A stretch of 64,000 bases of DNA. It comes from Verrucomicrobiota bacterium. GTDB lineage: Bacteria > Verrucomicrobiota > Verrucomicrobiia > Chthoniobacterales > Terrimicrobiaceae. Position numbers and translations under genes: made by a program. Of the stretch, positions 1-64,000 are shown one piece after another. The stretch is taken from positions 62,001 to 126,000 of the forward strand of contig JAFKMU010000038.1 of the NCBI GenBank assembly GCA_017305195.1. Direction: 5' to 3'. Numbering within the stretch: position 1 is the stretch's first letter; every line of letters starts with the position of its first letter. The notes beneath the pieces are model-generated. The model saw nothing but the letters and a program-made list of their open reading frames with translations, was not told the DNA's origin and made no database searches.

Positions 1-2
1 CG

Positions 3-170
3 GGCAAGGAGCCGATCTTCGCCTCTGGACCGCTCAACACCCGCGCGCCGCACATCACGCCCGGCATCTTCGCCCTCGGCTGCGGCGTGGGCGGCGGGGC
101 CAGCTCAGATCCCTTTGTCAGGATTCATCGCGTGAGCCTCACCCAGGCTGCCGCCAGCACTCCCCGGTGA
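3..170 (+). CDS. C-terminal end of an unidentified protein (cut by left edge)
   Basis: The third reading frame is open from the left edge and stops at a TGA (168-170) that overlaps the ATG of the following prepilin gene by one base. About 55 residues are visible. The tail alternates hydrophobic and polar residues and ends in VRIHRVSLTQ, which resembles the last strand of a LamG/concanavalin-type jelly-roll, but this is only an impression. The tight stop/start overlap argues for an operon with the prepilin downstream. Family not recognised. Confidence 0.5.
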   Translation, partial: GKEPIFASGPLNTRAPHITPGIFALGCGVGGGASSDPFVRIHRVSLTQAAASTPR

Positions 171-880
171 TGAAAATCGTCTTCCGCCATCGTACCGCAC
201 GCCGCAGGCGCGCCGCCTTCACCCTGATCGAGCTGCTCAGCGTGATCGCCGTCACCGCGATCCTGCTTGTGCTCCTTTTTCCTGTGGCCGGAAAGGTGAA
301 GGACAATGCCAACGCCTCGCGCTGCGCGGCCAACCTGCGCCAGCTCGGCATCGCCGCCATGACCTGGTCGGCGGAGAATGACAACTACATCGTCCCCTGC
401 GACCAGGGCGGCGATGGCACGGCCCTCTGGCCCTCGCTCCTCGCCCCGTATGTCGGGATGGAGTACGAACTCAACAACCCCGCGCGGCAGCCCTCTCTTT
501 ATCATTGCCCGGTCTCGGTGAGCGACTTCACGCCGACCGAACGCAACGCGTATTTCGTCAGCTACCGCGCCGCCATCACCGGCCCCTCCAAGAGCGCAAA
601 CTCCTACCACCCGAAATACACCATGCTCAAGGCCTCCGCCGTGAACCCCTCGGGCTTCGTCCTGCTGGCCGACGGCAAACCCCGCAAGCCCACGAACTGG
701 CGCGGGTGGTTCGGCACCAGCACGGGGGACAAGGACCTGCTCGGCTTTTACCACGGCGACCGGGCCAACCGCCTCTACCTCGACGGCCACGTGGACTCGC
801 AGGAGCTTACCGGCTGGACCCCGATGACGCAGGAAAACTGGACCCAGCTCGGGTACTCGGGCAACGTGCGCACGTATTGA
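170..880 (+). CDS. Prepilin-type N-terminal cleavage/methylation protein with H-X9-DG motif
   Basis: A short basic leader is followed by FTLIELL (mature Phe at residue 17, Glu at mature position 5) and a hydrophobic helix of about 20 residues, the class III signal recognised by prepilin peptidase in type II secretion/type IV pilus systems. The next segment, CAANLRQLG, is typical of the large PVC-group pseudopilin family. The C-terminus carries the H-X9-DG signature (HGDRANRLYLDG). The length of 236 aa is normal. ATG at 170 is preferred over the in-frame GTG at 167 because it overlaps the upstream TGA. The PL22-like gene follows after 16 bp. The exact role of this family in the PVC group is unproven; a part in surface assembly or secretion is inferred. 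Confidence 0.9.
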   Translation: MKIVFRHRTARRRRAAFTLIELLSVIAVTAILLVLLFPVAGKVKDNANASRCAANLRQLGIAAMTWSAENDNYIVPCDQGGDGTALWPSLLAPYVGMEYELNNPARQPSLYHCPVSVSDFTPTERNAYFVSYRAAITGPSKSANSYHPKYTMLKASAVNPSGFVLLADGKPRKPTNWRGWFGTSTGDKDLLGFYHGDRANRLYLDGHVDSQELTGWTPMTQENWTQLGYSGNVRTY

Positions 881-896
881 CCTTTCCTCCATCAGT

Positions 897-2006
897 ATGA
901 CCCCGGTCGAGAATTCCCCGCTCTTCACCCCGTGGCAGGACCCCGTCTCCGGCGTAACCAGCCACCTGCTGCGGGAGCGCGTCGCTCCGATCCAGCAATC
1001 CTTTTACTTCACCAACCGGAGCTTCTCGCGCGACGGGCGGTACCATTGGTTTTACTGCGCCTTTCCGCCCGGGGGCGATGCCTACCAGGGGCGTTCTCTC
1101 GGCGTGGCCGACTTCGCGGAGCAAGAGGTGCGCTGGTTTCCCGAGACGCAATTTGCAGATGCGTCGCCCTGCGTGGATGAGAATACGGGGGAGGCCTTCT
1201 GGACCACAGGGCTGGAGGTGTGGAGCCGCGGGCCGGGGGCGAAGGACACCGCCCGGCGCGTGGGGGAGTTTCCCGCCGAGCTGGCCCGGGGGCGGCGGCC
1301 GCTCCGGCTGGCAACCCACCTGGGATTCTCCGCCGACCGCGCCTCGCTCATCATCGACGCGCAGATCGGCAACGAATGGTTCGCGGGCGACCTGCCGCTC
1401 GACGGGGCCGGCTTCCGGCTGTGGCAGAGATTTGACCGCTGCTACAATCACGCGCAATTCAGCCCGGTCGATCCCGGCCTGATGCTCATCGCCCAGGATA
1501 CGTGGACCGACGCCTCCACCGGTGCGCCGGGCGGTATCGACGACCGGCTCTGGCTCCTGCGGCGCGGCGAGACTGCGCGGCCCGTGCATCCCGATGATCC
1601 CTCGCCGCTCCGGGGCCACGAATGGTGGGACCCCGACGGCGAACACATCTGGTACGTGCGCTACCACCAGGGCACGGAGCGCGTGAACATCCGCACCGGC
1701 CAGCGCACGCTCTTCCCCGGCGACTGCATCCACTCGCATGCCGACGGGACAGGCCAATACATCGTGAGCGACACGGCGCTGTCGCCCGAGGAGTGGGCCG
1801 TGACCTTTACGAACGCGGCGACGCGCCGCACCGTCGCCATCGCCTCGCACCTCCCGGCTCCGGGCCTGCCCCGCCGCCGGTACCATGTGCACCCGCATCC
1901 GCAGTTCTGCCTCGAGGATCGCTACATCTGCTACACGACCAATGTCCTCGGCGCGGTGGATGTGGCCTTTGCCTCTGTGGCGGAGCTGATCGAGCGAACC
2001 TCGTAA
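897..2006 (+). CDS. Oligogalacturonate lyase-like (PL22) seven-bladed beta-propeller protein
   Basis: A protein of 369 aa built from repeated propeller blades, with SFSRDGRYHWFY near residue 42, GHEWWDPDGEHIWYVRY around residue 240 and a late HVHPHPQF motif. This pattern of a His-rich WD-like blade plus a C-terminal HPHP resembles oligogalacturonate lyases, which cleave short unsaturated pectin oligosaccharides using a metal bound by histidines. There is no signal peptide, so it should act in the cytoplasm on imported oligosaccharides. It lies 16 bp after the prepilin gene. A distant relative at 59540-60727 keeps the same fold but is exported. The substrate is not certain; it could be a non-catalytic propeller. 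Confidence 0.55.
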   Translation: MTPVENSPLFTPWQDPVSGVTSHLLRERVAPIQQSFYFTNRSFSRDGRYHWFYCAFPPGGDAYQGRSLGVADFAEQEVRWFPETQFADASPCVDENTGEAFWTTGLEVWSRGPGAKDTARRVGEFPAELARGRRPLRLATHLGFSADRASLIIDAQIGNEWFAGDLPLDGAGFRLWQRFDRCYNHAQFSPVDPGLMLIAQDTWTDASTGAPGGIDDRLWLLRRGETARPVHPDDPSPLRGHEWWDPDGEHIWYVRYHQGTERVNIRTGQRTLFPGDCIHSHADGTGQYIVSDTALSPEEWAVTFTNAATRRTVAIASHLPAPGLPRRRYHVHPHPQFCLEDRYICYTTNVLGAVDVAFASVAELIERTS

Positions 2007-2110
2007 CGGACTCCCGGAGGGCGAATGGGCGCAAGGGGTGGAGAAATATTAAAAAAATCTGTAGCCGATGCTCAGCGGCGGCGAGGGCCGAGGATGCCGA
2101 GGGCGGGAAG

Positions 2111-2374
2111 GTGATCACCGCCACGGTCGCGACCGATCATTCCGGATTGAGCCTCCGCCAGGACGACTCCAGCAGCAGTACGACTCATGCGACGCTGGAC
2201 GCCGACGCCCCAATGTGGGAAACCGTTCGGGAGACCATGCAAAGTTTCCTCAAGCACCTCGATCCGCCCGACGAGGCGGAAGACATTGAAGGCATCTTCG
2301 TGCAGTTCGCCCCCAAGCCAACCCAGCCATTTGAGATCGGGAATGTCACGATCTCGGATGCTCCGGCCCAGTGA
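2111..2374 (+). CDS. Small hypothetical protein translationally coupled to nucleoside hydrolase
   Basis: GTG at 2111, just behind a GGGAAG stretch, opens an 87-residue frame whose stop overlaps the GTG start of the nucleoside hydrolase (GTGA at 2371-2374). The protein is acidic, with a Ser/Thr-rich middle and a segment WETVRETMQSFLKHLDPPDE predicted to be helical. No family is recognised. The same frame stays open further upstream (from 1622) but runs antiparallel to the logic of the PL22-like gene there, so the upstream part is a shadow. A frame-shifted or non-ATG longer start cannot be excluded. Confidence 0.5.
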   Translation: MITATVATDHSGLSLRQDDSSSSTTHATLDADAPMWETVRETMQSFLKHLDPPDEAEDIEGIFVQFAPKPTQPFEIGNVTISDAPAQ

Positions 2375-3288
2375 GCGCTCAAAGTCTCCTCATCGACACC
2401 GACCCAGGCCAGGATATCGACGATCTCCTGGCTGTGCTCTTCGCCCTGCAGCGCGAAGAGATCGCGGTCCGCGCCATCACCACGGTCACGTATCCCTCGG
2501 CGAGGCGGGCCCGCCTGATCAAGCGGCTGCTCCGCTGGCTGGACCTCGGGCACATCCCGGTGGCAGCCGGCCTGGATCACCCGGCCCGGGCGATGACCCC
2601 ATCGGAAACCGCCCGCCTGGAGGATCTCGGCGTGTCGATGAATCACGCGTGCTTCGCGGAACCCGAGGACCCGCGCGACGAGGTCGAGGATCACGATGCC
2701 GCTGGGCTGATCATCCGGATGGCCGAGGCTCACCCGGGCGAGCTGGCGATCGCCAGCATCGCTCCCCTGACCAATATCGCCAGCGCCCTGCAGCGCCGCC
2801 CCGGGATCGCGAAGAAAATCCGCTTCCTCGCGCTGATGGGCGGGGAAACCGCTCTCAACCGCCGCGAACACAACATCGCGTTTGACCCGGTGGCGGCCGA
2901 CATCGTGCTGTCCTCGGGCATCCCGATCGCCATGGGGACATGGGACGTTACAAGGCGCTTCGTGCTCACGGCGGAGGATTGCGACCGGTTCCGCCAGTCC
3001 GCGTCTCCCCTGCATCAGGCACTCGGCCGCGCCATCGACGCGTGGCACCCGGTGCAAAACTGGAAGCCCGGCCCCGTGATGTATGACCTCTTCCCGATCC
3101 TGTGGGCCTTCCGCCGCGACCTCTACCAGACGGAGACGCTGCCGGTACGAATCGAAACGCGCGGCGAGTTCACCGCCGGGATGACCGTCGTGCAGCCCTC
3201 CGGGCCAAAGATCGAAGTGACCACCGGCATCCGGCAGGACGAGGTGCGCCAGCTCTACCTGGAGACTGTCTTCGGGGCCGCCGCCTGA
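2371..3288 (+). CDS. Nucleoside hydrolase (IunH-like) with altered active-site residues
   Basis: A 305-aa protein of the inosine-uridine nucleoside N-ribohydrolase family, which splits N-glycosidic bonds of ribonucleosides using a bound calcium ion. The calcium-binding Asp cluster is visible at the N-terminus as DTDPGQDIDD (residues 9-18), with two extra residues compared with the canonical DxDPGxDD. ALMGG in mid-protein matches the conserved core. Near the C-terminus the block that normally reads MHDPL is MYDLF, so the usual catalytic His appears to be Tyr. GTG start overlaps the preceding stop by four bases. It may act on another N-ribosyl compound, or be weakly active. Confidence 0.85.
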   Translation: MSAQSLLIDTDPGQDIDDLLAVLFALQREEIAVRAITTVTYPSARRARLIKRLLRWLDLGHIPVAAGLDHPARAMTPSETARLEDLGVSMNHACFAEPEDPRDEVEDHDAAGLIIRMAEAHPGELAIASIAPLTNIASALQRRPGIAKKIRFLALMGGETALNRREHNIAFDPVAADIVLSSGIPIAMGTWDVTRRFVLTAEDCDRFRQSASPLHQALGRAIDAWHPVQNWKPGPVMYDLFPILWAFRRDLYQTETLPVRIETRGEFTAGMTVVQPSGPKIEVTTGIRQDEVRQLYLETVFGAAA

Positions 3289-3356
3289 GGCGCGCACCGG
3301 CCTTCGTCGCGTATTGCCCACTCCGCCGCAAGACCGCCTCGCGGGCAGGGAAACCG

Positions 3357-4226
3357 TCAGGGCGTTTTTTCCAGGATCAGCAGGATGTTGGAAATCACAT
3401 TGTCCTTCATCTCGGGCAGAGGCCGATCCGGAGCGTGAACCCTATCTCCGGCGGGAGACCGGCGATCCACGAAGGCATTGATTTTTCGTGCAACGCCCAG
3501 TACCTCCTCCGATACGGGCGGAAGAACGACAGATCCTTTCCCCGTGCCGGAATATCCCTGCGCCTTGGCCTCCAGTTTGATAAAGAAGGAATGTTGACCA
3601 AACTCGGTGGGGTCCCCTCCCCGGAGGTATCCGGCGAGGAACCAGACATTCGCGGGAGGGATGTCGCTAATCTCGAAAGTGCCATTCGTTGCGGAGCGAG
3701 TCGATCTGGTGAGACTCTCAACATCGCCGGCTTCCGGAAGCGGCTCAGGGGTAGCGGTCACCTCCGCACCGGCGAGGGGATTGCCTGCGGTATCCACCAC
3801 CCGGCCGCGGATGCTCAGAAGGTCAGACCTCAACAGCAGGCGGACATTCTGTTCCTTTACCGGGGCCAGCGAAAGCAGGGCTGCTTTCCGGCCTGGAGCA
3901 TACAGGGAGTAAACCTGTTCACCGAGATTCTCCCGGGTGAACATCCCGTCGGAGTCCGTTCTGACGCTGAAAGATTCCTTCCCTCCCACAAGCCTTATCT
4001 CGGTATTCGCCAAGGGCCTCGGGGCATATGCCCATTGTAAAGCCTCACTAAATTCAGGCTCGGTCGCATGGTTATTTTCCAAAACCACCTGCAACCTCGA
4101 AAAGGCCGGTGTCGCATCGAGAACCAGACAGGTCAGCCGACTGGGACCGTCGGCGAATGTGCACGCAAAGCCCCAAAAACCAAGAGCGAGAAATAGCAGA
4201 ACCGTCTTTCGAGAGAGGGGCAACAT
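3357..4226 (-). CDS. Secreted protein with carboxypeptidase regulatory-like domain
   Basis: A 289-aa protein with a clear signal peptide (hydrophobic core LLFLALGFWGFACTFA). Two beta-sandwich segments resemble the carboxypeptidase D regulatory-like/Cna-B-type fold: one around residues 65-110 with TDSDGMFT, and a better match from LSIRGRVVDTAGNPLAGAEV with a later FEISDIP. Such domains are structural modules in exported proteins, not enzymes by themselves. ATG at 4226 is preferred to the adjacent GTG at 4229. It is transcribed leftward, converging on the nucleoside hydrolase. Base composition is a little lower in GC than its neighbours. No enzymatic motif is seen. Confidence 0.75.
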   Translation of the reverse strand: MLPLSRKTVLLFLALGFWGFACTFADGPSRLTCLVLDATPAFSRLQVVLENNHATEPEFSEALQWAYAPRPLANTEIRLVGGKESFSVRTDSDGMFTRENLGEQVYSLYAPGRKAALLSLAPVKEQNVRLLLRSDLLSIRGRVVDTAGNPLAGAEVTATPEPLPEAGDVESLTRSTRSATNGTFEISDIPPANVWFLAGYLRGGDPTEFGQHSFFIKLEAKAQGYSGTGKGSVVLPPVSEEVLGVARKINAFVDRRSPAGDRVHAPDRPLPEMKDNVISNILLILEKTP

Positions 4227-4282
4227 CACCGAGAAAAACTAAGATATATCGAGAATCTTAGCCATCCCCAAACAAGCAAACA

Positions 4283-5572
4283 TCACCCCACCCGACTGAA
4301 CCGCTCGGAGATGGTCTCGGGCGGGTCGGGGAAGAAGTCGTCGTAGGTCTGGAGGAGGCCCTGCTGGCGGGCGGCGGTGCGGTAGGGTTTCAGGCTGCCG
4401 CCGCTGAGCCATTCAGCGGCCTGGCGGAGTTTGCCGCTGGGGGCGGGGCCGGGAAGGGCGGCGAGTTTTTGCCAGGCGGTTTCCTCGTCGGGGATGGCGG
4501 GGATGAAGGCATTGATCGCGAGGTCGGTGGCGCGGTCCTCGCCGATGAGGGCGATCTCTCCGGCGAGGCGGGAGGTGGCGAGATTCCAGTGCGCCGTCCA
4601 GTAGCGGTGGCGGAGGGTTTGGAGGATGGCGGTGAAGGCTCCGCAATCCCCTGAGTCGAGCGCGCTGGTGATCTCGCGGAAGCGCGCGACGAGGGCGGCG
4701 AGTGCGCCGAGGCGGCGGTGGGGGTGATTGGCCGGGCGGATGCCGGCGAGCCGCCACGCGGCGGCGGGAAGGATGAGGCGTTCCTCACGGGCGCGGATGC
4801 GCCACCACTCCTCCCAGAGCGGGGCGAGGTAGGCGCGGACGTCGTCGGTGCCTTCGTCAAAGGTCTCGGCATCGAGGAAGCCCGCGAGGCCAAAGAGTAG
4901 CGCCTCGCCTCCCTCGGCGCGGCAACGGGCGAGCGTGGAGCGCTGGGCGATGAGGAGGAAGGGGATCTTGTTATTCCGATACCCGAGGCCGGTGGCGAGG
5001 GCCTGAAAGAGCGCGTCGTCGCGGTCGGTGAGACGCGCGGCGGTGCGAAAGGCGGCGGCCTTGCGGTGCAGGCGGTGGCGGGCGGCGGCCTCGACAAGCT
5101 CAATGGCGCGGGATTCGTCGAGCGGCGGGGCCGGGGTGAGCGGACGGGAATCGGGCGCGACAGGATCGGCGGAAAGGCGGACCTGCGGGACCTCGCGATG
5201 GTCGCAGTCGCGGGTGAAGACGCGGCGCGCGCTCTCCTGGAAATAGCCGTGCAGAACGACGGAGCGGAAGGCGGGATTTGCGCCGTGGCCGTGGGCTTCC
5301 CAATCGCGGTCGGCGAGGTCGATCTCGATGTCGCCGCGCACCTCGGCTCCGTCAATGAGGAGGCGGGCGTCGCGGAAATCCGGGCCGGGTTCGCGGTTCC
5401 AATGGCCGGAGTGCAGCAGCTCGATGCGTCGACCGTCGCGGGAGGTCCAGGCCGTGCCGAGGTCGCCGCGATGAAAGCGGGCCTGGAGCTCCAGCTCCGT
5501 CGCGGTGGGCGGGAGATCAGGCGTCTCGCGGCAGCGGGCGGCGGCGCGCAGCTGGCCGTAGCGGTCGGTCAT
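4283..5572 (-). CDS. DUF2851 family protein
   Basis: A 429-aa protein matching DUF2851. The N-terminal part has the characteristic order: DGRRIELLHSGHWNREPGPD, then GDIEIDLADRDWEAHGHG, then the strand SVVLHGYF. The rest is helical. The biochemical function of DUF2851 is unknown; the conserved His/Asp/Glu block suggests a nuclease-like or metal-binding core, which is inference. Its ATG overlaps the stop of the TIGR03790 gene by four bases (5569-5572), so it is the last gene of a three-gene leftward operon. Codon use is like its neighbours. Confidence 0.85.
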   Translation of the reverse strand: MTDRYGQLRAAARCRETPDLPPTATELELQARFHRGDLGTAWTSRDGRRIELLHSGHWNREPGPDFRDARLLIDGAEVRGDIEIDLADRDWEAHGHGANPAFRSVVLHGYFQESARRVFTRDCDHREVPQVRLSADPVAPDSRPLTPAPPLDESRAIELVEAAARHRLHRKAAAFRTAARLTDRDDALFQALATGLGYRNNKIPFLLIAQRSTLARCRAEGGEALLFGLAGFLDAETFDEGTDDVRAYLAPLWEEWWRIRAREERLILPAAAWRLAGIRPANHPHRRLGALAALVARFREITSALDSGDCGAFTAILQTLRHRYWTAHWNLATSRLAGEIALIGEDRATDLAINAFIPAIPDEETAWQKLAALPGPAPSGKLRQAAEWLSGGSLKPYRTAARQQGLLQTYDDFFPDPPETISERFSRVG

Positions 5573-7134
5573 CGCGCGGGAGCAGGCGTGGCCACGGGGA
5601 AGAAGCGGTTTTGCAGCTGCAGGAGGAGGAGCTTCTGCGATGGGGGCTGGTTGGCGGCGAGCATGCTTTCCAGGAGGGACTTCGCCTGGTCGCGCTTGCC
5701 GGTCGCGCCGAGGAGGCCGAATTTTTCCAGCTGGAGGCGGTAGGTGATGAGCGGCGGGTTTTTCATGGCGAGCGCGGAGTTCACGCTCTTGAGCGAGCCG
5801 GGAAAATCGCCGCCGTCGGCCTGGGCCGCGCCGAGGGATTCCAGGAACATGCTGCTGCCCGTGGAGGCGGCATCGCTCTGGAGATCGGGGGCGGCGGCGA
5901 TGACGCTACCGCTCGCACCGAGGACGGCCTGGCGGTATTTCTGCCAGATATTGGCTGATCCTCCGATGGCGGGGTCTTTCCATGAGGCGTAGGGGCGGTA
6001 GAGCGGATCGCCGAGGGAGACATTCATCCACGAGAGGGCGACGAGAGAGGAATACGCGGCCTCGGCAAAGGTGTAACCATCGAGGAGGCGGGCGGTGAGG
6101 ACATCGAGGTGCGAGGTGAGCGTGAGGTAGGGCTCGTAAACATTGCCCACCGTGGCCGCCGCGCCGTGCTCGAGGAGCGGACCGCACCAGCCGGCGGAGA
6201 CATTGCGGAGGGTCGACGCGCTGAAGGAGTGCAGGTGCACGGCGACCGCGCCGGGGAGGAAGCGGAAGTCGAGTTCGCGGAAGGGGCCGCTGACATTGCC
6301 ATCGTACCAGCCGAGGTAATAGGCGGCGTCGGTGACGGGATAGCCGGCGGGGAGGGTCTCGGGGGCCTTGTCCCAGAGGACGGGCACGCCGCGACCGCGG
6401 AGGGTATTCGCCGCAGTGGTGAGCCACTGGTCGCCCTCCAGGTACGGGCCGCTGGTGATGCCGCGCGAGTCGAGGTAGGCCCAGCCCCAGAGGCCGGTCT
6501 TTTCCGCCGCGATGGCCCCATCGATCATGGAACGGACGGCACCTTCGGAAGGGGCGTCGAGGCGGCAGACGAGGAGGATACCGGGCTCGATGAAGGCGTC
6601 GAGGATGGGCGTGACCTTGTCGGCGTAGGGGTTCTTGATCGGTCCGGCGGGCGACGGGATGGACAGGCCGAGGCAGGCCAGTTCGCTATCGACCGAAGCC
6701 TCGTCGCGTTCGAGCGGCGGGACAGGCGGGACAGGGGCCGGGGTGGCTCCAGGCGCGGCGGACGGGGCCGGGCGCGGAACGGGGCGGATTTTCAGAGGGA
6801 CGCCGCGAATGATGGCGACGAAGCGCACCTTGGTCGCGGTGACCATGTCGCCATTGACCTGCCAGAAGCCGCCGTCGAGGAGCCGCTGCCGGAGCGGGCC
6901 GGCGATGGTGGAGTTGTATTCGTCTCGGGAAATCTCCTCGGTGAGGCCGCAGGTGAGGCCGATGAGATTGGCCGCCGGGATCTGGCGCTGCTGGGCGTAA
7001 TACTGGGCCAGCGAGGTGGAGGTGGGGTCGGCGGAATTGTACACCACCAGGGTGGCGGCGGTTTCCTCGGGGGTAGCGGCGTGCGCTGTGATGGCGGCGA
7101 CGCAGAGGAGCAAGGAGGCCCAGCGCTTGATCAT
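5569..7134 (-). CDS. TIGR03790 family secreted protein
   Basis: A 521-aa protein with signal peptide (MIKRWASLLLCVAAITAHA). The mature start, ATLVVYNSADPTSTSLAQYY followed by QRQIPAANLIGL and later ITSGPYLEGD, is the hallmark of TIGR03790, an uncharacterised family common in Verrucomicrobia, Planctomycetes and some Proteobacteria. A Pro/Ala-rich insert lies near residues 115-140. The C-terminal 120 residues are helical and TPR-like. The start codon overlaps the stop of the MBL hydrolase gene (ATGA, 7131-7134) and its stop overlaps the DUF2851 start, so the three are translationally coupled. Function is unknown; periplasmic or extracellular location is expected. Confidence 0.88.
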   Translation of the reverse strand: MIKRWASLLLCVAAITAHAATPEETAATLVVYNSADPTSTSLAQYYAQQRQIPAANLIGLTCGLTEEISRDEYNSTIAGPLRQRLLDGGFWQVNGDMVTATKVRFVAIIRGVPLKIRPVPRPAPSAAPGATPAPVPPVPPLERDEASVDSELACLGLSIPSPAGPIKNPYADKVTPILDAFIEPGILLVCRLDAPSEGAVRSMIDGAIAAEKTGLWGWAYLDSRGITSGPYLEGDQWLTTAANTLRGRGVPVLWDKAPETLPAGYPVTDAAYYLGWYDGNVSGPFRELDFRFLPGAVAVHLHSFSASTLRNVSAGWCGPLLEHGAAATVGNVYEPYLTLTSHLDVLTARLLDGYTFAEAAYSSLVALSWMNVSLGDPLYRPYASWKDPAIGGSANIWQKYRQAVLGASGSVIAAAPDLQSDAASTGSSMFLESLGAAQADGGDFPGSLKSVNSALAMKNPPLITYRLQLEKFGLLGATGKRDQAKSLLESMLAANQPPSQKLLLLQLQNRFFPVATPAPAR

Positions 7135-7913
7135 AAAGTAAGTCGGAGTCCGTCGTAGGCGAGGCGGACGCCGCCGGGGAGGTTTTTCTCCGTCTCGGCG
7201 TGGCCCAGTTCGTGGCACATGTGGGTAAAGTACGTACTGCCCGGCTGGACGCGCCCGGCCACGGCGAGCGCCTCGTCGACGGTCATATGGGTCGGGTGGT
7301 CGGCGTAGCGCAGGGCGTCGAGGACGAGGATCTCCGCGCCCCGGGCGGCCTCGATGGCGGCATCCGGCACCTCGGCGCAGTCGGTGAAGTAGGCCAGCTT
7401 GCGCTCCCCTCCCCGGCTGAAAACGAGGCCGGTCGTGGTCATGCGGCCATGCGGCAGGTCGACGGGAACGATCTCGGTCTCGCCGAGGCGGAACGGGCCG
7501 TCGACGATGGTGGGCTCGGGGCGGATGTAGTTGCGGAACCGGTATTCCTCGCTGAAGGCGTAGGCAAAGATGCGGCGCAGGTCGTCGATGGTGCGCTGCG
7601 ACCCGTAGATGGGCATGTTTTTGTCCTCGATCTCGCAGAACCGCCGCAGGTCGTCGAAGCCGAGGACGTGGTCGGTGTGCGAGTGGGTGTAGACGACGGC
7701 ATCGATGTGGCGCAGACCCTCGCGGAGGCACTGGGTGCGGAAATCCGGCGGGGTGTCGACCTGGATGACCATCTCGGGGGTGCGGAGCTGGATGCTGCTG
7801 CGGAGGCGCTGGTCCCGGGGGTCGTCGGAGCGGCAGACGGCGCACTCGCAGCCGATGACCGGCACGCCGTGCGATGTCCCCGTGCCAAGAAATAGAATTT
7901 CCAACTCCCGCAT
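7131..7913 (-). CDS. MBL-fold metallo-hydrolase, PhnP-like
   Basis: A 260-aa metallo-beta-lactamase-fold protein. It begins with a GTGTSHGVPVIGC strand-turn and a CxCxxC cysteine pattern, then the metal motif HSHTDH around residue 80, and later conserved His residues in DLPHGRM and FTHMCHELGH. This matches the PhnP/RNase Z-like branch; PhnP cleaves cyclic phosphodiesters such as phosphoribosyl 1,2-cyclic phosphate. No phosphonate genes are nearby, so the substrate is open. It is the first gene of the MBL-TIGR03790-DUF2851 operon and starts 28 bp from the divergent recN gene, so both promoters must be very compact. Confidence 0.85.
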   Translation of the reverse strand: MRELEILFLGTGTSHGVPVIGCECAVCRSDDPRDQRLRSSIQLRTPEMVIQVDTPPDFRTQCLREGLRHIDAVVYTHSHTDHVLGFDDLRRFCEIEDKNMPIYGSQRTIDDLRRIFAYAFSEEYRFRNYIRPEPTIVDGPFRLGETEIVPVDLPHGRMTTTGLVFSRGGERKLAYFTDCAEVPDAAIEAARGAEILVLDALRYADHPTHMTVDEALAVAGRVQPGSTYFTHMCHELGHAETEKNLPGGVRLAYDGLRLTL

Positions 7914-7941
7914 TCGCCGCCTTTCATGCCATAGTCCGCCC

Positions 7942-9609
7942 ATGTCCGCAACGCTCGCCTCCCTGCGCATTCGCAATCTCGCGCTCGTCGAGGATCTCAC
8001 CTGGGAACCTTCACCGGGCTTCATCGCCATCACGGGCGAGACCGGCGCGGGAAAATCCGTCATCCTCGGCGCGCTCACCCTGCTCCTGGGGGATCGGGCG
8101 GACAAGGGGGTGATTCGCTCCGGGGCGGACTCGGCCACGGTCGAGGCGGTCTTTGAAAACGCCACCGACCCGCGCCTCGCCGCCGCGCTGGAGGACCACG
8201 GCGCGGAACCCGTCGAGGAAGGCCGCCTGATCGTGAAGCGTACGGTGCCCGCCGAGGGCGCGGGGAAGCAATTCGTCAATGGCTCGCCCTGCACGCTCGC
8301 GCTCCTGCGCGCGCTGGGCGACCTGCTTGTCGACCTGCACGGGCCGCACGACCACCAGAGCCTTTTCTCGCGCGACCAGCAGACGCGGCTGCTCGACAGC
8401 TTCGCCGGGAGCACGGCGCTGCGGGAGGAATTCACTCTCGCCCGCCGCCAACTCCTCAAGCTCCGGGAGGAAAAGGACGCCATTCTCCAGGGCGAGCAAG
8501 CCCTCGCCCGCGAGATCGACCTGCTTTCGCACCAAGTCGCCGAGATCGACCAGGCGCAGCTCGCCCCCGGCGAGGAGGAGACGCTGCTCTCGCGCCAGAA
8601 GGCGGCGGCGAATTCCCAGCGCATCGGCGAAATCTGCACCCAGCTCACGGCGGGCGTGAACGAATCGGACGACTCCCTCACCTCGCGGCTCGGCGAGCTT
8701 TCGCGCCTCGCGCGGGAGCTTTCGCGTCTCGACCCCGGCTCGGAGGAGATCGCGCGCTCGTGCGACGAGGTCTTTACAGCGGCGGATTCCCTCGCCCGCG
8801 CGATTACGACGTACTCCGCCTCGCTGGAGGACGGTCCGGCCAATCTCGACGAAATCGAGGCGCGGCTCGACGTGCTCCAGACGCTGAAGCGCAAGTACGG
8901 CCACACCGTCGAGGCGGTGCTGGACTTTGCCGCGCAGGCGGCGACCCGGCTGGAGGAACTCACGGGCCGCGCGGAACGCCGCGATTCGCTCGACGCCGAC
9001 ATCGCCGCCGCCGAGCGCGCCATGCTCGACCTCGGCCACAAGCTCACGACCAAGCGCACCGCCAGCGCCAAGAAGCTCGGCGACAAGGTGAAGACGGGGC
9101 TGAAGGACCTCGGATTTGCCAAGGCGGAATTCTCCATCGCGCTGGAAACGCTCGCCGACCCTGGAGCGCACGGCTGCGAGCAGGCGGAGTTTCAATTCTC
9201 CCCCAACCCCGGCGAGCCCGCTCGTCCGCTCCGCGCCATCGCCTCCAGCGGCGAAATTTCCCGCGTGATGCTCGCGCTCAAGGGCGCATTAGCGGATCAA
9301 GACGACGTGCCGGTGCTGGTCTTTGACGAGATCGACGCCAACGTGGGCGGAGAGATCGCCGCCAAGGTGGGCCTGAAGATGAAGGAACTCGGCGCCGCCC
9401 GCCAGGTCCTCTGCATCACCCACCTCCCGCAGGTCGCGGCCCGCGCGGCCGAGCACTTCATCGTCACCAAGGAAGTCGAAAGCGGCCGCACCCGCACCCT
9501 CCTCGATGAGGCCACCGGAGCCAAGCGCGAGCAGGAGCTGGCGCGCATGCTCGGCGGGCAGTCGGATTCCGCCCGGGCGCATGCCAAGGCGCTGCTGGCG
9601 GAGGGGTGA
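7942..9609 (+). CDS. recN: DNA repair protein RecN
   Basis: A 555-aa SMC-like ATPase of double-strand break repair. Walker A GETGAGKS lies near residue 30, the RecN-typical DLHGPHDHQSLF follows near residue 130, a long heptad-like coiled-coil arm occupies the centre, and the ABC signature SSGEISRVMLALK and Walker B VLVFDEIDANVGG (about residue 457) are intact, followed by CITHLPQVAA. All expected motifs are present and the length is normal. ATG at 7942 places the first strand LRIRNLALVEDL correctly at the N-terminus. It stands divergent to the MBL operon and is not obviously linked to the following AT-rich cassette. Confidence 0.96.
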   Translation: MSATLASLRIRNLALVEDLTWEPSPGFIAITGETGAGKSVILGALTLLLGDRADKGVIRSGADSATVEAVFENATDPRLAAALEDHGAEPVEEGRLIVKRTVPAEGAGKQFVNGSPCTLALLRALGDLLVDLHGPHDHQSLFSRDQQTRLLDSFAGSTALREEFTLARRQLLKLREEKDAILQGEQALAREIDLLSHQVAEIDQAQLAPGEEETLLSRQKAAANSQRIGEICTQLTAGVNESDDSLTSRLGELSRLARELSRLDPGSEEIARSCDEVFTAADSLARAITTYSASLEDGPANLDEIEARLDVLQTLKRKYGHTVEAVLDFAAQAATRLEELTGRAERRDSLDADIAAAERAMLDLGHKLTTKRTASAKKLGDKVKTGLKDLGFAKAEFSIALETLADPGAHGCEQAEFQFSPNPGEPARPLRAIASSGEISRVMLALKGALADQDDVPVLVFDEIDANVGGEIAAKVGLKMKELGAARQVLCITHLPQVAARAAEHFIVTKEVESGRTRTLLDEATGAKREQELARMLGGQSDSARAHAKALLAEG

Positions 9610-9697
9610 GGAAATCTTGCGTGTCTTCGAAAGTTCGACCGATTACAATTCCCAGTAACTTCGCATAAAATCATTCCAAGTAATATTTGAACAAAAC

Positions 9698-10948
9698 ATG
9701 ATTAAAGAAATTCGTCTTAGCAACTGGAAGAGCTTTCGTGAAGCGACACTCTATTTTGATCCGCTTGCAATTCTAATCGGAACGAATGCTAGCGGAAAAT
9801 CCAACGCCATTGATGCACTTGATTTCCTATCAAGAATCGCTCGATCAAAAGATCTGGTTGAATGCCTCCAAGCAACCGAAAAAAGCGATTCATTCCGAGG
9901 AGGGATTGATTGGGTCGCACTTAAAGGTGAACCCGAATTTGCACTATCGGTCCGAGTTACCTCGGATGATTCAGATATCGATTACCGTTACGAAATAACC
10001 GTCAGCCCCGCATCTCGTCCGGTTATTACAGCCGAATCGCTTCATCGAATAAAGTGCGCCAGAAGACGAGAAACCTCGATCAAGCTTTTCTGGACAGAAA
10101 CTTGCGAAAAAAACGCGCCCGCAATTACAGCAAGACTTTACAACACAAAGAGAGGAACACCCAGGGAGATGCAAAGAGGCATCCCCGTATTAACCCAACT
10201 TCAATTTGCAAGTAGCTCAGTAAAATCCGAAGAAATAACTAATGGAATTAGATCAGTCTGGTCTGCATTAGGCCATTTATTTATCCTAAATCCAATTCCA
10301 TCACACATGCGCTCTTTCTCAACCAAAGCAGAAAAACTTGAACCAGACGCAAGCAATCTCGCCGGAGTTATCGCAGCCCTACCATCCGACCACAAGAAAG
10401 AAGTCGAATCAACCATTCTACGATACGTAAGAGATCTCCCAGAAAAAGACATTCAGAGTTTAAGTTCCGAATTATATGGCCCCTTTGAGTCTGACGCCAT
10501 GCTAGTATGCGGCGAAGGCTGGGAATCCGACGGCGAGCCGCTTAAAGTTGACTCTCGCGCCATGTCGGACGGAACCCTAAGATTCATCGCAATTACCGCC
10601 GCACTACTAACTCTCCCCGAACAAACGCAACTCGTAATCGAAGAGATCGACAACGGTTTACATCCTTCGCGTTCTCAACTCTTGCTAAAAATGATTCGAG
10701 AAATAGGAGCAAAACGTAAGATTGACGTCCTCGCATCAACCCATAATCCGGCCTTACTCAATGAACTTGGTCCCGAAATGGTTCCCTTTGTTGTCGTCGC
10801 ACACAGAGAAAAAGAATCCGGGCACAGCAGACTAACCCTTCTGGAGGACATAAAAGCACTTCCAAAGCTACTTTCAGAAGGCCGCATAGGAACAATTGCA
10901 ACAAGCGGGGCATTAGAAAAAACCCTTCAGAGAGAACTCAACAAATGA
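9698..10948 (+). CDS. AAA/ABC-type ATPase of a two-gene cassette (putative defence system)
   Basis: A 416-aa RecF/SMC-like ATPase. Visible motifs are the N-terminal strand IRLSNWKSF, Walker A GTNASGKS (residues 28-35), a signature-like MSDGTLRFIAI near residue 288, Walker B LVIEEIDNGLHPS near residue 312 and a switch His in STHNPALLN near residue 347. This is the AAA_21/AAA_15 layout of phage-defence ATPases that are paired with a separate nuclease. There is no long coiled coil or Toprim domain. The gene is much richer in A+T than recN upstream (one sampled 60-base line is about one-third GC), which suggests recent transfer. Its stop overlaps the next gene by four bases. Confidence 0.85.
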   Translation: MIKEIRLSNWKSFREATLYFDPLAILIGTNASGKSNAIDALDFLSRIARSKDLVECLQATEKSDSFRGGIDWVALKGEPEFALSVRVTSDDSDIDYRYEITVSPASRPVITAESLHRIKCARRRETSIKLFWTETCEKNAPAITARLYNTKRGTPREMQRGIPVLTQLQFASSSVKSEEITNGIRSVWSALGHLFILNPIPSHMRSFSTKAEKLEPDASNLAGVIAALPSDHKKEVESTILRYVRDLPEKDIQSLSSELYGPFESDAMLVCGEGWESDGEPLKVDSRAMSDGTLRFIAITAALLTLPEQTQLVIEEIDNGLHPSRSQLLLKMIREIGAKRKIDVLASTHNPALLNELGPEMVPFVVVAHREKESGHSRLTLLEDIKALPKLLSEGRIGTIATSGALEKTLQRELNK

Positions 10949-11460
10949 GCACCTCGAAGCAAGTTTTAATTATCGACACAAGCCTTCTCTGCGTATGGCT
11001 AAAAATCCCCGGAATGGAAACCTGCGGAGAAAGAGATAACGAATGGAATTATCAGCGAGTCCACCTAGAAATCCAAGCCGCAATTGACACCGGACACACA
11101 CTCGTCTTACCTTTAGCCACTATAATCGAAACTGGAAATCACATAGCCCACTCCTTAAATCAGCGACTACAACTCGCTCAAGCTCTCGGCGAAATAATGC
11201 GCAAGACAGCCGATGAAGAGAGTCCGTGGACAGCATTCCAGCATCAAACAGAGCTCTGGGCACCAGATCAGCTTCGTGAACTCGCAAACACATGGCCTCC
11301 CCTCGCGCAGTCGAAGCTAGCAATAGGCGACGCTACAATAAAGAAGGTCGCCGACTACTACTCTCAAATGAGTTGCACAGTTGAATTACTCACTGCGGAC
11401 CAGCAATTGAAAGCCTACCAACCCCCACCCCCGACACTAATTCCACGCCGAAGGAGATAA
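10945..11460 (+). CDS. PIN-like nuclease partner of the ATPase
   Basis: A 171-aa protein whose start codon overlaps the ATPase stop (ATGA, 10945-10948). Acidic residues fall where a PIN-fold nuclease needs them: Asp11 in LIIDTSLL at the end of strand 1, Glu62 in IIETGNH, Asp129 in AIGDATI and Asp152 in LLTADQQLKAY, with the last segment looking like the typical final PIN strand. PIN domains cleave single-stranded RNA with a metal ion. The usual small VapB-type antitoxin is absent; the ATPase takes its place. The AT-rich composition matches the ATPase gene. The PIN assignment rests on motif spacing only. Confidence 0.6.
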   Translation: MSTSKQVLIIDTSLLCVWLKIPGMETCGERDNEWNYQRVHLEIQAAIDTGHTLVLPLATIIETGNHIAHSLNQRLQLAQALGEIMRKTADEESPWTAFQHQTELWAPDQLRELANTWPPLAQSKLAIGDATIKKVADYYSQMSCTVELLTADQQLKAYQPPPPTLIPRRRR

Positions 11461-11485
11461 CTTTCCTATTAGAGGATTGATCATC

Positions 11486-12064
11486 ATGAGATCCCAATCT
11501 GATTTCGTTATTTCGCGCACAACAGCCTGGCGCGAGGAGACGGATGCTTTGCGGGAGATTGCGCTGGGGTGCGGATTGACGGAGGAGCTGAAGTGGGGGA
11601 AGCCGTGTTACTCGTTTGCGGGGAGCAATGTGGCGATCATTCAGGGGTTCAAAGAGTATTGTGCGCTGCTATTTTGCAAGGGGGCGCTGTTGAAGGATGC
11701 GGCGGGGATTCTGGTGCGACCGGGAGAAAATACGCAGGCGACTCGGCAGGCGCGGTTTATGAATGCGCGAGAGATCGCGGAGCGGGCGGATTTGCTGAAG
11801 GCTTATTTGCGCGAGGCCATCGCGGCGGAGAAGGCCGGGGCGCAGGTGCGCTACAAGGAGACGGCGGAGTTTGCCGTGCCGGAGGAACTAACCGCCATGA
11901 TGAAGAAAGTGCCGGAGCTGAAGAAGGCTTTCGCGGCGCTCACGCCCGGGCGGCAGCGCGGGTATCTGCTGTATTTCGCGGGAGCGAAGCAATCCGCCAC
12001 GCGGACGGCGCGGATCGAGAAGTGCCGGGAGCGGATTCTCGCAGGCAAGGGCTTGCAGGACTAA
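11486..12064 (+). CDS. YdeI/OmpD-associated (DUF1801-like) protein
   Basis: A 192-aa protein with the DUF1801/YdeI layout: an N-terminal alpha/beta domain containing LTEELKWGKPCYSF and a strand IIQGFKEYCALLF, and a C-terminal helical YdeI tail with GRQRGYLLYFAGAKQSATR and ARIEKC. In Enterobacteria YdeI-type proteins have been linked to resistance against antimicrobial peptides, but most members are uncharacterised. An AGAGG at 11471-11475 sits ten bases before ATG 11486, which favours this start over the TTG at 11477. GC content is again that of the chromosome, so the AT-rich cassette ends just upstream. Confidence 0.85.
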   Translation: MRSQSDFVISRTTAWREETDALREIALGCGLTEELKWGKPCYSFAGSNVAIIQGFKEYCALLFCKGALLKDAAGILVRPGENTQATRQARFMNAREIAERADLLKAYLREAIAAEKAGAQVRYKETAEFAVPEELTAMMKKVPELKKAFAALTPGRQRGYLLYFAGAKQSATRTARIEKCRERILAGKGLQD

Positions 12065-12111
12065 GTGACAAAGGCGGGATTTTCTGGCATAGGCGTGGAG
12101 ATTCCTTAGCC

Positions 12112-12558
12112 ATGAAATCCCCTCTTCTCGCCCTTCTGGTGCTGCTCGCGACTCTCGCCGGAGCGCGGGCGGCGGAGCCTTCGCTGGTGTTTGCCAAGGT
12201 CTTGAGGGAGCCGGGTGCCTCGACCCGGGAGATGAGCTATGATTTCAGCGGGAAGACGCTGGTGCTTCATGTGGAGACGACGCCGATCGTGGCGGATGCG
12301 GATTTTGAGCGGGTGGAGATCCTGCCCGATGGGATGCTGAAGCTGTGGTTGACGGAGGCGGGGGAGAAGAAATTTGATACGGCGGTCAAGGATTGGTACG
12401 AGAAGCAGATCGCCATCGTGATCAATGGCCGGGTCGTGTGCGCGCCCTCGCTGATGACAACGTCGTCGTTCGGCGGGCAATTCACCATTTCCCACAATCT
12501 GCCGCGCGAGGAAGCCGAGGCGCTGGCAGCGAGCTTTCCCCGGAAGGGCGATCAGTAA
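12112..12558 (+). CDS. Secreted stand-alone SecD P1-head-like protein
   Basis: A 148-aa exported protein with signal peptide (LLALLVLLATLAGARA). The remainder resembles the periplasmic P1 head subdomain of SecD: a strand-helix unit with LTEAGEKKFDTAV, then IAIVINGRVVCAPSLM, then FGGQFTISHNLPREEAEALA, which parallels the SecD pattern 'AIVLDG..v.aP.i...i.GG...I.g.ft.eeA..La'. No membrane segments of SecD are present, so it is not a translocase subunit by itself. Function unknown. It stands between the YdeI-like gene and a broken gene. Confidence 0.65.
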   Translation: MKSPLLALLVLLATLAGARAAEPSLVFAKVLREPGASTREMSYDFSGKTLVLHVETTPIVADADFERVEILPDGMLKLWLTEAGEKKFDTAVKDWYEKQIAIVINGRVVCAPSLMTTSSFGGQFTISHNLPREEAEALAASFPRKGDQ

Positions 12559-12629
12559 TGGCTGATCCCAAACCGCGAGCGCTGGGATTTTCCGGCTGTT
12601 TCACCCATGGCGAAACGGTTCCTTTCTCA

Positions 12630-13023
12630 TGAAAAGCATCCTTCTGGCACTATCGCTCTCACTGACTCTGGTCCCTGCGTCACCAGCCCAACAGGCCCGA
12701 CGAGAACCTCATCCACCCAAGGCAAATGGCCGCCGCCGTTCCGTGAAGCCTCTTTGTTCAACCTGTCATCGAAAGAGGCGGTGTCTCTAGGCAAACGATA
12801 TGCGAAGGAGGATTTCGATGCGGGCCATTATCGACTGCTTTGCTACGGCCTGTGGCTCGGTCCGCTACCAGAGGAGACCCGTCTTTATCATAAATACGGA
12901 ATCAAAATCGAACCTGTCGCTTCCTGCGAAGTGACACAGGGCGTCACGTCCGGCGCTGACGCCTACAACACCATGATGCGATCTCTGCTCGTGCAGAAAT
13001 TTGGCACAGACATTTTCCGTTGA
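12630..13023 (+). pseudogene. Secreted protein gene disrupted by a frameshift
   Basis: ATG at 12630 opens a clean signal peptide (MKSILLALSLSLTLVPASPA) whose frame then becomes Arg-rich and ends early. The protein-like continuation (FREASLFNLSSKEAV, then KRYAKEDFDAGHYRLLCYGLW and more) lies in another frame that ends at 13023 and can be read back to 12607 only through unlikely sequence. A single indel between about 12690 and 12730 would join the signal peptide to the mature part and give an exported protein of about 130 aa. It may be a real pseudogene or a sequencing error. The family is not recognised. The stop at 13021-13023 overlaps the TTG start of the next gene. Confidence 0.6.
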
Positions 13024-13496
13024 ACTCCAGACGAAAGACTCGTTCCCTGAGCTGGCCGGAGCGGCCGACGCTTTCGTGGTTGATCGCCGGGCTGGTGCTT
13101 TGCGTACTGGCAGGGCTGCCGGTGCTCGCGCTGGTCAAGGTTTCCCAGCATGTTCCGGGGTTCTGGTTATTGGGGTATTCCGTGGTGGTGTCGCTGCTGG
13201 CCTTCCTCTTTTGCGCCTCGGACAAGCGGCAGGCGAAGGATGGGCAATGGCGGACGCCGGAGAACCTCCTGCATTTCCTCGAACTGATCGGGGGCTGGCC
13301 GGGATCGTTCGTGGCGCAGCACCGGTTTCGGCACAAGGTGAAGAAGGGGAACTACCAGCTCATCTTCTGGCTGATCGTGGCGGGGTATCAACTGATCGCG
13401 GCGGCCTACGTGTTCGACCTGGGACGTCCCAGCGAGGCCGTTCGAGCGTATTTCGATGATCTCGCCCGAAAGGTGAGTTTTCACTATGCCGAATAG
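13020..13496 (+). CDS. DUF1294 family membrane protein
   Basis: A 158-aa protein with membrane segments near residues 20-40, 48-65 and 118-137 and the DUF1294 core between them: CASDKRQAKDGQWRTPENLL, then FLELIGGWPGSFVAQHRFRH with KVKKGNYQLIFW. In other bacteria this domain is found alone or fused to cold-shock domains; its function is unknown. The TTG start overlaps the preceding stop by four bases (TTGA). It probably belongs to the same transcript as the disrupted gene and the membrane proteins that follow. Confidence 0.85.
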   Translation: MNSRRKTRSLSWPERPTLSWLIAGLVLCVLAGLPVLALVKVSQHVPGFWLLGYSVVVSLLAFLFCASDKRQAKDGQWRTPENLLHFLELIGGWPGSFVAQHRFRHKVKKGNYQLIFWLIVAGYQLIAAAYVFDLGRPSEAVRAYFDDLARKVSFHYAE

Positions 13497-13535
13497 ACCT
13501 CCCCATCACGATCGCCTGCGAGAGATTTCCCAATA

Positions 13536-14078
13536 ATGCGCGCGATTTCCATCGGCTTGTTTCTGCTCCGTCATGCGGTGATGACTTCTGTCATTGCGGC
13601 GATCTTGTGTGCGGGGTGGGTGGCGTTTTATCTGGTGCTGCTGGTCACCGCGATAATCGTGGGAGGAGGAGCCGGGGGGCCACTGGCTTTGCCTGCGGGG
13701 TTGATCGCTGTGGTCGCGGCGAGCGCGGTCGTCGGCTGGGGAATTTTTACCCCGGCCTGCGCGATAGGGGCTGCCCTTCGCTCCCTGGTCAGACCACCTC
13801 TCCTCGTGATCCTGCTGACTGTGTGGTTCGCCGGGACGTTGCTCGGCTCTATCTGGGTGCGGGCTTTCGTCACCTGCCTCCTGAAAGAACCTTCGCCCCC
13901 CCTTGCGGAGACGATTGCCTGGTCGGCACTCGGCGTCTCGGTGCCGCTCGGGCTTTACTGGTGGGCGACCGAGGGTGCGGCGATGCTGCCGGACGTGGCG
14001 ATCAAGGCGCTAAGGATTTTCCGTCGCAAAGCGAAGAGGGCTGGACTGAGAGATGATCGGCGGGAGGCTTCCTTCTAG
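13536..14078 (+). CDS. Hypothetical multi-pass membrane protein
   Basis: A 180-aa hydrophobic protein with about four predicted membrane helices: residues 10-40 (MTSVIAAILCAGWVAFYLVL), 45-85 with a Gly-rich stretch, 92-112 and 127-145. A basic C-terminal tail (RRKAKRAGLRDDRR) should face the cytoplasm. It overlaps or abuts the next gene, another membrane protein, suggesting co-translation. No family recognised. Confidence 0.7.
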   Translation: MRAISIGLFLLRHAVMTSVIAAILCAGWVAFYLVLLVTAIIVGGGAGGPLALPAGLIAVVAASAVVGWGIFTPACAIGAALRSLVRPPLLVILLTVWFAGTLLGSIWVRAFVTCLLKEPSPPLAETIAWSALGVSVPLGLYWWATEGAAMLPDVAIKALRIFRRKAKRAGLRDDRREASF

Positions 14079-14082
14079 GCAG

Positions 14083-14694
14083 ATGGGGTATTACACACCG
14101 GACTGGATTCATATCCGAAGCGTGTGGGATTTTCTCGTCCTGCCGCTGGCGGCGTGGGCTGGGACGGTGATTCTCGGCGGGCTTTTCTTCGTTTACCCGA
14201 GGAGATTTCCAAAGGACATCGCCCTGCGGGTCGCCTTGATGCTGGCGGCGGTCTTGATCACGGTTGCACTCTCGTTTTCCGGGCTTGCTCGGTGCTTCTG
14301 GTCCACCCACGCGGTGGATTTTGTCGGCCAGGGGAAAGGCAATGCTGAGCTCTTCGAAAATGGGGAAAGGTTAACCGGGCTCTCCCTGCCGCCGGGAACG
14401 ACCTTCCCGGTGGCGGTGATGTTTGGCTGGCGCGAATACACGTCCTGGTACGGAATGAGGACGGATACCGCCGAGCTGGCGCAGGCGGCCAGAGTCGCAG
14501 GTTACCAGGAAATCTCCCCCGCTCATGATGAGAACGACCCACCTCCCTGCCCGGAACTGCTGACGAGTTGGGCGCGCGAAAAGGGATTCACACCGACGTT
14601 GATCTTGCGCAAACAAGATCCTCCCGAGAAACGCGTCACGCTCATGATCGATACGGTTCGCGGGCTGGCGGTGGCGGAGGTGATCGATGGCTAG
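14083..14694 (+). CDS. Hypothetical membrane-anchored protein
   Basis: A 203-aa protein with two membrane helices near residues 20-40 and 48-70, followed by a soluble extracytoplasmic or cytoplasmic domain of about 130 residues containing a Pro-rich stretch (DENDPPPCPELL). ATG 14083 is chosen because it directly precedes a natural N-terminus; an in-frame ATG at 14053 would add ten residues and overlap the previous gene. The TAG stop shares bases with the TAG of the convergent gene on the other strand. Family not recognised. Confidence 0.65.
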   Translation: MGYYTPDWIHIRSVWDFLVLPLAAWAGTVILGGLFFVYPRRFPKDIALRVALMLAAVLITVALSFSGLARCFWSTHAVDFVGQGKGNAELFENGERLTGLSLPPGTTFPVAVMFGWREYTSWYGMRTDTAELAQAARVAGYQEISPAHDENDPPPCPELLTSWAREKGFTPTLILRKQDPPEKRVTLMIDTVRGLAVAEVIDG

Positions 14695-15047
14695 ACGGGT
14701 TCCGCGGCTGCAGGCGGCTCGGCCTGGAGGCGGGTGAGGTAGTCGTGGACGGAGACGGTGTCGTGGTCGGAGAGGCCGTGGGTGTCGGCGACGGCGCGGA
14801 CGACGATGTCGATGGGGTCGGTGACGGTGCGCCAGTCAAAGACGGTGCGGTAGACCATGCCCTGGCCGGTGCGGTAGGACTCGATGACGTGGCAGCAGAT
14901 CGAGGAGACGACCAGCTCGCGGGCGACGGTGCGCCAGCGGCCGGGGCCGTGGCGTTTCTCAAACTCCCGCACAAAGGCGCGCGGGGATGGCGGCGCATCG
15001 CCGGGTTCCGTCGGGACGTGCGGGGGATGCGTGGTGTCTTCGTTCAT
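14691..15047 (-). CDS. 118-aa orphan protein at the end of a signalling operon
   Basis: A soluble protein of 118 aa, two bases downstream of the LuxR-type regulator and on the same strand, so probably co-transcribed with the two kinases. The middle (FVREFEKRHGPGRWRTVARE, then CCHVIESYRTGQG) is predicted helical with a pair of adjacent cysteines; both ends are Pro-rich. No domain is recognised. Its place in the operon suggests a role as an accessory or output protein of the phosphorelay, which is inference. Confidence 0.6.
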   Translation of the reverse strand: MNEDTTHPPHVPTEPGDAPPSPRAFVREFEKRHGPGRWRTVARELVVSSICCHVIESYRTGQGMVYRTVFDWRTVTDPIDIVVRAVADTHGLSDHDTVSVHDYLTRLQAEPPAAAEPV

Positions 15048-15049
15048 GA

Positions 15050-15631
15050 TCAGCTGCGAAAGAAAATCGTGCCGTAACTGACAAGCTCGGCTCCGGACAT
15101 GCCGAGCTTTTTGGCGATGGATTTGCGGTGGGTCTCGATGGTTTGCACGGAGAGGGTGAGGCGGCCGGCGATCTCCTTGCTGGTGAAACCGCCGCCGATG
15201 AGCTGGAGGACCTCGCGTTCGCGGCCAGTGAGGCGGGACATGGCAACCTCGTCCCCGCGGGTGCGCGGTCCGAAGAGCGAATCGATGCGGCCTTTGAGGG
15301 AGTGAAAGGTGTTGTTTTTATCGATCCAGTAGACCTTGGGCGAGGCGCCCTCGGAGATCCCCTCCTGGATGGGCAGGGCGGAGAGGATGATGAAATCCTG
15401 CTCGGGCCGGGCGCGGTGGACCTCGCGGATGAGGTCGTGGGCGATGCCGTCGGGCAGCATGTAGTCGGAGATGATGAGGTCGTACTCGTGGTGGGAGCAG
15501 AGATCGCGGGCCTCGGCGAGGGTGCAGGCGGTCACGACGCGGTCGATGAGCCGGATGGTCTTCAGCATGGACTGGAGGAGGTCCAGGAACATGAGCTGAT
15601 CCTCGACGAGGAGAAGGGAGAGGGATTTCAT
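15050..15631 (-). CDS. Response regulator with LuxR/NarL-type HTH
   Basis: A 193-aa two-domain regulator. The receiver domain (residues 1-120) has the acidic pair in LLLVEDQ, the phospho-acceptor Asp in LIISDYMLPDG (about residue 55) and a Ser/Thr-type switch region in IILSALP; the usual Lys near the end of the domain is in IDKNN. The C-terminal LuxR helix-turn-helix reads LTGREREVLQLIGGGFTSKE followed by TIETHRKSIAKKL. It overlaps the receiver-kinase gene by four bases (15628-15631), so the two are made together. A DNA-binding output of this relay is expected. Confidence 0.93.
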   Translation of the reverse strand: MKSLSLLLVEDQLMFLDLLQSMLKTIRLIDRVVTACTLAEARDLCSHHEYDLIISDYMLPDGIAHDLIREVHRARPEQDFIILSALPIQEGISEGASPKVYWIDKNNTFHSLKGRIDSLFGPRTRGDEVAMSRLTGREREVLQLIGGGFTSKEIAGRLTLSVQTIETHRKSIAKKLGMSGAELVSYGTIFFRS

Positions 15632-16707
15632 GACGGGATGCCGAGCGGAAAGGCGGGTAACTCGATGCGGGCGGCGACGCCGCGCGGGCGGCGGCGGGAA
15701 AGGGTGAGCTCGCCCTGCATCTTGGAGACGAGCTTGCGGGCGATGCAGAGGCCGACGCCCATGGCCATGTCGTCGGAGTAGCTGTTGGTAAAGCGGCGGA
15801 AGGGGGCGATGGCGGCAAACTCGTCGTCCTTCATGCCGACGCCGTCGTCGCGCACCTCGATGGAGAGGGTCTCGTGGCTGGCGGTGGCGATGACCTGGAC
15901 CTCGCTGCCCGGATCGGAAAACTGGAAGGCATTGCCGACGATCTCCTCGAGCACCTGGGTGAGCTCGCGGGCAAAGAGGGTGCGCACCTGGCAGTCGACG
16001 TGCAGGATGAGGTCCTCGCCCCGGGAGCAGGACTCGGCGATGCGCGAGGAGACATCCTCGATGAGCATGTCGACATTGGTCACCTCCTGGGAGCGGAGAG
16101 GCAGGGAGTCGCTCACGGCCTCCATAAAGGAAAGATAGCGCAACAGCGTGCGCTCGAGCCGGACGGCGGAGGTGGCGACGATGCCGAGCTCCTCGGGAGC
16201 GGTGTCGGGCTTGTCCATCTGCATGAGCTCAAGGCCGCCCATGACGCCATTGAGCGGAGTGCGGATCTCGTGGGAGAGGCAGCGCAGCGCGCGGGCGTTC
16301 ATCTCGGCGATATGGGCCTCGACGGTCTCGCGCCGCCGGGCGTGGAGGGAGAGCCGGGTGTGCACCATGTCGACGAGCTCGCTTTCGGTGAAGGGCTTCG
16401 TCAGGTAATCGTCGGCTCCGAGGTTCATCCCCTTGCGGATCTGCTCGCGCTCGACGTGGGCGCTGACGAAGATGAACGGGATGTGGCGGGCCATGGCGCG
16501 ATGGCGGAACTGCTCGAGGACCTGAAAGCCGGGGAGGCCGGGGAGCTTCACATCGCAGAGCACGAGATCGGGCAGGCCGTCATCGCAGGCGGCGAGCATC
16601 GGGGCTCCGTCGCCGAAGGATTTCACGACATGATCATGCAGCGAAAGCAGGAGGGCGGTGTATTCCCTCAACTGTTCGTCGTCCTCGATCAGATAAATCA
16701 GTGCCAT
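15628..16707 (-). CDS. Receiver-domain/histidine-kinase fusion
   Basis: A 359-aa cytoplasmic protein with reversed hybrid order. An N-terminal receiver domain (residues 1-125, phospho-Asp in LVLCDVKLPG near residue 51, Lys in DDYLTKPF) is followed by a HisKA domain with phospho-His in CLSHEIRTPLNGV (about residue 145) and a HATPase domain with an N-box around VLEEIVGNAFQFSD and a G-box in DDGVGMKDD. No membrane segment. This layout suits a relay in which the upstream PAS kinase phosphorylates the receiver and the kinase part passes the signal on to the LuxR-type regulator. The order of flow is inferred from gene order. Confidence 0.92.
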   Translation of the reverse strand: MALIYLIEDDEQLREYTALLLSLHDHVVKSFGDGAPMLAACDDGLPDLVLCDVKLPGLPGFQVLEQFRHRAMARHIPFIFVSAHVEREQIRKGMNLGADDYLTKPFTESELVDMVHTRLSLHARRRETVEAHIAEMNARALRCLSHEIRTPLNGVMGGLELMQMDKPDTAPEELGIVATSAVRLERTLLRYLSFMEAVSDSLPLRSQEVTNVDMLIEDVSSRIAESCSRGEDLILHVDCQVRTLFARELTQVLEEIVGNAFQFSDPGSEVQVIATASHETLSIEVRDDGVGMKDDEFAAIAPFRRFTNSYSDDMAMGVGLCIARKLVSKMQGELTLSRRRPRGVAARIELPAFPLGIPS

Positions 16708-16719
16708 GCCGTTGCCCTC

Positions 16720-18219
16720 CTAGCCTTGGTCCCATGGTTCCCGGTGATCCTCCGGCCGCATGGGGAACCGGATGAGAAACAGCGCGCCGCCTTGATGTCT
16801 CGGGCGATACCGGATCACCCCGCCGTGCAGCCGCGCCGCGCGCTCGGCGATGAAGAGCCCGAGGCCGAAACCGGGGGTGGAGCCGACATTGGACGAGCGG
16901 AAAAAAGCGTCAAAGAGCCGCCGCCTCTCGGCCGCGGGGATGCCGATGCCGCGATCGGCCACGGCCACGCTCATGCGGCCGTGCCGCACGCGGGCGATGA
17001 CATGGACGGGCGACGGCGAGGGCGAGTACTTCAGGCCGTTCTCCACGAGGTTGCGGATGGCATGGCCAAAGAGGGCGCGGTCGAGATGCACCTCGCCGTC
17101 GAAGCCCCGGAGGGCGATGACGACGCGCGGGGAGGGCTCCCCGATGGAGCTGCGGATGAGGACCTCGAGATCGTGCGTCGACGACACGGCGACGGGGCGA
17201 AACTCGACGCGGCCCAGGTCGACATTGCCCGCGAAGAGCAGGGTGTCGATGGTCGACGTCATGGCCCGGATCGTGGACTGGATCTCGCCAAAGAGGTGCT
17301 CGATGACGTGCTCGGGGAGTTCCTTGAAGTGGTTCTTCAAAAGCTGGCTGGCGAGCATGATGTTGGCCAGGGGCGTGCGCAGCTCGTGGCTGGCCATGGC
17401 GGCAAAGTAGGCCTGCTGGTGGTCGGCGTGGCAGGCCTGGGCGACGCCCGCCATCACGACGGACTCGGCGCGCTTCATCTCGGTGACGTCGTGCGCGCTG
17501 GCAAAGATGAGATTTTCCCCCGGCGAGGACGACGTGCTCCAGTTCAGCCACAAGTGGGAGCCCGACTTGGTGCGCATGCGGTTGACGAAGCTGCGCGTGG
17601 GCTGGCCGCGACGGAGCCGGTCGAGCTTGCCGCGGGTGAAGTCGCGATCATCGGGATGCACAAAGTCGAGCAGGCTGCGCTCGCAGATCTCCTCGGCTCC
17701 GTAGCCGAGCAGCGTCATCCAGGCGGGATTGAACTGCTTGATGCAGCCCCGGGTATCGGCCACGGCGAGCAGGCCCTGGGAAAGGGCAAAAAGCCGGTCG
17801 CGCAGGTCCTCCCCCTCGAGGCGCTCGGTTGCACTAAAGCACATGCAAATAATGTTCCGGCCCGGCAAAAGCCTAAGAGCAACCTGTTGTGTAAAGATCG
17901 ATCCATTCTTATGTTTTCCAGGCAGCCGTCCGATCCAGAAACCCACCTTTCGGAGCGCGGGAAAGGCATCACGGATGGCGCGGCGGCGAAAACCCGAGGG
18001 AGAAAACATCCGCCAGGAGCGCCCGAGAACCTCCTCGGAACCGCCGTATCCAAACATGCGGCAATGCGCCTTGTTGATGTAAATATACCGCCCCGAGGGA
18101 GCGGTGATGGCGATACCGTCCGGCGCGGAATCCAGCACAGCGAGAAGGTCCGCGGACGACACGAGGCTGGGAGATGACTGATGCGTCATCGATGCGTGCA
18201 GTGGCTCCCTCGGGTTCAT
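16720..18219 (-). CDS. PAS-domain sensor histidine kinase
   Basis: A soluble kinase of 499 aa (from ATG 18219; longer from 18279, shorter from 18189). Two PAS domains lie at the N-terminus: the first around LDSAPDGIAITAPSGRYIYI, the second around LLAVADTRGCIKQFNPAWMT with its PAC end in FASAHDVTEMKRAE. The HisKA box is MASHELRTPLANI (about residue 275) and the HATPase shows HAIRNLVENGLKYS, DRGIGIP and GFGLGLFI. It lacks transmembrane segments, so it senses a cytoplasmic signal such as redox state or a small ligand. It starts the four-gene operon and stands 12 bp before the receiver-kinase gene. Confidence 0.9.
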   Translation of the reverse strand: MNPREPLHASMTHQSSPSLVSSADLLAVLDSAPDGIAITAPSGRYIYINKAHCRMFGYGGSEEVLGRSWRMFSPSGFRRRAIRDAFPALRKVGFWIGRLPGKHKNGSIFTQQVALRLLPGRNIICMCFSATERLEGEDLRDRLFALSQGLLAVADTRGCIKQFNPAWMTLLGYGAEEICERSLLDFVHPDDRDFTRGKLDRLRRGQPTRSFVNRMRTKSGSHLWLNWSTSSSPGENLIFASAHDVTEMKRAESVVMAGVAQACHADHQQAYFAAMASHELRTPLANIMLASQLLKNHFKELPEHVIEHLFGEIQSTIRAMTSTIDTLLFAGNVDLGRVEFRPVAVSSTHDLEVLIRSSIGEPSPRVVIALRGFDGEVHLDRALFGHAIRNLVENGLKYSPSPSPVHVIARVRHGRMSVAVADRGIGIPAAERRRLFDAFFRSSNVGSTPGFGLGLFIAERAARLHGGVIRYRPRHQGGALFLIRFPMRPEDHREPWDQG

Positions 18220-18558
18220 TTCAACGTTCGTCTGGCAAAAATCGCCAATAGTTGATCTTAACGGAGATTCGCTTCGCATCCATACCCACTAACGGGTAAT
18301 TTAACTTTCGGGGATCGTTAATTATGCAACCAGATGCCTAATCATCCCAAAGGATAAGTCAATTTATACACGCAGACGTATTACCTTTTTCGCCCCTGTC
18401 GGGGAGAGCAGAAGACCGGAAAAAGCGTTTTTTTGGCGGGAGGAGCGGAGGGATGGAAGCGGAGGGAAACAGGTCCGAAACGCGAGGGCCGCGCGCAACA
18501 GGTACAGGGCCCGGCGGATTGCCATTGACTCCCGCGCGGGACATGAAAGAAGGGCGCG
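18220..18558. other. Divergent intergenic region between signalling operon and lipoprotein gene
   Basis: About 340 bases between divergently transcribed genes. The part at 18280-18400 is clearly richer in A+T than the surroundings and should hold the two promoters. A short CCCC-TGTC-GGGG hairpin lies near 18395 and an AAAAAGCG-TTTTTTT stretch near 18420. Neither has the form of a strong terminator, and no known operator is recognised. Confidence 0.4.
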
Positions 18559-19311
18559 ATGCGAATCTTCCTCCTCCTGCTCGGCGCTCTGGCGCTGTCG
18601 CTGACCGGATGCAGCTCGGTCGGCGTGTACCAGTTCCACCAGCACAGCCCGGCGGCCACGGCGGCCCCGCGCTCGGTCCTGGTACAGCCTTTCACGATCC
18701 GGCCCGGGGCGCTGAATCTCGGCGACCGCCCGGCGGCGGAGACGGCCCGGCTGGGCCGGGAGATCCAGAAGGCGCTGGCGGATCGCACGGTGCGGGAGAC
18801 GCGCCGCCATGCGGCCCCGGCATCGGTGCTGGCGGCAGGCCGCGTCCCGGCGGCGGGGACCTGGCTGGTGCGGGGTGAAATCGTACAGGTGGACCAGGGC
18901 AGCCGGGCGATGCGCGCGGTGGTGGGCCTGGGGGCGGGGCGGACGCACTTCCGCACGAATGTCTCGGTGTTTGCCGTGAATGGCGGCGGGATGCGCAAGA
19001 TCCTGACCTTCCGCACACGCGGCAGCTCGGGGATGGAACCCGGGGCGGCGCTGGGCGTGGCCACCGGCGGCGCGAGCCTCGTCGGTACGGCGGCGGGCAC
19101 GCTGGCGGGCAGCCTGCCGGGCGTGAGCTCCGATGTGGACCGCACGGCGTATGAGACGGCGGCCGTGCTGTCGTCGTATCTCGCGCAGCGCGGGCTCCTG
19201 AGCCCGAAGCGCCAAAAGGTGACGCCCAACTTTGCCGGTCATGTGCCGTCGAACTTCAATCCCCGCCGCGCGCTGCCGACTCCGGTGCGCGACGCGATGG
19301 ACCCTCGCTGA
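18559..19311 (+). CDS. DUF4410 lipoprotein
   Basis: A 250-aa lipoprotein: signal sequence with lipobox LTGC (Cys at about residue 18). The body follows the DUF4410 pattern, with VLVQPFTIRPG near the start, a strand LVRGEIVQVDQGSRAMRAVV and the Gly-rich VGLGAGRTHF and ATGGASLVGTAAG segments typical of the family. DUF4410 proteins are outer-membrane or periplasmic lipoproteins of unknown function. The C-terminal 60 residues, basic and Pro-rich, extend beyond the domain. A second exported protein follows 34 bp downstream. Confidence 0.85.
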   Translation: MRIFLLLLGALALSLTGCSSVGVYQFHQHSPAATAAPRSVLVQPFTIRPGALNLGDRPAAETARLGREIQKALADRTVRETRRHAAPASVLAAGRVPAAGTWLVRGEIVQVDQGSRAMRAVVGLGAGRTHFRTNVSVFAVNGGGMRKILTFRTRGSSGMEPGAALGVATGGASLVGTAAGTLAGSLPGVSSDVDRTAYETAAVLSSYLAQRGLLSPKRQKVTPNFAGHVPSNFNPRRALPTPVRDAMDPR

Positions 19312-19345
19312 GGCTGCCGGACCTGGGCTGAACCGGCAACCTTCC

Positions 19346-19912
19346 ATGAAACATCTCGCCGTCATCCTCGTTCTACTGGCCGCCGCCTTCAGCGTCCGGG
19401 CGGAGGATGTTCCCGGCATGGCGGCTTTTCTCAAGGAGGTGACCGCCGCGTGCGAGAGGCAGGATGTCAAGCGGCTGCAAAGTCTCCAGTACGAGGCGGG
19501 CGCAGCACCTGAAATGCAGCAAGCCAACAGTGCGCGGTGGGCTTATGTTTTCTCCGGCAGCTACCCCGAAGCAGGCTGGCACTTCGACAAGGTGACATTC
19601 ACTCCGCTGGAGAGTCTCGCCGAACCAGTATCCGAACGACTATTCGCCCCGACGGTCTCCGAAGAGGGAAGGCTGGCTGCTGAAAGAGCAAATGACGCGC
19701 GCAAGGAGGTCTTTGAGAGCGTCACAAAGCCCCTATCGGTCAAGGGCAAACTCTACGAGCACAACCTGAAGGTGCTTGGCTTTGCCTGCATCATGTTTGC
19801 CAAGGATAAGGAGCAAAGCGGCATGATGTTCCCCGTGGGTGTCGATCCCGAGGGGCGCGTGCGGTTTGCGCTGCTGCGTCCGGTGGAAAAAGAGGCCTCC
19901 CCTCGCCCGTAG
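19346..19912 (+). CDS. Hypothetical exported protein
   Basis: A 188-aa protein with signal peptide (LAVILVLLAAAFSVRA). The mature part starts with a helical segment (FLKEVTAACERQDVKRLQSL) resembling NTF2-like or DUF4440-type folds, and ends with strands (LKVLGFACIMF, GVDPEGRVRFALL). It follows the DUF4410 lipoprotein after 34 bp, probably in the same transcript. Family not recognised. Confidence 0.7.
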   Translation: MKHLAVILVLLAAAFSVRAEDVPGMAAFLKEVTAACERQDVKRLQSLQYEAGAAPEMQQANSARWAYVFSGSYPEAGWHFDKVTFTPLESLAEPVSERLFAPTVSEEGRLAAERANDARKEVFESVTKPLSVKGKLYEHNLKVLGFACIMFAKDKEQSGMMFPVGVDPEGRVRFALLRPVEKEASPRP

Positions 19913-20698
19913 TCGCGGTTTGCAGCGGGGCGGGAAATCGGCTTCCGTCGAGGGCTGACGTATGCCGGGCACAGCGACGCAATTGGAAGGGTTCACGGAA
20001 TCCGTCATTCGGGGAATGACGGTCGATGTGCCGCCGCCGGAGGCGACCTTCATCCGGGGACCCGAGACCCGCGCGCAGCCTTCGGATCGCACTAAAATCT
20101 CGGCATATAAATATTAAACCCAATTAATTAATATCCCATGGGTTGGAGAAACACTAATACCTCCTCCAGCCTCATCCCAAGATGGTCTCCAAGGGAAAAT
20201 GGCTGATAAATTCGAATGAATTCCACGCAATGTTGCAGGCTAAATCCTGATGCTAATAGTTTATTACGCGTCCGCCCGGAATTAGCTTGACGATACGTGA
20301 GGCGCGGAGCCATAGGGGGGACCGGGCGGTGCGACTCTCGCTTCTCCGGTCCGTTATCCTCCACGGTATACGGGTCACCGGCAGGAGCAGAGGCGCACCA
20401 CCTCCACTTTCCATCGCATGAAGCTCCACCTTCGCATCCTCAGGATGCCGGCGGGTTCCACCGGTCTCGCCGTCACCACGCCCAACGCTGATGGCCAGGG
20501 GATCGCGAATTCGCTCCCCACGCCCTGAGGGGGGGGCAGTTTTTTCCCAGCCCGGGGACCCCGCGAAGGCAGCCGCGGACCCCGGGCGGCTCCGGGCGCG
20601 AGGCGGGACGATCATCCCGCCCCGCCCCGGGCCAACCCGGCGGGGCTTGTCTCCCGGGGGCATCCCGCGCATAGTCCGCGCGTCGCCAGCCACCGCCC
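19913..20698. other. 786-bp region without a convincing gene
   Basis: Short open frames on both strands lack ribosome sites and protein-like composition. An A+T-rich patch at about 20098-20270 contrasts with the GC-rich rest; it contains AATTAATTAATAT and an AACCCA...TGGGTT inverted pair. Near 20521-20546 a CCCTGAGGG palindrome, a G-run and then TTTTTT give a weak terminator-like shape. The right end, with a purine-poor GC-rich run, leads into the YcxB-like gene. It may be a decayed gene or a regulatory region. Confidence 0.4.
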
Positions 20699-21193
20699 AT
20701 GAAGATCGCCTGCCAGCTCACCGAAGAGGACTACGTCCGCGCCCAGTATCTGCACCTGCGGCCGAGGCCGGTATTTTTCGCCGCTCTGGTGCTCATGCTC
20801 GCGGCGGCGGTGGTGCTCATCGTGCTGAAGCTTTTCGTCCATCCCTCGGCCACGACGCAGCCCGCGCCCTATGTGATGCTGGCTGTGCTGGGGTATCTGG
20901 CGGCGCGGTTTTTCTTCCTCATGCCGATGAGCGCGAAGCGGATCTATCGTGAGCAAAAGACGCTGCACGACCCGTACGAGGTCGAGATCACGGAGGAAAC
21001 GATTCGCTTCACCAGCCAGCATGGCGACTCAAGCGCGGCGTGGCGGCAATTGCACAAATACAAGGTCGGGCGGGATTTCATCCTGCTGTACCCGTCGCGG
21101 GAAGTCTTTCACATGTTTCCCCGGCGGTGGTTCAGCGACGAGCAGTTTGCGGAGTTTCAGGGCATCCTCGGGCGGCATTTAAAGCGCGGGTAG
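20699..21193 (+). CDS. YcxB-like membrane protein
   Basis: A 164-aa protein with two close membrane helices (about residues 25-45 and 58-78) after a short N-terminal segment LTEEDYVRAQYLH. The C-terminal part (YEVEITEETIRFTSQHGDSS, AWRQLHKYKVGRDFILLYPS) is the YcxB-like C-terminal domain, a small beta-rich PH-like fold. Function unknown; these proteins are often single genes. Confident gene because of this family match and clean start. Confidence 0.85.
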   Translation: MKIACQLTEEDYVRAQYLHLRPRPVFFAALVLMLAAAVVLIVLKLFVHPSATTQPAPYVMLAVLGYLAARFFFLMPMSAKRIYREQKTLHDPYEVEITEETIRFTSQHGDSSAAWRQLHKYKVGRDFILLYPSREVFHMFPRRWFSDEQFAEFQGILGRHLKRG

Positions 21194-21274
21194 GCGGGGC
21201 GGCTCTGCCTGCGGGCTTTCCAAGGCTGAGGGATTTCGCTAAGCCTTGCGAGGCTGCTCATCCCCGAAACGATC

Positions 21275-21769
21275 ATGTCCCCCAGCCCGGCAAGCATCAC
21301 TGGCTTCATGCTCCTGTTTTTTCTGTGGGGGATTTTCCGCTTTGGCATCTTCATGGCGGAGCGGGCGGGATCGGCAACGGCACCGCCGGATATTTATTCG
21401 ATCTGCGCATGGATGCTGCGAATCGTGCTGCTATTTACGGCCATGGCGGTTTTTCTGTCCGTCGCGGCCCTTTACTGGACTGGAGAGAACCAGACGCTCC
21501 TCCGCTCAGACCCGGACGGGATGACGTGGGCGTTCCTATCGATCGGAGTTTATGCCTTGGCGGCGCTGGTCATGAATGCGCCGTATTTTCCGCTGCGGTG
21601 GAACATGCTGGCGTACGGGTGGGTGCATCTGGTGCTGCTGCCGTGCCTGGTGCCGATCACCAGGAACTTTGGGGATTCCACGGGAGAAATACTCATTCCG
21701 CTCGCGCTCTACTCCGTTTTCTGGCGGCTCTGCCTGTCGGATCGGCAGAAGATTTCTCTACGGGTGTAG
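21275..21769 (+). CDS. Hypothetical four-helix membrane protein
   Basis: A 164-aa hydrophobic protein with predicted helices near residues 10-28, 45-67, 84-102 and 108-128 or later. Charged residues are few and concentrated in loops (NQTLLRSDPDG). No family recognised. It ends a few bases before the convergent small membrane protein gene at 21780. Confidence 0.65.
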   Translation: MSPSPASITGFMLLFFLWGIFRFGIFMAERAGSATAPPDIYSICAWMLRIVLLFTAMAVFLSVAALYWTGENQTLLRSDPDGMTWAFLSIGVYALAALVMNAPYFPLRWNMLAYGWVHLVLLPCLVPITRNFGDSTGEILIPLALYSVFWRLCLSDRQKISLRV

Positions 21770-21779
21770 CGAGGCCGGG

Positions 21780-22019
21780 TCACAGCCCCGAGCGGGAGCG
21801 GGACGGCCTGCCGGAGGCGACGTTGTAAATCCAGATGCCGACGTAGAGGAGGAGGTTGACGCCGAGCAGGCCGATGAGGCCCAGATGGGTGAAAAAGGTC
21901 ACCCCAAGGGAAAGCAGCCCGCTGATCGTGCCAAGGAGCCATCCCTTGTTGTGGTATTCGTTGTTCCCGACGTAGACGAAGATCGAGATGAAGCAGACGA
22001 TGACGGCGATAGCGAGCAT
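21780..22019 (-). CDS. Small membrane protein
   Basis: A 79-aa protein with an N-terminal helix (LAIAVIVCFISIFVYV), a polar loop (GNNEYHNKGW) and a second pair of helices (GLIGLLGVNLLLYVGIWIY), ending in a basic tail. The hydrophobic pattern and acceptable start support a real gene. It lies 70 bases downstream of the exported protein gene at 22092, same strand. Family not recognised. Confidence 0.6.
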   Translation of the reverse strand: MLAIAVIVCFISIFVYVGNNEYHNKGWLLGTISGLLSLGVTFFTHLGLIGLLGVNLLLYVGIWIYNVASGRPSRSRSGL

Positions 22020-22091
22020 AGGCGACGGGGCAGACTAAGCAATCCCGAGGCCTTTGCGCAAGACGGTGAAGCTTAGAGGGAGGCGCCCGGC

Positions 22092-22592
22092 TTACTTCGC
22101 CACAAAGGCAAAGCTGTCGATGATCGCCCGGTGCATGCCCCCGGCGAACGCGGTGTCTCCGTAGTAATACACGCAGACACAAATGATCCGCCCGGAGGGG
22201 GCGATGAAGTAGTAGTGGTCGAGGTAGCCCTCCGGACTCGCGCCGACGCGGACCTGCTGCCCCGGGAGGCCGCTGGCGGTTTTGACGGGTTTGCTGAAGA
22301 TGACGACTTCCGGAGGCCGGCCGTCTTTGGCCCGCCGCTGGTTGATGCGGTCGATCGATTGCTGGCTCGCCTCCCCGGGGGAGACGCCCTGGGAGCCGGT
22401 ATAGTGAATGCGCAGCTTTTGCCGCTTGTCCCTGCCGGGAGGGACGATGACATAGCCGAAGGTATCCTTCTCATCGTGCCGGAATCCATCGGGCAGCGTG
22501 ATCGTGACCGCTGGCGAGTCGACGACGAAGGGGACGGCTGGCAGGACCTCGAAACCCAAAAAGGAAAGCAGCACGGCAAGCCAGAGGCGCAT
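22092..22592 (-). CDS. Hypothetical exported protein
   Basis: A 166-aa protein with signal peptide (LWLAVLLSFLGFEVLPA). The mature part starts with strands (VVDSPAVTITLPDGFRHDEK, FGYVIVPPG) and ends with ICVCVYYYGDTAF and an amphipathic helix. The pattern, hydrophobic strands and a closing helix 'ai..Sf.f', recalls DUF1795/PsbP-like or LpqN-type periplasmic folds, but no assignment is possible by eye. It is on the same strand as the kinase gene upstream (29 bp away) and the small membrane protein downstream. Confidence 0.7.
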   Translation of the reverse strand: MRLWLAVLLSFLGFEVLPAVPFVVDSPAVTITLPDGFRHDEKDTFGYVIVPPGRDKRQKLRIHYTGSQGVSPGEASQQSIDRINQRRAKDGRPPEVVIFSKPVKTASGLPGQQVRVGASPEGYLDHYYFIAPSGRIICVCVYYYGDTAFAGGMHRAIIDSFAFVAK

Positions 22593-22621
22593 GGTATGTG
22601 ACTAGAAATGTCGCCCAGCGG

Positions 22622-23785
22622 TCACACGCCGCAGAGTTGCGCCGAAGGCTCCAGCGGGAGGCGGACGAAGAAGCGGGTCTGGTCCCCCGAGTTGGAGGTG
22701 AAGCCGACGCGGCCCTGGAGGTAGCGCTCGGTGAGGAGCTTCACGCTGTAGGCGCCGATGCCGCGGCCGTAGCCCTTGGTGCTGAAGGAGCGCTGAAAAA
22801 TCTGGAGTTGGTCGCTCTCGGGGATGATGCCGGGATTTTGCACGAAGAACTCGATCTCGCCGGTGGCGTCGGAGTGGCAGCCGATCTCGATGCGGTGGCC
22901 GGGGCGGCTGGCCTCGAGGGCGTTTTTCAGGAGGTTGCCGAGGACGCGGTTGAGCAGGGCGGGGTCGGTGGTGAACTCGACATCATCGCACGGGGCGGCG
23001 CACTCGATGAGGCGGTCGTTGCTGACGGGGTTTTTGCGGTAGGTGGTGATGAGGCGGTCGATGAGCGGACCGCTGCGGACGGGGGCCATGCGCACGGGGA
23101 GATCGCCGCGCTCGGCAGAGAGCATCTGGCGCTGGGCGTGGATCTCGTCGAGGAGCTGGCTGGAGAGCTGGGAGACGAGCCCGCCCAGCTCCGTCATCTC
23201 CTCAGGGGCGGAGACGCCCATGATCTCGCCGACGGAATGCAGGCCGCCTGCGGTATTGAGGATGTCGTGAAAGAAAATCTTCTCCAGCACCTGGCGGCGC
23301 TTTTCATCGCTGATGTCCTGGATGGAGAGGATGGCAAAGGATTCCCCGGCAAGGACAAAGGGCTGAGCCCAGACGCGGAGGTCGTAGGGCCTGCCGTCGA
23401 GAGAAAGCAGGCGGCACTCCTCGACGGGGCTGCACCCGGCCAGCCCGCCGCAGATGGCCTGAAAGGCTCCGCAGACCTGGCACGAGCAGCTCTCGCCGCA
23501 GCCGCCTGGAGCCTCGTTGCTGTGAATGCAGCGCGCCGCCTCCCCAGGCCGCCGGCCCCACAGCTCGACGGGATCGGAGACGCCGAAAAATCCGAAGGCG
23601 GACTTGTTGGCGAAGACGATCTGCCGGGCGGAATTCACGACGAGAAAGATGTCGGGGATGGCGTCGAGAAAGGTACGCACCTCGGAGGCCTCTGAGATCA
23701 GGAGCACCTGCCGACGGATGCTTTCGTCATCAGAACGCGGCTGGGTGACGGGCGGAGGATTCTGGATATTGCCGGGGAGCGACAT
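22622..23785 (-). CDS. Sensor histidine kinase with a cysteine-rich PAS domain
   Basis: A 387-aa soluble kinase. The PAS domain (about residues 30-165) opens with FLDAIPDIFLVVNSARQIVF and contains an unusual cluster of nine cysteines (between about residues 85 and 128: GCGESCSCQVCGAF, then CGGLAGC and EEC). The His box is FFHDILNTAGG (His near residue 172) and the ATPase domain has LLNRVLGNLLKNALEAS and the G-rich KGYGRGIGAYSVKLL. The cysteine pattern suggests metal, iron-sulfur or redox sensing. No response regulator is adjacent, so its partner is elsewhere. Confidence 0.88.
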   Translation of the reverse strand: MSLPGNIQNPPPVTQPRSDDESIRRQVLLISEASEVRTFLDAIPDIFLVVNSARQIVFANKSAFGFFGVSDPVELWGRRPGEAARCIHSNEAPGGCGESCSCQVCGAFQAICGGLAGCSPVEECRLLSLDGRPYDLRVWAQPFVLAGESFAILSIQDISDEKRRQVLEKIFFHDILNTAGGLHSVGEIMGVSAPEEMTELGGLVSQLSSQLLDEIHAQRQMLSAERGDLPVRMAPVRSGPLIDRLITTYRKNPVSNDRLIECAAPCDDVEFTTDPALLNRVLGNLLKNALEASRPGHRIEIGCHSDATGEIEFFVQNPGIIPESDQLQIFQRSFSTKGYGRGIGAYSVKLLTERYLQGRVGFTSNSGDQTRFFVRLPLEPSAQLCGV

Positions 23786-24050
23786 GGCGACAGGGCTGGG
23801 GAGACGGCTTGGAAAAAAGCTGTAGACGATTCCCCGGGGAGAGCCAATCCCGAATGCCTCCCGGGCGGAGAAAAATCCGCACCGCGCAACTGCCGCTGAC
23901 TAAGCCCTAAGCAACGAAATCCAAGCCGCCGGGCCGACGCCCGTGATTTTCTCTGTTCCGGCCAGCAAGTTTATGCACTATCTCCCGTATCGTCGCACCG
24001 GCTTAGTGCGTCGGTTGAAGAACTTATCATTCGCCACTTACTCATCACCC

Positions 24051-25202
24051 GTGAAAGCCATCCCGGCCTTGCTGCTTCTTTGCGCCATTTCCGCCCTGCC
24101 GTCCCGGGCGCAAGACCTCGTGCCACCCGCAACGCCGGAACCGTCGCCCGCCTCGATCCCGACCGCCCCGCCGCCGCCCGGACCGGCCCCCAGCCCCGCG
24201 CCAGCCGCTCCCGAGCAGACGCCCGCCGCCACGGCCAACGCTGCGCCCACGCCGTCGATCTTTCAGATGTACGCGCCGTACCTGGTCATCATCGAGGGCG
24301 ACAAGGGAGCGGGCAGCGGGTTCCTCGCGGCCTATGAGGGCGGTCTATACGTATTCACCAACACGCACGTGCTCAGCGGCAACAGCAAGTTTTCCGTGCG
24401 GCTGCTGAAGGGCACTCCGATCACGACGAACGGGCTCTCGGTGGCGGATGCCTACGACATTTCCGCCCTCCCGCAGACGACGGTGACGACGGGCGGCGTG
24501 GAGATCCTCAAGGACATCGACAAAAACGTGGCCATCGGCGACGACGTGGTCGTGCTGGGCAACAGCCTGGGCGCGGCGGTGGTGACGGAGATCACGGGCA
24601 AAGTGACGGGCATCGGGCCGGAGCTGGTCGAGGTCGACGCGAAATTCGTCGCGGGAAACAGCGGCAGCCCGATCATTCATGTCAAGACGGGCAAGGCCAT
24701 CGCCATCGCGACCTTCACGATGATCCGCAAGATGGAGAACTTTGGCAAAGACTCGCAGTTCAACAGCGTGGAGCGCCGGTTCGGCTACCGCCTGGACAAC
24801 ATCAGCGGGTGGCGCAACATGACGTGGCCCGCCTTCACCCGCGAGGCGGCGGTGGTCAACGCCATCGCCAAGCGCACGGAGGATATCTGGAACCTCGCCG
24901 CCGACATCTCGGAGCACAACGCCATCAAGGAATGGGGTACTCATACGCAACGCGGCAATTCCATTGCCGGGATGGTGACAGACTACAAGAAGATCATCAC
25001 CGCGCCCAACCTGGGGCAGAGCGGGGCGACGGACGCGAAGCGCAAGCTGCTCTTCTGGATCAGCCGCGAAGTCAAAAAGGACTTCCCGGTGCAGAATGTC
25101 GCGAGCTTCTCCGCCTACAGCAAAAAGCTCATCGAGGAGCAAAAGGAGCACCGCGACGTGCTGGCGAAGTTCTTCGAGCAGCTTGAGGCCACCATCAAGT
25201 AG
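24051..25202 (+). CDS. Exported trypsin-like serine peptidase
   Basis: A 383-aa protein starting at GTG 24051, where the signal peptide begins (AIPALLLLCAISALPSRA). A Pro/Ala-rich linker (residues 22-65) leads to an S1/S1C trypsin-like domain with catalytic His in FTNTHVLSG (about 103), an Asp likely in DKNVAIGDDV and Ser in AGNSGSP (about 203). The C-terminal 150 residues are helical and charged. No PDZ domain is seen, unlike classical DegP. It should cleave proteins in the periplasm or outside the cell. The next gene starts on the last base of its stop codon. Confidence 0.85.
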   Translation: MKAIPALLLLCAISALPSRAQDLVPPATPEPSPASIPTAPPPPGPAPSPAPAAPEQTPAATANAAPTPSIFQMYAPYLVIIEGDKGAGSGFLAAYEGGLYVFTNTHVLSGNSKFSVRLLKGTPITTNGLSVADAYDISALPQTTVTTGGVEILKDIDKNVAIGDDVVVLGNSLGAAVVTEITGKVTGIGPELVEVDAKFVAGNSGSPIIHVKTGKAIAIATFTMIRKMENFGKDSQFNSVERRFGYRLDNISGWRNMTWPAFTREAAVVNAIAKRTEDIWNLAADISEHNAIKEWGTHTQRGNSIAGMVTDYKKIITAPNLGQSGATDAKRKLLFWISREVKKDFPVQNVASFSAYSKKLIEEQKEHRDVLAKFFEQLEATIK

Positions 25203-25507
25203 TGACAGCGCGGCGCCCCGGCAATCGCGAGGCGCTGGTGGAGACGGTCCGGCTCCTGCAAGGAGCCGTGCTGAAATCGGGGGTGGTAACCGTTGTCCTC
25301 ATCCTCCTGAGCGGCGCGCTGGGAGGCTTTGCACAAATGGCGGCATCTCGCAATCCGGGTTGGGGCAGCCTTTTCTTTCTCTTCGGAGCGGGGAAAACAC
25401 TCCTCTACGCCGTACCGGCGGGCGTGCTCCTGTATGTCGGCCTCACGTTGCTCGCGGGGCTGATCGTGTTTATCTGGATGCGATGCCGGAACGCTCCGGG
25501 AGCTTAA
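25202..25507 (+). CDS. Small two-helix membrane protein
   Basis: GTG at 25202 overlaps the last base of the peptidase TAG, suggesting coupled translation. The 101-aa protein has membrane helices near residues 27-47 and 66-92 with a short Gly-rich loop. No family is recognised; it may anchor or regulate the peptidase, which is inference from gene order. It converges on the small gene at 25516. Confidence 0.6.
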   Translation: MTARRPGNREALVETVRLLQGAVLKSGVVTVVLILLSGALGGFAQMAASRNPGWGSLFFLFGAGKTLLYAVPAGVLLYVGLTLLAGLIVFIWMRCRNAPGA

Positions 25508-25515
25508 ACTCCGGG

Positions 25516-25785
25516 TCAGGCCCAAAGGAGCCAGGCGCTCCAGAGATCGCGCCATGCCCGGACGGAAGAATATCCGAATACCGAGGCGAAAAGAAAATAG
25601 GCGAAACAGCTCAATAAAAACATCACCGGCTGACGACGGATCGTCCAGAAGGACGAGGAAAATTTGTTCCGAACCTTACCGGCTCTCACGGCCTGAATAA
25701 TCATCACCAGAAACCAAAGCGTGATGGCGAGGCAAAAAGCAAAGCGCAGACATTCCCCGAGAAAGCTCAGCATGCCGCCAAGCAT
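25516..25785 (-). CDS. Small membrane protein
   Basis: An 89-aa protein with membrane helices at about residues 10-31 and 54-72 and a basic loop between them (RAGKVRNKF). Start may be ATG 25785 or ATG 25773. No family recognised. It converges on the gene at 25202-25507 with eight bases between them. Confidence 0.55.
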   Translation of the reverse strand: MLGGMLSFLGECLRFAFCLAITLWFLVMIIQAVRAGKVRNKFSSSFWTIRRQPVMFLLSCFAYFLFASVFGYSSVRAWRDLWSAWLLWA

Positions 25786-25813
25786 TCCCGGAGGGGGTGC
25801 GCCGCGTCAATGA

Positions 25814-26581
25814 TCAAACCGCCGTGGCGCGGCGGCAGTCGGCGAAGGCTTCGGCCAGGGCGGTCTTCACATCGCCCGAGGGGATGAACTCGTGGCCGAT
25901 ATAGCCGGTGAATCCGGTCTGCTGGATGGCGCGATAGATGGGCGGATAGTGAATCTCCTGCGCGGCATCGGGCTGACCGCGCCCGGGATTGCCCGCCGTG
26001 TGGTAGTGGGCGAAGTGGGCGTGATGCTCGCTGATAGTGCGGATGAGGTCTCCCTCCATGATCTGCATGTGGTAGATGTCGTAGAGGAGCGCCACGGCGG
26101 ACGAGTCAACACGGCGGCAGACCTCGACGCCCCAGGAGGTGCGGTCGCATTCGTATCCGGCATGGTCGACTTTGCTATTGAGCAGCTCAATGGCGAGGGT
26201 GACGCCCGCGCTGGCCGCCTCGGGGGCGAGACGGGCGAGAATTTCGGCGGTCGCGTCGATGCCGCACGCGCCGGGCCGGCGGTTGCCGGAGAAGCAGATG
26301 AGGATGGGGATCTGCCACTTTGCGGCCTTCGCGATATTCGCGCGGATCTCGGCCTCGATGCGGGGATGATTTTCGCGGAGGTTCATGCCTGACTCGATGG
26401 AGGCGTGGCCTCCGACGGCGGCGATGCGGAGCCCCTGGTTCACGACCTCGGGCCAGAGGTCTTCCTCGATGAGGTCGACGCCTTCATAGCCGATGTCGCG
26501 GGCGGTGCGCAGGAGGGTGGCGGGATCGAGTCCCCGGTTGGCGAAGCACCACCAGGAGAAGGATTGCTTGAGCGGGTTCAT
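25814..26581 (-). CDS. Hydroxypyruvate isomerase-like TIM-barrel protein
   Basis: A 255-aa sugar phosphate isomerase/epimerase-type TIM barrel (AP endonuclease 2 superfamily). Metal ligands are visible in order: Glu in LAIELLNSKVDH, Asp and His in LLYDIYHMQIMEGD and Glu in GYIGHEFIPSGD. The DIYHMQ segment is typical of hydroxypyruvate isomerase and related aldose-ketose isomerases. It lies 16 bp downstream of a dehydrogenase gene, and both are divergent from an AraC regulator, which suggests a small sugar-acid or polyol catabolic operon. The true substrate is not known. Confidence 0.88.
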   Translation of the reverse strand: MNPLKQSFSWWCFANRGLDPATLLRTARDIGYEGVDLIEEDLWPEVVNQGLRIAAVGGHASIESGMNLRENHPRIEAEIRANIAKAAKWQIPILICFSGNRRPGACGIDATAEILARLAPEAASAGVTLAIELLNSKVDHAGYECDRTSWGVEVCRRVDSSAVALLYDIYHMQIMEGDLIRTISEHHAHFAHYHTAGNPGRGQPDAAQEIHYPPIYRAIQQTGFTGYIGHEFIPSGDVKTALAEAFADCRRATAV

Positions 26582-26597
26582 GGGAAGTTTCCTTTTG

Positions 26598-27599
26598 TTA
26601 GCGTGCGGACCAGTCGAAGACGATGCCCATGGTGCGGGCGCGGTCGCGGTTGGCGACGGCATAGGCCTCCTCGCACTTGGCGGGGGTGAAGCGGTGAGTG
26701 TTGAGGCCGCCGAGCGGGAAGCGCCCGGTGGCGGCGAGGGTGTAGAAAAGCGCGGTGATGGTCTGGTTGTTCCAGGCGGCGGTGTTGTGGCCATCGTGCG
26801 CGCCGACGATGGTGAGGCCGCGCATGATGACATCGGGCGTGAGTGTCTGGCTGCCGGGCTGGCCGGTGTCGCCGAGTACGACGACGGTGCCGCGATCCGC
26901 CGCGAGGCCGAGGGCGGCGGAGAAGACGGCGGCGTTGCCGGTTGAGTCAATAACGACGCGCGGGAGCTGTCCCCCGCCCGCCGCGAGCACGGCGTCCCGG
27001 GCCTCCGTGATGGGGCCGGTGATGGTGGCGGAGGCTCCGCCCGCGATGGCGAGGGCCATGCGATCCGGCACGGCGTCGGCCACGATGATCGAGGCGCACC
27101 CGGCCGCACGCGCCCAGCGGGTCGACATCTGGCCGATGGGGCCTGCGCCAATGATGAGCACGCTGTCGCCGAGGGTGTAGCGGGCGACGGAGGCTCCATG
27201 GAAGGCGATCTTGGCCAGCGAAAACCACACCGCCTCGTCCCAGCCAAGCGCGGCGGGAATGGGGAAGCACTCGGCGGCCTCGACGTGGGCGGCGGACGCA
27301 TGACCGGTGCGGCAGGCGACGCGGTCGCCGGGCTGGAGCGTCGCAACCTCCGGGCCGACGACCTCGACCGTGCCGACGGCGGTGTAACCGGGATGGAAGG
27401 GGTATTTCACCCAGCGGTCCCAATGCGTGCCGGGGTCGAAGTGGCGGTTGAAGACGATGTTCTCCGTGCCCGTGCTCATGAGCGTGCGCTCGATGCGGAG
27501 CCTCACCTGGGTGGGCGCGAGGGCGGGGAGGGTGAAGCTTTCCAGGCTAACCTGCTGCTTGCCGGTGAAAACAAGCCGTGACGGGGAGGCGGTGGTCAT
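26598..27599 (-). CDS. MDR-family zinc-type alcohol dehydrogenase-like protein
   Basis: A 333-aa medium-chain dehydrogenase/reductase. The N-terminal GroES-like domain contains TLMSTGTEN (the STGTE type that lacks the usual catalytic Cys) and HPGYTAVGTVEVVG; the Rossmann domain shows VLIIGAGPIGQM near residue 165. Members of this branch oxidise sugars or polyols. ATG 27599 is chosen; a second in-frame ATG at 27611 adds four residues. It is the first gene of the operon with the isomerase and is 143 bp from the divergent AraC regulator, which probably controls both. Confidence 0.87.
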   Translation of the reverse strand: MTTASPSRLVFTGKQQVSLESFTLPALAPTQVRLRIERTLMSTGTENIVFNRHFDPGTHWDRWVKYPFHPGYTAVGTVEVVGPEVATLQPGDRVACRTGHASAAHVEAAECFPIPAALGWDEAVWFSLAKIAFHGASVARYTLGDSVLIIGAGPIGQMSTRWARAAGCASIIVADAVPDRMALAIAGGASATITGPITEARDAVLAAGGGQLPRVVIDSTGNAAVFSAALGLAADRGTVVVLGDTGQPGSQTLTPDVIMRGLTIVGAHDGHNTAAWNNQTITALFYTLAATGRFPLGGLNTHRFTPAKCEEAYAVANRDRARTMGIVFDWSAR

Positions 27600-27742
27600 G
27601 GCTTCACCCATCGCTCCGAGGGGCGGCGGCGGGCGATTGAAATAAGCGGCTTATCTTTGCACTTTTCGGTTTTTTCCCGGGTTCTGTTTAGGAAACTCCC
27701 CTTCCCGCTTGAAAATTCCGGCTTCCGGCGAATGATGGCGAA

Positions 27743-28564
27743 ATGGCAAAGGCATCTCCCTGGGCGAAGTTTCTGGAGCGTCAGGCGGCGCGGCCGCCGC
27801 TGGTTTTCGTGCACGGAATGCGCCACGCCACGCCGGTGCAGCCGCCGTGCCCTGTGCACGCTCACGCGGAGCTGGAGATCGTCTATCACCCGGTGGGACG
27901 GGGCGCGACGACGGTGGATGGCCGCACGGTGGAGTTTGGCGAGGGCAGCGCGGTGATTCATCCCCCGGGGCAGCAGCACGACCAGGTCATGGAGACGGAG
28001 GGCGAGGACCTGTGCGTGAAGATCGCCGCCCCGCGCGGCGGCCCCGCCTTTCCCCGGGCGTGCCTGCACGTGCCGCGTATTGACACACCCTCACTCATCG
28101 AGGACCTGCAGCTGCTGGCGGGCGTGGGAGCGGCGCTGCAGCCCGCCGCGCAGGCGCTGTGCAACCTGCGGGCGACGACGGCGCTGCTCTCGCTCGTCGA
28201 GCTGGCCTGCCGGAGCTGGCACCGCCAGCAGGCAGGCCGCGCCGAGCGGTGCGTGGCGCAGGCGGAGGAGTATCTGCGCGAGCGCTTTGCCACGGTGGAG
28301 TCGCTACGCGAGGTGGCGGAGGCCGTGGGCCTGAGCGCGGACTACCTGCGGCACGAGTTTCGCAGGCAGCGCGGGTGCAGCCTCATCGACTATGTGACGA
28401 CGCTGCGGGTGGACCGGGCGAGGACGCTGCTCGTTCACTCCCGCCTGCCGCTCAAGCAGATCGCCACGCTGTGCGGGTTTCGCGACGAGTATTACTTCTC
28501 CCGGGTCTTTCAGCGGCGCACGCGGACGACGCCCGCGCGATACCGGGCAAAATGCGGGGCGTGA
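27743..28564 (+). CDS. AraC-family transcriptional regulator
   Basis: A 273-aa regulator. The N-terminal cupin sensor domain shows VHAHAELEIVYHPVG and a later VIHPPGQQHDQV, a typical sugar-binding cupin. The C-terminal double helix-turn-helix (from about residue 175) reads LREVAEAVGLSADYLRHEF and then QIATLCGFRDEYYFSRVFQR with the family ending TPARYR. It faces away from the dehydrogenase-isomerase operon and most likely controls it. Confidence 0.92.
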   Translation: MAKASPWAKFLERQAARPPLVFVHGMRHATPVQPPCPVHAHAELEIVYHPVGRGATTVDGRTVEFGEGSAVIHPPGQQHDQVMETEGEDLCVKIAAPRGGPAFPRACLHVPRIDTPSLIEDLQLLAGVGAALQPAAQALCNLRATTALLSLVELACRSWHRQQAGRAERCVAQAEEYLRERFATVESLREVAEAVGLSADYLRHEFRRQRGCSLIDYVTTLRVDRARTLLVHSRLPLKQIATLCGFRDEYYFSRVFQRRTRTTPARYRAKCGA

Positions 28565-28653
28565 CCCTGACCTGACCATGCGGGGCATCCCGGAGGAAAG
28601 GCCGAGGGATACGGCTTGCAGGCGCGCGCGGACGCGTGGTTAATCTTGCGTCC

Positions 28654-29133
28654 ATGAGCCACGCCTACATCCTCTGGATTGCGACCTTTGCCTACGCCCT
28701 GCATGTCGTGGAAGAGTATACCTTTGACTGGAAGGGCTGGGCTGAGAATGTCCTGAAGCTGCCGGTGAACTGGGTGCACTTTGCCATTGTGAACGGCGTC
28801 GTGGTGGTTCTGGGAATTTCCTGCTCCCAGGTGGCGTGGTCGCTCCCGGCATATTCGCTGGGGCTGCCCGCGCTGATGCTGATCAACGCGACCTTTTTCC
28901 ACGTGCTGCCTTTTATCACCACGCGGGGCCGGTTCTCTCCGGGGCTGGGCACGGCGGTGCTGCTCTTTTACCCGATCGCGCTCTGGGCATACTATGGCGC
29001 GTATCTCGACGGTGTGCTGACGCCTGCGAACCTCATCCTGTCCTTCATCGTCGGCGCACTCCTCATGGCCTCGCCCATCGTGATGCTCAAGCTGCGGCTG
29101 CTGCCGTACTTCGATCAAAACCGACAGGGTTGA
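28654..29133 (+). CDS. HXXEE domain membrane protein
   Basis: A 159-aa membrane protein of the HXXEE family, named for the motif seen here as ALHVVEEY in the first helix (His at about residue 16). Further helices lie near residues 44-62, 66-88, 100-118 and 128-148. Function is unknown; the motif may bind a metal or take part in catalysis in the membrane. ATG 28654 is preferred to the in-frame start at 28636. Its stop lies at the edge of the nested inverted repeat. Confidence 0.85.
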   Translation: MSHAYILWIATFAYALHVVEEYTFDWKGWAENVLKLPVNWVHFAIVNGVVVVLGISCSQVAWSLPAYSLGLPALMLINATFFHVLPFITTRGRFSPGLGTAVLLFYPIALWAYYGAYLDGVLTPANLILSFIVGALLMASPIVMLKLRLLPYFDQNRQG

Positions 29134-29530
29134 ACAGAAGGCAGCGAAGGAAGCAAAGATCAGGCTTCTTTTGCGATCGCGGAACGCCACACGCCTCGGG
29201 ATTCAAAACCTCTAACAGAAGGTCGCAAAGGCCACAAAGGTTGGGCGGCCTCCCGGGAACACACGGCGGCGTGAAATTCGCTCCGACGACTTTTGGCCAC
29301 GCAGGAGAAACCGTAGGGTATTGACTCTCTCGAAAGCCTCGCGCGGCCCCCGCGATTCGCATCGCTGGAACTCACGCGCCCCCGGGATCGCAAATCGCCG
29401 CCAGACCTTTGTGTCCTTTGCGATCTTCTGTAGAAAACCTGCCTTTTCCGGCGGGCTTGCGACTGTCGCGGCGCAGGGTGTCCGCGCGTGGCGGACCGCC
29501 CTTGGCTTCCTTCGCTTCCTTCTATTTCAG
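29133..29530. repeat. Nested inverted repeat built of 9-base AAGG-spaced units
   Basis: Between two converging genes. Outer arms 29133-29158 and 29501-29526 are inverted copies (about 23 of 26 bases match). Inner arms 29214-29244 and 29401-29432 are inverted copies matching at all but a few bases. Each arm is itself a short tandem array with period nine: GAAGG-nnnn-AAAGG-nnnn-AAAGG. Related arrays occur at 39748-39780 and 41874-41983. There is no open reading frame inside. The structure resembles a REP/MITE-type dispersed element; it could also act as a bidirectional terminator for the converging genes. Confidence 0.7.
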
Positions 29531-29544
29531 CCCGCCTTCCCGCC

Positions 29545-32500
29545 TCAGGCGGTGCGGCGGGAGCGACGGTGGATGAGGACGAGGGCGGCGAGACCGAGGC
29601 CGAGGAGCGCCCAGGTGGAGGGCTCGGGGACGGTGGTGTAGTTGAGCACGAGGTTGTTGCCGACCTTGGCGACGCTGAAGGTGCCGTCCGTGGTGTTGGA
29701 GAAGCCCGCCGTGCCGTTGGTGGCGATGGTGTTCACGACGAAGTAGCTGGCGTTGAACCCGCTGATGCCGGTGGTGGTCGAGACGAGCGTCCAGGAGGCG
29801 TTGGCGGCGGGATTGAAGTTGGCCGCGTCGCCGTTCACATCGGGGCCGGTGGAGGAGAGGCTCCAGAGGTTGATGGCGAAGGAGCCGGCGGTGAGGGAGC
29901 TCAGGTCGAGCGAGCCGGTGACGGAGATCGAATCATAGCCCGCGCCCGCGAGACCGGCGCAGTCGACGACCTGCCAGTTGTAGTTGCCGCCGGGACGCCA
30001 CTCCTGCGAGCCGGTGGAGAGGAGGCCGGGGCTGTTGCCCGGGGTGAGCGTGCCGGAGACGATGACCCGGCCGTCGATGTCGCCCGAGCCGCCGAGCGCG
30101 CCGCCGGAGGCGACGGTGATGGTGTTGCCAGCGGCGGTGGAGCCGTTGATGACGAGCGTGCCGCCGGTGATGGTGGTGGTGCCGGTGAAGGTATTTGCAC
30201 CCGTCCAGGTGGTGGCGCCCGTGCCGGTCTTCACCACGGTGCCGAAGCTGGCCCCGCCATTGGAGATCACACCGCTGACCGTCGTGTTCTTGCTGCCGGT
30301 GAAGGTGAGGATGTGGCCGGTCGTGTCGGAACTGAGAGCGACATTGCCGCTGACGACGAGATCGCCGGAGGCGGCGTTGATGGCCACGCCGTCATTGATG
30401 GCCAGGCCGCTGGAGATGGTCTGCGTGACAGACGAGTTGTTCACGATGTCGCCGTAGGTGGTGATCGTGTTGTTCTGGATATTCAGCGCAGCGGAGCCGG
30501 ACTGGAAGGCGATGCCGCCGACGTAGCGGCTGGACTGAGTGTCGACGTTGCCAGCCGAAGCGGCGGTGAAGGCCGTGGCGGAGCCGCCGGCGGGAACGTT
30601 CGTCGCGGTGGAGCCGCCGATCTGCCAGTTCGAGGCATCGCCCCACTGGCCGTTGGCCTGGCTGTCATCCCACACGGCCGGGCCGGTGGAGGCGGTGAAG
30701 GTGATCGAGCTGGAGTTGTTCCCGGAGAACGTGCCGGAGAGCCCGGTGATGTTGCTCTTGAACGTGAGGTTGTTCATGTCGGAGATGCTGAAATTCCCCG
30801 AGGCGGCGGACAGGAGGGTGTAGGTGCCGCCCGTCGTGTAGCCCGCGTTGTTGAAGTCGAAGAGGATCGGGACATTCAGCGCCGAGGGGGTGGTCACGGA
30901 GATCTGGTCGGACGAGGTGCCCGCACCGAGATCCATGAGGAGGCGCACGCCGCCTGCGGTGGCCGACTGCGAGTTGGCGAACGAGATGTTCTGGATGCTG
31001 ACGTTCTGGATGTTGTTGATGTCTCCCGGGCTGTAGGTCGGGATGGCAAAGCTGCCCTGCGCGCCGGTGCCGAGGTTGACCTGGACGTTGGACATCGAGC
31101 CGGAGGCAAACGTGCCGCTGCTCACGTTGACCACGGTTCCCGTGGTGAGGCCGGAGGCATCACCGCTGAAGTACACCGTGCCGTTGCCCTGGATGACGAT
31201 CGGGACGGGGGCGGCGGTGGAAAGGTTGCCCGAGAGGGTGAGCCTGCCCTTGGTCGCCTGGATGGTGGTGGCGGAGGTAAAGGCGACACTGCCGCCGTAG
31301 GTGTTGTCATCCTTGACGTTGCTGAGCGCGCCGCTGGCCACGCCCGCGCCGCCGACACTGAGCGAGCCGCCGGTCGTCGTGATGCCGCCCTGGAACATGA
31401 GGGCGCCGCCGCTGTTCACCGTGGTCGCGCCGGTGCCGAGGGCGTTGTTGCTCGCGGCGGTAATGGAGGTGCCGGTGATGATGGTGGTGTTGCCCGAGTA
31501 GCCGCTATTGTTGCCGGAGAGCAGGACCGAGCTGGTGCCCGCAGTGGTGATATTGCCGGAGCCGCTGATCGCGCCGGTGAGGCCGAGCTGTGCGGCGATG
31601 TTGTCGACCGAGAGATCGTAGGCGCCGAGATCGATGTCGCCAGCGATGGTGAGCTGGCCGAGGGCGGAGCCGATGGTGGCGTTGCCGGCGAGGGTGATGT
31701 TGCCGACGAGCGTGGTGCTGGTGGCGGAGTTGTTGTAGATCGCGCCATTGGAACCAACCCCGGTGCCTTCGATCGAGATGGAGCTGAAGGTCACGGTGGA
31801 GTCGCTCGTGCCGAGAAACTCCAGCATGCCGCCGGAGGAGACGGTGAGGGAGCCCGTGCTGCCCAGGGCCGTGCCGCTGGAGATGCCGAGCGTGCCGGAG
31901 GAGATGGAGGTGTTGCCGGTGAAGTCGGCGTTGGACGAGGATATATTAACCACGCCGCCACTGGCGACATTCAGGGTGCCGGAGCCGGTGATCTTGCCCG
32001 TGATGTCGATGACGCCGTCGGTCTGCGCATTCAGCGTGAGAGCGTTTGCGCCGAGATCGACCTTCTTGCCGAGGGTGAGCGTGGTATTGGCATTGGCCTG
32101 GATGGTGGAGGCGGACTGGAGGGTGATGTCGCCATCCCAGGTCGACTTGCCGACGGAGAGCTGGAGCGCGCCGCCGCCATTGTAGCCCGCACCGTTGAGG
32201 AAGAGCTGCTCGCCCGTGACATTGTAATCGCCAGCGCTCTGGACGATGAGCGAAGCGCCATCCTGCACCGAGGTGGTGCCAGCAGTGTCACCCAGCGCCT
32301 CGGCGTAGCCGATGGTGATCGAACCCTGCTGGATATTGGTATTGCCTGTGTAGGTGTTGCCAACGAGGGAGTTGGTCTGGTTGAGGTAGAGATTGCCGTC
32401 GCCCGATTTGTTCAGTTCGCCCGCGCCATAGATGGAGCCGTCGATTTCCAGGTCGTTTCCATCGGTGTCGATGGTGCCGTTGCCGAGGAGGTTCACCCCG

Positions 32501-35500
32501 CGGAACTGATTGAACACGATGCCCGTGCCGCCGATCTGGAGTTTGCCGCCATTGAAGATAAGCGTATTCGTGCCGAGGGCGTTCTGGTTGCCGAGCGACT
32601 CGGTGAAGGCGATCCTGGTGGTGCCCGCTTGGAGCGTGGCCGTGCCGGAGAAGGAGTTTTTTGCGCCGAGCGTGAGTGTACCCTGGCCAGCCATGACGAT
32701 GCTGCCCCCGGGGGTGAGGCCATCCGCGATCATGCCATTGACGAAGAAGTTGTGATTAGCGTTGAAGGTCAGGGTATTGGCCAGCGCGCTATTGCTGCTG
32801 AGCAGGATGGACGTGTCGGTCAGGCCCGAGCCAAAGACGAGATCGCCGCTGGTCGCATTGAAGGTCCGGCTGTAGCTGAGGGCGATGGTATTGAGAAACG
32901 TCTGTGTCTGGGACGAGACGTTGGTCAGATTGCCGCCGAGCGTGATCTGGTTGCCGGAGAAAGTGAAGGCTCCCGCACTCGAACCGAATGTCATCATCCC
33001 GGTGGTCTGGGCGGTGTCGACGTTGATGCTCGTGCCCGTGTTGTTGTTGAAGACGATATTGGAACCTGCGAGCGGAGCGGTCGTGGCCTGCCAGTTGCCT
33101 CCGGTGCTCCAGTTCCCATCGCCTCCCCCGCCCGTCCAGGTCGCCGAGGTGCCAGCCGTGCCGGTAAATTTGAGATCGTTTCCGTCGAGAAAGATGGAGC
33201 CGGTCAGGCCGTTCACGTCGATCGAGGAAAAGGTGAAGGTGCTGACGTCGGTATTCACCCAGTCGACGCCGGAGATGAGGGTAAAGGTCTGGGTACCGCC
33301 GCCGAAACCGCCATTGCGAAAGAGGAACACCGTGTTCGCACCGAGATTGACCGCGCCGGCAGACGCGATGCTGTCCGAGTTCCCCCCGGAGCCCAGCCCC
33401 ATGATGAAGGCTCCGCTCGAGGTTCCGAGCGAGCCATTGAGCGAGCTGACAGCCACGGAAGGGGCGAGGCCGTCACTGAGCGAGGTGGCAAAAGCGCCGC
33501 CATTCACGGTGAGCGTGACATTGGCCATGGAGGTGGATTGCAGGACGCCCTCGGTGACCGTGATGGAACCGGTGATGCTGTTGCTGCCGGTGAAGGCGAT
33601 CACGCCCGCGCCAGACTTGGTCAGGTTGGACCCCGTGCCGGTGACCGGTCCGCTCACGGTCAGCTCCACATCCTCGGAGGTCTTGGAGATGTTGAGGGTC
33701 TGGGTGCCGGAGAGATCGAGCCCGGAGGAGATGGAGGCCGAGGCGGAGTCCGAGCCATTGAAGGTGATGCCGGAGGAGAGGGAGAGCTTGCCCGTGCCGG
33801 TGACGCTGCCGCCCGACATCGTGAGGCCGTTGACCGAGGTATTGTAGCTCTGGAGGTCGAGCTGGCCGTCGGTATTGATCGTGATGCCGGTGGAGGAGGT
33901 CGTCTGGTTCGACGCGCCGAGCTGGACAGTCGCGGTGGGGGTCGAGCCGGCCCCGGTGCCTATGACCATGTCGCCGCCGAGGGCGGCAACGCCGCCGGTC
34001 TTGGCGAGGATGAGCTTGCCCTCGTTGACATTGAGATCGCCGGTGAAGGTATTGGCCGTGCCGCCGCTGAAGGTCATGTCGGCGGAGCCCGCCTTGGTGA
34101 AGGACGTGTTGGCCGCGCTTTCCCCGATGGCCCCCGAGAAGGTGGTGGCGACCGTGTTGGTGACGGTGTTGTTATTGGTGAGGGTCGTGTCGCCGGTGAA
34201 GGTGAAGGCGTTGGACCCGCCGATATTCACGTCGCCGACGATGGCGAGCTGGTTGGCGACAGTGCGGGCGGCGGTGGCCTGGAGGGTCGGGACGGGCGGA
34301 GCCGGAGTGGCGGAGGGGTTCGCCCCGGCGGCGGCATTTCCGAGAGTGAACGTGCCGGTGCCGGCAGCAGCGTCGTTGCCCATGACAAAGATGCCCTGGC
34401 TGAGCGTGAGGCCGCCGGTGAAGGTATTGGCCCCGTTGAAGGTGACCTTGCCGCCGTTGGTGGTGTTGATGAGGACCTTGCCGCCCGCCGTCGTGCCGTC
34501 GGAGATCACGCCGTTGACGGTGGTGTTCTTGTTGCCGGAGAAGGTGACGGTGTTGGCCGTGCCGGTCGTCGAACTGCTAAGGGCGATCGGGCCGCCGAGG
34601 ACGATGTCGCCAAAGGCGGCGATGACGGAGCCGTCGGTCGAGAAGTTGATGCCGCTGTTGATCGTCTGGACGTTGGCCACGCCGGACGAGTTCACGATGT
34701 TGCCGCCGAGGGTGATCGTGTTGTTATTGATCGTGTAAGTGCCCGCGCCGTAGTTGAAGAAGAGGCCGGAGACGGTCTGGTCGGTCTGGGTGTCGACGGC
34801 GTACGCCTGCGTGTGATCGCCCGCGAACTGCGCGGAAGCTCCGCTGGCCGGGACGATGTTGCCAGCCCAGTTGGCCGAGTCGTTCCACTGTCCATTGCCC
34901 GCCGAGCCATTGAAGATGCCGGTCGGGAGCGCGCTCGTACCGTCGGGATTGACCGAGAGGAGGATGTAGGTGCCAGGGGTGGACCCGGTATTGTAGGAGA
35001 GGAGGTTATTGCCGAGGCGGTCCTGAAGCGGGAAGCCGTAGCCGGTGGTGTAGGGCTGGCCGGTGGCGGGATCGATGCTGGCGAGAGCGGCGGCGTAGCC
35101 GTTGTAATAGTCCGGATTATTCGGCTGTGCGCCGGCAAAGTAGATGCCCTGCGAGGCCGGGGTGTCGGCCCAGGTTACTGCCGTGCCATCGGCGAGATAG
35201 GTCGGGGTGGAGCCCTGCGACTCGCCCGCCGCCCACCACTGCGAGCTGGCGAGCTCGCCGATCGGCGTGCCGTTGTACTCCACCGTGCTGCCGACGTAGC
35301 CGAAGCTGAGTCCCGCGAGCAGGTCGCCGACGACGCGGCCCCAGACATCATTGGAGATCGCGGTATAGACGGTGGCACCGCCCGTGCCGATCTGCACGGT
35401 GTAGCCGACATCGTTGCCGTAAATGCCCTTCTGATTGTTCAGCGCCCCGGCGGCGATGGTGATGGTGACGGTGTTGCCCGCGCCGAGGTTGGGAGAGGTC

Positions 35501-36462
35501 GTGCCATCGATCCAGGAGACGTTGCTCGCACCGGAATCAGTCTGCGCCGTGAGGGTGATGGTGCCATCGGCCCCGAAGGTGCCCTTGAAGTCATAGGTCT
35601 GCGCCTGGGTGGCAACGTCGCCACTAGGCTGTGTGCCGGTGCCGACGAAGGTTCCAGAGAGATGAACGGACTTGCCGTCAAGGTAGGTCAGGTAATTCGT
35701 GAAGTCGTGATAGGCGCTCGGGTCCGAGAACTGCGGGCTGATGACGCGGGTAAACTGGCTGTTGGGCAGCGTCGAGGAGGCGCCCGACGGGAGGACGACC
35801 GCATTGGGATTCACCGCCGTAGCCTTGGTGACGTTGACGAGAGCCTGGGAGTTGGACGAGGTCTGGTTGTAGTTCTGAACCGTGGTGTTGAACTGATTAT
35901 TCGACGTGTAGCGGGCCGACATCGAGAGCGACGTGGCGGTGAAGTCGATGTAGGACAGGTCGGCCCAGACGGTGACGCTGTTGTCGGACTGGAGCTTCAC
36001 CGTCGGCTCCATGTACTGGTAGCGCGTGCTGTAGTTGGGATCGGTCGTGAGATTGGCCGACGGGGTGTACGAGCTGCCGGGCGCGCCCATGCCCTGGAGA
36101 CCGTAGGCTCCGTAGCTCACATAGACACGACCGGAGAAGCTGGAGAGATTGACGGTGGAGAGGCCGGTGGAGGGGTTGATCAGTTGGTCGAGCGAATAGG
36201 CGGTATTGGCCTGAAGCTGGTTGGTCGCGCCAGTGAGACTGTCGACATAGGTGCCGGTGACCTGGTCGCCGCCGAGGAACTGAATCCACACCTGGCTGGA
36301 GCTGTTGCCCGAGAGATTCTCAAAAGCCAGAGGCAGCGTATCCGCCGAGGCCGGGGAGACCGAACCGCAGAGCACCCCGACGAGGAGCGCCAAGGCGGAA
36401 AATCCCCTGCGGGAAAACGAAACACGAGAGCCCGCGAGGGCCGAAACGGATAGATTTTTCAT
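29545..36462 (-). CDS. Giant GH64-like protein with autotransporter-associated repeats and PEP-CTERM
   Basis: A 2305-aa exported protein. Signal peptide to about residue 40; residues about 42-500 look like a GH64/beta-1,3-glucanase-type domain (SGRVYVSYGAYGLQG, YQYMEPTV, then VWADLSYIDFTATSLS, giving candidate catalytic Glu and Asp, and later NPDYYNGYAAALASI). From residue 515 to 2250 there are many autotransporter-associated beta-strand repeats (NTFTGxLxxNxG type) arranged in three related passenger modules that begin near residues 520, 1107 and 1927 with a W..NW segment. It ends with VPEPS, a hydrophobic helix and a basic tail (PEP-CTERM sorting signal). A surface-attached beta-glucan-binding or -cleaving fibre is inferred. 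Confidence 0.85.
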   Translation of the reverse strand: MKNLSVSALAGSRVSFSRRGFSALALLVGVLCGSVSPASADTLPLAFENLSGNSSSQVWIQFLGGDQVTGTYVDSLTGATNQLQANTAYSLDQLINPSTGLSTVNLSSFSGRVYVSYGAYGLQGMGAPGSSYTPSANLTTDPNYSTRYQYMEPTVKLQSDNSVTVWADLSYIDFTATSLSMSARYTSNNQFNTTVQNYNQTSSNSQALVNVTKATAVNPNAVVLPSGASSTLPNSQFTRVISPQFSDPSAYHDFTNYLTYLDGKSVHLSGTFVGTGTQPSGDVATQAQTYDFKGTFGADGTITLTAQTDSGASNVSWIDGTTSPNLGAGNTVTITIAAGALNNQKGIYGNDVGYTVQIGTGGATVYTAISNDVWGRVVGDLLAGLSFGYVGSTVEYNGTPIGELASSQWWAAGESQGSTPTYLADGTAVTWADTPASQGIYFAGAQPNNPDYYNGYAAALASIDPATGQPYTTGYGFPLQDRLGNNLLSYNTGSTPGTYILLSVNPDGTSALPTGIFNGSAGNGQWNDSANWAGNIVPASGASAQFAGDHTQAYAVDTQTDQTVSGLFFNYGAGTYTINNNTITLGGNIVNSSGVANVQTINSGINFSTDGSVIAAFGDIVLGGPIALSSSTTGTANTVTFSGNKNTTVNGVISDGTTAGGKVLINTTNGGKVTFNGANTFTGGLTLSQGIFVMGNDAAAGTGTFTLGNAAAGANPSATPAPPVPTLQATAARTVANQLAIVGDVNIGGSNAFTFTGDTTLTNNNTVTNTVATTFSGAIGESAANTSFTKAGSADMTFSGGTANTFTGDLNVNEGKLILAKTGGVAALGGDMVIGTGAGSTPTATVQLGASNQTTSSTGITINTDGQLDLQSYNTSVNGLTMSGGSVTGTGKLSLSSGITFNGSDSASASISSGLDLSGTQTLNISKTSEDVELTVSGPVTGTGSNLTKSGAGVIAFTGSNSITGSITVTEGVLQSTSMANVTLTVNGGAFATSLSDGLAPSVAVSSLNGSLGTSSGAFIMGLGSGGNSDSIASAGAVNLGANTVFLFRNGGFGGGTQTFTLISGVDWVNTDVSTFTFSSIDVNGLTGSIFLDGNDLKFTGTAGTSATWTGGGGDGNWSTGGNWQATTAPLAGSNIVFNNNTGTSINVDTAQTTGMMTFGSSAGAFTFSGNQITLGGNLTNVSSQTQTFLNTIALSYSRTFNATSGDLVFGSGLTDTSILLSSNSALANTLTFNANHNFFVNGMIADGLTPGGSIVMAGQGTLTLGAKNSFSGTATLQAGTTRIAFTESLGNQNALGTNTLIFNGGKLQIGGTGIVFNQFRGVNLLGNGTIDTDGNDLEIDGSIYGAGELNKSGDGNLYLNQTNSLVGNTYTGNTNIQQGSITIGYAEALGDTAGTTSVQDGASLIVQSAGDYNVTGEQLFLNGAGYNGGGALQLSVGKSTWDGDITLQSASTIQANANTTLTLGKKVDLGANALTLNAQTDGVIDITGKITGSGTLNVASGGVVNISSSNADFTGNTSISSGTLGISSGTALGSTGSLTVSSGGMLEFLGTSDSTVTFSSISIEGTGVGSNGAIYNNSATSTTLVGNITLAGNATIGSALGQLTIAGDIDLGAYDLSVDNIAAQLGLTGAISGSGNITTAGTSSVLLSGNNSGYSGNTTIITGTSITAASNNALGTGATTVNSGGALMFQGGITTTGGSLSVGGAGVASGALSNVKDDNTYGGSVAFTSATTIQATKGRLTLSGNLSTAAPVPIVIQGNGTVYFSGDASGLTTGTVVNVSSGTFASGSMSNVQVNLGTGAQGSFAIPTYSPGDINNIQNVSIQNISFANSQSATAGGVRLLMDLGAGTSSDQISVTTPSALNVPILFDFNNAGYTTGGTYTLLSAASGNFSISDMNNLTFKSNITGLSGTFSGNNSSSITFTASTGPAVWDDSQANGQWGDASNWQIGGSTATNVPAGGSATAFTAASAGNVDTQSSRYVGGIAFQSGSAALNIQNNTITTYGDIVNNSSVTQTISSGLAINDGVAINAASGDLVVSGNVALSSDTTGHILTFTGSKNTTVSGVISNGGASFGTVVKTGTGATTWTGANTFTGTTTITGGTLVINGSTAAGNTITVASGGALGGSGDIDGRVIVSGTLTPGNSPGLLSTGSQEWRPGGNYNWQVVDCAGLAGAGYDSISVTGSLDLSSLTAGSFAINLWSLSSTGPDVNGDAANFNPAANASWTLVSTTTGISGFNASYFVVNTIATNGTAGFSNTTDGTFSVAKVGNNLVLNYTTVPEPSTWALLGLGLAALVLIHRRSRRTA

Positions 36463-36533
36463 ACCGGCGAAGTAGGTTCAGCCCTCCCAGGCGCACGCGA
36501 GCCCGGGGGATCTTCCGGCAAAATGGCAAATGT

Positions 36534-36547
36534 GTCACCATTGTCAC
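36534..36547. promoter_or_regulatory. GTCAC direct repeat upstream of the giant surface protein gene
   Basis: GTCAC at 36534-36538 and again at 36543-36547, nine bases apart, about 75 bases before the start of the gene at 29545-36462. Read on the other strand it is GTGAC-AATG-GTGAC. The spacing places both copies on one face of the helix only approximately. It might bind a regulator; no specific family is implied. Confidence 0.25.
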
Positions 36548-36630
36548 GCCTTTTCTGAGGGGGTAAAACGGCGCTTCCCCCTCATGGCGAGAGGAATGCG
36601 AGGCGTCCGGTTTTCCGGGAGCGGGGCGGC

Positions 36631-36921
36631 TTAGCGCGAGGAAAATGCCGCGCGTTTCCGGCTGGCGCGCAGGGCGACGACCCCGGCCGCGAGGCACACG
36701 CCGCCCGGCACGGCGAGGGCGAGGCCGGAGAGCAAAACCGCCGAGACATCCGAGCCGATGACCCGGAGGGCGTAGAGCACGTCGTCCGCCGACCCATGAT
36801 ACAGGAAAAGGGCCTGCACGAGATCGACCAGACGCGACCCGCCGAAGACGACGATGACGCCAAGCCCGGCGACGATCAACAGGACGGCCGGGACCATAAG
36901 CAGCTTGGCGGAGGTTTTCAT
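36631..36921 (-). CDS. Small two-helix membrane protein
   Basis: A 96-aa protein with helices at about residues 8-28 and 62-86, separated by an acidic-neutral loop (YHGSADDVLYALRVIGSD). The closing tail is basic. It lies 168 bp upstream of the giant gene, same strand, and is not obviously co-transcribed with it. Family not recognised. Confidence 0.6.
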   Translation of the reverse strand: MKTSAKLLMVPAVLLIVAGLGVIVVFGGSRLVDLVQALFLYHGSADDVLYALRVIGSDVSAVLLSGLALAVPGGVCLAAGVVALRASRKRAAFSSR

Positions 36922-36947
36922 GAGGAGGGGAGCGCCCGAAAACCTAA

Positions 36948-36979
36948 CAAAAAAGGGAACGGCGGTTCAAGCCGTTCCC
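36948..36979 (-). terminator. Stem-loop followed by a T-run (read leftward)
   Basis: A perfect nine-base inverted repeat, GGGAACGGC at 36955-36963 and GCCGTTCCC at 36971-36979, with a seven-base loop. On the minus strand it is followed by TTTTTTG, the form of an intrinsic terminator. It sits between the starts of two divergent genes, so as a terminator it would stop leftward transcription coming from the 37-39 kb genes. Confidence 0.5.
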
Positions 36980-37041
36980 CTTCCCTCCCCTGCGACCTTT
37001 GGATTTGCGGGGCAGGAAGCTTTTTGCGTTCATACCCAGCC

Positions 37042-37782
37042 ATGAGCATTCCCTCCGGCAGCGAAAAACTCGCCGTCCTGATCGACGCAGACAACGCGCA
37101 GGCCTCACTGGTCAATGAGATGTTATCGGAAATCTCCCGCTACGGCACCGCCACCATCAAGAGAGCCTACGGAGACTGGACCACTCCTCAGCTAAGCGGA
37201 TGGAAGAGCGTCCTGCATCAGCAGGCGATCCAGCCCGTCCAGCAGTTTCAAAACACCAAAGGAAAGAACTCCTCGGATTCCGCCCTGATCATCGATGCGA
37301 TGGACATTCTGCACAGCGGCAACGTTGAGGGATTCTGCCTCGTGTCCTCCGACAGCGACTTTACCCGTCTGGCTACGCGCATCAGAGAGTCGGGGTATGT
37401 GGTTTACGGTCTGGGTCAAGAGAAGACCCCGGATTCCTTCGTCAATGCGTGCGACAAATTTATCTTCACGGAGATCCTGAATCAGCAGGCCAGTTCAGAA
37501 ACACGCTCCTCCCGAAGCGCGACGCAACTCGAACAAATGTTAAGAGACGCCATCAACGCCACTGCTCGCGAAAACGGATGGTCGACCCTTTCCGCTGTGG
37601 GCGTCTCGGTCCAAAAATCTCACCCATCATTCGACTCCCGAAACTACGGATGCTCCAAACTCAGCGAGCTCGTAAGGAAGCAACCCTACATCGAGATGCG
37701 GGACGAGCGTATGAGTGGGGAAAACACCTCCGCAACCATGTATTACGTCCGCCTAAAAAAAGGAGCAGAGAAAACCGCCTAA
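37042..37782 (+). CDS. NYN-domain nuclease with C-terminal OST-HTH/LOTUS domain
   Basis: A 246-aa protein. The N-terminal NYN (PIN-like) domain has Asp residues in AVLIDADNAQ (about residues 13-18), in SSDSALIIDAMDIL and in FCLVSSDSDFTRLATRI, the metal-binding set of the family. After a Ser-rich linker near residue 155 comes an OST-HTH/LOTUS winged helix (LEQMLRDAINATARENGW, then YGCSKLSELVRK). LabA/Limkain-type proteins of this layout are thought to process or bind RNA. A stand-alone gene, divergent from the small membrane protein, converging on the next. Confidence 0.9.
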   Translation: MSIPSGSEKLAVLIDADNAQASLVNEMLSEISRYGTATIKRAYGDWTTPQLSGWKSVLHQQAIQPVQQFQNTKGKNSSDSALIIDAMDILHSGNVEGFCLVSSDSDFTRLATRIRESGYVVYGLGQEKTPDSFVNACDKFIFTEILNQQASSETRSSRSATQLEQMLRDAINATARENGWSTLSAVGVSVQKSHPSFDSRNYGCSKLSELVRKQPYIEMRDERMSGENTSATMYYVRLKKGAEKTA

Positions 37783-37795
37783 TGCCTTCTCCGGG

Positions 37796-39613
37796 TTAGC
37801 CCCGCGCGGAGGCGCGGTAGCGGGCGCGACGCCAGAGGACCATCGCGCAGAGGCCGCCCAGGCCGAAGAGCACGGCGGAGGAGGGCTCCGGCACGGCGGT
37901 CAGCGTAAGCGAGATGACGCCGAGGGTCGAGTAGTCCCAGGTGGCGTTATACCCCGTGAGGCCGGAGCCGAGGGTGAAGTTGGATGTCGCCTCGGTGAAG
38001 CCCGCGTCGGTGAGCGTCGTCCCGGCATTCGAGTAGAAGCGGAAGAGGTCATACGTCCCGGCGAGCGCGCCGGAGAAGTTGAGCACGATGCCGCCGCTGT
38101 CGCGGAGGAAGTCGGATGCGCCAGCGTAGCTGTAGAAGCGCAGGGTGTCATTGGCATCTCCCGCGCCGAGGTCGAAGGTGAAGGACGATCCCGCCTGCAT
38201 GTCGAGGATGGCGCCCGTGCTGTTGGCGCCATTCAGAGTCAACGTGCCGATGCCGCCATTGATCTCCGAGTCGCCCGGAGCAATAACGCCGCCAGCGCCA
38301 ATGGTGTGCGAGGCCGCTGTGACATTGGCGACACTGCTCCCGAGAGCGGAATATCCATTACCGCCGAGCGTCGCATTGGTCACGGTGACATTGTTCACAC
38401 CGAGGCCGACGCCAGAGGCGTTGTTGATGAGGAGGGTGCCGCCAGAGATGGTGGTGCCGCCGGAGTAGGTATTATTCGTCCCGCTAAACCGGAGCACGCC
38501 ACTGGTGGTTTTTGCCACATTCACCGTCCTGCCTGTGTCCGTGATTTCATAGATTCGTCCGCTGAAGCGCCCGGACTGGATGGTCGCGATCGAGGCTCCG
38601 CCATAGGCGCGGGCCAGCTGGCCGCCACCGCCAGTGCCGTCCTGCAGGTTGCCAAAGGTTTGATTTCCCACCATGCGGATGGAAGCACCCGCGGCGATGT
38701 AAACCGTGCTGGCCACGGAGATGCGGTCATCGCCATTGAGGAAAAGGGTGCCTGCATTCACGGTCGTACTGCCGGTGTAGGTATTAGCTCCGCTCAGGTT
38801 CCAGGAAGCCGTGCCGTTTTTCACCAGCGAGGTGGCTCCGCCGGAGCCGTCTCCAATGACGAAGGATACACCGGACGTGCCGCTAGACGAACTCGAACCG
38901 GAAAGCGTGATCGTCCTGGCGCCCGATCCCGTAAAGCTCATCGTGCCCGAGTAGACGACATATCCGGAACCGGATGTGCCCAGATCAAATGTCGCCCCGG
39001 AAGTGCCGACCGACCAGGTGCGACTGATCGCATTGTACCCGCTGGTTCCTGCAAACCGCAAAGCGCCGCCGCCGAAAGTAACCGTCCCGGTCGAGAGATT
39101 TGCCCCAGCGGAAAAGCTGACAGTCCCGGCATTGAGCTTCAGGCCGCCGGTGAAGGAATTCGTCCCGCTCAGGGTGAGCACGCCGGAGCCCGCTTTGGTT
39201 AGGCCGGTGGTGCCTGCGATGGCGGAGGCGATTTCGGCATTGGCATTCGTCGTGATCGTCGGTGTGGAGCCGCCGAGGGTGAGCGTGCCGCCGCTGAGCA
39301 GATAGGAGCCGGAGGTGGCGGCATTGAAGGTGAGGCCGCCCGCAGTGATCGTGTCGACCGTGACCGTTCCCGCCGCACCGTTGTTGCTGCCAAAGACGGC
39401 GGTGTCGTTCCCCGCGTTGTTCCAAATGGAATCGACCGTGCCATTGCTCCAGAGAGCGGAGGTGGTGTCCCACGCGCCCGCGCCATCGACGGGGGCATTA
39501 GGGTTCAACCCGCTGCTGTCCCAGGTCAGGGTGTCCGCTCGCAGGGTGGAGGAAAGCGCCGCAAAGGCCAACAGCCCGCATGCGTAAAAACGGCGTGAGG
39601 TGGGGAGGTGCAT
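37796..39613 (-). CDS. Autotransporter-associated beta-strand repeat protein with PEP-CTERM
   Basis: A 605-aa exported protein: signal peptide (CGLLAFAALSSTLRA), then an opening module LTWDSSG with DSIWNNAGNDTAVFG, then several autotransporter-associated beta-strand repeats (TLSGTNSFTGGLKLNAGTVS, GANTYTGSTTVNAGTLFLNG, FSGTNNTYSGGTTISGGTLL). It ends with VPEPSS, a hydrophobic helix and an Arg-rich tail, the PEP-CTERM signal handled by an exosortase. No exosortase gene lies in the window. No catalytic domain is seen, so it is likely a structural surface or matrix protein, related to the repeat part of the giant protein. Confidence 0.87.
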   Translation of the reverse strand: MHLPTSRRFYACGLLAFAALSSTLRADTLTWDSSGLNPNAPVDGAGAWDTTSALWSNGTVDSIWNNAGNDTAVFGSNNGAAGTVTVDTITAGGLTFNAATSGSYLLSGGTLTLGGSTPTITTNANAEIASAIAGTTGLTKAGSGVLTLSGTNSFTGGLKLNAGTVSFSAGANLSTGTVTFGGGALRFAGTSGYNAISRTWSVGTSGATFDLGTSGSGYVVYSGTMSFTGSGARTITLSGSSSSSGTSGVSFVIGDGSGGATSLVKNGTASWNLSGANTYTGSTTVNAGTLFLNGDDRISVASTVYIAAGASIRMVGNQTFGNLQDGTGGGGQLARAYGGASIATIQSGRFSGRIYEITDTGRTVNVAKTTSGVLRFSGTNNTYSGGTTISGGTLLINNASGVGLGVNNVTVTNATLGGNGYSALGSSVANVTAASHTIGAGGVIAPGDSEINGGIGTLTLNGANSTGAILDMQAGSSFTFDLGAGDANDTLRFYSYAGASDFLRDSGGIVLNFSGALAGTYDLFRFYSNAGTTLTDAGFTEATSNFTLGSGLTGYNATWDYSTLGVISLTLTAVPEPSSAVLFGLGGLCAMVLWRRARYRASARG

Positions 39614-39747
39614 GACCCAAGGCTAGGATCACGAAACCGGTTGGCAACGCGGAGTCCATTCTACCTGATGAAAACTGTATTCACCCCGGAGAGATGGGGA
39701 AAATTCAACAATGCGAAAGGCGCAGAAAAGCCTAACAAAGCCTCATT

Positions 39748-39780
39748 AACAAAAGGCCGCGAAGGAAACGCAGGGAGGCG
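39748..39780 (+). repeat. Single copy of the 9-base-period AAGG repeat
   Basis: AACAAAAGG-CCGCGAAGG-AAACGCAGGG: the same nine-base rhythm as the arms of the element at 29133-29530. It lies between two leftward genes, with no obvious inverted partner nearby. Confidence 0.5.
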
Positions 39781-39856
39781 AGGGCATCTCGGGGGGACGG
39801 GGCGGCAGTCCGCACACGCCGCCTGAAAACCGAACCGCTGCAAACTCCCGCCCGGC

Positions 39857-41233
39857 CTACGGGCGGGAAGCCCCCGGCTTCCAGACGAGGCTGCCGATGA
39901 TGGCGAGGAGGATGGCGGCAAAGGCTCCCCAGACGCCCCACTGCTCGGGCCCTTGCGGGAAGGGAAAGAGCGAGCCGTAGAGCGCGAGGATGGGCATGGC
40001 GCTGGCGATGACGAGGACGACCCAGCGAGGGAGGGAGGATTTGCCCGAGGCGAGGATGATCTTGCACGCGCCGACGGCGAGCACGGCGTAGGTGAGGGCG
40101 AGGAGGAGGCCCTGCGCGGTGGCGACGACGAAGAGCGACTTGTACCGCTCGTGGTCAGGAATCAAAAAACCAATGGCGATGGCGACCAGCGCGGTGGCGA
40201 GGACGCAGTGCGACGCCATGGTGGGAGCGCCGAGGCGGTTCGTGCGGGCGAGGACGGGGGGCAGGATGCCCGCGCGGCTGAGGGCGTAGAGCCCACGCGA
40301 GGCGGCCAGCGAGAAGCCGATGAAGCAGCTGATGAAGTCGGCGAAAATGCCGACGCGTATCCACATGCCGGCCCAGTGGCCGAGGAGCCGGTTGGCCATC
40401 TCGGCGAAGCCGTCGAGCTGGGCGGGCCAGGCCTTGCCCACGAGCTCGGGGCCGAAGTAGACCGTGCCCGCGTAGGAGCAGAGGACGAAGAGGATGCCGG
40501 TCAGCACGACGGTGGAGACGAGCGCGAGCGGGATGGTGCGCCGGGGATTGGACGCCTCCTCGGCGAGGACGGCGACGGTTTCAAACCCGCCGAAGAGCAG
40601 GATGGCAAAGAGGAGGCCGCCAAAGAGATTCCCCCCGCCGGTGACATGGAAGATGGAAAAGAAGTCCCAGGTATTCGCCGGGCCCGCGTGGATGATGGCG
40701 GCGACGGCGGTGAGCAGAAACGGGATGACGGAAACCAGGACAATGACGAGCTGCGCGCGCGTGGCGACATCGGCTCCGCGGACATTCATGATCCAGGCGA
40801 TGAGGACGACGATGAGCGCGCCGCCCCACCACGGGACGAGGCCAAAGAGGTAGGCCTTGGAGAAATTGGCCACGAGCACGCCGACGGCGATGGAGAAGCC
40901 GCCCGCGCCCGACACGAGCAGCGAGAAGGTGTAAATGATGAGGATGGCCATGCCCGCGCGGCGGCCCCAGGCGCGCTCGACGTAATCGCCCATCGCCCCC
41001 GCCCCACCCGTGAAGGAGGCGTAAAAGGCGATGACCATGGCAAAGCACACCATGCCGATGGCGGCCAGGAGGATGGCCAGCGGCCCGCGCCCCCCGGCGA
41101 TCTGCGCGACGAAGGCAAGGAAGAGACCGATGCCGATGAGCGGCCCGATGGCGCATGCCTGCCCGACGAGATCCAGGATCGTCAGGCGTTTCGACGGACG
41201 CGGATGAGGAGGAGTCTCGGCGGTGATCGGCAT
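39857..41233 (-). CDS. APC-family amino acid/polyamine permease
   Basis: A 458-aa membrane protein with about 12 predicted helices. The N-terminal helix begins IGPLIGIGLFLAFVAQIAGG, the APC-type broken helix 1, followed by GGAGAMGDYVERAWG and later GGFETVAVLAEEASNPRRTI, the conserved helix 6 to loop segment of the family. It imports amino acids, polyamines or related amines by proton symport or exchange; the substrate cannot be read from the sequence. A lone gene, tail to head with the autotransporter-repeat gene. Confidence 0.88.
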   Translation of the reverse strand: MPITAETPPHPRPSKRLTILDLVGQACAIGPLIGIGLFLAFVAQIAGGRGPLAILLAAIGMVCFAMVIAFYASFTGGAGAMGDYVERAWGRRAGMAILIIYTFSLLVSGAGGFSIAVGVLVANFSKAYLFGLVPWWGGALIVVLIAWIMNVRGADVATRAQLVIVLVSVIPFLLTAVAAIIHAGPANTWDFFSIFHVTGGGNLFGGLLFAILLFGGFETVAVLAEEASNPRRTIPLALVSTVVLTGILFVLCSYAGTVYFGPELVGKAWPAQLDGFAEMANRLLGHWAGMWIRVGIFADFISCFIGFSLAASRGLYALSRAGILPPVLARTNRLGAPTMASHCVLATALVAIAIGFLIPDHERYKSLFVVATAQGLLLALTYAVLAVGACKIILASGKSSLPRWVVLVIASAMPILALYGSLFPFPQGPEQWGVWGAFAAILLAIIGSLVWKPGASRP

Positions 41234-41454
41234 GAAAACTTCATGCGACCAAGTCGCAGCAGGAAAAAGAAAAGAATGCGGGGCGGCGCAGAATTTTCAC
41301 GAACCGGCCGGAAATGCTGATGAAACGGCGCAGGGGCGAAAGAGGCGCGGGTTTTCGAGGAGGACAAACGCCGGCAGGCATGCCATGGTACCGCGATGAC
41401 CCACGCCTCCGTCGGCACCCGCGTGACTCGGCGGGGGCGTACATTTCCCCCGGC

Positions 41455-41859
41455 ATGATCTCCACGCGAAAGACATTCCTCTACGTGCTGCTCGCGCTCG
41501 GCGTGGGGGCGGGGCTGTGGCCCTTCATCGCCAACCTCGGGGAAAATGGGATGGACGACCGCTACAAGACATTGCGCGAACTCAACCCCGCGCCCGCCGA
41601 CATTCGCGAGGCCTACTGGGTGCCGCGAGAGCGGCAGCGGTATCTGCTCCTGGTGATGAACAAGAGCTATTCCCTCGTGGCATGGGTGCGGCCCGGTCGG
41701 CCCGCCTACGTGGTGGACGACGCCGGAACGATCGTGGACTCCAGCCGCCACGACAGCGACGACGCGGTGTTTTTCAAGCAGTGGGAGGATCGGGAAAAAA
41801 CCGCTCTCACGCCCGCCGAGCTCACCGCCGTGCTGGACAGGGCTTCTCCGCGACCCTGA
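41455..41859 (+). CDS. Hypothetical membrane-anchored protein
   Basis: A 134-aa protein with one N-terminal hydrophobic segment (FLYVLLALGVGAGLWPFIA), uncleaved anchor or signal, and a soluble part with strands LLLVMNKSYSLVAWV and AYVVDDAGTIVDSS. ATG 41455 is chosen because it begins the hydrophobic segment; the open frame reaches further back without good coding character. The family is not recognised. The inverted-repeat element follows its stop. Confidence 0.65.
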   Translation: MISTRKTFLYVLLALGVGAGLWPFIANLGENGMDDRYKTLRELNPAPADIREAYWVPRERQRYLLLVMNKSYSLVAWVRPGRPAYVVDDAGTIVDSSRHDSDDAVFFKQWEDREKTALTPAELTAVLDRASPRP

Positions 41860-41873
41860 GACGCCGGGCCGGG

Positions 41874-41983
41874 AGCGACGGAAGGTCGCAAAGGCAGCGC
41901 AGGAGTTCCCTCCCCCACCCGGGCCTCGCGGCACCACACCACCAGCCCGTCATCGCTGCCTCTGCTTCCTTCCTTCAAAGACC
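41874..41983. repeat. Inverted pair of 9-base-period AAGG repeats
   Basis: A rightward copy at about 41876-41906 (GGAAGGTCGCAAAGGCAGCG) and a leftward copy at about 41951-41982 face each other between two converging genes. This repeats the layout seen at 29133-29530 on a smaller scale. The two arms are less alike than in that element. Confidence 0.5.
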
Positions 41984-41994
41984 GGCGCGCGTCT

Positions 41995-42654
41995 TCACTG
42001 GCCGAGGTTCTTCACCTTGTCGAGGGAATCGGGGGCCTTTGGGTCGATCATCTCGACGTGGCCGTCGAGGAAGAGCGCATTGGCCCGGCCCGAGTGCCGG
42101 GCCTCGACGACATCGGTAAACGCCGGAGCGGATGTCGCGCGAAAATACTGGTAGCCGTCGCCGTTGTTGGCCGGGCCGTTGCAGGTGTCGGCGATGAAGA
42201 GAGTGCTGGATGGGCGGCTCTGGCTGATGGGCCGGATCGGAGTGCGCCAGTCCAGGACGCCCTGGTCGTTTTTGAGCCCCTCGCAGTTCATGCCATAGGT
42301 GCGGCGGGCGATCTGTTTCGGATAGGTGCGCAGCGAGGAGGGGCAGAGAAAGACGGTCTTTTTCCGGATGTCGACGACCTGGCTCGGGGTGTTGATGTAG
42401 TTTTGCAGGGTGAGCCACCAGGAGTTGCCGGTGGTGGCGTCGGAGACGGCGGGGTAGACGCCGTTGTTTTCGCGGGCGTAGGCGTCGAGGTAGAGAAACA
42501 TCTGCCGGAGGTTGTTGGAGCAGGCGACGGTCTGCGCCCCGGCGTTCCAGGTCTTTGCCATGGGCAGGAGCAGGCTGACGAGGAGAGCGAGGATGCCGAT
42601 GGTCACGAGCAGCTCGACGAGGGTGAAGGCGCGATGATGGGGGGCGGGGCGCAT
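41995..42654 (-). CDS. Prepilin-type protein with H-X9-DG motif
   Basis: A 219-aa pseudopilin-like protein: very short leader (MRPAPHHRA), then FTLVELLVTIGILALLVSLL, with Glu at mature position 5, then CSNNLRQMFLYLDAY. The C-terminal H-X9-DG motif is HSGRANALFLDG. It is four bases downstream of the beta-helix gene on the same strand, the last gene of the GH4 operon. Same family as the prepilins at 170, 49564 and 60742. Confidence 0.9.
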   Translation of the reverse strand: MRPAPHHRAFTLVELLVTIGILALLVSLLLPMAKTWNAGAQTVACSNNLRQMFLYLDAYARENNGVYPAVSDATTGNSWWLTLQNYINTPSQVVDIRKKTVFLCPSSLRTYPKQIARRTYGMNCEGLKNDQGVLDWRTPIRPISQSRPSSTLFIADTCNGPANNGDGYQYFRATSAPAFTDVVEARHSGRANALFLDGHVEMIDPKAPDSLDKVKNLGQ

Positions 42655-42658
42655 GGGG

Positions 42659-44341
42659 TTACTGGGCTGCGGTGCGGGCTGGCGCGGGCGCGGTGGTTTC
42701 GGCGACTGCTCCCTCGCAACGGGCGGTGACGGCGATTTCCTGGAGGCGGGAGTCGGTGCGTTTCGCCGATTCCTCGTAGCTCATGCGGGGCTTCGTCGCG
42801 GAGGCGGGAGGCACGGCGGAGACATTGCGCACGGTGGCGGCAGCCTTGCCGTGGAGGGCAAACTGGGCGACGCCGTTGCCCCAGGAACTGGCATTTTCCA
42901 GCGTGGCGGAGGCATCGAGGAACCAGAGGCCGTAGCCGGTATTGTCAAAGGTGCGGATGTCGCGGGCGACGAGGCGACTCTGGCCGACATTGCCGATGCC
43001 GTTGTCATTCTGGGTAAACACCCCGCCGGTGATTTCGCAGGCGATGGTGTCGTGGGCGGAGAAGCCCTCGTCGAGATTCTGCGAGCCCTCGATGTTTTCA
43101 AAGACAAGCCCCTCGCCGGTGCCGTGGAGATTGAAGCCATCGTTGAGGCTGCCGGTGGCGCGGATGTTGCGAAAGGTCTGGTGCGACGCGTTGAGGATGA
43201 CGACGACGCGATCGCGGGCGGCGATCTCCCAGCCGTCGCGCTGCGCAGGATCGAGCAGGATGAGGCGCGAGCCGTCGTCGGAAAGGCGCACCTTTTCCTC
43301 AAACCGCGCGGTGGCCGCATCCTGAAAGACGCGGCGGCCATGATGCACGAGCACGGAGGGAAATCCGCCGGGCACGACGGAGGTCCATTTGCCGCCGGCC
43401 TTGGTGAAGCCCTGGATGTTGGGACGGGCGGCGAGGAACGAGGCGACATCGAACGACCACTCGCCATCGCGCTCCTCAAACACGAGCGGGTCGAACCCGG
43501 TGATGGTCTCGCCGCTGCCGTCGACCGTTATTGGCTGCTCCGCCGTGCCGGAGCGCGGGATGTAGAGCGGCTCGCGATAGGGTCCGCTGCCGGGGGCGAT
43601 GCGAATGGTGTCGCCGGGCTGCGCGGCCGCGACGGCAGAAGCAAGCGTGCGATAGCCGTCGGCCGCGCGCTGGTCGACGGTGAGAGTGGCGGGCGGGCGC
43701 GGCGCGGCGCTGGCGGACCCGGGGGCGGAGACGCCGAGGAGGAAATTCATCGACGGGCCCTTCTCGATCTTGCCGCCGCCATCGGCTTCCATGATGCCGT
43801 AGCCGCCGTCGGGCGTGCTGGACGGGGTGACGCGGAAGATGATGTTTTGCTCCGCCGCGCCCTCCTCCTTGAAGCGCAGGAGGAAGCCGTAGGACGAGCC
43901 GCCTTCGAACTTCACCTCGGGAAAGCGGAAGCGCAGCCAAGCGGCCTCGCCGGTGCCGAGCCCGGGATTCGGCGGGAGCGTGCCGTCAAAGGTGGCGACG
44001 ACATCGGGCGGCTCCGTGAGATTGCCGGAGGGGAACCGCAGGAAGTCGAGCTGGAAGGCGGCGCGCCGAGCCGAGCGGAACGGGTCGGCGTAGAGCACCT
44101 GAACGGCGAGTTCGCTGGCGGAGAAGGATTGCTTCACCGGAAAGATCTGGCCGTAATCGCGGCGGCCCGCGTCCTTCGTCCACCGCCAGCCCATGCCCTG
44201 CGTGGACATGACGTTGACATAGGACGCGCCGCCGGTGATGGCGGGCTGGGCGGCCTCGAGCACGGCGTCGAGTTCCGCATGGAGCGCCGGAGCGGCAGCG
44301 AGGAGGCTGAGCGCGAGGAAGCGAGGGAGGAGGAATTTCAT
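42659..44341 (-). CDS. Secreted right-handed beta-helix protein
   Basis: A 560-aa exported protein with signal peptide (FLALSLLAAAPALHA). Residues 25-215 form a beta-sandwich-like domain. From about residue 225 a parallel beta-helix starts with YRTLASAVAAAQPGDTIRIA, a typical pectate-lyase-like opening (GDTI.i.pG.Y), and continues with N-rich coils (NIRATGSLNDGFNLHGTGEG, VFTQNDNGIGNVG). Such folds cleave or bind polysaccharides. Catalytic residues cannot be assigned. Its ATG overlaps the stop of the GH110-like gene (44338-44341) and a prepilin follows four bases later. Confidence 0.8.
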   Translation of the reverse strand: MKFLLPRFLALSLLAAAPALHAELDAVLEAAQPAITGGASYVNVMSTQGMGWRWTKDAGRRDYGQIFPVKQSFSASELAVQVLYADPFRSARRAAFQLDFLRFPSGNLTEPPDVVATFDGTLPPNPGLGTGEAAWLRFRFPEVKFEGGSSYGFLLRFKEEGAAEQNIIFRVTPSSTPDGGYGIMEADGGGKIEKGPSMNFLLGVSAPGSASAAPRPPATLTVDQRAADGYRTLASAVAAAQPGDTIRIAPGSGPYREPLYIPRSGTAEQPITVDGSGETITGFDPLVFEERDGEWSFDVASFLAARPNIQGFTKAGGKWTSVVPGGFPSVLVHHGRRVFQDAATARFEEKVRLSDDGSRLILLDPAQRDGWEIAARDRVVVILNASHQTFRNIRATGSLNDGFNLHGTGEGLVFENIEGSQNLDEGFSAHDTIACEITGGVFTQNDNGIGNVGQSRLVARDIRTFDNTGYGLWFLDASATLENASSWGNGVAQFALHGKAAATVRNVSAVPPASATKPRMSYEESAKRTDSRLQEIAVTARCEGAVAETTAPAPARTAAQ

Positions 44342-46074
44342 GGCACGAGATTGTCGGAAAGCGTGGCCTCGGCGCGAATGATCGAGATGGGCTGCGTGGT
44401 GGAAAGCCCCCGCGCGCGGCCCGCCTCGCCGGAGGCGTCCTGGTTGACGTTGCGAATGGTGTTGCGGCTCACGCGGACATTGTGCGCATTGCTAATGCTA
44501 ATGCCTGCGACGGAGCACCCGTCGATGAGGTTGCCCTCCAGCACGATGTTTTCATTGCCGGGGAAGGCCGGAGCCGCGCCTGCGTCGGTGCGCGCCATGA
44601 TGCTGATCGCGCCGATGGTGTAGCTGTCGGGCTGGCGGATATTCCACCCCTGGCCGACATCGCGGATCTGGTTGCCGGAGACGACGAGATTGCGGCTCCA
44701 CCCGGCCTCGCGCCAGTAGGAGAACTCCGCGCCGAGCGAGATGGCGCAGCCCTTGATGCGCTCGAAGCGGTTGTTCACCACCAGCCCGTCGCTGGCCATG
44801 AGACGAAAGCCGCGGCCGCGATGATCGTGGCAATACGTGTCGCGAATGAGGAATCCCGAGGTCGAGGTGGCCGGGATCTCGCAGAAGCCTCCGGCCTGCA
44901 CGCCGGGCGGGCGCTGGTCGAGCGTCACGCGATAAAACGTCACGCTCTCCGGATTGACCTTGAGCATCTCCCACGTCTTCCCCACCCGCTCCAGCCAGGG
45001 CTCGACGGGCTCGGGGGTTTTCTCGATCTTCACGATATTGGCTGCTCCCTCAACCTCATAGGAGGGAGGAGCGAGGAAGCGGATGGCGTCGCCCGGGCGG
45101 GCGATGACCTCCAGGCGGTTGTTGCGCCACGGGAGCACGCTGAGAAAGCTGCGGTCGTCGATCCACTTCAGCACCGGAATCATGGCGCCGTGGAAATTGA
45201 TCGCGTCATCGGCCTGATAGGCAAACTCGCACTGCTCGACGACCGGGCCGAGGCGGGTGTTGGCGACGTTCAGCCCGTCCGCGCAGGCGGAGATGAGGCG
45301 CGGCTGGGTCGCGCCCTGCGGCGGCGGGCCGGGAATGACGCACACTCGGCGATAGGTGCCGCCGGTTTCACACGAGCGGACGACGATGGCGACATTGGGC
45401 GCGGCGAGGATGGTGACATCCTCCAGCGTGACCTCGCGGGAATTGCGGATCGACACGCCCTCGGCGGCGCGGGAAGAGAGCGTGACGCGGTCGCCGACGG
45501 TGAGGAAATCGAGGCCGGTCTGCCACTTGGGAAACGAGACGCGCACGGTGCGGTCTCCCGCAGGATCGAGCGAGGCCACGCCGTAATCCGGAGCGCCGGG
45601 CTTGAGCGTGGGCGTGTCGCGATCAAAGAGCTGGAGGCGCGCATCGGTGAAGAATCCGCCCGTCGACGCGGCGGCCTCGCTGCCGGGATAGCCTGCGTGA
45701 AGCTGCACGGTGATCGTCCCGGCTTGCGCATCCACGGATGCGATATCGCCCTGGGTGAAAGGCAGCGGGTCGTAGTCGATGCGGAGGTTGCGAATGGTGA
45801 GGCCGTCGCAGCCGTCGATCTGGAGCGAGGAGGTCTCGCGGCTGCCCGCGATGAGGGTCGCGCCATGGCCGTCGATGATGACACCGCGCAAGCCCGCGAG
45901 CCGCCATCCGGCGCGCGGCAGGCGATGAACTCCGGGCGGCAGCTCCAGCACCGCGCCGGGCTGGAGATTCGCCACGGCGGCCTGGAGGTCAAAGGCGTCG
46001 GGCGCGGCGGCGCGCAGGCACTCCGCGTGAAAAGCGCAGGCGAGAGCGACAAGGATGAGGGCAGGCCGGATCAT
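44338..46074 (-). CDS. GH110-like (alpha-1,3-galactosidase-type) beta-helix protein
   Basis: A 578-aa exported beta-helix protein; ATG 46074 starts the signal peptide (ALILVALACAFHA). Segments FAYQADDAINFHG and VVNNRFERIKGCAISLG followed by FSYWREAGWSRNLVVSGNQI look like the DD and WYE-type coils of GH110 exo-alpha-1,3-galactosidases, which remove terminal galactose. The opening (LQAAVANLQPGAVLELPPG) is also typical. It lies in an operon with a GH4 alpha-glycosidase, which supports an alpha-galactoside role. GH110 assignment is by eye. Confidence 0.65.
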   Translation of the reverse strand: MIRPALILVALACAFHAECLRAAAPDAFDLQAAVANLQPGAVLELPPGVHRLPRAGWRLAGLRGVIIDGHGATLIAGSRETSSLQIDGCDGLTIRNLRIDYDPLPFTQGDIASVDAQAGTITVQLHAGYPGSEAAASTGGFFTDARLQLFDRDTPTLKPGAPDYGVASLDPAGDRTVRVSFPKWQTGLDFLTVGDRVTLSSRAAEGVSIRNSREVTLEDVTILAAPNVAIVVRSCETGGTYRRVCVIPGPPPQGATQPRLISACADGLNVANTRLGPVVEQCEFAYQADDAINFHGAMIPVLKWIDDRSFLSVLPWRNNRLEVIARPGDAIRFLAPPSYEVEGAANIVKIEKTPEPVEPWLERVGKTWEMLKVNPESVTFYRVTLDQRPPGVQAGGFCEIPATSTSGFLIRDTYCHDHRGRGFRLMASDGLVVNNRFERIKGCAISLGAEFSYWREAGWSRNLVVSGNQIRDVGQGWNIRQPDSYTIGAISIMARTDAGAAPAFPGNENIVLEGNLIDGCSVAGISISNAHNVRVSRNTIRNVNQDASGEAGRARGLSTTQPISIIRAEATLSDNLVP

Positions 46075-46176
46075 GCTGGGGCAACGGGGAGGCACTCGGG
46101 GGGAGGCGGGAGATTCAAGCTAATGGCTCACCGGCCCGGCCGCAAGACGCCAGCCGGGCGCGGTGAAAAGGATACG

Positions 46177-46881
46177 TTACGCGCTGCGGGTGCGGCGGGC
46201 GCGGCGCAGGACGACGAAGGCGACGCCGAGCAGGCCGAGCACGACGGTGGAGGGTTCCGGCACGGCGGTGGCGTAAAAGACCAGGTCCGAACCGCTGCCC
46301 CAGCCCGAGTAGTTCGTATTATCCGTCGAGATGATGGCCATGCCGCCGGTGTACGAGGCGGAGTTACTCACCTGCCAGGTGACGTTGCGGTTGGCCGCCT
46401 GGGTCGGGAAGTAGAGCATCACGGCGTAGTAGTTGCCGCCGGTGAGCGCGACATCGGTGAGGTTGAATGTGACGTACTTGCTGAAATCCGACGACGTGCC
46501 GGTGAGGCCCGACATGGTGCCGGTCTCGGTGTAGAGCGCCGTGCCCGAGGGGACGCCGCTGGCCGAGGAGACCTGGAAGATCGACACGCTAAAGGCCGCC
46601 GTGAGCGCACCCGCGCCGGGCGCGGCATCGGGAGCGAGGCGGAAGGTGATCGAGTCGAGCGTGAGGTTCGTCGAGGCCAGGAACGACTGGCCCACATCGC
46701 GCAGGCCGCTGGCGGTGTTGTTGCGCCACTGCACGCCGCCAGCCGTCGAGGTGTTGCTGGCAAAGGACGATGTCGGCGCGGTGTCGCTGACCGAGACGAG
46801 CACGGTGGCGGCGGCCGGGCGGACGCCGGTCAACACGAGCAGGCTGGAGGCGGCAATGAGTGAGGGGAGCTGGTTTTTCAT
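46177..46881 (-). CDS. PEP-CTERM protein with beta-sandwich domain
   Basis: A 234-aa exported protein: signal peptide (LIAASSLLVLTGVRPAAA), one beta-rich domain (residues 28-205) and a C-terminal VPEPS-helix-RRARR sorting signal. The domain, with DVGQSFLASTNLTLDSITFR and YYAVMLYF, resembles the choice-of-anchor/'DUF4082-like' jelly-rolls that also seem to form the proteins at 58076 and 58873. It sits between the GH4 and GH110-like genes of the operon. A surface glycan-binding role is inferred from context. Confidence 0.85.
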   Translation of the reverse strand: MKNQLPSLIAASSLLVLTGVRPAAATVLVSVSDTAPTSSFASNTSTAGGVQWRNNTASGLRDVGQSFLASTNLTLDSITFRLAPDAAPGAGALTAAFSVSIFQVSSASGVPSGTALYTETGTMSGLTGTSSDFSKYVTFNLTDVALTGGNYYAVMLYFPTQAANRNVTWQVSNSASYTGGMAIISTDNTNYSGWGSGSDLVFYATAVPEPSTVVLGLLGVAFVVLRRARRTRSA

Positions 46882-46930
46882 GGGGTAGTTGGGTTTTGGG
46901 TGGTGTGGTGAGGGGTTTCTCGCGCGTCTC

Positions 46931-48352
46931 TTAATAGAGCTGGAGCTGGGCGCGGGTGACGGGGGCGTTGGTCAATACAGGCTCGGGGGCGGCCTCGCGC
47001 TCGGGCCAGTCGAGGAGGGCGTCCTTTTCGCGTTCAAAGAGCTCGTCGATGACGACGCGGGCGGTGGCGATGGAGTTCACCAGCGGGTCGATTGACAATG
47101 CCCGCACGAGCAGGTCGCGGTCGCGCTGCATGATGCCCTCGATGGTCAGCTCGTGAATGTCGAGCGCGAGGTATTGATAGGCGCGCAGGCCGTAGTCGAA
47201 GCGGCCCGCCTTGAAGGGTCGCGGCCCCTCGGGGGTGAACCGGCACTCCAGCTCCAGGAAGGCGTCGTCGGGGAGATTCTCCACGGCGCGGCCTCCGTCC
47301 TCGATGGCGTTCATATTGGGAAGGTTGAGGAAATACGTGCGTCCATCGCCCGTGACCATGGTGTGAATGACATCGGCGGCGTGGTCGCTCTTCAGGCTGG
47401 AGTGGAACTCCTCGACCGGGCGCTTTCCCGAGTTGTACTCGTCGATCTCCTGCCACACGCGGCCGGTCCAGCGGTCGCGCTCGTCGCAATCGAAGACGGC
47501 GAGCGGCGGGATCTTTTCCTGAATGGGCGAGCGGCCCTGGTAGAAGGGGAAGTACTCCTTCGTATGCCCGGTGCAGGTGGGCACCGCGCCGAAGACATCC
47601 GCGAGCTGGGCGGTGATGTAGTTATTGAACCGGCCCTTGGCATAGCCCTCGTCGATCTCGCCGACGGCGGCGCGGGCAAAGGCGTCGCGAATCTCCGGCA
47701 GCACGTCGCGACCATCGAGCCGGGCGTGCAGCATCCAGGTGAAGTGATTCACGCCCGCGATGCGCATGTCGAAGCGGTCGACCTTGGATTTATCCTCGCC
47801 GATCAGCTCCAGGTAGCTCTCCTTCTTTGCGGGCATGTGGTGCGTGTCGCAGAGGGCGATACTTTTCACGCGGGAGTGGCGCATGAGGCCGATGCCCATG
47901 GCGGCGGAGGGGTTGACGTAATTGATCACCCACGCCTGCGGGCAGATCTCCTCGACCGCGTGGGCGATCTCCAGGATGGCGGGAAACTCGCGCACGGCGT
48001 GAAAGATGCCCGCCGGCCCGATGGTGTCGCCCGAGCACGAGCGGATGCCGTACTTTGCCCCGACCTCGCACTCGATGCGGCGGTAGTAGGTATTGTCGCG
48101 GGAAAAGCTGAGCACGACGTAATCGGCCCCGCGCAGGGCGGTGCGATAGTCATCCGTGCTCTCGATCCGCGCCCCGGTGGGACCGGCCACGAGATGGGCG
48201 AGCTTGGTGATTTTCTCCAGGCGCTCGGGGTCGATGTCGACGAGGCTCAGCGTGCAGCCTCGGAAGCCGGGGAGATTCGCGGCGGCCCAGATGGCCTGGC
48301 GTCCGAAGAAAAGGCTGCCTGCTCCGATGATGACAATTTTAGGGGTTTTCAC
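46931..48352 (-). CDS. GH4 family NAD-dependent alpha-galactosidase/alpha-glucosidase
   Basis: A 473-aa cytoplasmic enzyme of glycoside hydrolase family 4, which cleaves glycosides by an oxidation-elimination mechanism using NAD and Mn2+. Rossmann motif IVIIGAGSLFFGRQ at residues 6-19; metal-site Cys in SIALCDTHHMP and His in AGVNHFTW; NYVNPSAAMG typical of the family. Length is normal. It is the first gene of the leftward operon (GH4, PEP-CTERM, GH110-like, beta-helix, prepilin) and lies 80 bp from a divergent AraC gene. Alpha-galactosidase (MelA-like) is favoured by context. Confidence 0.92.
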   Translation of the reverse strand: MKTPKIVIIGAGSLFFGRQAIWAAANLPGFRGCTLSLVDIDPERLEKITKLAHLVAGPTGARIESTDDYRTALRGADYVVLSFSRDNTYYRRIECEVGAKYGIRSCSGDTIGPAGIFHAVREFPAILEIAHAVEEICPQAWVINYVNPSAAMGIGLMRHSRVKSIALCDTHHMPAKKESYLELIGEDKSKVDRFDMRIAGVNHFTWMLHARLDGRDVLPEIRDAFARAAVGEIDEGYAKGRFNNYITAQLADVFGAVPTCTGHTKEYFPFYQGRSPIQEKIPPLAVFDCDERDRWTGRVWQEIDEYNSGKRPVEEFHSSLKSDHAADVIHTMVTGDGRTYFLNLPNMNAIEDGGRAVENLPDDAFLELECRFTPEGPRPFKAGRFDYGLRAYQYLALDIHELTIEGIMQRDRDLLVRALSIDPLVNSIATARVVIDELFEREKDALLDWPEREAAPEPVLTNAPVTRAQLQLY

Positions 48353-48432
48353 TATTCTGTTGCGGGTTAGGAAACTGATTACCCCCTTGCGCTTAGAGCG
48401 TCTACCGGACGAATGTCGTATTAATCACACAA

Positions 48433-49278
48433 ATGTTGCGTTCCAAGAAAACCAGTATCTATCGCTTCAACCACGAGCTGCCCCCCGCCCTGCCGCTGGC
48501 GGTGCGGTCGGCGGGAATTTACTCGCTGACGAATGATTCCCTCGTCGAGCCACCGATGCGGAAGTGGTTCTCGGAAATCTTCTGGACGGTGGAGGGATCA
48601 GGGGAGTTCGTGCTGGAAAAGCGCACGCTCCGGGTGGATCGGGGCGAGGTGTTTTATCTGCTGCCCGGCGAGATGCATCAACTGAGGCCGGTCACGCCGC
48701 GCTGGAAGTACCATTGGTTCACCCTCGACCACCCGATGAGCCCGCAATGGCTGGAGGCGTTTGGCTTTGTGAAACGCCCCCTCCCCGCGCCGCGCTGCCC
48801 GGTGGAGACCTTTGACGCGCTGCGGGCGGCGCTCAGCGAAGGCACGATGAAAGGCGACCGGCTGGCGGCGCATTACGCGCACGAGATCCTGCTCGCCGCG
48901 ATGGAGGGCAGCCTCGCCCCGCTGGCGCGGTCGCACTCGAGCTGGGTGGAGGCGTGCCGCAAGCAACTCGACGAGCGCTTTGCTGACCCGCTGCTCAACG
49001 TGAGCGCGATCGCGAATGAAATCGGGCTGCATCGCTCGACGCTCTTCCGCGCCTTCCTCGCGGCCCACGGCATGACGCCCTCGCACTATCTGCAAAACCT
49101 CCGCCTGCACCACGCGATGGAGCTGCTGAAGCAGACCGAACTGCCTATTAAAGAAGTCGCCGTGCGCTCCGGCCTCGCCGGGGCCAACTACCTCGGCCGC
49201 CTCATCACGCGACTCTCCGGCATGTCGCCGAGGCAATTCCGCGCCGCCTACCGCCAGGGCCGCATGACGCATAACTAG
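48433..49278 (+). CDS. AraC-family transcriptional regulator
   Basis: A 281-aa regulator. The N-terminal cupin-like sensor contains FWTVEGSGEFVLEKR and YLLPGEMHQLRPV; the C-terminal AraC DNA-binding domain has VSAIANEIGLHRSTLFRAF and EVAVRSGLAGANYLGRLITR with the ending SPRQFRAAY. Divergent from the GH4 operon with 80 bp between the starts, so a role as its activator is likely. Confidence 0.92.
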   Translation: MLRSKKTSIYRFNHELPPALPLAVRSAGIYSLTNDSLVEPPMRKWFSEIFWTVEGSGEFVLEKRTLRVDRGEVFYLLPGEMHQLRPVTPRWKYHWFTLDHPMSPQWLEAFGFVKRPLPAPRCPVETFDALRAALSEGTMKGDRLAAHYAHEILLAAMEGSLAPLARSHSSWVEACRKQLDERFADPLLNVSAIANEIGLHRSTLFRAFLAAHGMTPSHYLQNLRLHHAMELLKQTELPIKEVAVRSGLAGANYLGRLITRLSGMSPRQFRAAYRQGRMTHN

Positions 49279-49407
49279 AGAAGGCGGCAAGACCCGCGCC
49301 CCGGGGAATCCGTTAACTTTTCCCGATCCCTAATAAATCTCCAGCCCGGCGCGACCGCAGCTCCCGCCCTGTCGTTCCGAGCAGGCGCGCGCGGTTTCCA
49401 GGCAGCA

Positions 49408-49420
49408 TGTAACTGTTACA
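49408..49420. promoter_or_regulatory. Palindromic operator TGTAACTGTTACA (copy 1)
   Basis: A perfect 13-base palindrome with central T, inside a 16-base stretch (49406-49421) that recurs identically at 51548-51563. It lies about 144 bases upstream of the prepilin gene at 49564. TGTAAC..GTTACA half-sites are typical for LacI-family proteins, and a LacI-type gene lies between the two copies. Confidence 0.65.
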
Positions 49421-49563
49421 CAAGCGGGCAATTGCCTGCGACGAGATGCCGTGAGAAGGTAAGGCACCATCGACGACACCCTGTCGCTCCCTCGCCAATC
49501 ATGAGCCTCCCCAGCCAATCGCCCCTTGGGCCCCTTCCTGGCAAATCGCGTTTGCGACCGACC

Positions 49564-50244
49564 ATGAAATCGCATGCCTGGAATCATCGAAAGGTTTCCT
49601 CCAGCGGGCATATCCTCGCGCCGACTCGCTGCCAGGCCTTTACCCTGGTGGAAATTCTCGTGACGGTGGCCGTCATCGGCATCCTGGCCTCGCTGCTTCT
49701 TCCCGCCATCAACCGGCTAAGGGATAATGCGAACCTGACAAAATGCGCCAGCAACCTGCGGCAGTGGGGGATCGCCTATCAGATGTATATGACGGACCAT
49801 GATGGCTTTTTACCCCAGCAGGAAAGAGTCTCCAACGACCCTAACACCCATTGGCAGAACCTGATCGCTCCCTATGTGATCGGAGGCACCAAAACCTACC
49901 TGAGCACCGATCTGCGGGCGAAGTTCCGTTGCCCGAACGACAAGACAACGGGCATTGTCTATGGATGCAGCAACTACCTCAGCCCGCCGAATTATGCCAA
50001 AGCCCCGGCCAAGCTGATCAATCTGGATAAAAAACTCTCCGACTTCATTCTGATGGCGGAAAATTACACTGGGGAATTTTGGAACACCGCTCCTGCAGCC
50101 ACGCCGCAGACGGGAGGATATATTGACTACTCGCGCCATAAATTCGCCGGAAAGAATGTCTCCAACATGCTCTTCGCGGATTTCCACATAGAGCCGCTGT
50201 CTTATGAGCAAACTTTGTCGCGGCCTGCGACCACGATGCCATAA
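49564..50244 (+). CDS. Prepilin-type protein
   Basis: A 226-aa pseudopilin-like protein with a longer leader (about 28 residues from ATG 49564) before FTLVEILVTVAVIGILASLL; Glu at mature position 5; then CASNLRQWGIAYQMYM. The usual C-terminal H-X9-DG is degenerate here (RHKFAGKNVSNMLFADFH). It is preceded by the palindromic operator and followed by the LacI-type regulator. GC content is somewhat lower than the neighbours. Confidence 0.88.
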   Translation: MKSHAWNHRKVSSSGHILAPTRCQAFTLVEILVTVAVIGILASLLLPAINRLRDNANLTKCASNLRQWGIAYQMYMTDHDGFLPQQERVSNDPNTHWQNLIAPYVIGGTKTYLSTDLRAKFRCPNDKTTGIVYGCSNYLSPPNYAKAPAKLINLDKKLSDFILMAENYTGEFWNTAPAATPQTGGYIDYSRHKFAGKNVSNMLFADFHIEPLSYEQTLSRPATTMP

Positions 50245-50534
50245 GACGCGTTTGGATTAATAACACGCCGCTCTCCGCCCGAACGCGCAGGAGTGAGACG
50301 GCGGCCCAACCCGCCATCCCGGAGAAAGACGCGGACCATGTCTTCCCACTCTCGCCGGATTCTCCCCCTGCTCCCCGACGCTCACCGTGATCCCGTCATC
50401 TCGCGCGCGGGCGAGAACGAGATCCCGCTCCAGCACTGGCTCCGGCATTTCCATAGCCATCGCCCGATTTCACGACGAGGGACCATAAGATTCTCGTTTC
50501 CTGGCTTCTCTCCGTCTTCTAGTCTTTTCCCCGC

Positions 50535-51554
50535 ATGAACAAGAAGCCCCCCCAAGGCATGCGCGATCTGGCCAGGGCGACCGGCCTTTCCGTCGCGACC
50601 ATCTCCCGTGCGCTTCGCGGCCACCGCAGCGTGCTCCCCGAGACGCGGGAGCTTGTGCTCGCGGCGGTGAAAGAGCTTGGCTACGAATTCAACCCCTACG
50701 TCGGCCATCTCATGTCCTCGCTCCGGGGCCGGACGGGCAGCCAGTTCAAAGGCAATCTCGCCCTCCTCTGGTACGACACCACCCCGGCCGACAAACATTC
50801 CCGCCTCCTCGAAATCCGCGAAAGCGCCTTCAGCCGCGCGGCGGAACTCGGCTACTCCATGGACGAGTTTTACCGTTGCCACTACACCCCCGACCGCCTG
50901 GCCAAAGTCATGCTCAATCGCTCCATCGGCGGCGTGCTCATTTCCCCCGCCTTCCTTTCACACGGGAAGGTGCATATGCGGCTTCAGCTCGATTCCTTTG
51001 CCGTCGCCTCTCTCGGCTGGTCTCTCTATCATCCGGCTTTCAACAGCATTCGCTTCGACCACTTTCAATCCATTCGCCTGGCCGTCCACTACGCGCGCCG
51101 GAAATTTGGCTCGGATTTCGGCGCCCTCTTCGATCTTCGCTACGATCGTCGTGCCGATGGGGCCTTTCGCGCGGGATTCCTTGCCCACCATCCCGCCGGA
51201 CCCACGATGGCGCAACGTTACATTTTTGATCTGAACAAGCTCAACCTCCGGAAACTGCATGAGGCCTTCGACAAGGGACGCCTTCGCAGTTTGATCGCGC
51301 CGGCCCGCGACCAAATCCCTCCCGAGGTCCTCGCCTCACTACCCAGCGAGCGCTTCATTTTCCTCGGCGATCTGAGTCACAGAAACACCTGCGGAGTGAT
51401 CGACTATCAGTACGGCCTCCTGGGCCGGTGGGGGGTGGACCTTCTCGTAGCCACCATCCACAAATACGAGCGCGGCGTGCCCGACGTGCCCATGATCATC
51501 TATGTACCGCCCCGCTGGGTCGATGGCTCGGTGACGCCGGACATTTCCATGTAA
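50535..51554 (+). CDS. LacI-family transcriptional regulator
   Basis: A 339-aa regulator. N-terminal HTH MRDLARATGLSVATISRALR with the hinge-helix segment AVKELGYEFNPY; the rest is a periplasmic-binding-protein-like sensor (FDHFQSIRLAVHYARRKFG in the core). The last codons, ATG TAA, run into the second palindromic operator, whose bases 51550-51562 include the stop codon. It probably represses the flanking prepilin and PEP-CTERM genes until a sugar is bound. Confidence 0.93.
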   Translation: MNKKPPQGMRDLARATGLSVATISRALRGHRSVLPETRELVLAAVKELGYEFNPYVGHLMSSLRGRTGSQFKGNLALLWYDTTPADKHSRLLEIRESAFSRAAELGYSMDEFYRCHYTPDRLAKVMLNRSIGGVLISPAFLSHGKVHMRLQLDSFAVASLGWSLYHPAFNSIRFDHFQSIRLAVHYARRKFGSDFGALFDLRYDRRADGAFRAGFLAHHPAGPTMAQRYIFDLNKLNLRKLHEAFDKGRLRSLIAPARDQIPPEVLASLPSERFIFLGDLSHRNTCGVIDYQYGLLGRWGVDLLVATIHKYERGVPDVPMIIYVPPRWVDGSVTPDISM

Positions 51555-51562
51555 CTGTTACA
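51550..51562. promoter_or_regulatory. Palindromic operator TGTAACTGTTACA (copy 2)
   Basis: Identical to the copy at 49408-49420, including flanking bases. It overlaps the TAA stop of the LacI-type gene and lies 39 bases before the PEP-CTERM gene start at 51601, a position suited to repression of the downstream operon. Confidence 0.65.
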
Positions 51563-51600
51563 CGGCCAGCTCCTTGAGTTGCGAGGCCGGGAGGATGAGC

Positions 51601-52830
51601 ATGACGCCCACCTCTATGAAAAAGTATCTTCCCCTCGTACTAGCCATTCCTCTTCTCGCAGGCGGCGCCCGTGCGCAAACCTACACCTGGACCGGAGCCG
51701 TGGACAGCAACTGGCAGACCGCTGGAAACTGGTCCCCAAGCCTTGCCCCGTCGAATACGACCATCACCAACGGTCGCATCAACGTCAACAACGGCGCGGC
51801 CAGCACCCTGCTTTACACCAGCGCCGAGGGCTCCACGGTGATCTCCGGCACGACCCGCGGCCTCGTGATTGCCTCCGGCACGAACGGCAGCATGGAGATC
51901 ACAGGCGGAACCTTCTCGACCAATCTCGCCACCACCGGGGACATCGTCGGCAATGGCGTCAACACCGGCGTCCTGACCGTGAGCGGCGGCAGTTTCATTG
52001 GTAGCAACAATGGCGGGCTCACCCTGAATCTGGGCGGTACGGGAAGCGGCACTCTGAACGTCTCCTCCGGGTCCGCCTCCGTCACCAGCCTGACACTCGG
52101 TGGAGCGGTCGGAGCCGGGAGCAGCACGGTCAACCTCACCGGCGGCACCCTGCTCGCCAGTTCCATTCGCACCTTTGGATCGACGAGCACCTTCAACTTC
52201 GATGGCGGCACGCTTCGCGCCCGCTTTGCTTCCACCACCTTCATGACAGGCCTCACCCGGGCAAACGTCGGCAACGGCGGAGCCCGCATCGATACGAATG
52301 GCGTTGACATCACGATCAGCCAGGCGCTCCTCCACTCCAACGGCCCAGGCGCCAACGCGATGGACGGCGGCCTGGTCAAGGAAAGCTCCGGCACCTTGAT
52401 TCTCTCGGGCGTGAACTCCTTCACCGGCGACACCGTGGTCAACGCAGGCCGCCTCACCCTGGCATCCACCGGGCAGCTGTTCTTCGACTACAACGGCGGG
52501 GAGTTCAACTCGATCTCAGGCGCGGGTCTCCTGACTCTCCAAGGCACCTTCCTCTTCGATCTCACGGGAGCGGCGGCAGGCACCTACACGATCATCGACT
52601 CATCGATCCTCCCGGACACGACCATCGCCTCCACTTTCGCCGTGGCAAACAGCGGCTGGACGGAAACCTCCGGCGTGTGGACGTCCGCCGACGGCCTGTC
52701 CTCCTTCAGCGAACTCAACGGCCAGCTCACGATCTCCGTGCCCGAGCCCGGCGCGGCGGCCCTGCTGGCGCTGGGGTCCGGACTGGTGTTCCTCGTTCAC
52801 CGCAGCAGGCGCGCGGTGCTCGGAGCCTGA
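51601..52830 (+). CDS. Autotransporter-associated beta-strand PEP-CTERM protein
   Basis: A 409-aa exported protein. A GGGAGG at 51589-51594 ends six bases before ATG 51601, which decides this start over ATG 51595 and earlier codons. Signal peptide (YLPLVLAIPLLAGGARA), opening module YTWTGAVDSNWQTAGNWSPS, repeats such as LSGVNSFTGDTVVNAGRLTL, and a C-terminal VPEPG-helix-RRA sorting signal. No enzyme motif. It follows operator copy 2, so likely LacI-controlled, and starts the downstream gene run. Confidence 0.88.
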   Translation: MTPTSMKKYLPLVLAIPLLAGGARAQTYTWTGAVDSNWQTAGNWSPSLAPSNTTITNGRINVNNGAASTLLYTSAEGSTVISGTTRGLVIASGTNGSMEITGGTFSTNLATTGDIVGNGVNTGVLTVSGGSFIGSNNGGLTLNLGGTGSGTLNVSSGSASVTSLTLGGAVGAGSSTVNLTGGTLLASSIRTFGSTSTFNFDGGTLRARFASTTFMTGLTRANVGNGGARIDTNGVDITISQALLHSNGPGANAMDGGLVKESSGTLILSGVNSFTGDTVVNAGRLTLASTGQLFFDYNGGEFNSISGAGLLTLQGTFLFDLTGAAAGTYTIIDSSILPDTTIASTFAVANSGWTETSGVWTSADGLSSFSELNGQLTISVPEPGAAALLALGSGLVFLVHRSRRAVLGA

Positions 52831-52926
52831 TCCCTCCCTGCCTTTCGAAAACAACTCCAACGGCTCATTTGCGATAGTCCGCGCAGCCGCGAATGAGCCA
52901 TGGTGCAAGCCATCCCTCCCCGCCTC

Positions 52927-53553
52927 ATGAAAACCCAGTCCTTCCTTCCCCGCACCGGCGTCCAGCTCGTCCTGACCGCCACGACCAGCCTTTTCCTTCT
53001 CGGCTCTCTGTCGGCTCGCGCCGCAGACAAACTCGAGGAATTCGAGACCGAGCTGACTTTGGATGTCGAGCCGAACTCCCACGAGGAAACAAAAATCGCC
53101 ATCGTTGAAGACCCCTCGGCTCCCGGCAACCACGTCCTCAAGTTGAGCTGGGTCGGACACCGTGGCAGCCACGTCGCCGGAAACATCAAGGGCAACAACG
53201 TGAAGCTGATCGAAGAGCCCGGCAGCTACAAGGTCACCGCTCGCGTGAACTTCGAGGAATGTGAAACCGATGTGCAGTCGCTTTCTCTCCGCGTCTTCGA
53301 CAGCCAGCACGAGACCTTTCAGTTCACCGTCCCCGTCGAGCATGCCGGCGAGCCCGGCTGGCACGAGATCGCCTGGATCATCTCGACCGACTCTCCGGAC
53401 ACGGGCGGAGTCGTCTCCTGGGGCGAGCACGTCAACAAGGTCTGCGACCTCCCGCTTCGTTTCCTCGGCTTCGCCGCCGCCTTCAAAGGCCACGAGACCA
53501 AGGGAGGAGCCATCCTGTTTGACGACATTGCGATCGAGCGCATAAACCCCTAG
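52927..53553 (+). CDS. Exported jelly-roll protein, possibly carbohydrate-binding
   Basis: A 208-aa protein with signal peptide (LTATTSLFLLGSLSARA). The mature part is beta-rich with alternating strands (GNHVLKLSWVGHRGSHVAG, YKVTARVNFEE, LRFLGFAAAFKG) and ends FDDIAIERI, the typical last strand of a CBM-like or discoidin-type jelly-roll ('ilfDDi.i'). No catalytic motif. It precedes the GH39-like gene by 25 bp, so a role in binding the same polysaccharide is likely. ATG 52927 chosen at the signal peptide. Confidence 0.75.
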   Translation: MKTQSFLPRTGVQLVLTATTSLFLLGSLSARAADKLEEFETELTLDVEPNSHEETKIAIVEDPSAPGNHVLKLSWVGHRGSHVAGNIKGNNVKLIEEPGSYKVTARVNFEECETDVQSLSLRVFDSQHETFQFTVPVEHAGEPGWHEIAWIISTDSPDTGGVVSWGEHVNKVCDLPLRFLGFAAAFKGHETKGGAILFDDIAIERINP

Positions 53554-53578
53554 TTTCCAGATCGCCACACTCCCCCCT

Positions 53579-56137
53579 GTGAAATCCGTCGCCCGGCTTC
53601 TCGCCCTCTCCCTCGCCCATGCGGGCATGCTCCAGGCCGCTCCCGTTCAGGTATCCATTCCGTGGGAGCAGCCCTGGCCGGTCGTGACTCCGGCGGCAGC
53701 GGGGAAGTTTGGCTTCGTCCTGAAGAACAAAGGCGCCGAGCCCGCCGCGATCACCTTCCAGGCCACCTTGCGGTCCCCGTCCGGCAAGGAGGAGTCAATT
53801 TCCAACTCGCTGACCGTCCCAGCTGGAGAGGAGGGGCTGGTTCCCTGCTCGTTCGCCGGTCGCGAGTTTGGCTGCTGGCAGATCGACTACGCCTTTCGCC
53901 AGGAGGCCGACCCCGCCTCCGATGTCGCGGGCAAGGTCGCTCTCGGCTTCCTCGACCCCGCCGGCCCGAATGAAACCACTCCGGCCTTCCGCTTCGGCAT
54001 CGTCGCCCACAGCGAGCGGGTCTCCGCCAAAGAGCGGATCACCGAAATGGAAGCCGCCGCCTTCATCGGGGCCAAGGTCCTGCGCTCCAATCCCGAATGG
54101 TCCATGATTCAGCCCGAGGCGGGCCAGTGGGACTGGAAGGTCGCGGATGAGATGGTCGCCACCGCCGAGCGCCTCCACATGGAGATTCAGTTTCTTTTGG
54201 CCTTCACTCCGCGCTGGGCCGCCGCCCCCGGGCTACGGGACGCCAAAGACTGGCTGAGCTGGAACCGCTCCGCTCCCGACCCAGCGGCCTGGAGCCAGTA
54301 CGTCACCGCCGCGAGTGAACGCTACAAGGGCCGCATCCATCTCTGGGAGATCTGGAACGAACCCGACCTCGACGGCTTCTGGCGCGGGTCCACGGAGGAG
54401 TACCTCGCCACGGCCCGCCTCGCCGTCGACATCCTGCGCCGGACCGATCCCGGGAATCTCATTCTCAGCGGCGGCTTTGGCACTCTCACCGAGCACGGCG
54501 CCCGCAAGACAAACCCCGACCTCCAGGCTCGGGTCATGATGGCGATGGGCGATCAGTTTGACTATCACGCGATCCACGAGCACGGGCCATTCCACAAATT
54601 CGCCCAGGTCGTCGACGGCGATTACAAAAAACTCCGCGCGGCCCTGCCCGGCAAGGTGCCGCCCATTTTCTTCAACGAAACCTCCGACTACGCCACCCCC
54701 GGCAAGGAAAACGAGCAGGCCCACACTCTCATCAAGAAAGCGACCTTTGCCTACGCCCGGGGCGCGGCGGGTTATCTCTGGTACGATCTCCGCAACGATG
54801 GGACCGATCCCAGGAATCCAGAACACAACTTCGGCCTCCTCACCCGCAAAATGGCGCCCAAGCCCGCCTATCTCGCCTTCAACACGGTCGCACGCGAGGT
54901 GGTCTCCCGTCCCTATCTGCGGCAGCTCGATCTCGGCGAGAGCCGCTGGTTCTTTCTCTTCGGAGACGAGCAGGAGAAACTCCTGGTCTATTGGAATGAC
55001 GATGAAGGCTCGCAGAACGAGCAGGTCCTCCTGCACCTGGCGGAGGCGGGTAAAGCCGAACTCATCGACTTCAATGGCAACTCGTCCCCCCTGCCTCTCG
55101 TCAACCATCAGATCGTCATCCCCGCCAGCAAGGAGCCCCGGTTTCTGAAAGTCCACGGCGGCGGGGAGATCCGCCCTGCGGGCAAACTGGCCGGGCCGTC
55201 CCGCGCCTTCTTCGGCGCGCCGGGCGAGGAGATCGTCGTCGACTGCGAATTCCAGAATCCCTCCGATCAACCCGCCGAGGTCCGGGTAAAGTGGGCGACT
55301 CCCTCGGCCATCAAGGTCGTCTCCCCGGCCCCGGAAAAGATTTCGCTCGCGCCGAACGGGCGTGCCACCGCGGCGCTCAAGGTGCGTCTCCCCGAGGGGG
55401 CCTCCTATCGCTACGGGGCCGACGCAAACCTGAAGATGACTTATGCTTTTGAGGGCATCCCGTATGAAGGCAGCATGCTCGTGCCGGTCCATTATGGCAC
55501 GATCGCCGTGCCCGCCGACCGTCCCGGCCGTGATCCCGACTTTGTCCTGGAGAAGCGCGAGCAGCTCTTTTCCTTCGTCGAGGCCGATCCCAACATGGTG
55601 CAATACCGCTGGCGGGGACCGGACGACCTGAGTGTCCGCGCCTGGTTCGCGGTCGACCCCGATGACCTCGTCCTCCGCGTCGCCGTTACGGATGATCGCC
55701 ACGCGCAGGAAAACACCGCCGCCGACATGTGGAAGGCCGACAGCGTGCAATGCGCGCTCGTCCTTCCCGGCCAGCAGGGAGAGTGGGAATTCGGTTTTGC
55801 CGAGAATTCCTCCGGCCAGCCGCTGACGATGCTCTGGAACCGCCCCGATGCCGTCGGAAAAGAGGAGTTTCTCGCCAGGATGAAGGTCGACGTCGAGCGG
55901 AAGGGCGAGGGCCGAGTCTATACCGTCCGCCTTCCACGCCAGGAGATGGGTCTCACCGACGAGCGGCTGCGCGCGGGATTTCGCTTCAATATGGCGGTCA
56001 ACGACAGCGATGGCAAAGTGCGCGCCCATGCTCTCCAGCTGGCTCCCGGCATCGTCGACGGCAAGTCGATCAACTCCGCCCCCTATGTCGTCTTCAAGGA
56101 GCTGCCGTCCCCGGATTCCCAACACACTGCCCGATGA
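53579..56137 (+). CDS. GH39-like clan GH-A hydrolase with CBM9-like C-terminus
   Basis: An 852-aa exported enzyme starting at GTG 53579 with signal peptide (LLALSLAHAGMLQAAP). An N-terminal beta-sandwich (to about residue 135) is followed by a TIM barrel: VLRSNPEWSMIQPEAGQWDW, acid/base Glu in LWEIWNEPDLDGFW (about 260) and nucleophile Glu in FFNETSDY (about 367). Then a beta domain and, from about residue 655, a CBM9/DOMON-type module (VRAWFAVDPDDLVLRVAVTD, WKADSVQCAL). The barrel fits GH39/GH5-like glycosidases; the sugar is not certain (xyloside, or uronic-acid containing glycan). Overlaps the next gene by four bases. Confidence 0.8.
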   Translation: MKSVARLLALSLAHAGMLQAAPVQVSIPWEQPWPVVTPAAAGKFGFVLKNKGAEPAAITFQATLRSPSGKEESISNSLTVPAGEEGLVPCSFAGREFGCWQIDYAFRQEADPASDVAGKVALGFLDPAGPNETTPAFRFGIVAHSERVSAKERITEMEAAAFIGAKVLRSNPEWSMIQPEAGQWDWKVADEMVATAERLHMEIQFLLAFTPRWAAAPGLRDAKDWLSWNRSAPDPAAWSQYVTAASERYKGRIHLWEIWNEPDLDGFWRGSTEEYLATARLAVDILRRTDPGNLILSGGFGTLTEHGARKTNPDLQARVMMAMGDQFDYHAIHEHGPFHKFAQVVDGDYKKLRAALPGKVPPIFFNETSDYATPGKENEQAHTLIKKATFAYARGAAGYLWYDLRNDGTDPRNPEHNFGLLTRKMAPKPAYLAFNTVAREVVSRPYLRQLDLGESRWFFLFGDEQEKLLVYWNDDEGSQNEQVLLHLAEAGKAELIDFNGNSSPLPLVNHQIVIPASKEPRFLKVHGGGEIRPAGKLAGPSRAFFGAPGEEIVVDCEFQNPSDQPAEVRVKWATPSAIKVVSPAPEKISLAPNGRATAALKVRLPEGASYRYGADANLKMTYAFEGIPYEGSMLVPVHYGTIAVPADRPGRDPDFVLEKREQLFSFVEADPNMVQYRWRGPDDLSVRAWFAVDPDDLVLRVAVTDDRHAQENTAADMWKADSVQCALVLPGQQGEWEFGFAENSSGQPLTMLWNRPDAVGKEEFLARMKVDVERKGEGRVYTVRLPRQEMGLTDERLRAGFRFNMAVNDSDGKVRAHALQLAPGIVDGKSINSAPYVVFKELPSPDSQHTAR

Positions 56138-56820
56138 TCAGATCCCTGTTGCTCGTTTGTCTCCTACTGCCTCACGCAGCCTTTGCCACCGCGAGGATTC
56201 TGCCTCTCGGAGACAGCCTCACGGCGCAGGGCGAGGCCCGGCAGCTTCTCTACGACAAGCTCACGGCGGCGGGTTATGATTTCGAATTCGTCGGCTCCGT
56301 CGGCGCGAGCCCCCTCCTCCACGAAGGTCACGGCGGTTTTACCATCGGCCCCGACCAGAGCGAGCCGGGCAATCTCGCCGACAATATCGGGCGCTGGATT
56401 CCCGACGCCCGGCCCGACATCATTCTCCTGCTCGTCGGAAACAACGACTACAACGGAAAGAAGGGCGTCGATCCCGCCACCGCCCCGGAGCGGATGGCGA
56501 AGCTCCTGCAACACATCACCGCCCTCGCTCCCCAGGCCACAGTCCTCGTCGCATCCGTCCTCAAGATCGGTTTCGTCGACGACTACGCCGGGGCACTCAA
56601 CCGCGCCCTGCCCGACATCGTAGCGAAACAAAAAGCCGTCGGCGGCCGCGTCGTCTTCGTCGACCTCCACCGGGAAGTCGATCTCCGGAAAGGTGCTCCA
56701 CCGTACAATGGTCCCGACAGCGACTATGTCGACGGCACGCACCTCAATGCCTCCGGCGCCCAGAAACTCGCCGACGGCTGGTTTGCCCACCTGCAGCCTC
56801 TCCTCACGGCCAAACCCTAG
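56134..56820 (+). CDS. Exported SGNH/GDSL hydrolase (probable carbohydrate esterase)
   Basis: A 228-aa protein with signal peptide (LLLVCLLLPHAAFA). SGNH blocks are in order: ILPLGDSLTAQG (Ser nucleophile), IILLLVGNNDYNG (Asn) and YVDGTHLNASG (Asp and His). This family includes acetyl-xylan and pectin esterases. ATG overlaps the GH39-like stop (ATGA, 56134-56137), so deacetylation and backbone cleavage are co-produced. The first ATG is followed directly by the signal peptide. Confidence 0.9.
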   Translation: MIRSLLLVCLLLPHAAFATARILPLGDSLTAQGEARQLLYDKLTAAGYDFEFVGSVGASPLLHEGHGGFTIGPDQSEPGNLADNIGRWIPDARPDIILLLVGNNDYNGKKGVDPATAPERMAKLLQHITALAPQATVLVASVLKIGFVDDYAGALNRALPDIVAKQKAVGGRVVFVDLHREVDLRKGAPPYNGPDSDYVDGTHLNASGAQKLADGWFAHLQPLLTAKP

Positions 56821-56928
56821 GTGTTCCGCAGGAGGAGCCCGACCTGGCGCGCACGCACGGGAAGACCTCAGCGCGGCGCGGCAGGAAGTGCCGAAAACCC
56901 GGATTCCTCGCCCGGCGAGGAGCTGTGA

Positions 56929-58011
56929 TCAGGACTGTCTCTTCCTGCTGCGAGAGGCAGTCGACGAGCGGGGGTCGGCGGAGTTTTGCTGCCGGACGGT
57001 GAGGCCGTCCTTCCACTCGACGCCGACGGTGGTTTCCATGGGATGGGATGGGAGGCCGACGACGTTGCGAAAGATCATGTCGCTGAGCTGCATCACGGCT
57101 GTCGCCCCGACCAGGCGGTGATTCTGCGATATCCCGGCAATCTTTCCCCAGTCCTGCGGACTCACGTCCAGCCCGGCGTAGCCGACATCCCCGGGAATCG
57201 TGAGGCCGATCTCGCTCAGCCACTCGGCGGAATAGTCAGGCCAGAAGGAGCTCATGATGGCGTCGGGCTTTTCGCGCATCACCCACTTGAGGAACTTCTC
57301 CCGGTCGGGCACGCCATGGGCGTCAAAGGGTTCCAGCCGGGGACATTTCCAATGCCATTGCGTCCCCAAATAGCTGGAGACCCAATAGCGATTCACCCGT
57401 TCATTAGCCTGCACGGCCATGGCGAGGCCGATGCGGCGATAGCCCAGGTTGTAAAGTTTCTCAAAGCAGACGCCGACCGTGCTGGATTGATTGGCGGCAA
57501 CCCGGTGGGGAATTTTCTGCCGGAACGAATAGCCGGTCGCGACGACGGGATAGCGATCCCAGTCCAGGTCGAGCTCCAGAAGACCGGAGGGCATGTAGGA
57601 CAGGAGCAGCCCGCATACTCCCCGCGCCCGCAGGATGCGCGAGGCCTTGCGCGAATCCACTCCCATAGGGCCGAGCCAGCATGGCTCCAGCCGGAAGCCC
57701 AGCTTTTCCGCCATCTCGCGGGCGCCCTCGAAGACCTCCCCCTGCGATTGCTTCTTCCAGTAAAACTCTTCGTTCAAGGCGGTCAGGAAGGCTATGGCCT
57801 CGCCGTGGTACTCGATCCGCCGCGTGCGCACCTGGGTCATCAGGGCGGTGACCAGCGCATTTTTCTGATATCCTAACTCCGCAGCCGCCTGGTGAATCCT
57901 GAGCTGCGTCGCCTTGCTAACACCCGGATGGTTGCGCAAGCCGAGGGAAACCGTCGTGCGGCTAATGCCCAGATACTCAGCTAAATCACGAACCGTTACG
58001 GAACCAGCCAT
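56929..58011 (-). CDS. LacI-family transcriptional regulator
   Basis: A 360-aa regulator. HTH and hinge: VRDLAEYLGISRTTVSLGLR and IHQAAAELGYQKNALV. The effector domain is a periplasmic-binding-type fold with VCGLLLSYMPSG and GYAGLDVSPQDWGKIAGISQ near the C-terminal side. It is divergent from the PEP-CTERM gene at 58076 (64 bp between starts), where an inverted repeat may be its operator. Only distantly similar to the LacI-type protein at 50535. Confidence 0.93.
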   Translation of the reverse strand: MAGSVTVRDLAEYLGISRTTVSLGLRNHPGVSKATQLRIHQAAAELGYQKNALVTALMTQVRTRRIEYHGEAIAFLTALNEEFYWKKQSQGEVFEGAREMAEKLGFRLEPCWLGPMGVDSRKASRILRARGVCGLLLSYMPSGLLELDLDWDRYPVVATGYSFRQKIPHRVAANQSSTVGVCFEKLYNLGYRRIGLAMAVQANERVNRYWVSSYLGTQWHWKCPRLEPFDAHGVPDREKFLKWVMREKPDAIMSSFWPDYSAEWLSEIGLTIPGDVGYAGLDVSPQDWGKIAGISQNHRLVGATAVMQLSDMIFRNVVGLPSHPMETTVGVEWKDGLTVRQQNSADPRSSTASRSRKRQS

Positions 58012-58033
58012 ACGAACGTGTCAGCATAAAACT

Positions 58034-58055
58034 TCCTTGTTCGGACCGGCAAGGA
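58034..58055. promoter_or_regulatory. Inverted repeat TCCTTG-N10-CAAGGA between divergent genes
   Basis: Six-base perfect arms with a partly symmetric centre (CGGACCG) in the 64-bp gap between the LacI-type gene and the PEP-CTERM gene. It is well placed for autoregulation and control of the rightward operon. The right arm AAGGA could otherwise be read as an unrelated Shine-Dalgarno-like run, but it is too far (about 20 bases) from the start. Confidence 0.3.
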
Positions 58056-58075
58056 GAATCAGCTTTTGTCTCAAG

Positions 58076-58849
58076 ATGAAAGCACCCCTCACATTTCCCA
58101 CTCCACTTCGCATATCCCGGGCGATGGCTTTACTCTCTTTCCTGCTGATTGCGGGAGGAGCCTCCGCCCAGATCATCGTGAGCAATACGACCTCCGTGCC
58201 GTTGAATGCCACGATCAACCAGTCATCGTTCAGCGATGCTTCCAATGTCCAGGCGCGAGACCAGACGGGAAGCGTGCGCGCGATATCCCAGACGTTCACC
58301 TGGAACAGCGTCCAGGCCCTGGACGGCCTGGGGTTGCGCCTGGCCACGGCGCAAAACACGCTGAATCCCTATACATCGGACAGCACATGGGTGCTGGACA
58401 TCCAGCAGCTGAGCGGAAACGGACTTCAGACGGCGGCGAGCATCGTCTCCACGGTCGCGCACCTGACCTTTACGCTGCCGGCCTCGGCGGTAAGCCCCGA
58501 AAGCTATCTCTACTTTGATCTGTCGACGAACCTGTCGCTGACCAATGGGGGCACCTATGGATTCATCCTGTATCCGGAAACCTCCAGCGACACGTTTCAA
58601 AGGCTGTTTTTTAGCAGGTCGGCCAACACGTCGGTTTATTCGGGAGGCGTGGCAGCGCAGGTCAGTTCGGTGACGGGACCTGGGCCTTACTCCGGCAGCT
58701 ATGGCGGGCAGGGCTTTGACACGGGATTTTACCTCGTGGCCGTGCCGGAACCGAGCGCCCATGGGTTGATAGCTATGGGGGCATGCGCGATGGTATTCCT
58801 GGTCCGTGCCAGAACCCGCAAAGCGTCAGCCGCCTCCCCCCGAGCCTGA
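58076..58849 (+). CDS. PEP-CTERM protein with beta-sandwich domain
   Basis: A 257-aa exported protein: signal peptide (MALLSFLLIAGGASA), a beta-rich domain and a VPEPS-helix-RARTRK sorting signal. Domain landmarks RAISQTFTWNSVQALDGLGL, WVLDIQQLSGNG and YGFILYP are repeated in the next gene (58873), which lacks the sorting signal. ATG 58076. Starts the rightward operon controlled by the LacI-type gene at 56929, inferred from orientation. Confidence 0.88.
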   Translation: MKAPLTFPTPLRISRAMALLSFLLIAGGASAQIIVSNTTSVPLNATINQSSFSDASNVQARDQTGSVRAISQTFTWNSVQALDGLGLRLATAQNTLNPYTSDSTWVLDIQQLSGNGLQTAASIVSTVAHLTFTLPASAVSPESYLYFDLSTNLSLTNGGTYGFILYPETSSDTFQRLFFSRSANTSVYSGGVAAQVSSVTGPGPYSGSYGGQGFDTGFYLVAVPEPSAHGLIAMGACAMVFLVRARTRKASAASPRA

Positions 58850-58872
58850 TCCCACCCTCCCCCGATCATCCC

Positions 58873-59547
58873 ATGAAATCACATCCCCTCCCCCTTTTCC
58901 TCGGTCTCATCGCCTGCACTGTGGCGGCTCTGCCTGCGTCGGATGTCACGGTCAAGGCGCTGGCCGAGGCTCCTGATAGCGAAGCCGTCGTCAGCAATGT
59001 CGAGCAGGCGACGGAGTTTGAACCTGTGCAGGCCCGGTGGCGCAACTGGGACGCCAAGGAAACCGGAAAGCCCGAGGCGACGGATCGCCGCGGGATCTCA
59101 CAGATGTTCACCTGGCCGTCCACGCAGGGGCTGAAGGAACTGGGATTGCGGGCCGATGCCTTTGAGCATCCCCTGAATCGCGGGGTCATCTCGCCCCAGA
59201 AGTGGGCCATCGACATCCAGCGGCTGAACGAGCAGGGCGAGGTGGTCGACACGGTCGCCACGCTGCCCGTCCAACTGAATCCCGGCGATTACCGTCGCGG
59301 GGAATACCTGGTGTTTGATTTCTCGCCTGCGATCAAGCTGCTGGAAGGCGGCCGGTACGGCTTTCATCTCCGGCCGGAGTCCATCGTCGACGGGCAGCGA
59401 CTGTATTTCTCACGGACGGCGGCAGGCTCGACGCCGAAGCTCGGCGGCGGAGCGGTGCAAACGCCCGGCGGCAAGCTCACGCGCTATCACCAGCAGTCCG
59501 GTGAAGGGCAGCAGTACGACCTGATCTTTTTCCTCGGCCATGAATAG
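58873..59547 (+). CDS. Exported paralogue of the preceding PEP-CTERM protein, without sorting signal
   Basis: A 224-aa protein with a signal peptide (LPLFLGLIACTVAALPA) and the same domain as its neighbour: RGISQMFTWPSTQGLKELGL, WAIDIQRLNEQG, YGFHLRPES and LYFSRTAAGS align with the PEP-CTERM protein landmark by landmark. It ends right after the domain (FFLGHE) without PEP motif or helix. A soluble and an anchored copy of the same binding domain are therefore encoded side by side. Overlaps the next gene by eight bases. Confidence 0.8.
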   Translation: MKSHPLPLFLGLIACTVAALPASDVTVKALAEAPDSEAVVSNVEQATEFEPVQARWRNWDAKETGKPEATDRRGISQMFTWPSTQGLKELGLRADAFEHPLNRGVISPQKWAIDIQRLNEQGEVVDTVATLPVQLNPGDYRRGEYLVFDFSPAIKLLEGGRYGFHLRPESIVDGQRLYFSRTAAGSTPKLGGGAVQTPGGKLTRYHQQSGEGQQYDLIFFLGHE

Positions 59548-60727
59548 CTCCTCACCGCGCCGGGCCGGGGGCCTTTCCCGCCGCCTCCTTCAGGCGTCCC
59601 TTTCCATCGCCCTCCTCGGGATGAGTCAATATAACTCCCAGGCAGGCCTGGTGAAGCGTGTCGTCGAGGGGCCGCAGAGTGCCTATTTCGTCTACCCCCA
59701 CTCCAATGGTTTCCTGTCGGATGGGAGAAGCTATGTGGCCGCACGTCCGGAGCGCGACGGGCTGACGTTCCTGGCCGTTGATCCTGCGACGGGAACGCAG
59801 AAGGAGCTGGGATGGTTCCCGCATATCGACCTGTACTACAGCCTCTCCGCGGATGGGAAGCGGATGGCGTTCACCGCCGACAATACGCTTTATCTGTGGG
59901 AGATCGAGAGCGGCCAGCCGCCGAAGGTCGTCTACCAGGATACGCCGGAGGAGGCGGGCAAATGGTGGCACACGGTGAGCGACATCTCGCCCAAGGGCGA
60001 CGCCATCGTCTCGATGCGGAAACGGAGGAAAGGGGCCGATCCCGCAGATGACAGCATCAAGTGCCAGATGCTGCGGCACGATCTGACGAGCGGAAAGACC
60101 GATGTGCTCATGGAGACCGACTGGTGGCTGAACCACGTGCATTTCTCACCCTATGACCCGAGCTGGATCTGCTTCTCCCACGAGGGAGATGCCGACAAGG
60201 TCGCCGATCGCATCTGGGCCTGGAACGCACAGGACGCGCCGAAGGGGAAAATGCTCTTCACCCAGACCGGGCTGGATGGCAAGCCTCTGCAGGTGGGTCA
60301 TGAGCGCGCGGCGTTTCATTCCCCCTCCATGGTCTTCATCGCCTATGGGGCCAGTGAAGGTTCGCCGCGCGGCCTGTATGAGGTGGGATTCGATGGAAAG
60401 AGCCGCCTGGTCAGCCAGGGAGATCGCGACATGCACTGCAACATCAGTCGCGACGGACGCTGGGCCGTGGTGGACACGAGCGGCCCCCACGACGCCCCGG
60501 GCAAGGGTTGGGAAAACTCCAACTCGGTCAGCGATGTGATGGCGGTCAACATGCAGACAGGCCAGAGGGAGATGCTCTACCGCACCGCGATCCTGAAGCA
60601 CCCCTGGCATCCGCATCCGCACATCAGCCCGGACGGGCGCTGGATCATCCTGAATGATGCGAAAACGCACCGCACGGTCGCCCTGGAGATCGACCCCGAG
60701 GCGCTCGGGGCATTCCTCAACCATTAG
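59540..60727 (+). CDS. Exported PL22-like oligogalacturonate lyase-type propeller protein
   Basis: A 395-aa protein with an N-terminal twin-Arg-free signal segment (LLQASLSIALLGMSQYNSQA) and seven propeller blades: YYSLSADGKRMAFTADN, HTVSDISPKGDAIVS, NHVHFSPYDPSWICFSHEG, MHCNISRDGRWAVVD and HPWHPHPHISPDGRWIIL. His-rich HVHF/HPHPH positions match metal-binding residues of oligogalacturonate lyases. It is followed 14 bp later by a prepilin and preceded by the domain paralogue. The relative at 897-2006 lacks a signal peptide. Lyase activity is likely but unproven. Confidence 0.65.
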   Translation: MNSSSPRRAGGLSRRLLQASLSIALLGMSQYNSQAGLVKRVVEGPQSAYFVYPHSNGFLSDGRSYVAARPERDGLTFLAVDPATGTQKELGWFPHIDLYYSLSADGKRMAFTADNTLYLWEIESGQPPKVVYQDTPEEAGKWWHTVSDISPKGDAIVSMRKRRKGADPADDSIKCQMLRHDLTSGKTDVLMETDWWLNHVHFSPYDPSWICFSHEGDADKVADRIWAWNAQDAPKGKMLFTQTGLDGKPLQVGHERAAFHSPSMVFIAYGASEGSPRGLYEVGFDGKSRLVSQGDRDMHCNISRDGRWAVVDTSGPHDAPGKGWENSNSVSDVMAVNMQTGQREMLYRTAILKHPWHPHPHISPDGRWIILNDAKTHRTVALEIDPEALGAFLNH

Positions 60728-60741
60728 CCATCCTTTTGATC

Positions 60742-61404
60742 ATGCTCCCCCCCGTCAATCCCGGCAAAGCAAGAGGGTTCACCTTGATCGAGCTGCTCGC
60801 GGCAGTAGCCATCGTGCTCTTCCTCGCGAGTCTGCTCTACGCAGGTGTCGGCCCCGTAATGGAAAACTCCCGCAAGGCGAAATGCGCGGGGCAGTTGCGC
60901 GCCATCTCGCACGCTGTGGCGCTGTACTCCGGAGATAACAACATGAACATCCCCCCCTCCTACGGCGGGGTGGCCGACCCGAAACAGACCTGGTGGTGGT
61001 ACAACTTTGACTCCCCGCTGGCCGCCTACGCGGGCAATGCCCAGACCTGGATGAAGATCACGATCTGCGACAAGAACAGGTCCCCGGCCAAGGTGAACGC
61101 GAGCGGGGTGCAAGGCTACCCGTACGCGGTGAACTACAACGTCATGCCCACCTACAATGCCCAGATCAACTTTACCGTGGTGAAGGCCAACCAGATCAGC
61201 AATCCCTCTCGCGTGATCCTCATGATGGACTCGGTCAAGGGCGACGACTGGGGATGGGGGTTCCGCGATGTGTCGCCGGAGTTCAAGAACTGGAACCGCG
61301 TCTCGGAAAACCACCTGGGCATGGCCAATGTCCTCTGGTGCGACGGCCATGTCTCGGCGATACGCAAGAGCGAGGTCCGCTCGGAAAACTGCCTCATCCA
61401 GTAG
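60742..61404 (+). CDS. Prepilin-type protein with H-X9-DG motif
   Basis: A 220-aa pseudopilin-like protein: leader MLPPVNPGKARG, then FTLIELLAAVAIVLFLASLL, with Gly directly before Phe as in classical type IV prepilins and Glu at mature position 5; CAGQLRAISHAVALYS; C-terminal H-X9-DG as HLGMANVLWCDG. ATG 60742 preferred to TTG 60736. It lies between the PL22-like and transporter genes, same strand, so co-transcription is likely. Confidence 0.92.
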   Translation: MLPPVNPGKARGFTLIELLAAVAIVLFLASLLYAGVGPVMENSRKAKCAGQLRAISHAVALYSGDNNMNIPPSYGGVADPKQTWWWYNFDSPLAAYAGNAQTWMKITICDKNRSPAKVNASGVQGYPYAVNYNVMPTYNAQINFTVVKANQISNPSRVILMMDSVKGDDWGWGFRDVSPEFKNWNRVSENHLGMANVLWCDGHVSAIRKSEVRSENCLIQ

Positions 61405-61412
61405 ATCGCAGG

Positions 61413-62825
61413 ATGAGGATTTCCGAAAAAGCCGCCCCGCCGCGATGTCGCCAGGAGGACGGGCTCCCAGGCAATGAGGCCGGAGCCGGGAAGGGAGAGC
61501 CCCGCTGGCGTGCGGGGACGCTGGCCTACACGTCCTCCGGGCTGTTCCTGCTCTTTGGCTGGCTGCTGCTGGGGGACTTTTCCTGGTCGATGCGCGAGCG
61601 TTCGGTCGCGCCGATGGCGCAGTGGTATCTCGGCCAGCTCGGCATCTCCAACCTGCTCTTTGCCCTGCTCACGGGGTCCATCCCGGCCCTCCTCGGGATC
61701 AGCATCGCGCCGATCGTGAGCGTGATGTCCGACCGGCACCGGGGGCCGCGAGGGCGGCGCATCCCGTTCCTGCTGATGACGACGCCCTTCGCCGCCGGGG
61801 CGATGATCGGGCTGGGACTCACGCCGCTGCTGGCGAGGGCCGTCACAGGCTGGCTGCCGGGGCTGGACGCGACGACGACGGCGCTTATCGGATTCTGCCT
61901 TTCGTGGACGATCTTTGAGATCGCGACGATCGCCGGGGGCGCGGTCTTTGGCGGGCTGCTCAATGACGTGGTGCCGCCGAGATTGATCGGGCGCTTTCAC
62001 GGGCTGTTTCGCGCGGTGAGCCTCATCGATGGCATCCTGTTCAACTATTGGCTGATGGGGCATACGCCGGGGTACTTCACACCGATCCTCGTGGGGCTGG
62101 GGCTTTTCTACGGAGTGTCGTTCATGCTGGTCTGCCTGAAGATCCGCGAGGGCAGCTACCCCCCTGTCGCCCCAGCCAGCCCGATGCACCGCAGCCCGGT
62201 GGCCGGGATCGCGGGCTACCTCAGGACGTGCTTTTCCAAGCCGTATTACGTCTCGGTGTTTCTCATGATGACCCTGGCGGCCCTGGCCTTCCTGCCGATG
62301 AACACCTTCGCCATCCGCTATGCGAGCCATCTGCATATCGGGATGGATGCCTATGGCAAGGTGGTTGCATTGACTTATCTCATCTCGCTCCTGCTCGCGT
62401 ATCCGCTCGGGTGGCTGGCCGATGTCTTTCATCCCCTGCGCGTCGGAGCGGTGACGCTCGGCCTGTACGCGGGCGCGATGCTATGGACGGCGAGCCGGGC
62501 GGCGACAGGTGAAGCCTTCCTGCCAGCCCTGCTGCTGCATGGGGTCTGCTCGGGCAGCTACTTCACCTGCTCCGCCTCGCTCGGCAACCGCCTGTACCCG
62601 GCCTCGCATTTCGCCCGGTACGCCTCGGCGGCGGGCATCCTGATCTCGCTTTCCGCCTTGTTTTTCCCGGTCGCAATGGGAGCCCTCATCGACTGGGGCG
62701 GAGGAGCGTATCACTGGGTGTTTCCCGCCGCGGGAGGCATCGCCCTTTGCGGCCTGGCGCTCACGGTGTCAGTGTACCGGCAGTTTCTCCGCCACGGCGG
62801 ACTCCAGAGCTATGCGGCTCCCTGA
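61413..62825 (+). CDS. MFS transporter, probably a GPH-type sugar symporter
   Basis: A 470-aa membrane protein with 12 predicted helices. The loop SDRHRGPRGRRIPF after helix 2 is the conserved DRxGRRxP segment of MFS/GPH sugar:cation symporters. An N-terminal cytoplasmic stretch of about 35 residues precedes helix 1. ATG 61413 follows an AGGATG context eight bases after the prepilin stop. It would import oligosaccharides or uronates released by the upstream enzymes; the substrate is inferred from context only. Confidence 0.87.
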   Translation: MRISEKAAPPRCRQEDGLPGNEAGAGKGEPRWRAGTLAYTSSGLFLLFGWLLLGDFSWSMRERSVAPMAQWYLGQLGISNLLFALLTGSIPALLGISIAPIVSVMSDRHRGPRGRRIPFLLMTTPFAAGAMIGLGLTPLLARAVTGWLPGLDATTTALIGFCLSWTIFEIATIAGGAVFGGLLNDVVPPRLIGRFHGLFRAVSLIDGILFNYWLMGHTPGYFTPILVGLGLFYGVSFMLVCLKIREGSYPPVAPASPMHRSPVAGIAGYLRTCFSKPYYVSVFLMMTLAALAFLPMNTFAIRYASHLHIGMDAYGKVVALTYLISLLLAYPLGWLADVFHPLRVGAVTLGLYAGAMLWTASRAATGEAFLPALLLHGVCSGSYFTCSASLGNRLYPASHFARYASAAGILISLSALFFPVAMGALIDWGGGAYHWVFPAAGGIALCGLALTVSVYRQFLRHGGLQSYAAP

Positions 62826-62841
62826 GATGAGAGGACCCAGC

Positions 62842-64000
62842 ATGTCATCAGCATATCAAGGAGCCGCGGCAACGGAATGCCGCAGCCCGGGAAACGGCAA
62901 TACATCCGCCCAGGCGCACCCCATCCGGATGGCGGTGGCGGGCATCGGCGGATTCGCCGACCTGCATCACCTCGCCCTGTCGAAACTGGAGGAAGAAAAC
63001 GCGGTGCACGTGGTGGCTGCCTGCGACCCGGCGCTGGAGGCTCTCGCGGCGCAATGCGAGGCCCATCGTTTCGGCAGCCGGGGGGTCGCGGCGTACAAGG
63101 ACTTTGAGACCATGCTCGCGCTCCATGCGCGGGAACTCGACGCTATCGCGATCTCCAGCCCCATCCCCTTTCATCGCGAGCATCACAGCATGAGCGTCGG
63201 CCTCGGGCTCGCCTGCTACCTGGAGAAGCCTCCCACGCTCGATCCCGAGGAGCTGGAGGACATGATCGCCACGGATCTGCCGGCGGCGCAGCCCACGGCG
63301 GTCGGGTTCAATCACATCTCCCAGCCGTGGCGGCTGCGCTTGAAAGAGCGGGTGCTGGCGGGAGAGTTTGGCCGCATCGTTGAGGTCGGGTTTTCGGGAT
63401 TCTGGCGTCGACCGATCGGGTATTTCGCACGGAATGGCTGGGCGGGGAAGCTGATGTTTGGCGACAAGATCCTGCTGGATTCCTGCTGCGGCAACGCCAT
63501 GTCGCATTATCTGCACAACATGCTCTTCCACGCAGGCACTGGAGGCTTGTGGGATTGGGCGCATCCGGTCGAGGTCGCCGCCGAGCTTTACCGTTCGAAT
63601 GACATCGAGAGCCCGGACACCATCTTTGCCCGGGGCACGCTGGAGGGAGGGACGCAGTTTCGCATCGCCGCCACCCATGCCTGCGAAACACGGCTGAGGC
63701 AGCGCGAGATCATCCGGTGCGCCGAGGCGCTGATCGAAATCCCGGAGGATGGATGCGGGACGATCTCGCGACGCGGCGAGATCATCGAGCGATTTCCCGC
63801 CGCCAGTCTCCCGCCGCCCGACCTGCTCCGAGAGAACCTGCGAGAGTATCTCGCCTTCCTGGCGGGAGAGCGCAGCCGGCCATCATCGACGCTGGCCGAC
63901 TGCCGCGCGTTTGTGTCTCTCAACGCCCGGCTGTATCTCGCCAGCTCCTGCATTCACCGGATCGATGACGCCCACCTCAGCCTGCTGGCGGCGGACGACT
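62842..64000 (+). CDS. Gfo/Idh/MocA family oxidoreductase (cut by right edge)
   Basis: ATG 62842, preceded by AGAGGA at a good distance, opens a frame that runs without stop to the right edge (386 residues). The N-terminal Rossmann domain has IRMAVAGIGGFADLHHLAL, then VVAACDP, then AIAISSPIPFHREH, and the catalytic-loop motif YLEKPPTLDP; the second domain begins around GEFGRIVEVGFSGFWRRP. Family members oxidise or reduce sugars and sugar acids with NAD(P). A short N-terminal extension of about 28 residues precedes the domain. It lies 16 bp after the transporter, completing the uptake and oxidation part of the locus. Confidence 0.87.
   Translation, partial: MSSAYQGAAATECRSPGNGNTSAQAHPIRMAVAGIGGFADLHHLALSKLEEENAVHVVAACDPALEALAAQCEAHRFGSRGVAAYKDFETMLALHARELDAIAISSPIPFHREHHSMSVGLGLACYLEKPPTLDPEELEDMIATDLPAAQPTAVGFNHISQPWRLRLKERVLAGEFGRIVEVGFSGFWRRPIGYFARNGWAGKLMFGDKILLDSCCGNAMSHYLHNMLFHAGTGGLWDWAHPVEVAAELYRSNDIESPDTIFARGTLEGGTQFRIAATHACETRLRQREIIRCAEALIEIPEDGCGTISRRGEIIERFPAASLPPPDLLRENLREYLAFLAGERSRPSSTLADCRAFVSLNARLYLASSCIHRIDDAHLSLLAADD

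Follow-up and report, generated by a model that had tools for sequence, protein, structure and literature searches.

Locus and the two encoded proteins

Between recN and a downstream DUF1801/YdeI-like gene, the window (the whole stretch of 64,000 nucleotides analysed here) carries a compact two-gene cassette. As the initial annotation had described, its two open reading frames, 9698-10948 and 10945-11460, share an ATGA that begins at 10945. The features of the locus are as follows.

9610..11485, no strand: whole segment from the recN stop to the YdeI-like ATG, compared with congeners G001 and G002
9698..10948, forward strand: gene A, AAA_21/SMC-head ATPase, PDC-M07A, 416 aa (Pfam, PADLOC, AlphaFold2 model)
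9779..9802, forward strand: Walker A GTNASGKS, residues 28-35; G28, N30, G33 and K34 invariant in aligned relatives
10562..10576, forward strand: ABC-signature-like loop MSDGT, residues 289-293; S290 and G292 invariant in aligned relatives
10628..10651, forward strand: Walker B and catalytic Glu, residues 311-318 (E315, E316, D318); E315 invariant, E316 and D318 at least 90%
10742..10744, forward strand: switch His349; H349 and N350 invariant in aligned relatives
10945..10948, forward strand: ATGA overlap of 4 bases, stop of A and start of B (from the sequence)
10945..11460, forward strand: gene B, predicted PIN-fold nuclease, PDC-M07B, 171 aa (PADLOC, AlphaFold2, VapC20 match)
10975..10977, forward strand: PIN acidic residue 1, Asp11; Asp in 69/69 sequences having the position
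11128..11151, forward strand: PIN acidic residue 2, Glu62, in the signature ETGNHIAH (62-69); conserved in every sequence having the Glu62 position
11329..11331, forward strand: PIN acidic residue 3, Asp129; 69/69
11398..11400, forward strand: PIN acidic residue 4, Asp152; 68/68

The cassette has a GC content of 46.7%, below the 63.8% of the window as a whole; when GC is read in sliding windows of cassette length, it falls to its minimum (46.1%) at 9600. The third codon positions follow the same pattern, with GC3 values of 0.39 for gene A and 0.49 for gene B versus 0.87 for recN, so that the lower GC relative to the flanking genes, read earlier from the letters, is confirmed. No terminal repeats that would serve as a transposition signature were found at the cassette, promoter and terminator scans returned hits at chance level only, and Rfam gave no match within the window.

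Gene A matches Pfam AAA_21 (2.2e-30), and the PADLOC-DB model PDC-M07A covers its residues 1-413 (8.7e-159). Its AlphaFold2 model (pLDDT 92.8, pTM 0.92) resembles the heads of Rad50, SMC and PtuA proteins with Z scores of 19-22, and the top Foldseek match is Septu PtuA (4.7e-14). Judged from its sequence, gene A retains all the catalytic motifs of an AAA_21/SMC-head ATPase; the Walker A, MSDGT, Walker B and switch His elements named in the initial annotation hold up, with K34, S290, G292, E315 and H349 invariant. The 416-aa model is globular and confident throughout, with short helices only and no long coiled coil between the ATPase lobes. Pfam detected no Toprim domain on the chain, which continues for no more than about 65 residues beyond the switch His.

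Gene B is covered by the PADLOC-DB model PDC-M07B over residues 6-161 (5.9e-48), whereas its Pfam match to PIN_4 (E 0.012) falls below the cutoff, so that Pfam alone would miss the PIN domain. The AlphaFold2 model (pLDDT 92.9, pTM 0.86) has VapC20 as its best structural match (Z 12.8, rmsd 2.5 Å over 126 residues), with numerous further VapC proteins next in rank. Since matches within 1 Z unit count as tied, this ranking leaves the closest PIN member undecided; VapC-type and other PIN RNases make up the great majority of the structural neighbours. On the basis of the predicted structure, a PIN fold can be assigned to gene B with confidence. The four acidic residues occupy canonical PIN positions in the AlphaFold2 model, namely the end of strand 6-10, helix 57-68, the start of helix 127-141 and a point just past strand 145-149. 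The PIN-like spacing of Asp11, Glu62, Asp129 and Asp152 proposed from the sequence thus agrees with both structure prediction and conservation.

That ETGNHIAH was fully invariant among the relatives collected first was discounted because the string itself had served as a search pattern; among relatives found by profile, E62, G64, H66 and I67 are kept and four of the eight positions (63, 65, 68 and 69) vary. The C-terminus of gene B is basic (IPRRRR, window positions 11440-11457), and an Arg-rich end is common to most relatives, where it may bind RNA or a partner.

The structural neighbours of the two proteins also bear on the type of nuclease. If gene B were a DNase, the pair might restrict incoming DNA, with gene A as the DNA sensor in the manner of Rad50/SMC heads, and DNA-bound Rad50 and SMC heads are indeed among the best structural neighbours of gene A. 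This scenario is nevertheless distinctly improbable, given the preponderance of RNases among the structural neighbours of gene B and the missing coiled coil of gene A.

Pairing, distribution and mobility

Peptide strings from B alone, used as the query in a first scan across genomes of bacteria and archaea, recovered 73 loci in Cyanobacteria, Chlorobi, Bacteroidota, Firmicutes, Proteobacteria, Chloroflexota and other groups. Pairing is near-constant: an ATPase gene lies upstream on the same strand in 72 of these 73 loci, and the sole locus without it (L029) holds a B copy missing its N-terminal part. In the 71 pairs for which spacing was measured, including the window's own copy, the two genes are separated by at most 20 bp in 62, and the commonest spacing is -4, the ATGA overlap (18/71). 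As the first scan relied on B peptide strings, the search was repeated with profiles as a check on bias. The B profile yielded four further copies among 384 genomes of the class, three adjoining an ATPase gene and one a frameshifted remnant without it, and the A profile gave three strong matches (E < 1e-100) on viral contigs, all with B downstream. The profile searches therefore agree with the first scan, and the conserved pairing anticipated for distant genomes is borne out. Every B copy observed without an ATPase gene is damaged by truncation or a frameshift (L029, L101), as would be expected of a B protein that serves no purpose, or does harm, in the absence of A. In addition, the two proteins co-diverge: pairwise identities of A and B correlate across 65 loci (r = 0.855; maximum of 2000 permutations, 0.126), a measure of joint inheritance and no proof of contact, since part of the correlation comes from linked genes descending together.

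Several loci depart from the standard layout. L074 was considered as a truly separated arrangement and rejected, as an IS66 transposase gene (L074:5200-7857) splits the ATPase gene from a PIN gene without its first residues. In L010, another widely spaced pair, about 0.66 kb of inserted DNA (L010:1266-1925) interrupts the ATPase gene. The Hormoscilla genome that contains L004 harbors a second PIN copy (G681 contig C2:1855669-1858758), which is split, apparently by an insertion. L102:1498-3353 encodes a PDC-M07A-like ATPase (2.8e-63) with no PIN gene downstream; its reading as an ATPase fused to a new effector was rejected, since the long frame simply stays open by virtue of the GC-rich DNA and the start of the ATPase lies within it. 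The ORF downstream of this ATPase, unmatched in Pfam and PADLOC, could encode another kind of effector.

The cassette is patchily distributed, occurring in 5 of the 384 genomes of the class and in one of three congeners. Gene B is absent from the two other congeners, G001 and G002, whose recN shows 97-98% identity. In G001, recN and the YdeI-like gene lie 48 bp apart with no cassette between them, and the corresponding site of G002 (L095:3912-6109) is occupied by an M50-protease/TPR gene, a VapBC pair and a truncated YdeI-like gene. The recN/YdeI site therefore seems to swap cargo. Only four plasmid records and none of the phage records contained gene B, which counts against the defence-module reading given below. 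The low GC, the patchy presence and the empty site in G001 all indicate that the cassette is a recent horizontal acquisition, in line with the acquired origin first proposed for it. Elsewhere, an A-B pair resides on a prophage (L123:3180-6510), adjoining an anti-repressor Ant gene.

These patterns weigh against a housekeeping pair for RNA processing or DNA repair with no link to defence. PIN and SMC-like proteins do also have housekeeping roles, and the defence role of the cassette has candidate status only. However, its rarity within the class, its absence from both congeners, its low GC, its broken copies and its carriage on a prophage make a housekeeping function highly improbable.

For the neighbourhood of the cassette, 100 proteins from 20 loci were compared with 100 control proteins encoded on the same contigs at a distance of about 36 kb or more. 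With the threshold set at E 1e-40, 69 PADLOC families were matched by the neighbours and 22 by the controls, the families being redundant. Among the matches listed, the neighbour families include type IIG, III and I restriction, BREX/Pgl components, DrmMI and HEC-01, and the control matches derive largely from one type III-D CRISPR locus and from kinases. Defence genes near the cassette thus appear to exceed the matched controls only modestly, which also tells against the defence-module reading.

Proposed mechanism and alternatives

The cassette is probably an acquired two-gene defence module in which the ATPase controls a PIN RNase that stops translation upon infection. This proposal rests on analogy with Septu, PARIS and AAA-neutralised toxins. 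Septu is reported to cleave tRNA-Tyr (PMC13096335) and AriB of PARIS to cleave tRNA (PMC12409363), and AAA proteins serve as the neutralising partners of RNase-like or Toprim toxins in the toxin-antitoxin pairs tested (PMC10440598). Gene A, as a clamp-type ATPase, would form ATP-dependent dimers or larger assemblies, bind the PIN protein and presumably keep it inactive. A cue, putatively derived from phage, would shift the nucleotide state of gene A, and this change would release or activate gene B as a metal-dependent endoribonuclease. The nuclease would then cut tRNA or rRNA as its likely targets, halting translation and aborting the infection. The preference for an RNase over a DNase, and the role of gene A as silencer or activator, are likewise suggested by analogy.

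An addiction pair offers a related explanation, in which gene B is a VapC-like toxin and gene A a large ATPase antitoxin, the two being maintained selfishly with phage defence as an incidental effect. The VapC-like fold of gene B, the VapBC pair at the same site in G002 and the antitoxin-first gene order with overlap are consistent with it, as are the AAA antitoxins described for AarT and Toprim toxins, with AarT:AAA giving no phage hits in E. coli (PMC10440598). However, the cassette has no VapB-type DNA-binding antitoxin and is rare on plasmids, and the intact SMC-head catalytic motifs of gene A suggest more than sequestration, so that selfish maintenance appears unlikely as the main role. 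The two explanations overlap, because addiction pairs can also abort infection.

Under the defence-module reading, a more specific and tentative proposal, to which we give somewhat less than even weight, is that the pair represents an ATPase-gated system of the Septu/PARIS class with a PIN RNase effector, which would be the first demonstrated, and that the motif E-x-G-[ND]-H-I around the second catalytic acid couples the nuclease to the ATPase. An anonymous catalogue entry is thereby turned into a mechanistic hypothesis, namely that the clamp ATPases of bacterial immune systems may be equipped with effectors of the HNH, Toprim or PIN type. With a conserved motif identified, this small and portable two-gene pair is convenient for studying how such ATPases sense infection.

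Catalogue status and comparison with known systems

PADLOC-DB 2.0 lists the pair as candidate defence system PDC-M07, with A and B side by side and both matched almost end to end. By these model matches, the cassette is the known computational candidate PDC-M07, real and no new system; the suggestion that it may be undescribed was rejected, as PADLOC has models for both genes. The PDC candidates stem from the guilt-by-embedding study of Payne et al. 2024 (bioRxiv 10.1101/2024.01.29.577857), according to PMC13092281, which cites it, and PMC12988326, which describes it. In the literature searched, PDC-M07 was found neither by name nor in experiments, and validation elsewhere, in subscription papers or preprints, is possible. 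DefensePredictor validated two PIN systems, the single-protein DS-3 and DS-5, in which the partner is a DUF5830 protein; a pairing with an ATPase is described there for neither of them.

In gene content the window pair is no different from PDC-M07, itself a computational candidate. HEC-01 contributes the next nearest PADLOC family to gene A through its ATPase (5.8e-38), but this match is far weaker than that of PDC-M07A. Gene B shares with VapBC toxins the PIN fold (Z up to 12.8) and the four acidic residues, whereas no small DNA-binding VapB adjoins it and its upstream partner is a 416-aa ATPase. Unlike SMC and Rad50 proteins, gene A has no long coiled coil between its lobes, and unlike OLD and Gabija GajA it has no C-terminal Toprim. 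The AAA-neutralised toxin-antitoxin pairs (NetFlax D29; AarT, AbiL-like) also combine an AAA protein with an RNase-like or Toprim toxin; however, the partners named for D29 are Toprim, RloB-like, HNH, HEPN and RNase-like, and PIN partners go with ImmA (PMC10440598).

The likeness to Septu and PARIS noted at the outset is upheld by the top Foldseek match to PtuA and by the PADLOC AriA models that match gene A. Septu likewise joins an SMC-head ATPase gene to a small nuclease gene, and the fold of gene A agrees with PtuA at a Z score of about 20, whereas their sequence similarity is weak (E 0.002; 23 bits against a cutoff of 500 for the NCBIfam PtuA model) and PtuB is an HNH nuclease. PARIS pairs an AAA_21/AAA_15 ATPase with a separate nuclease effector, the Toprim nuclease AriB, in the place that the predicted PIN nuclease takes here.
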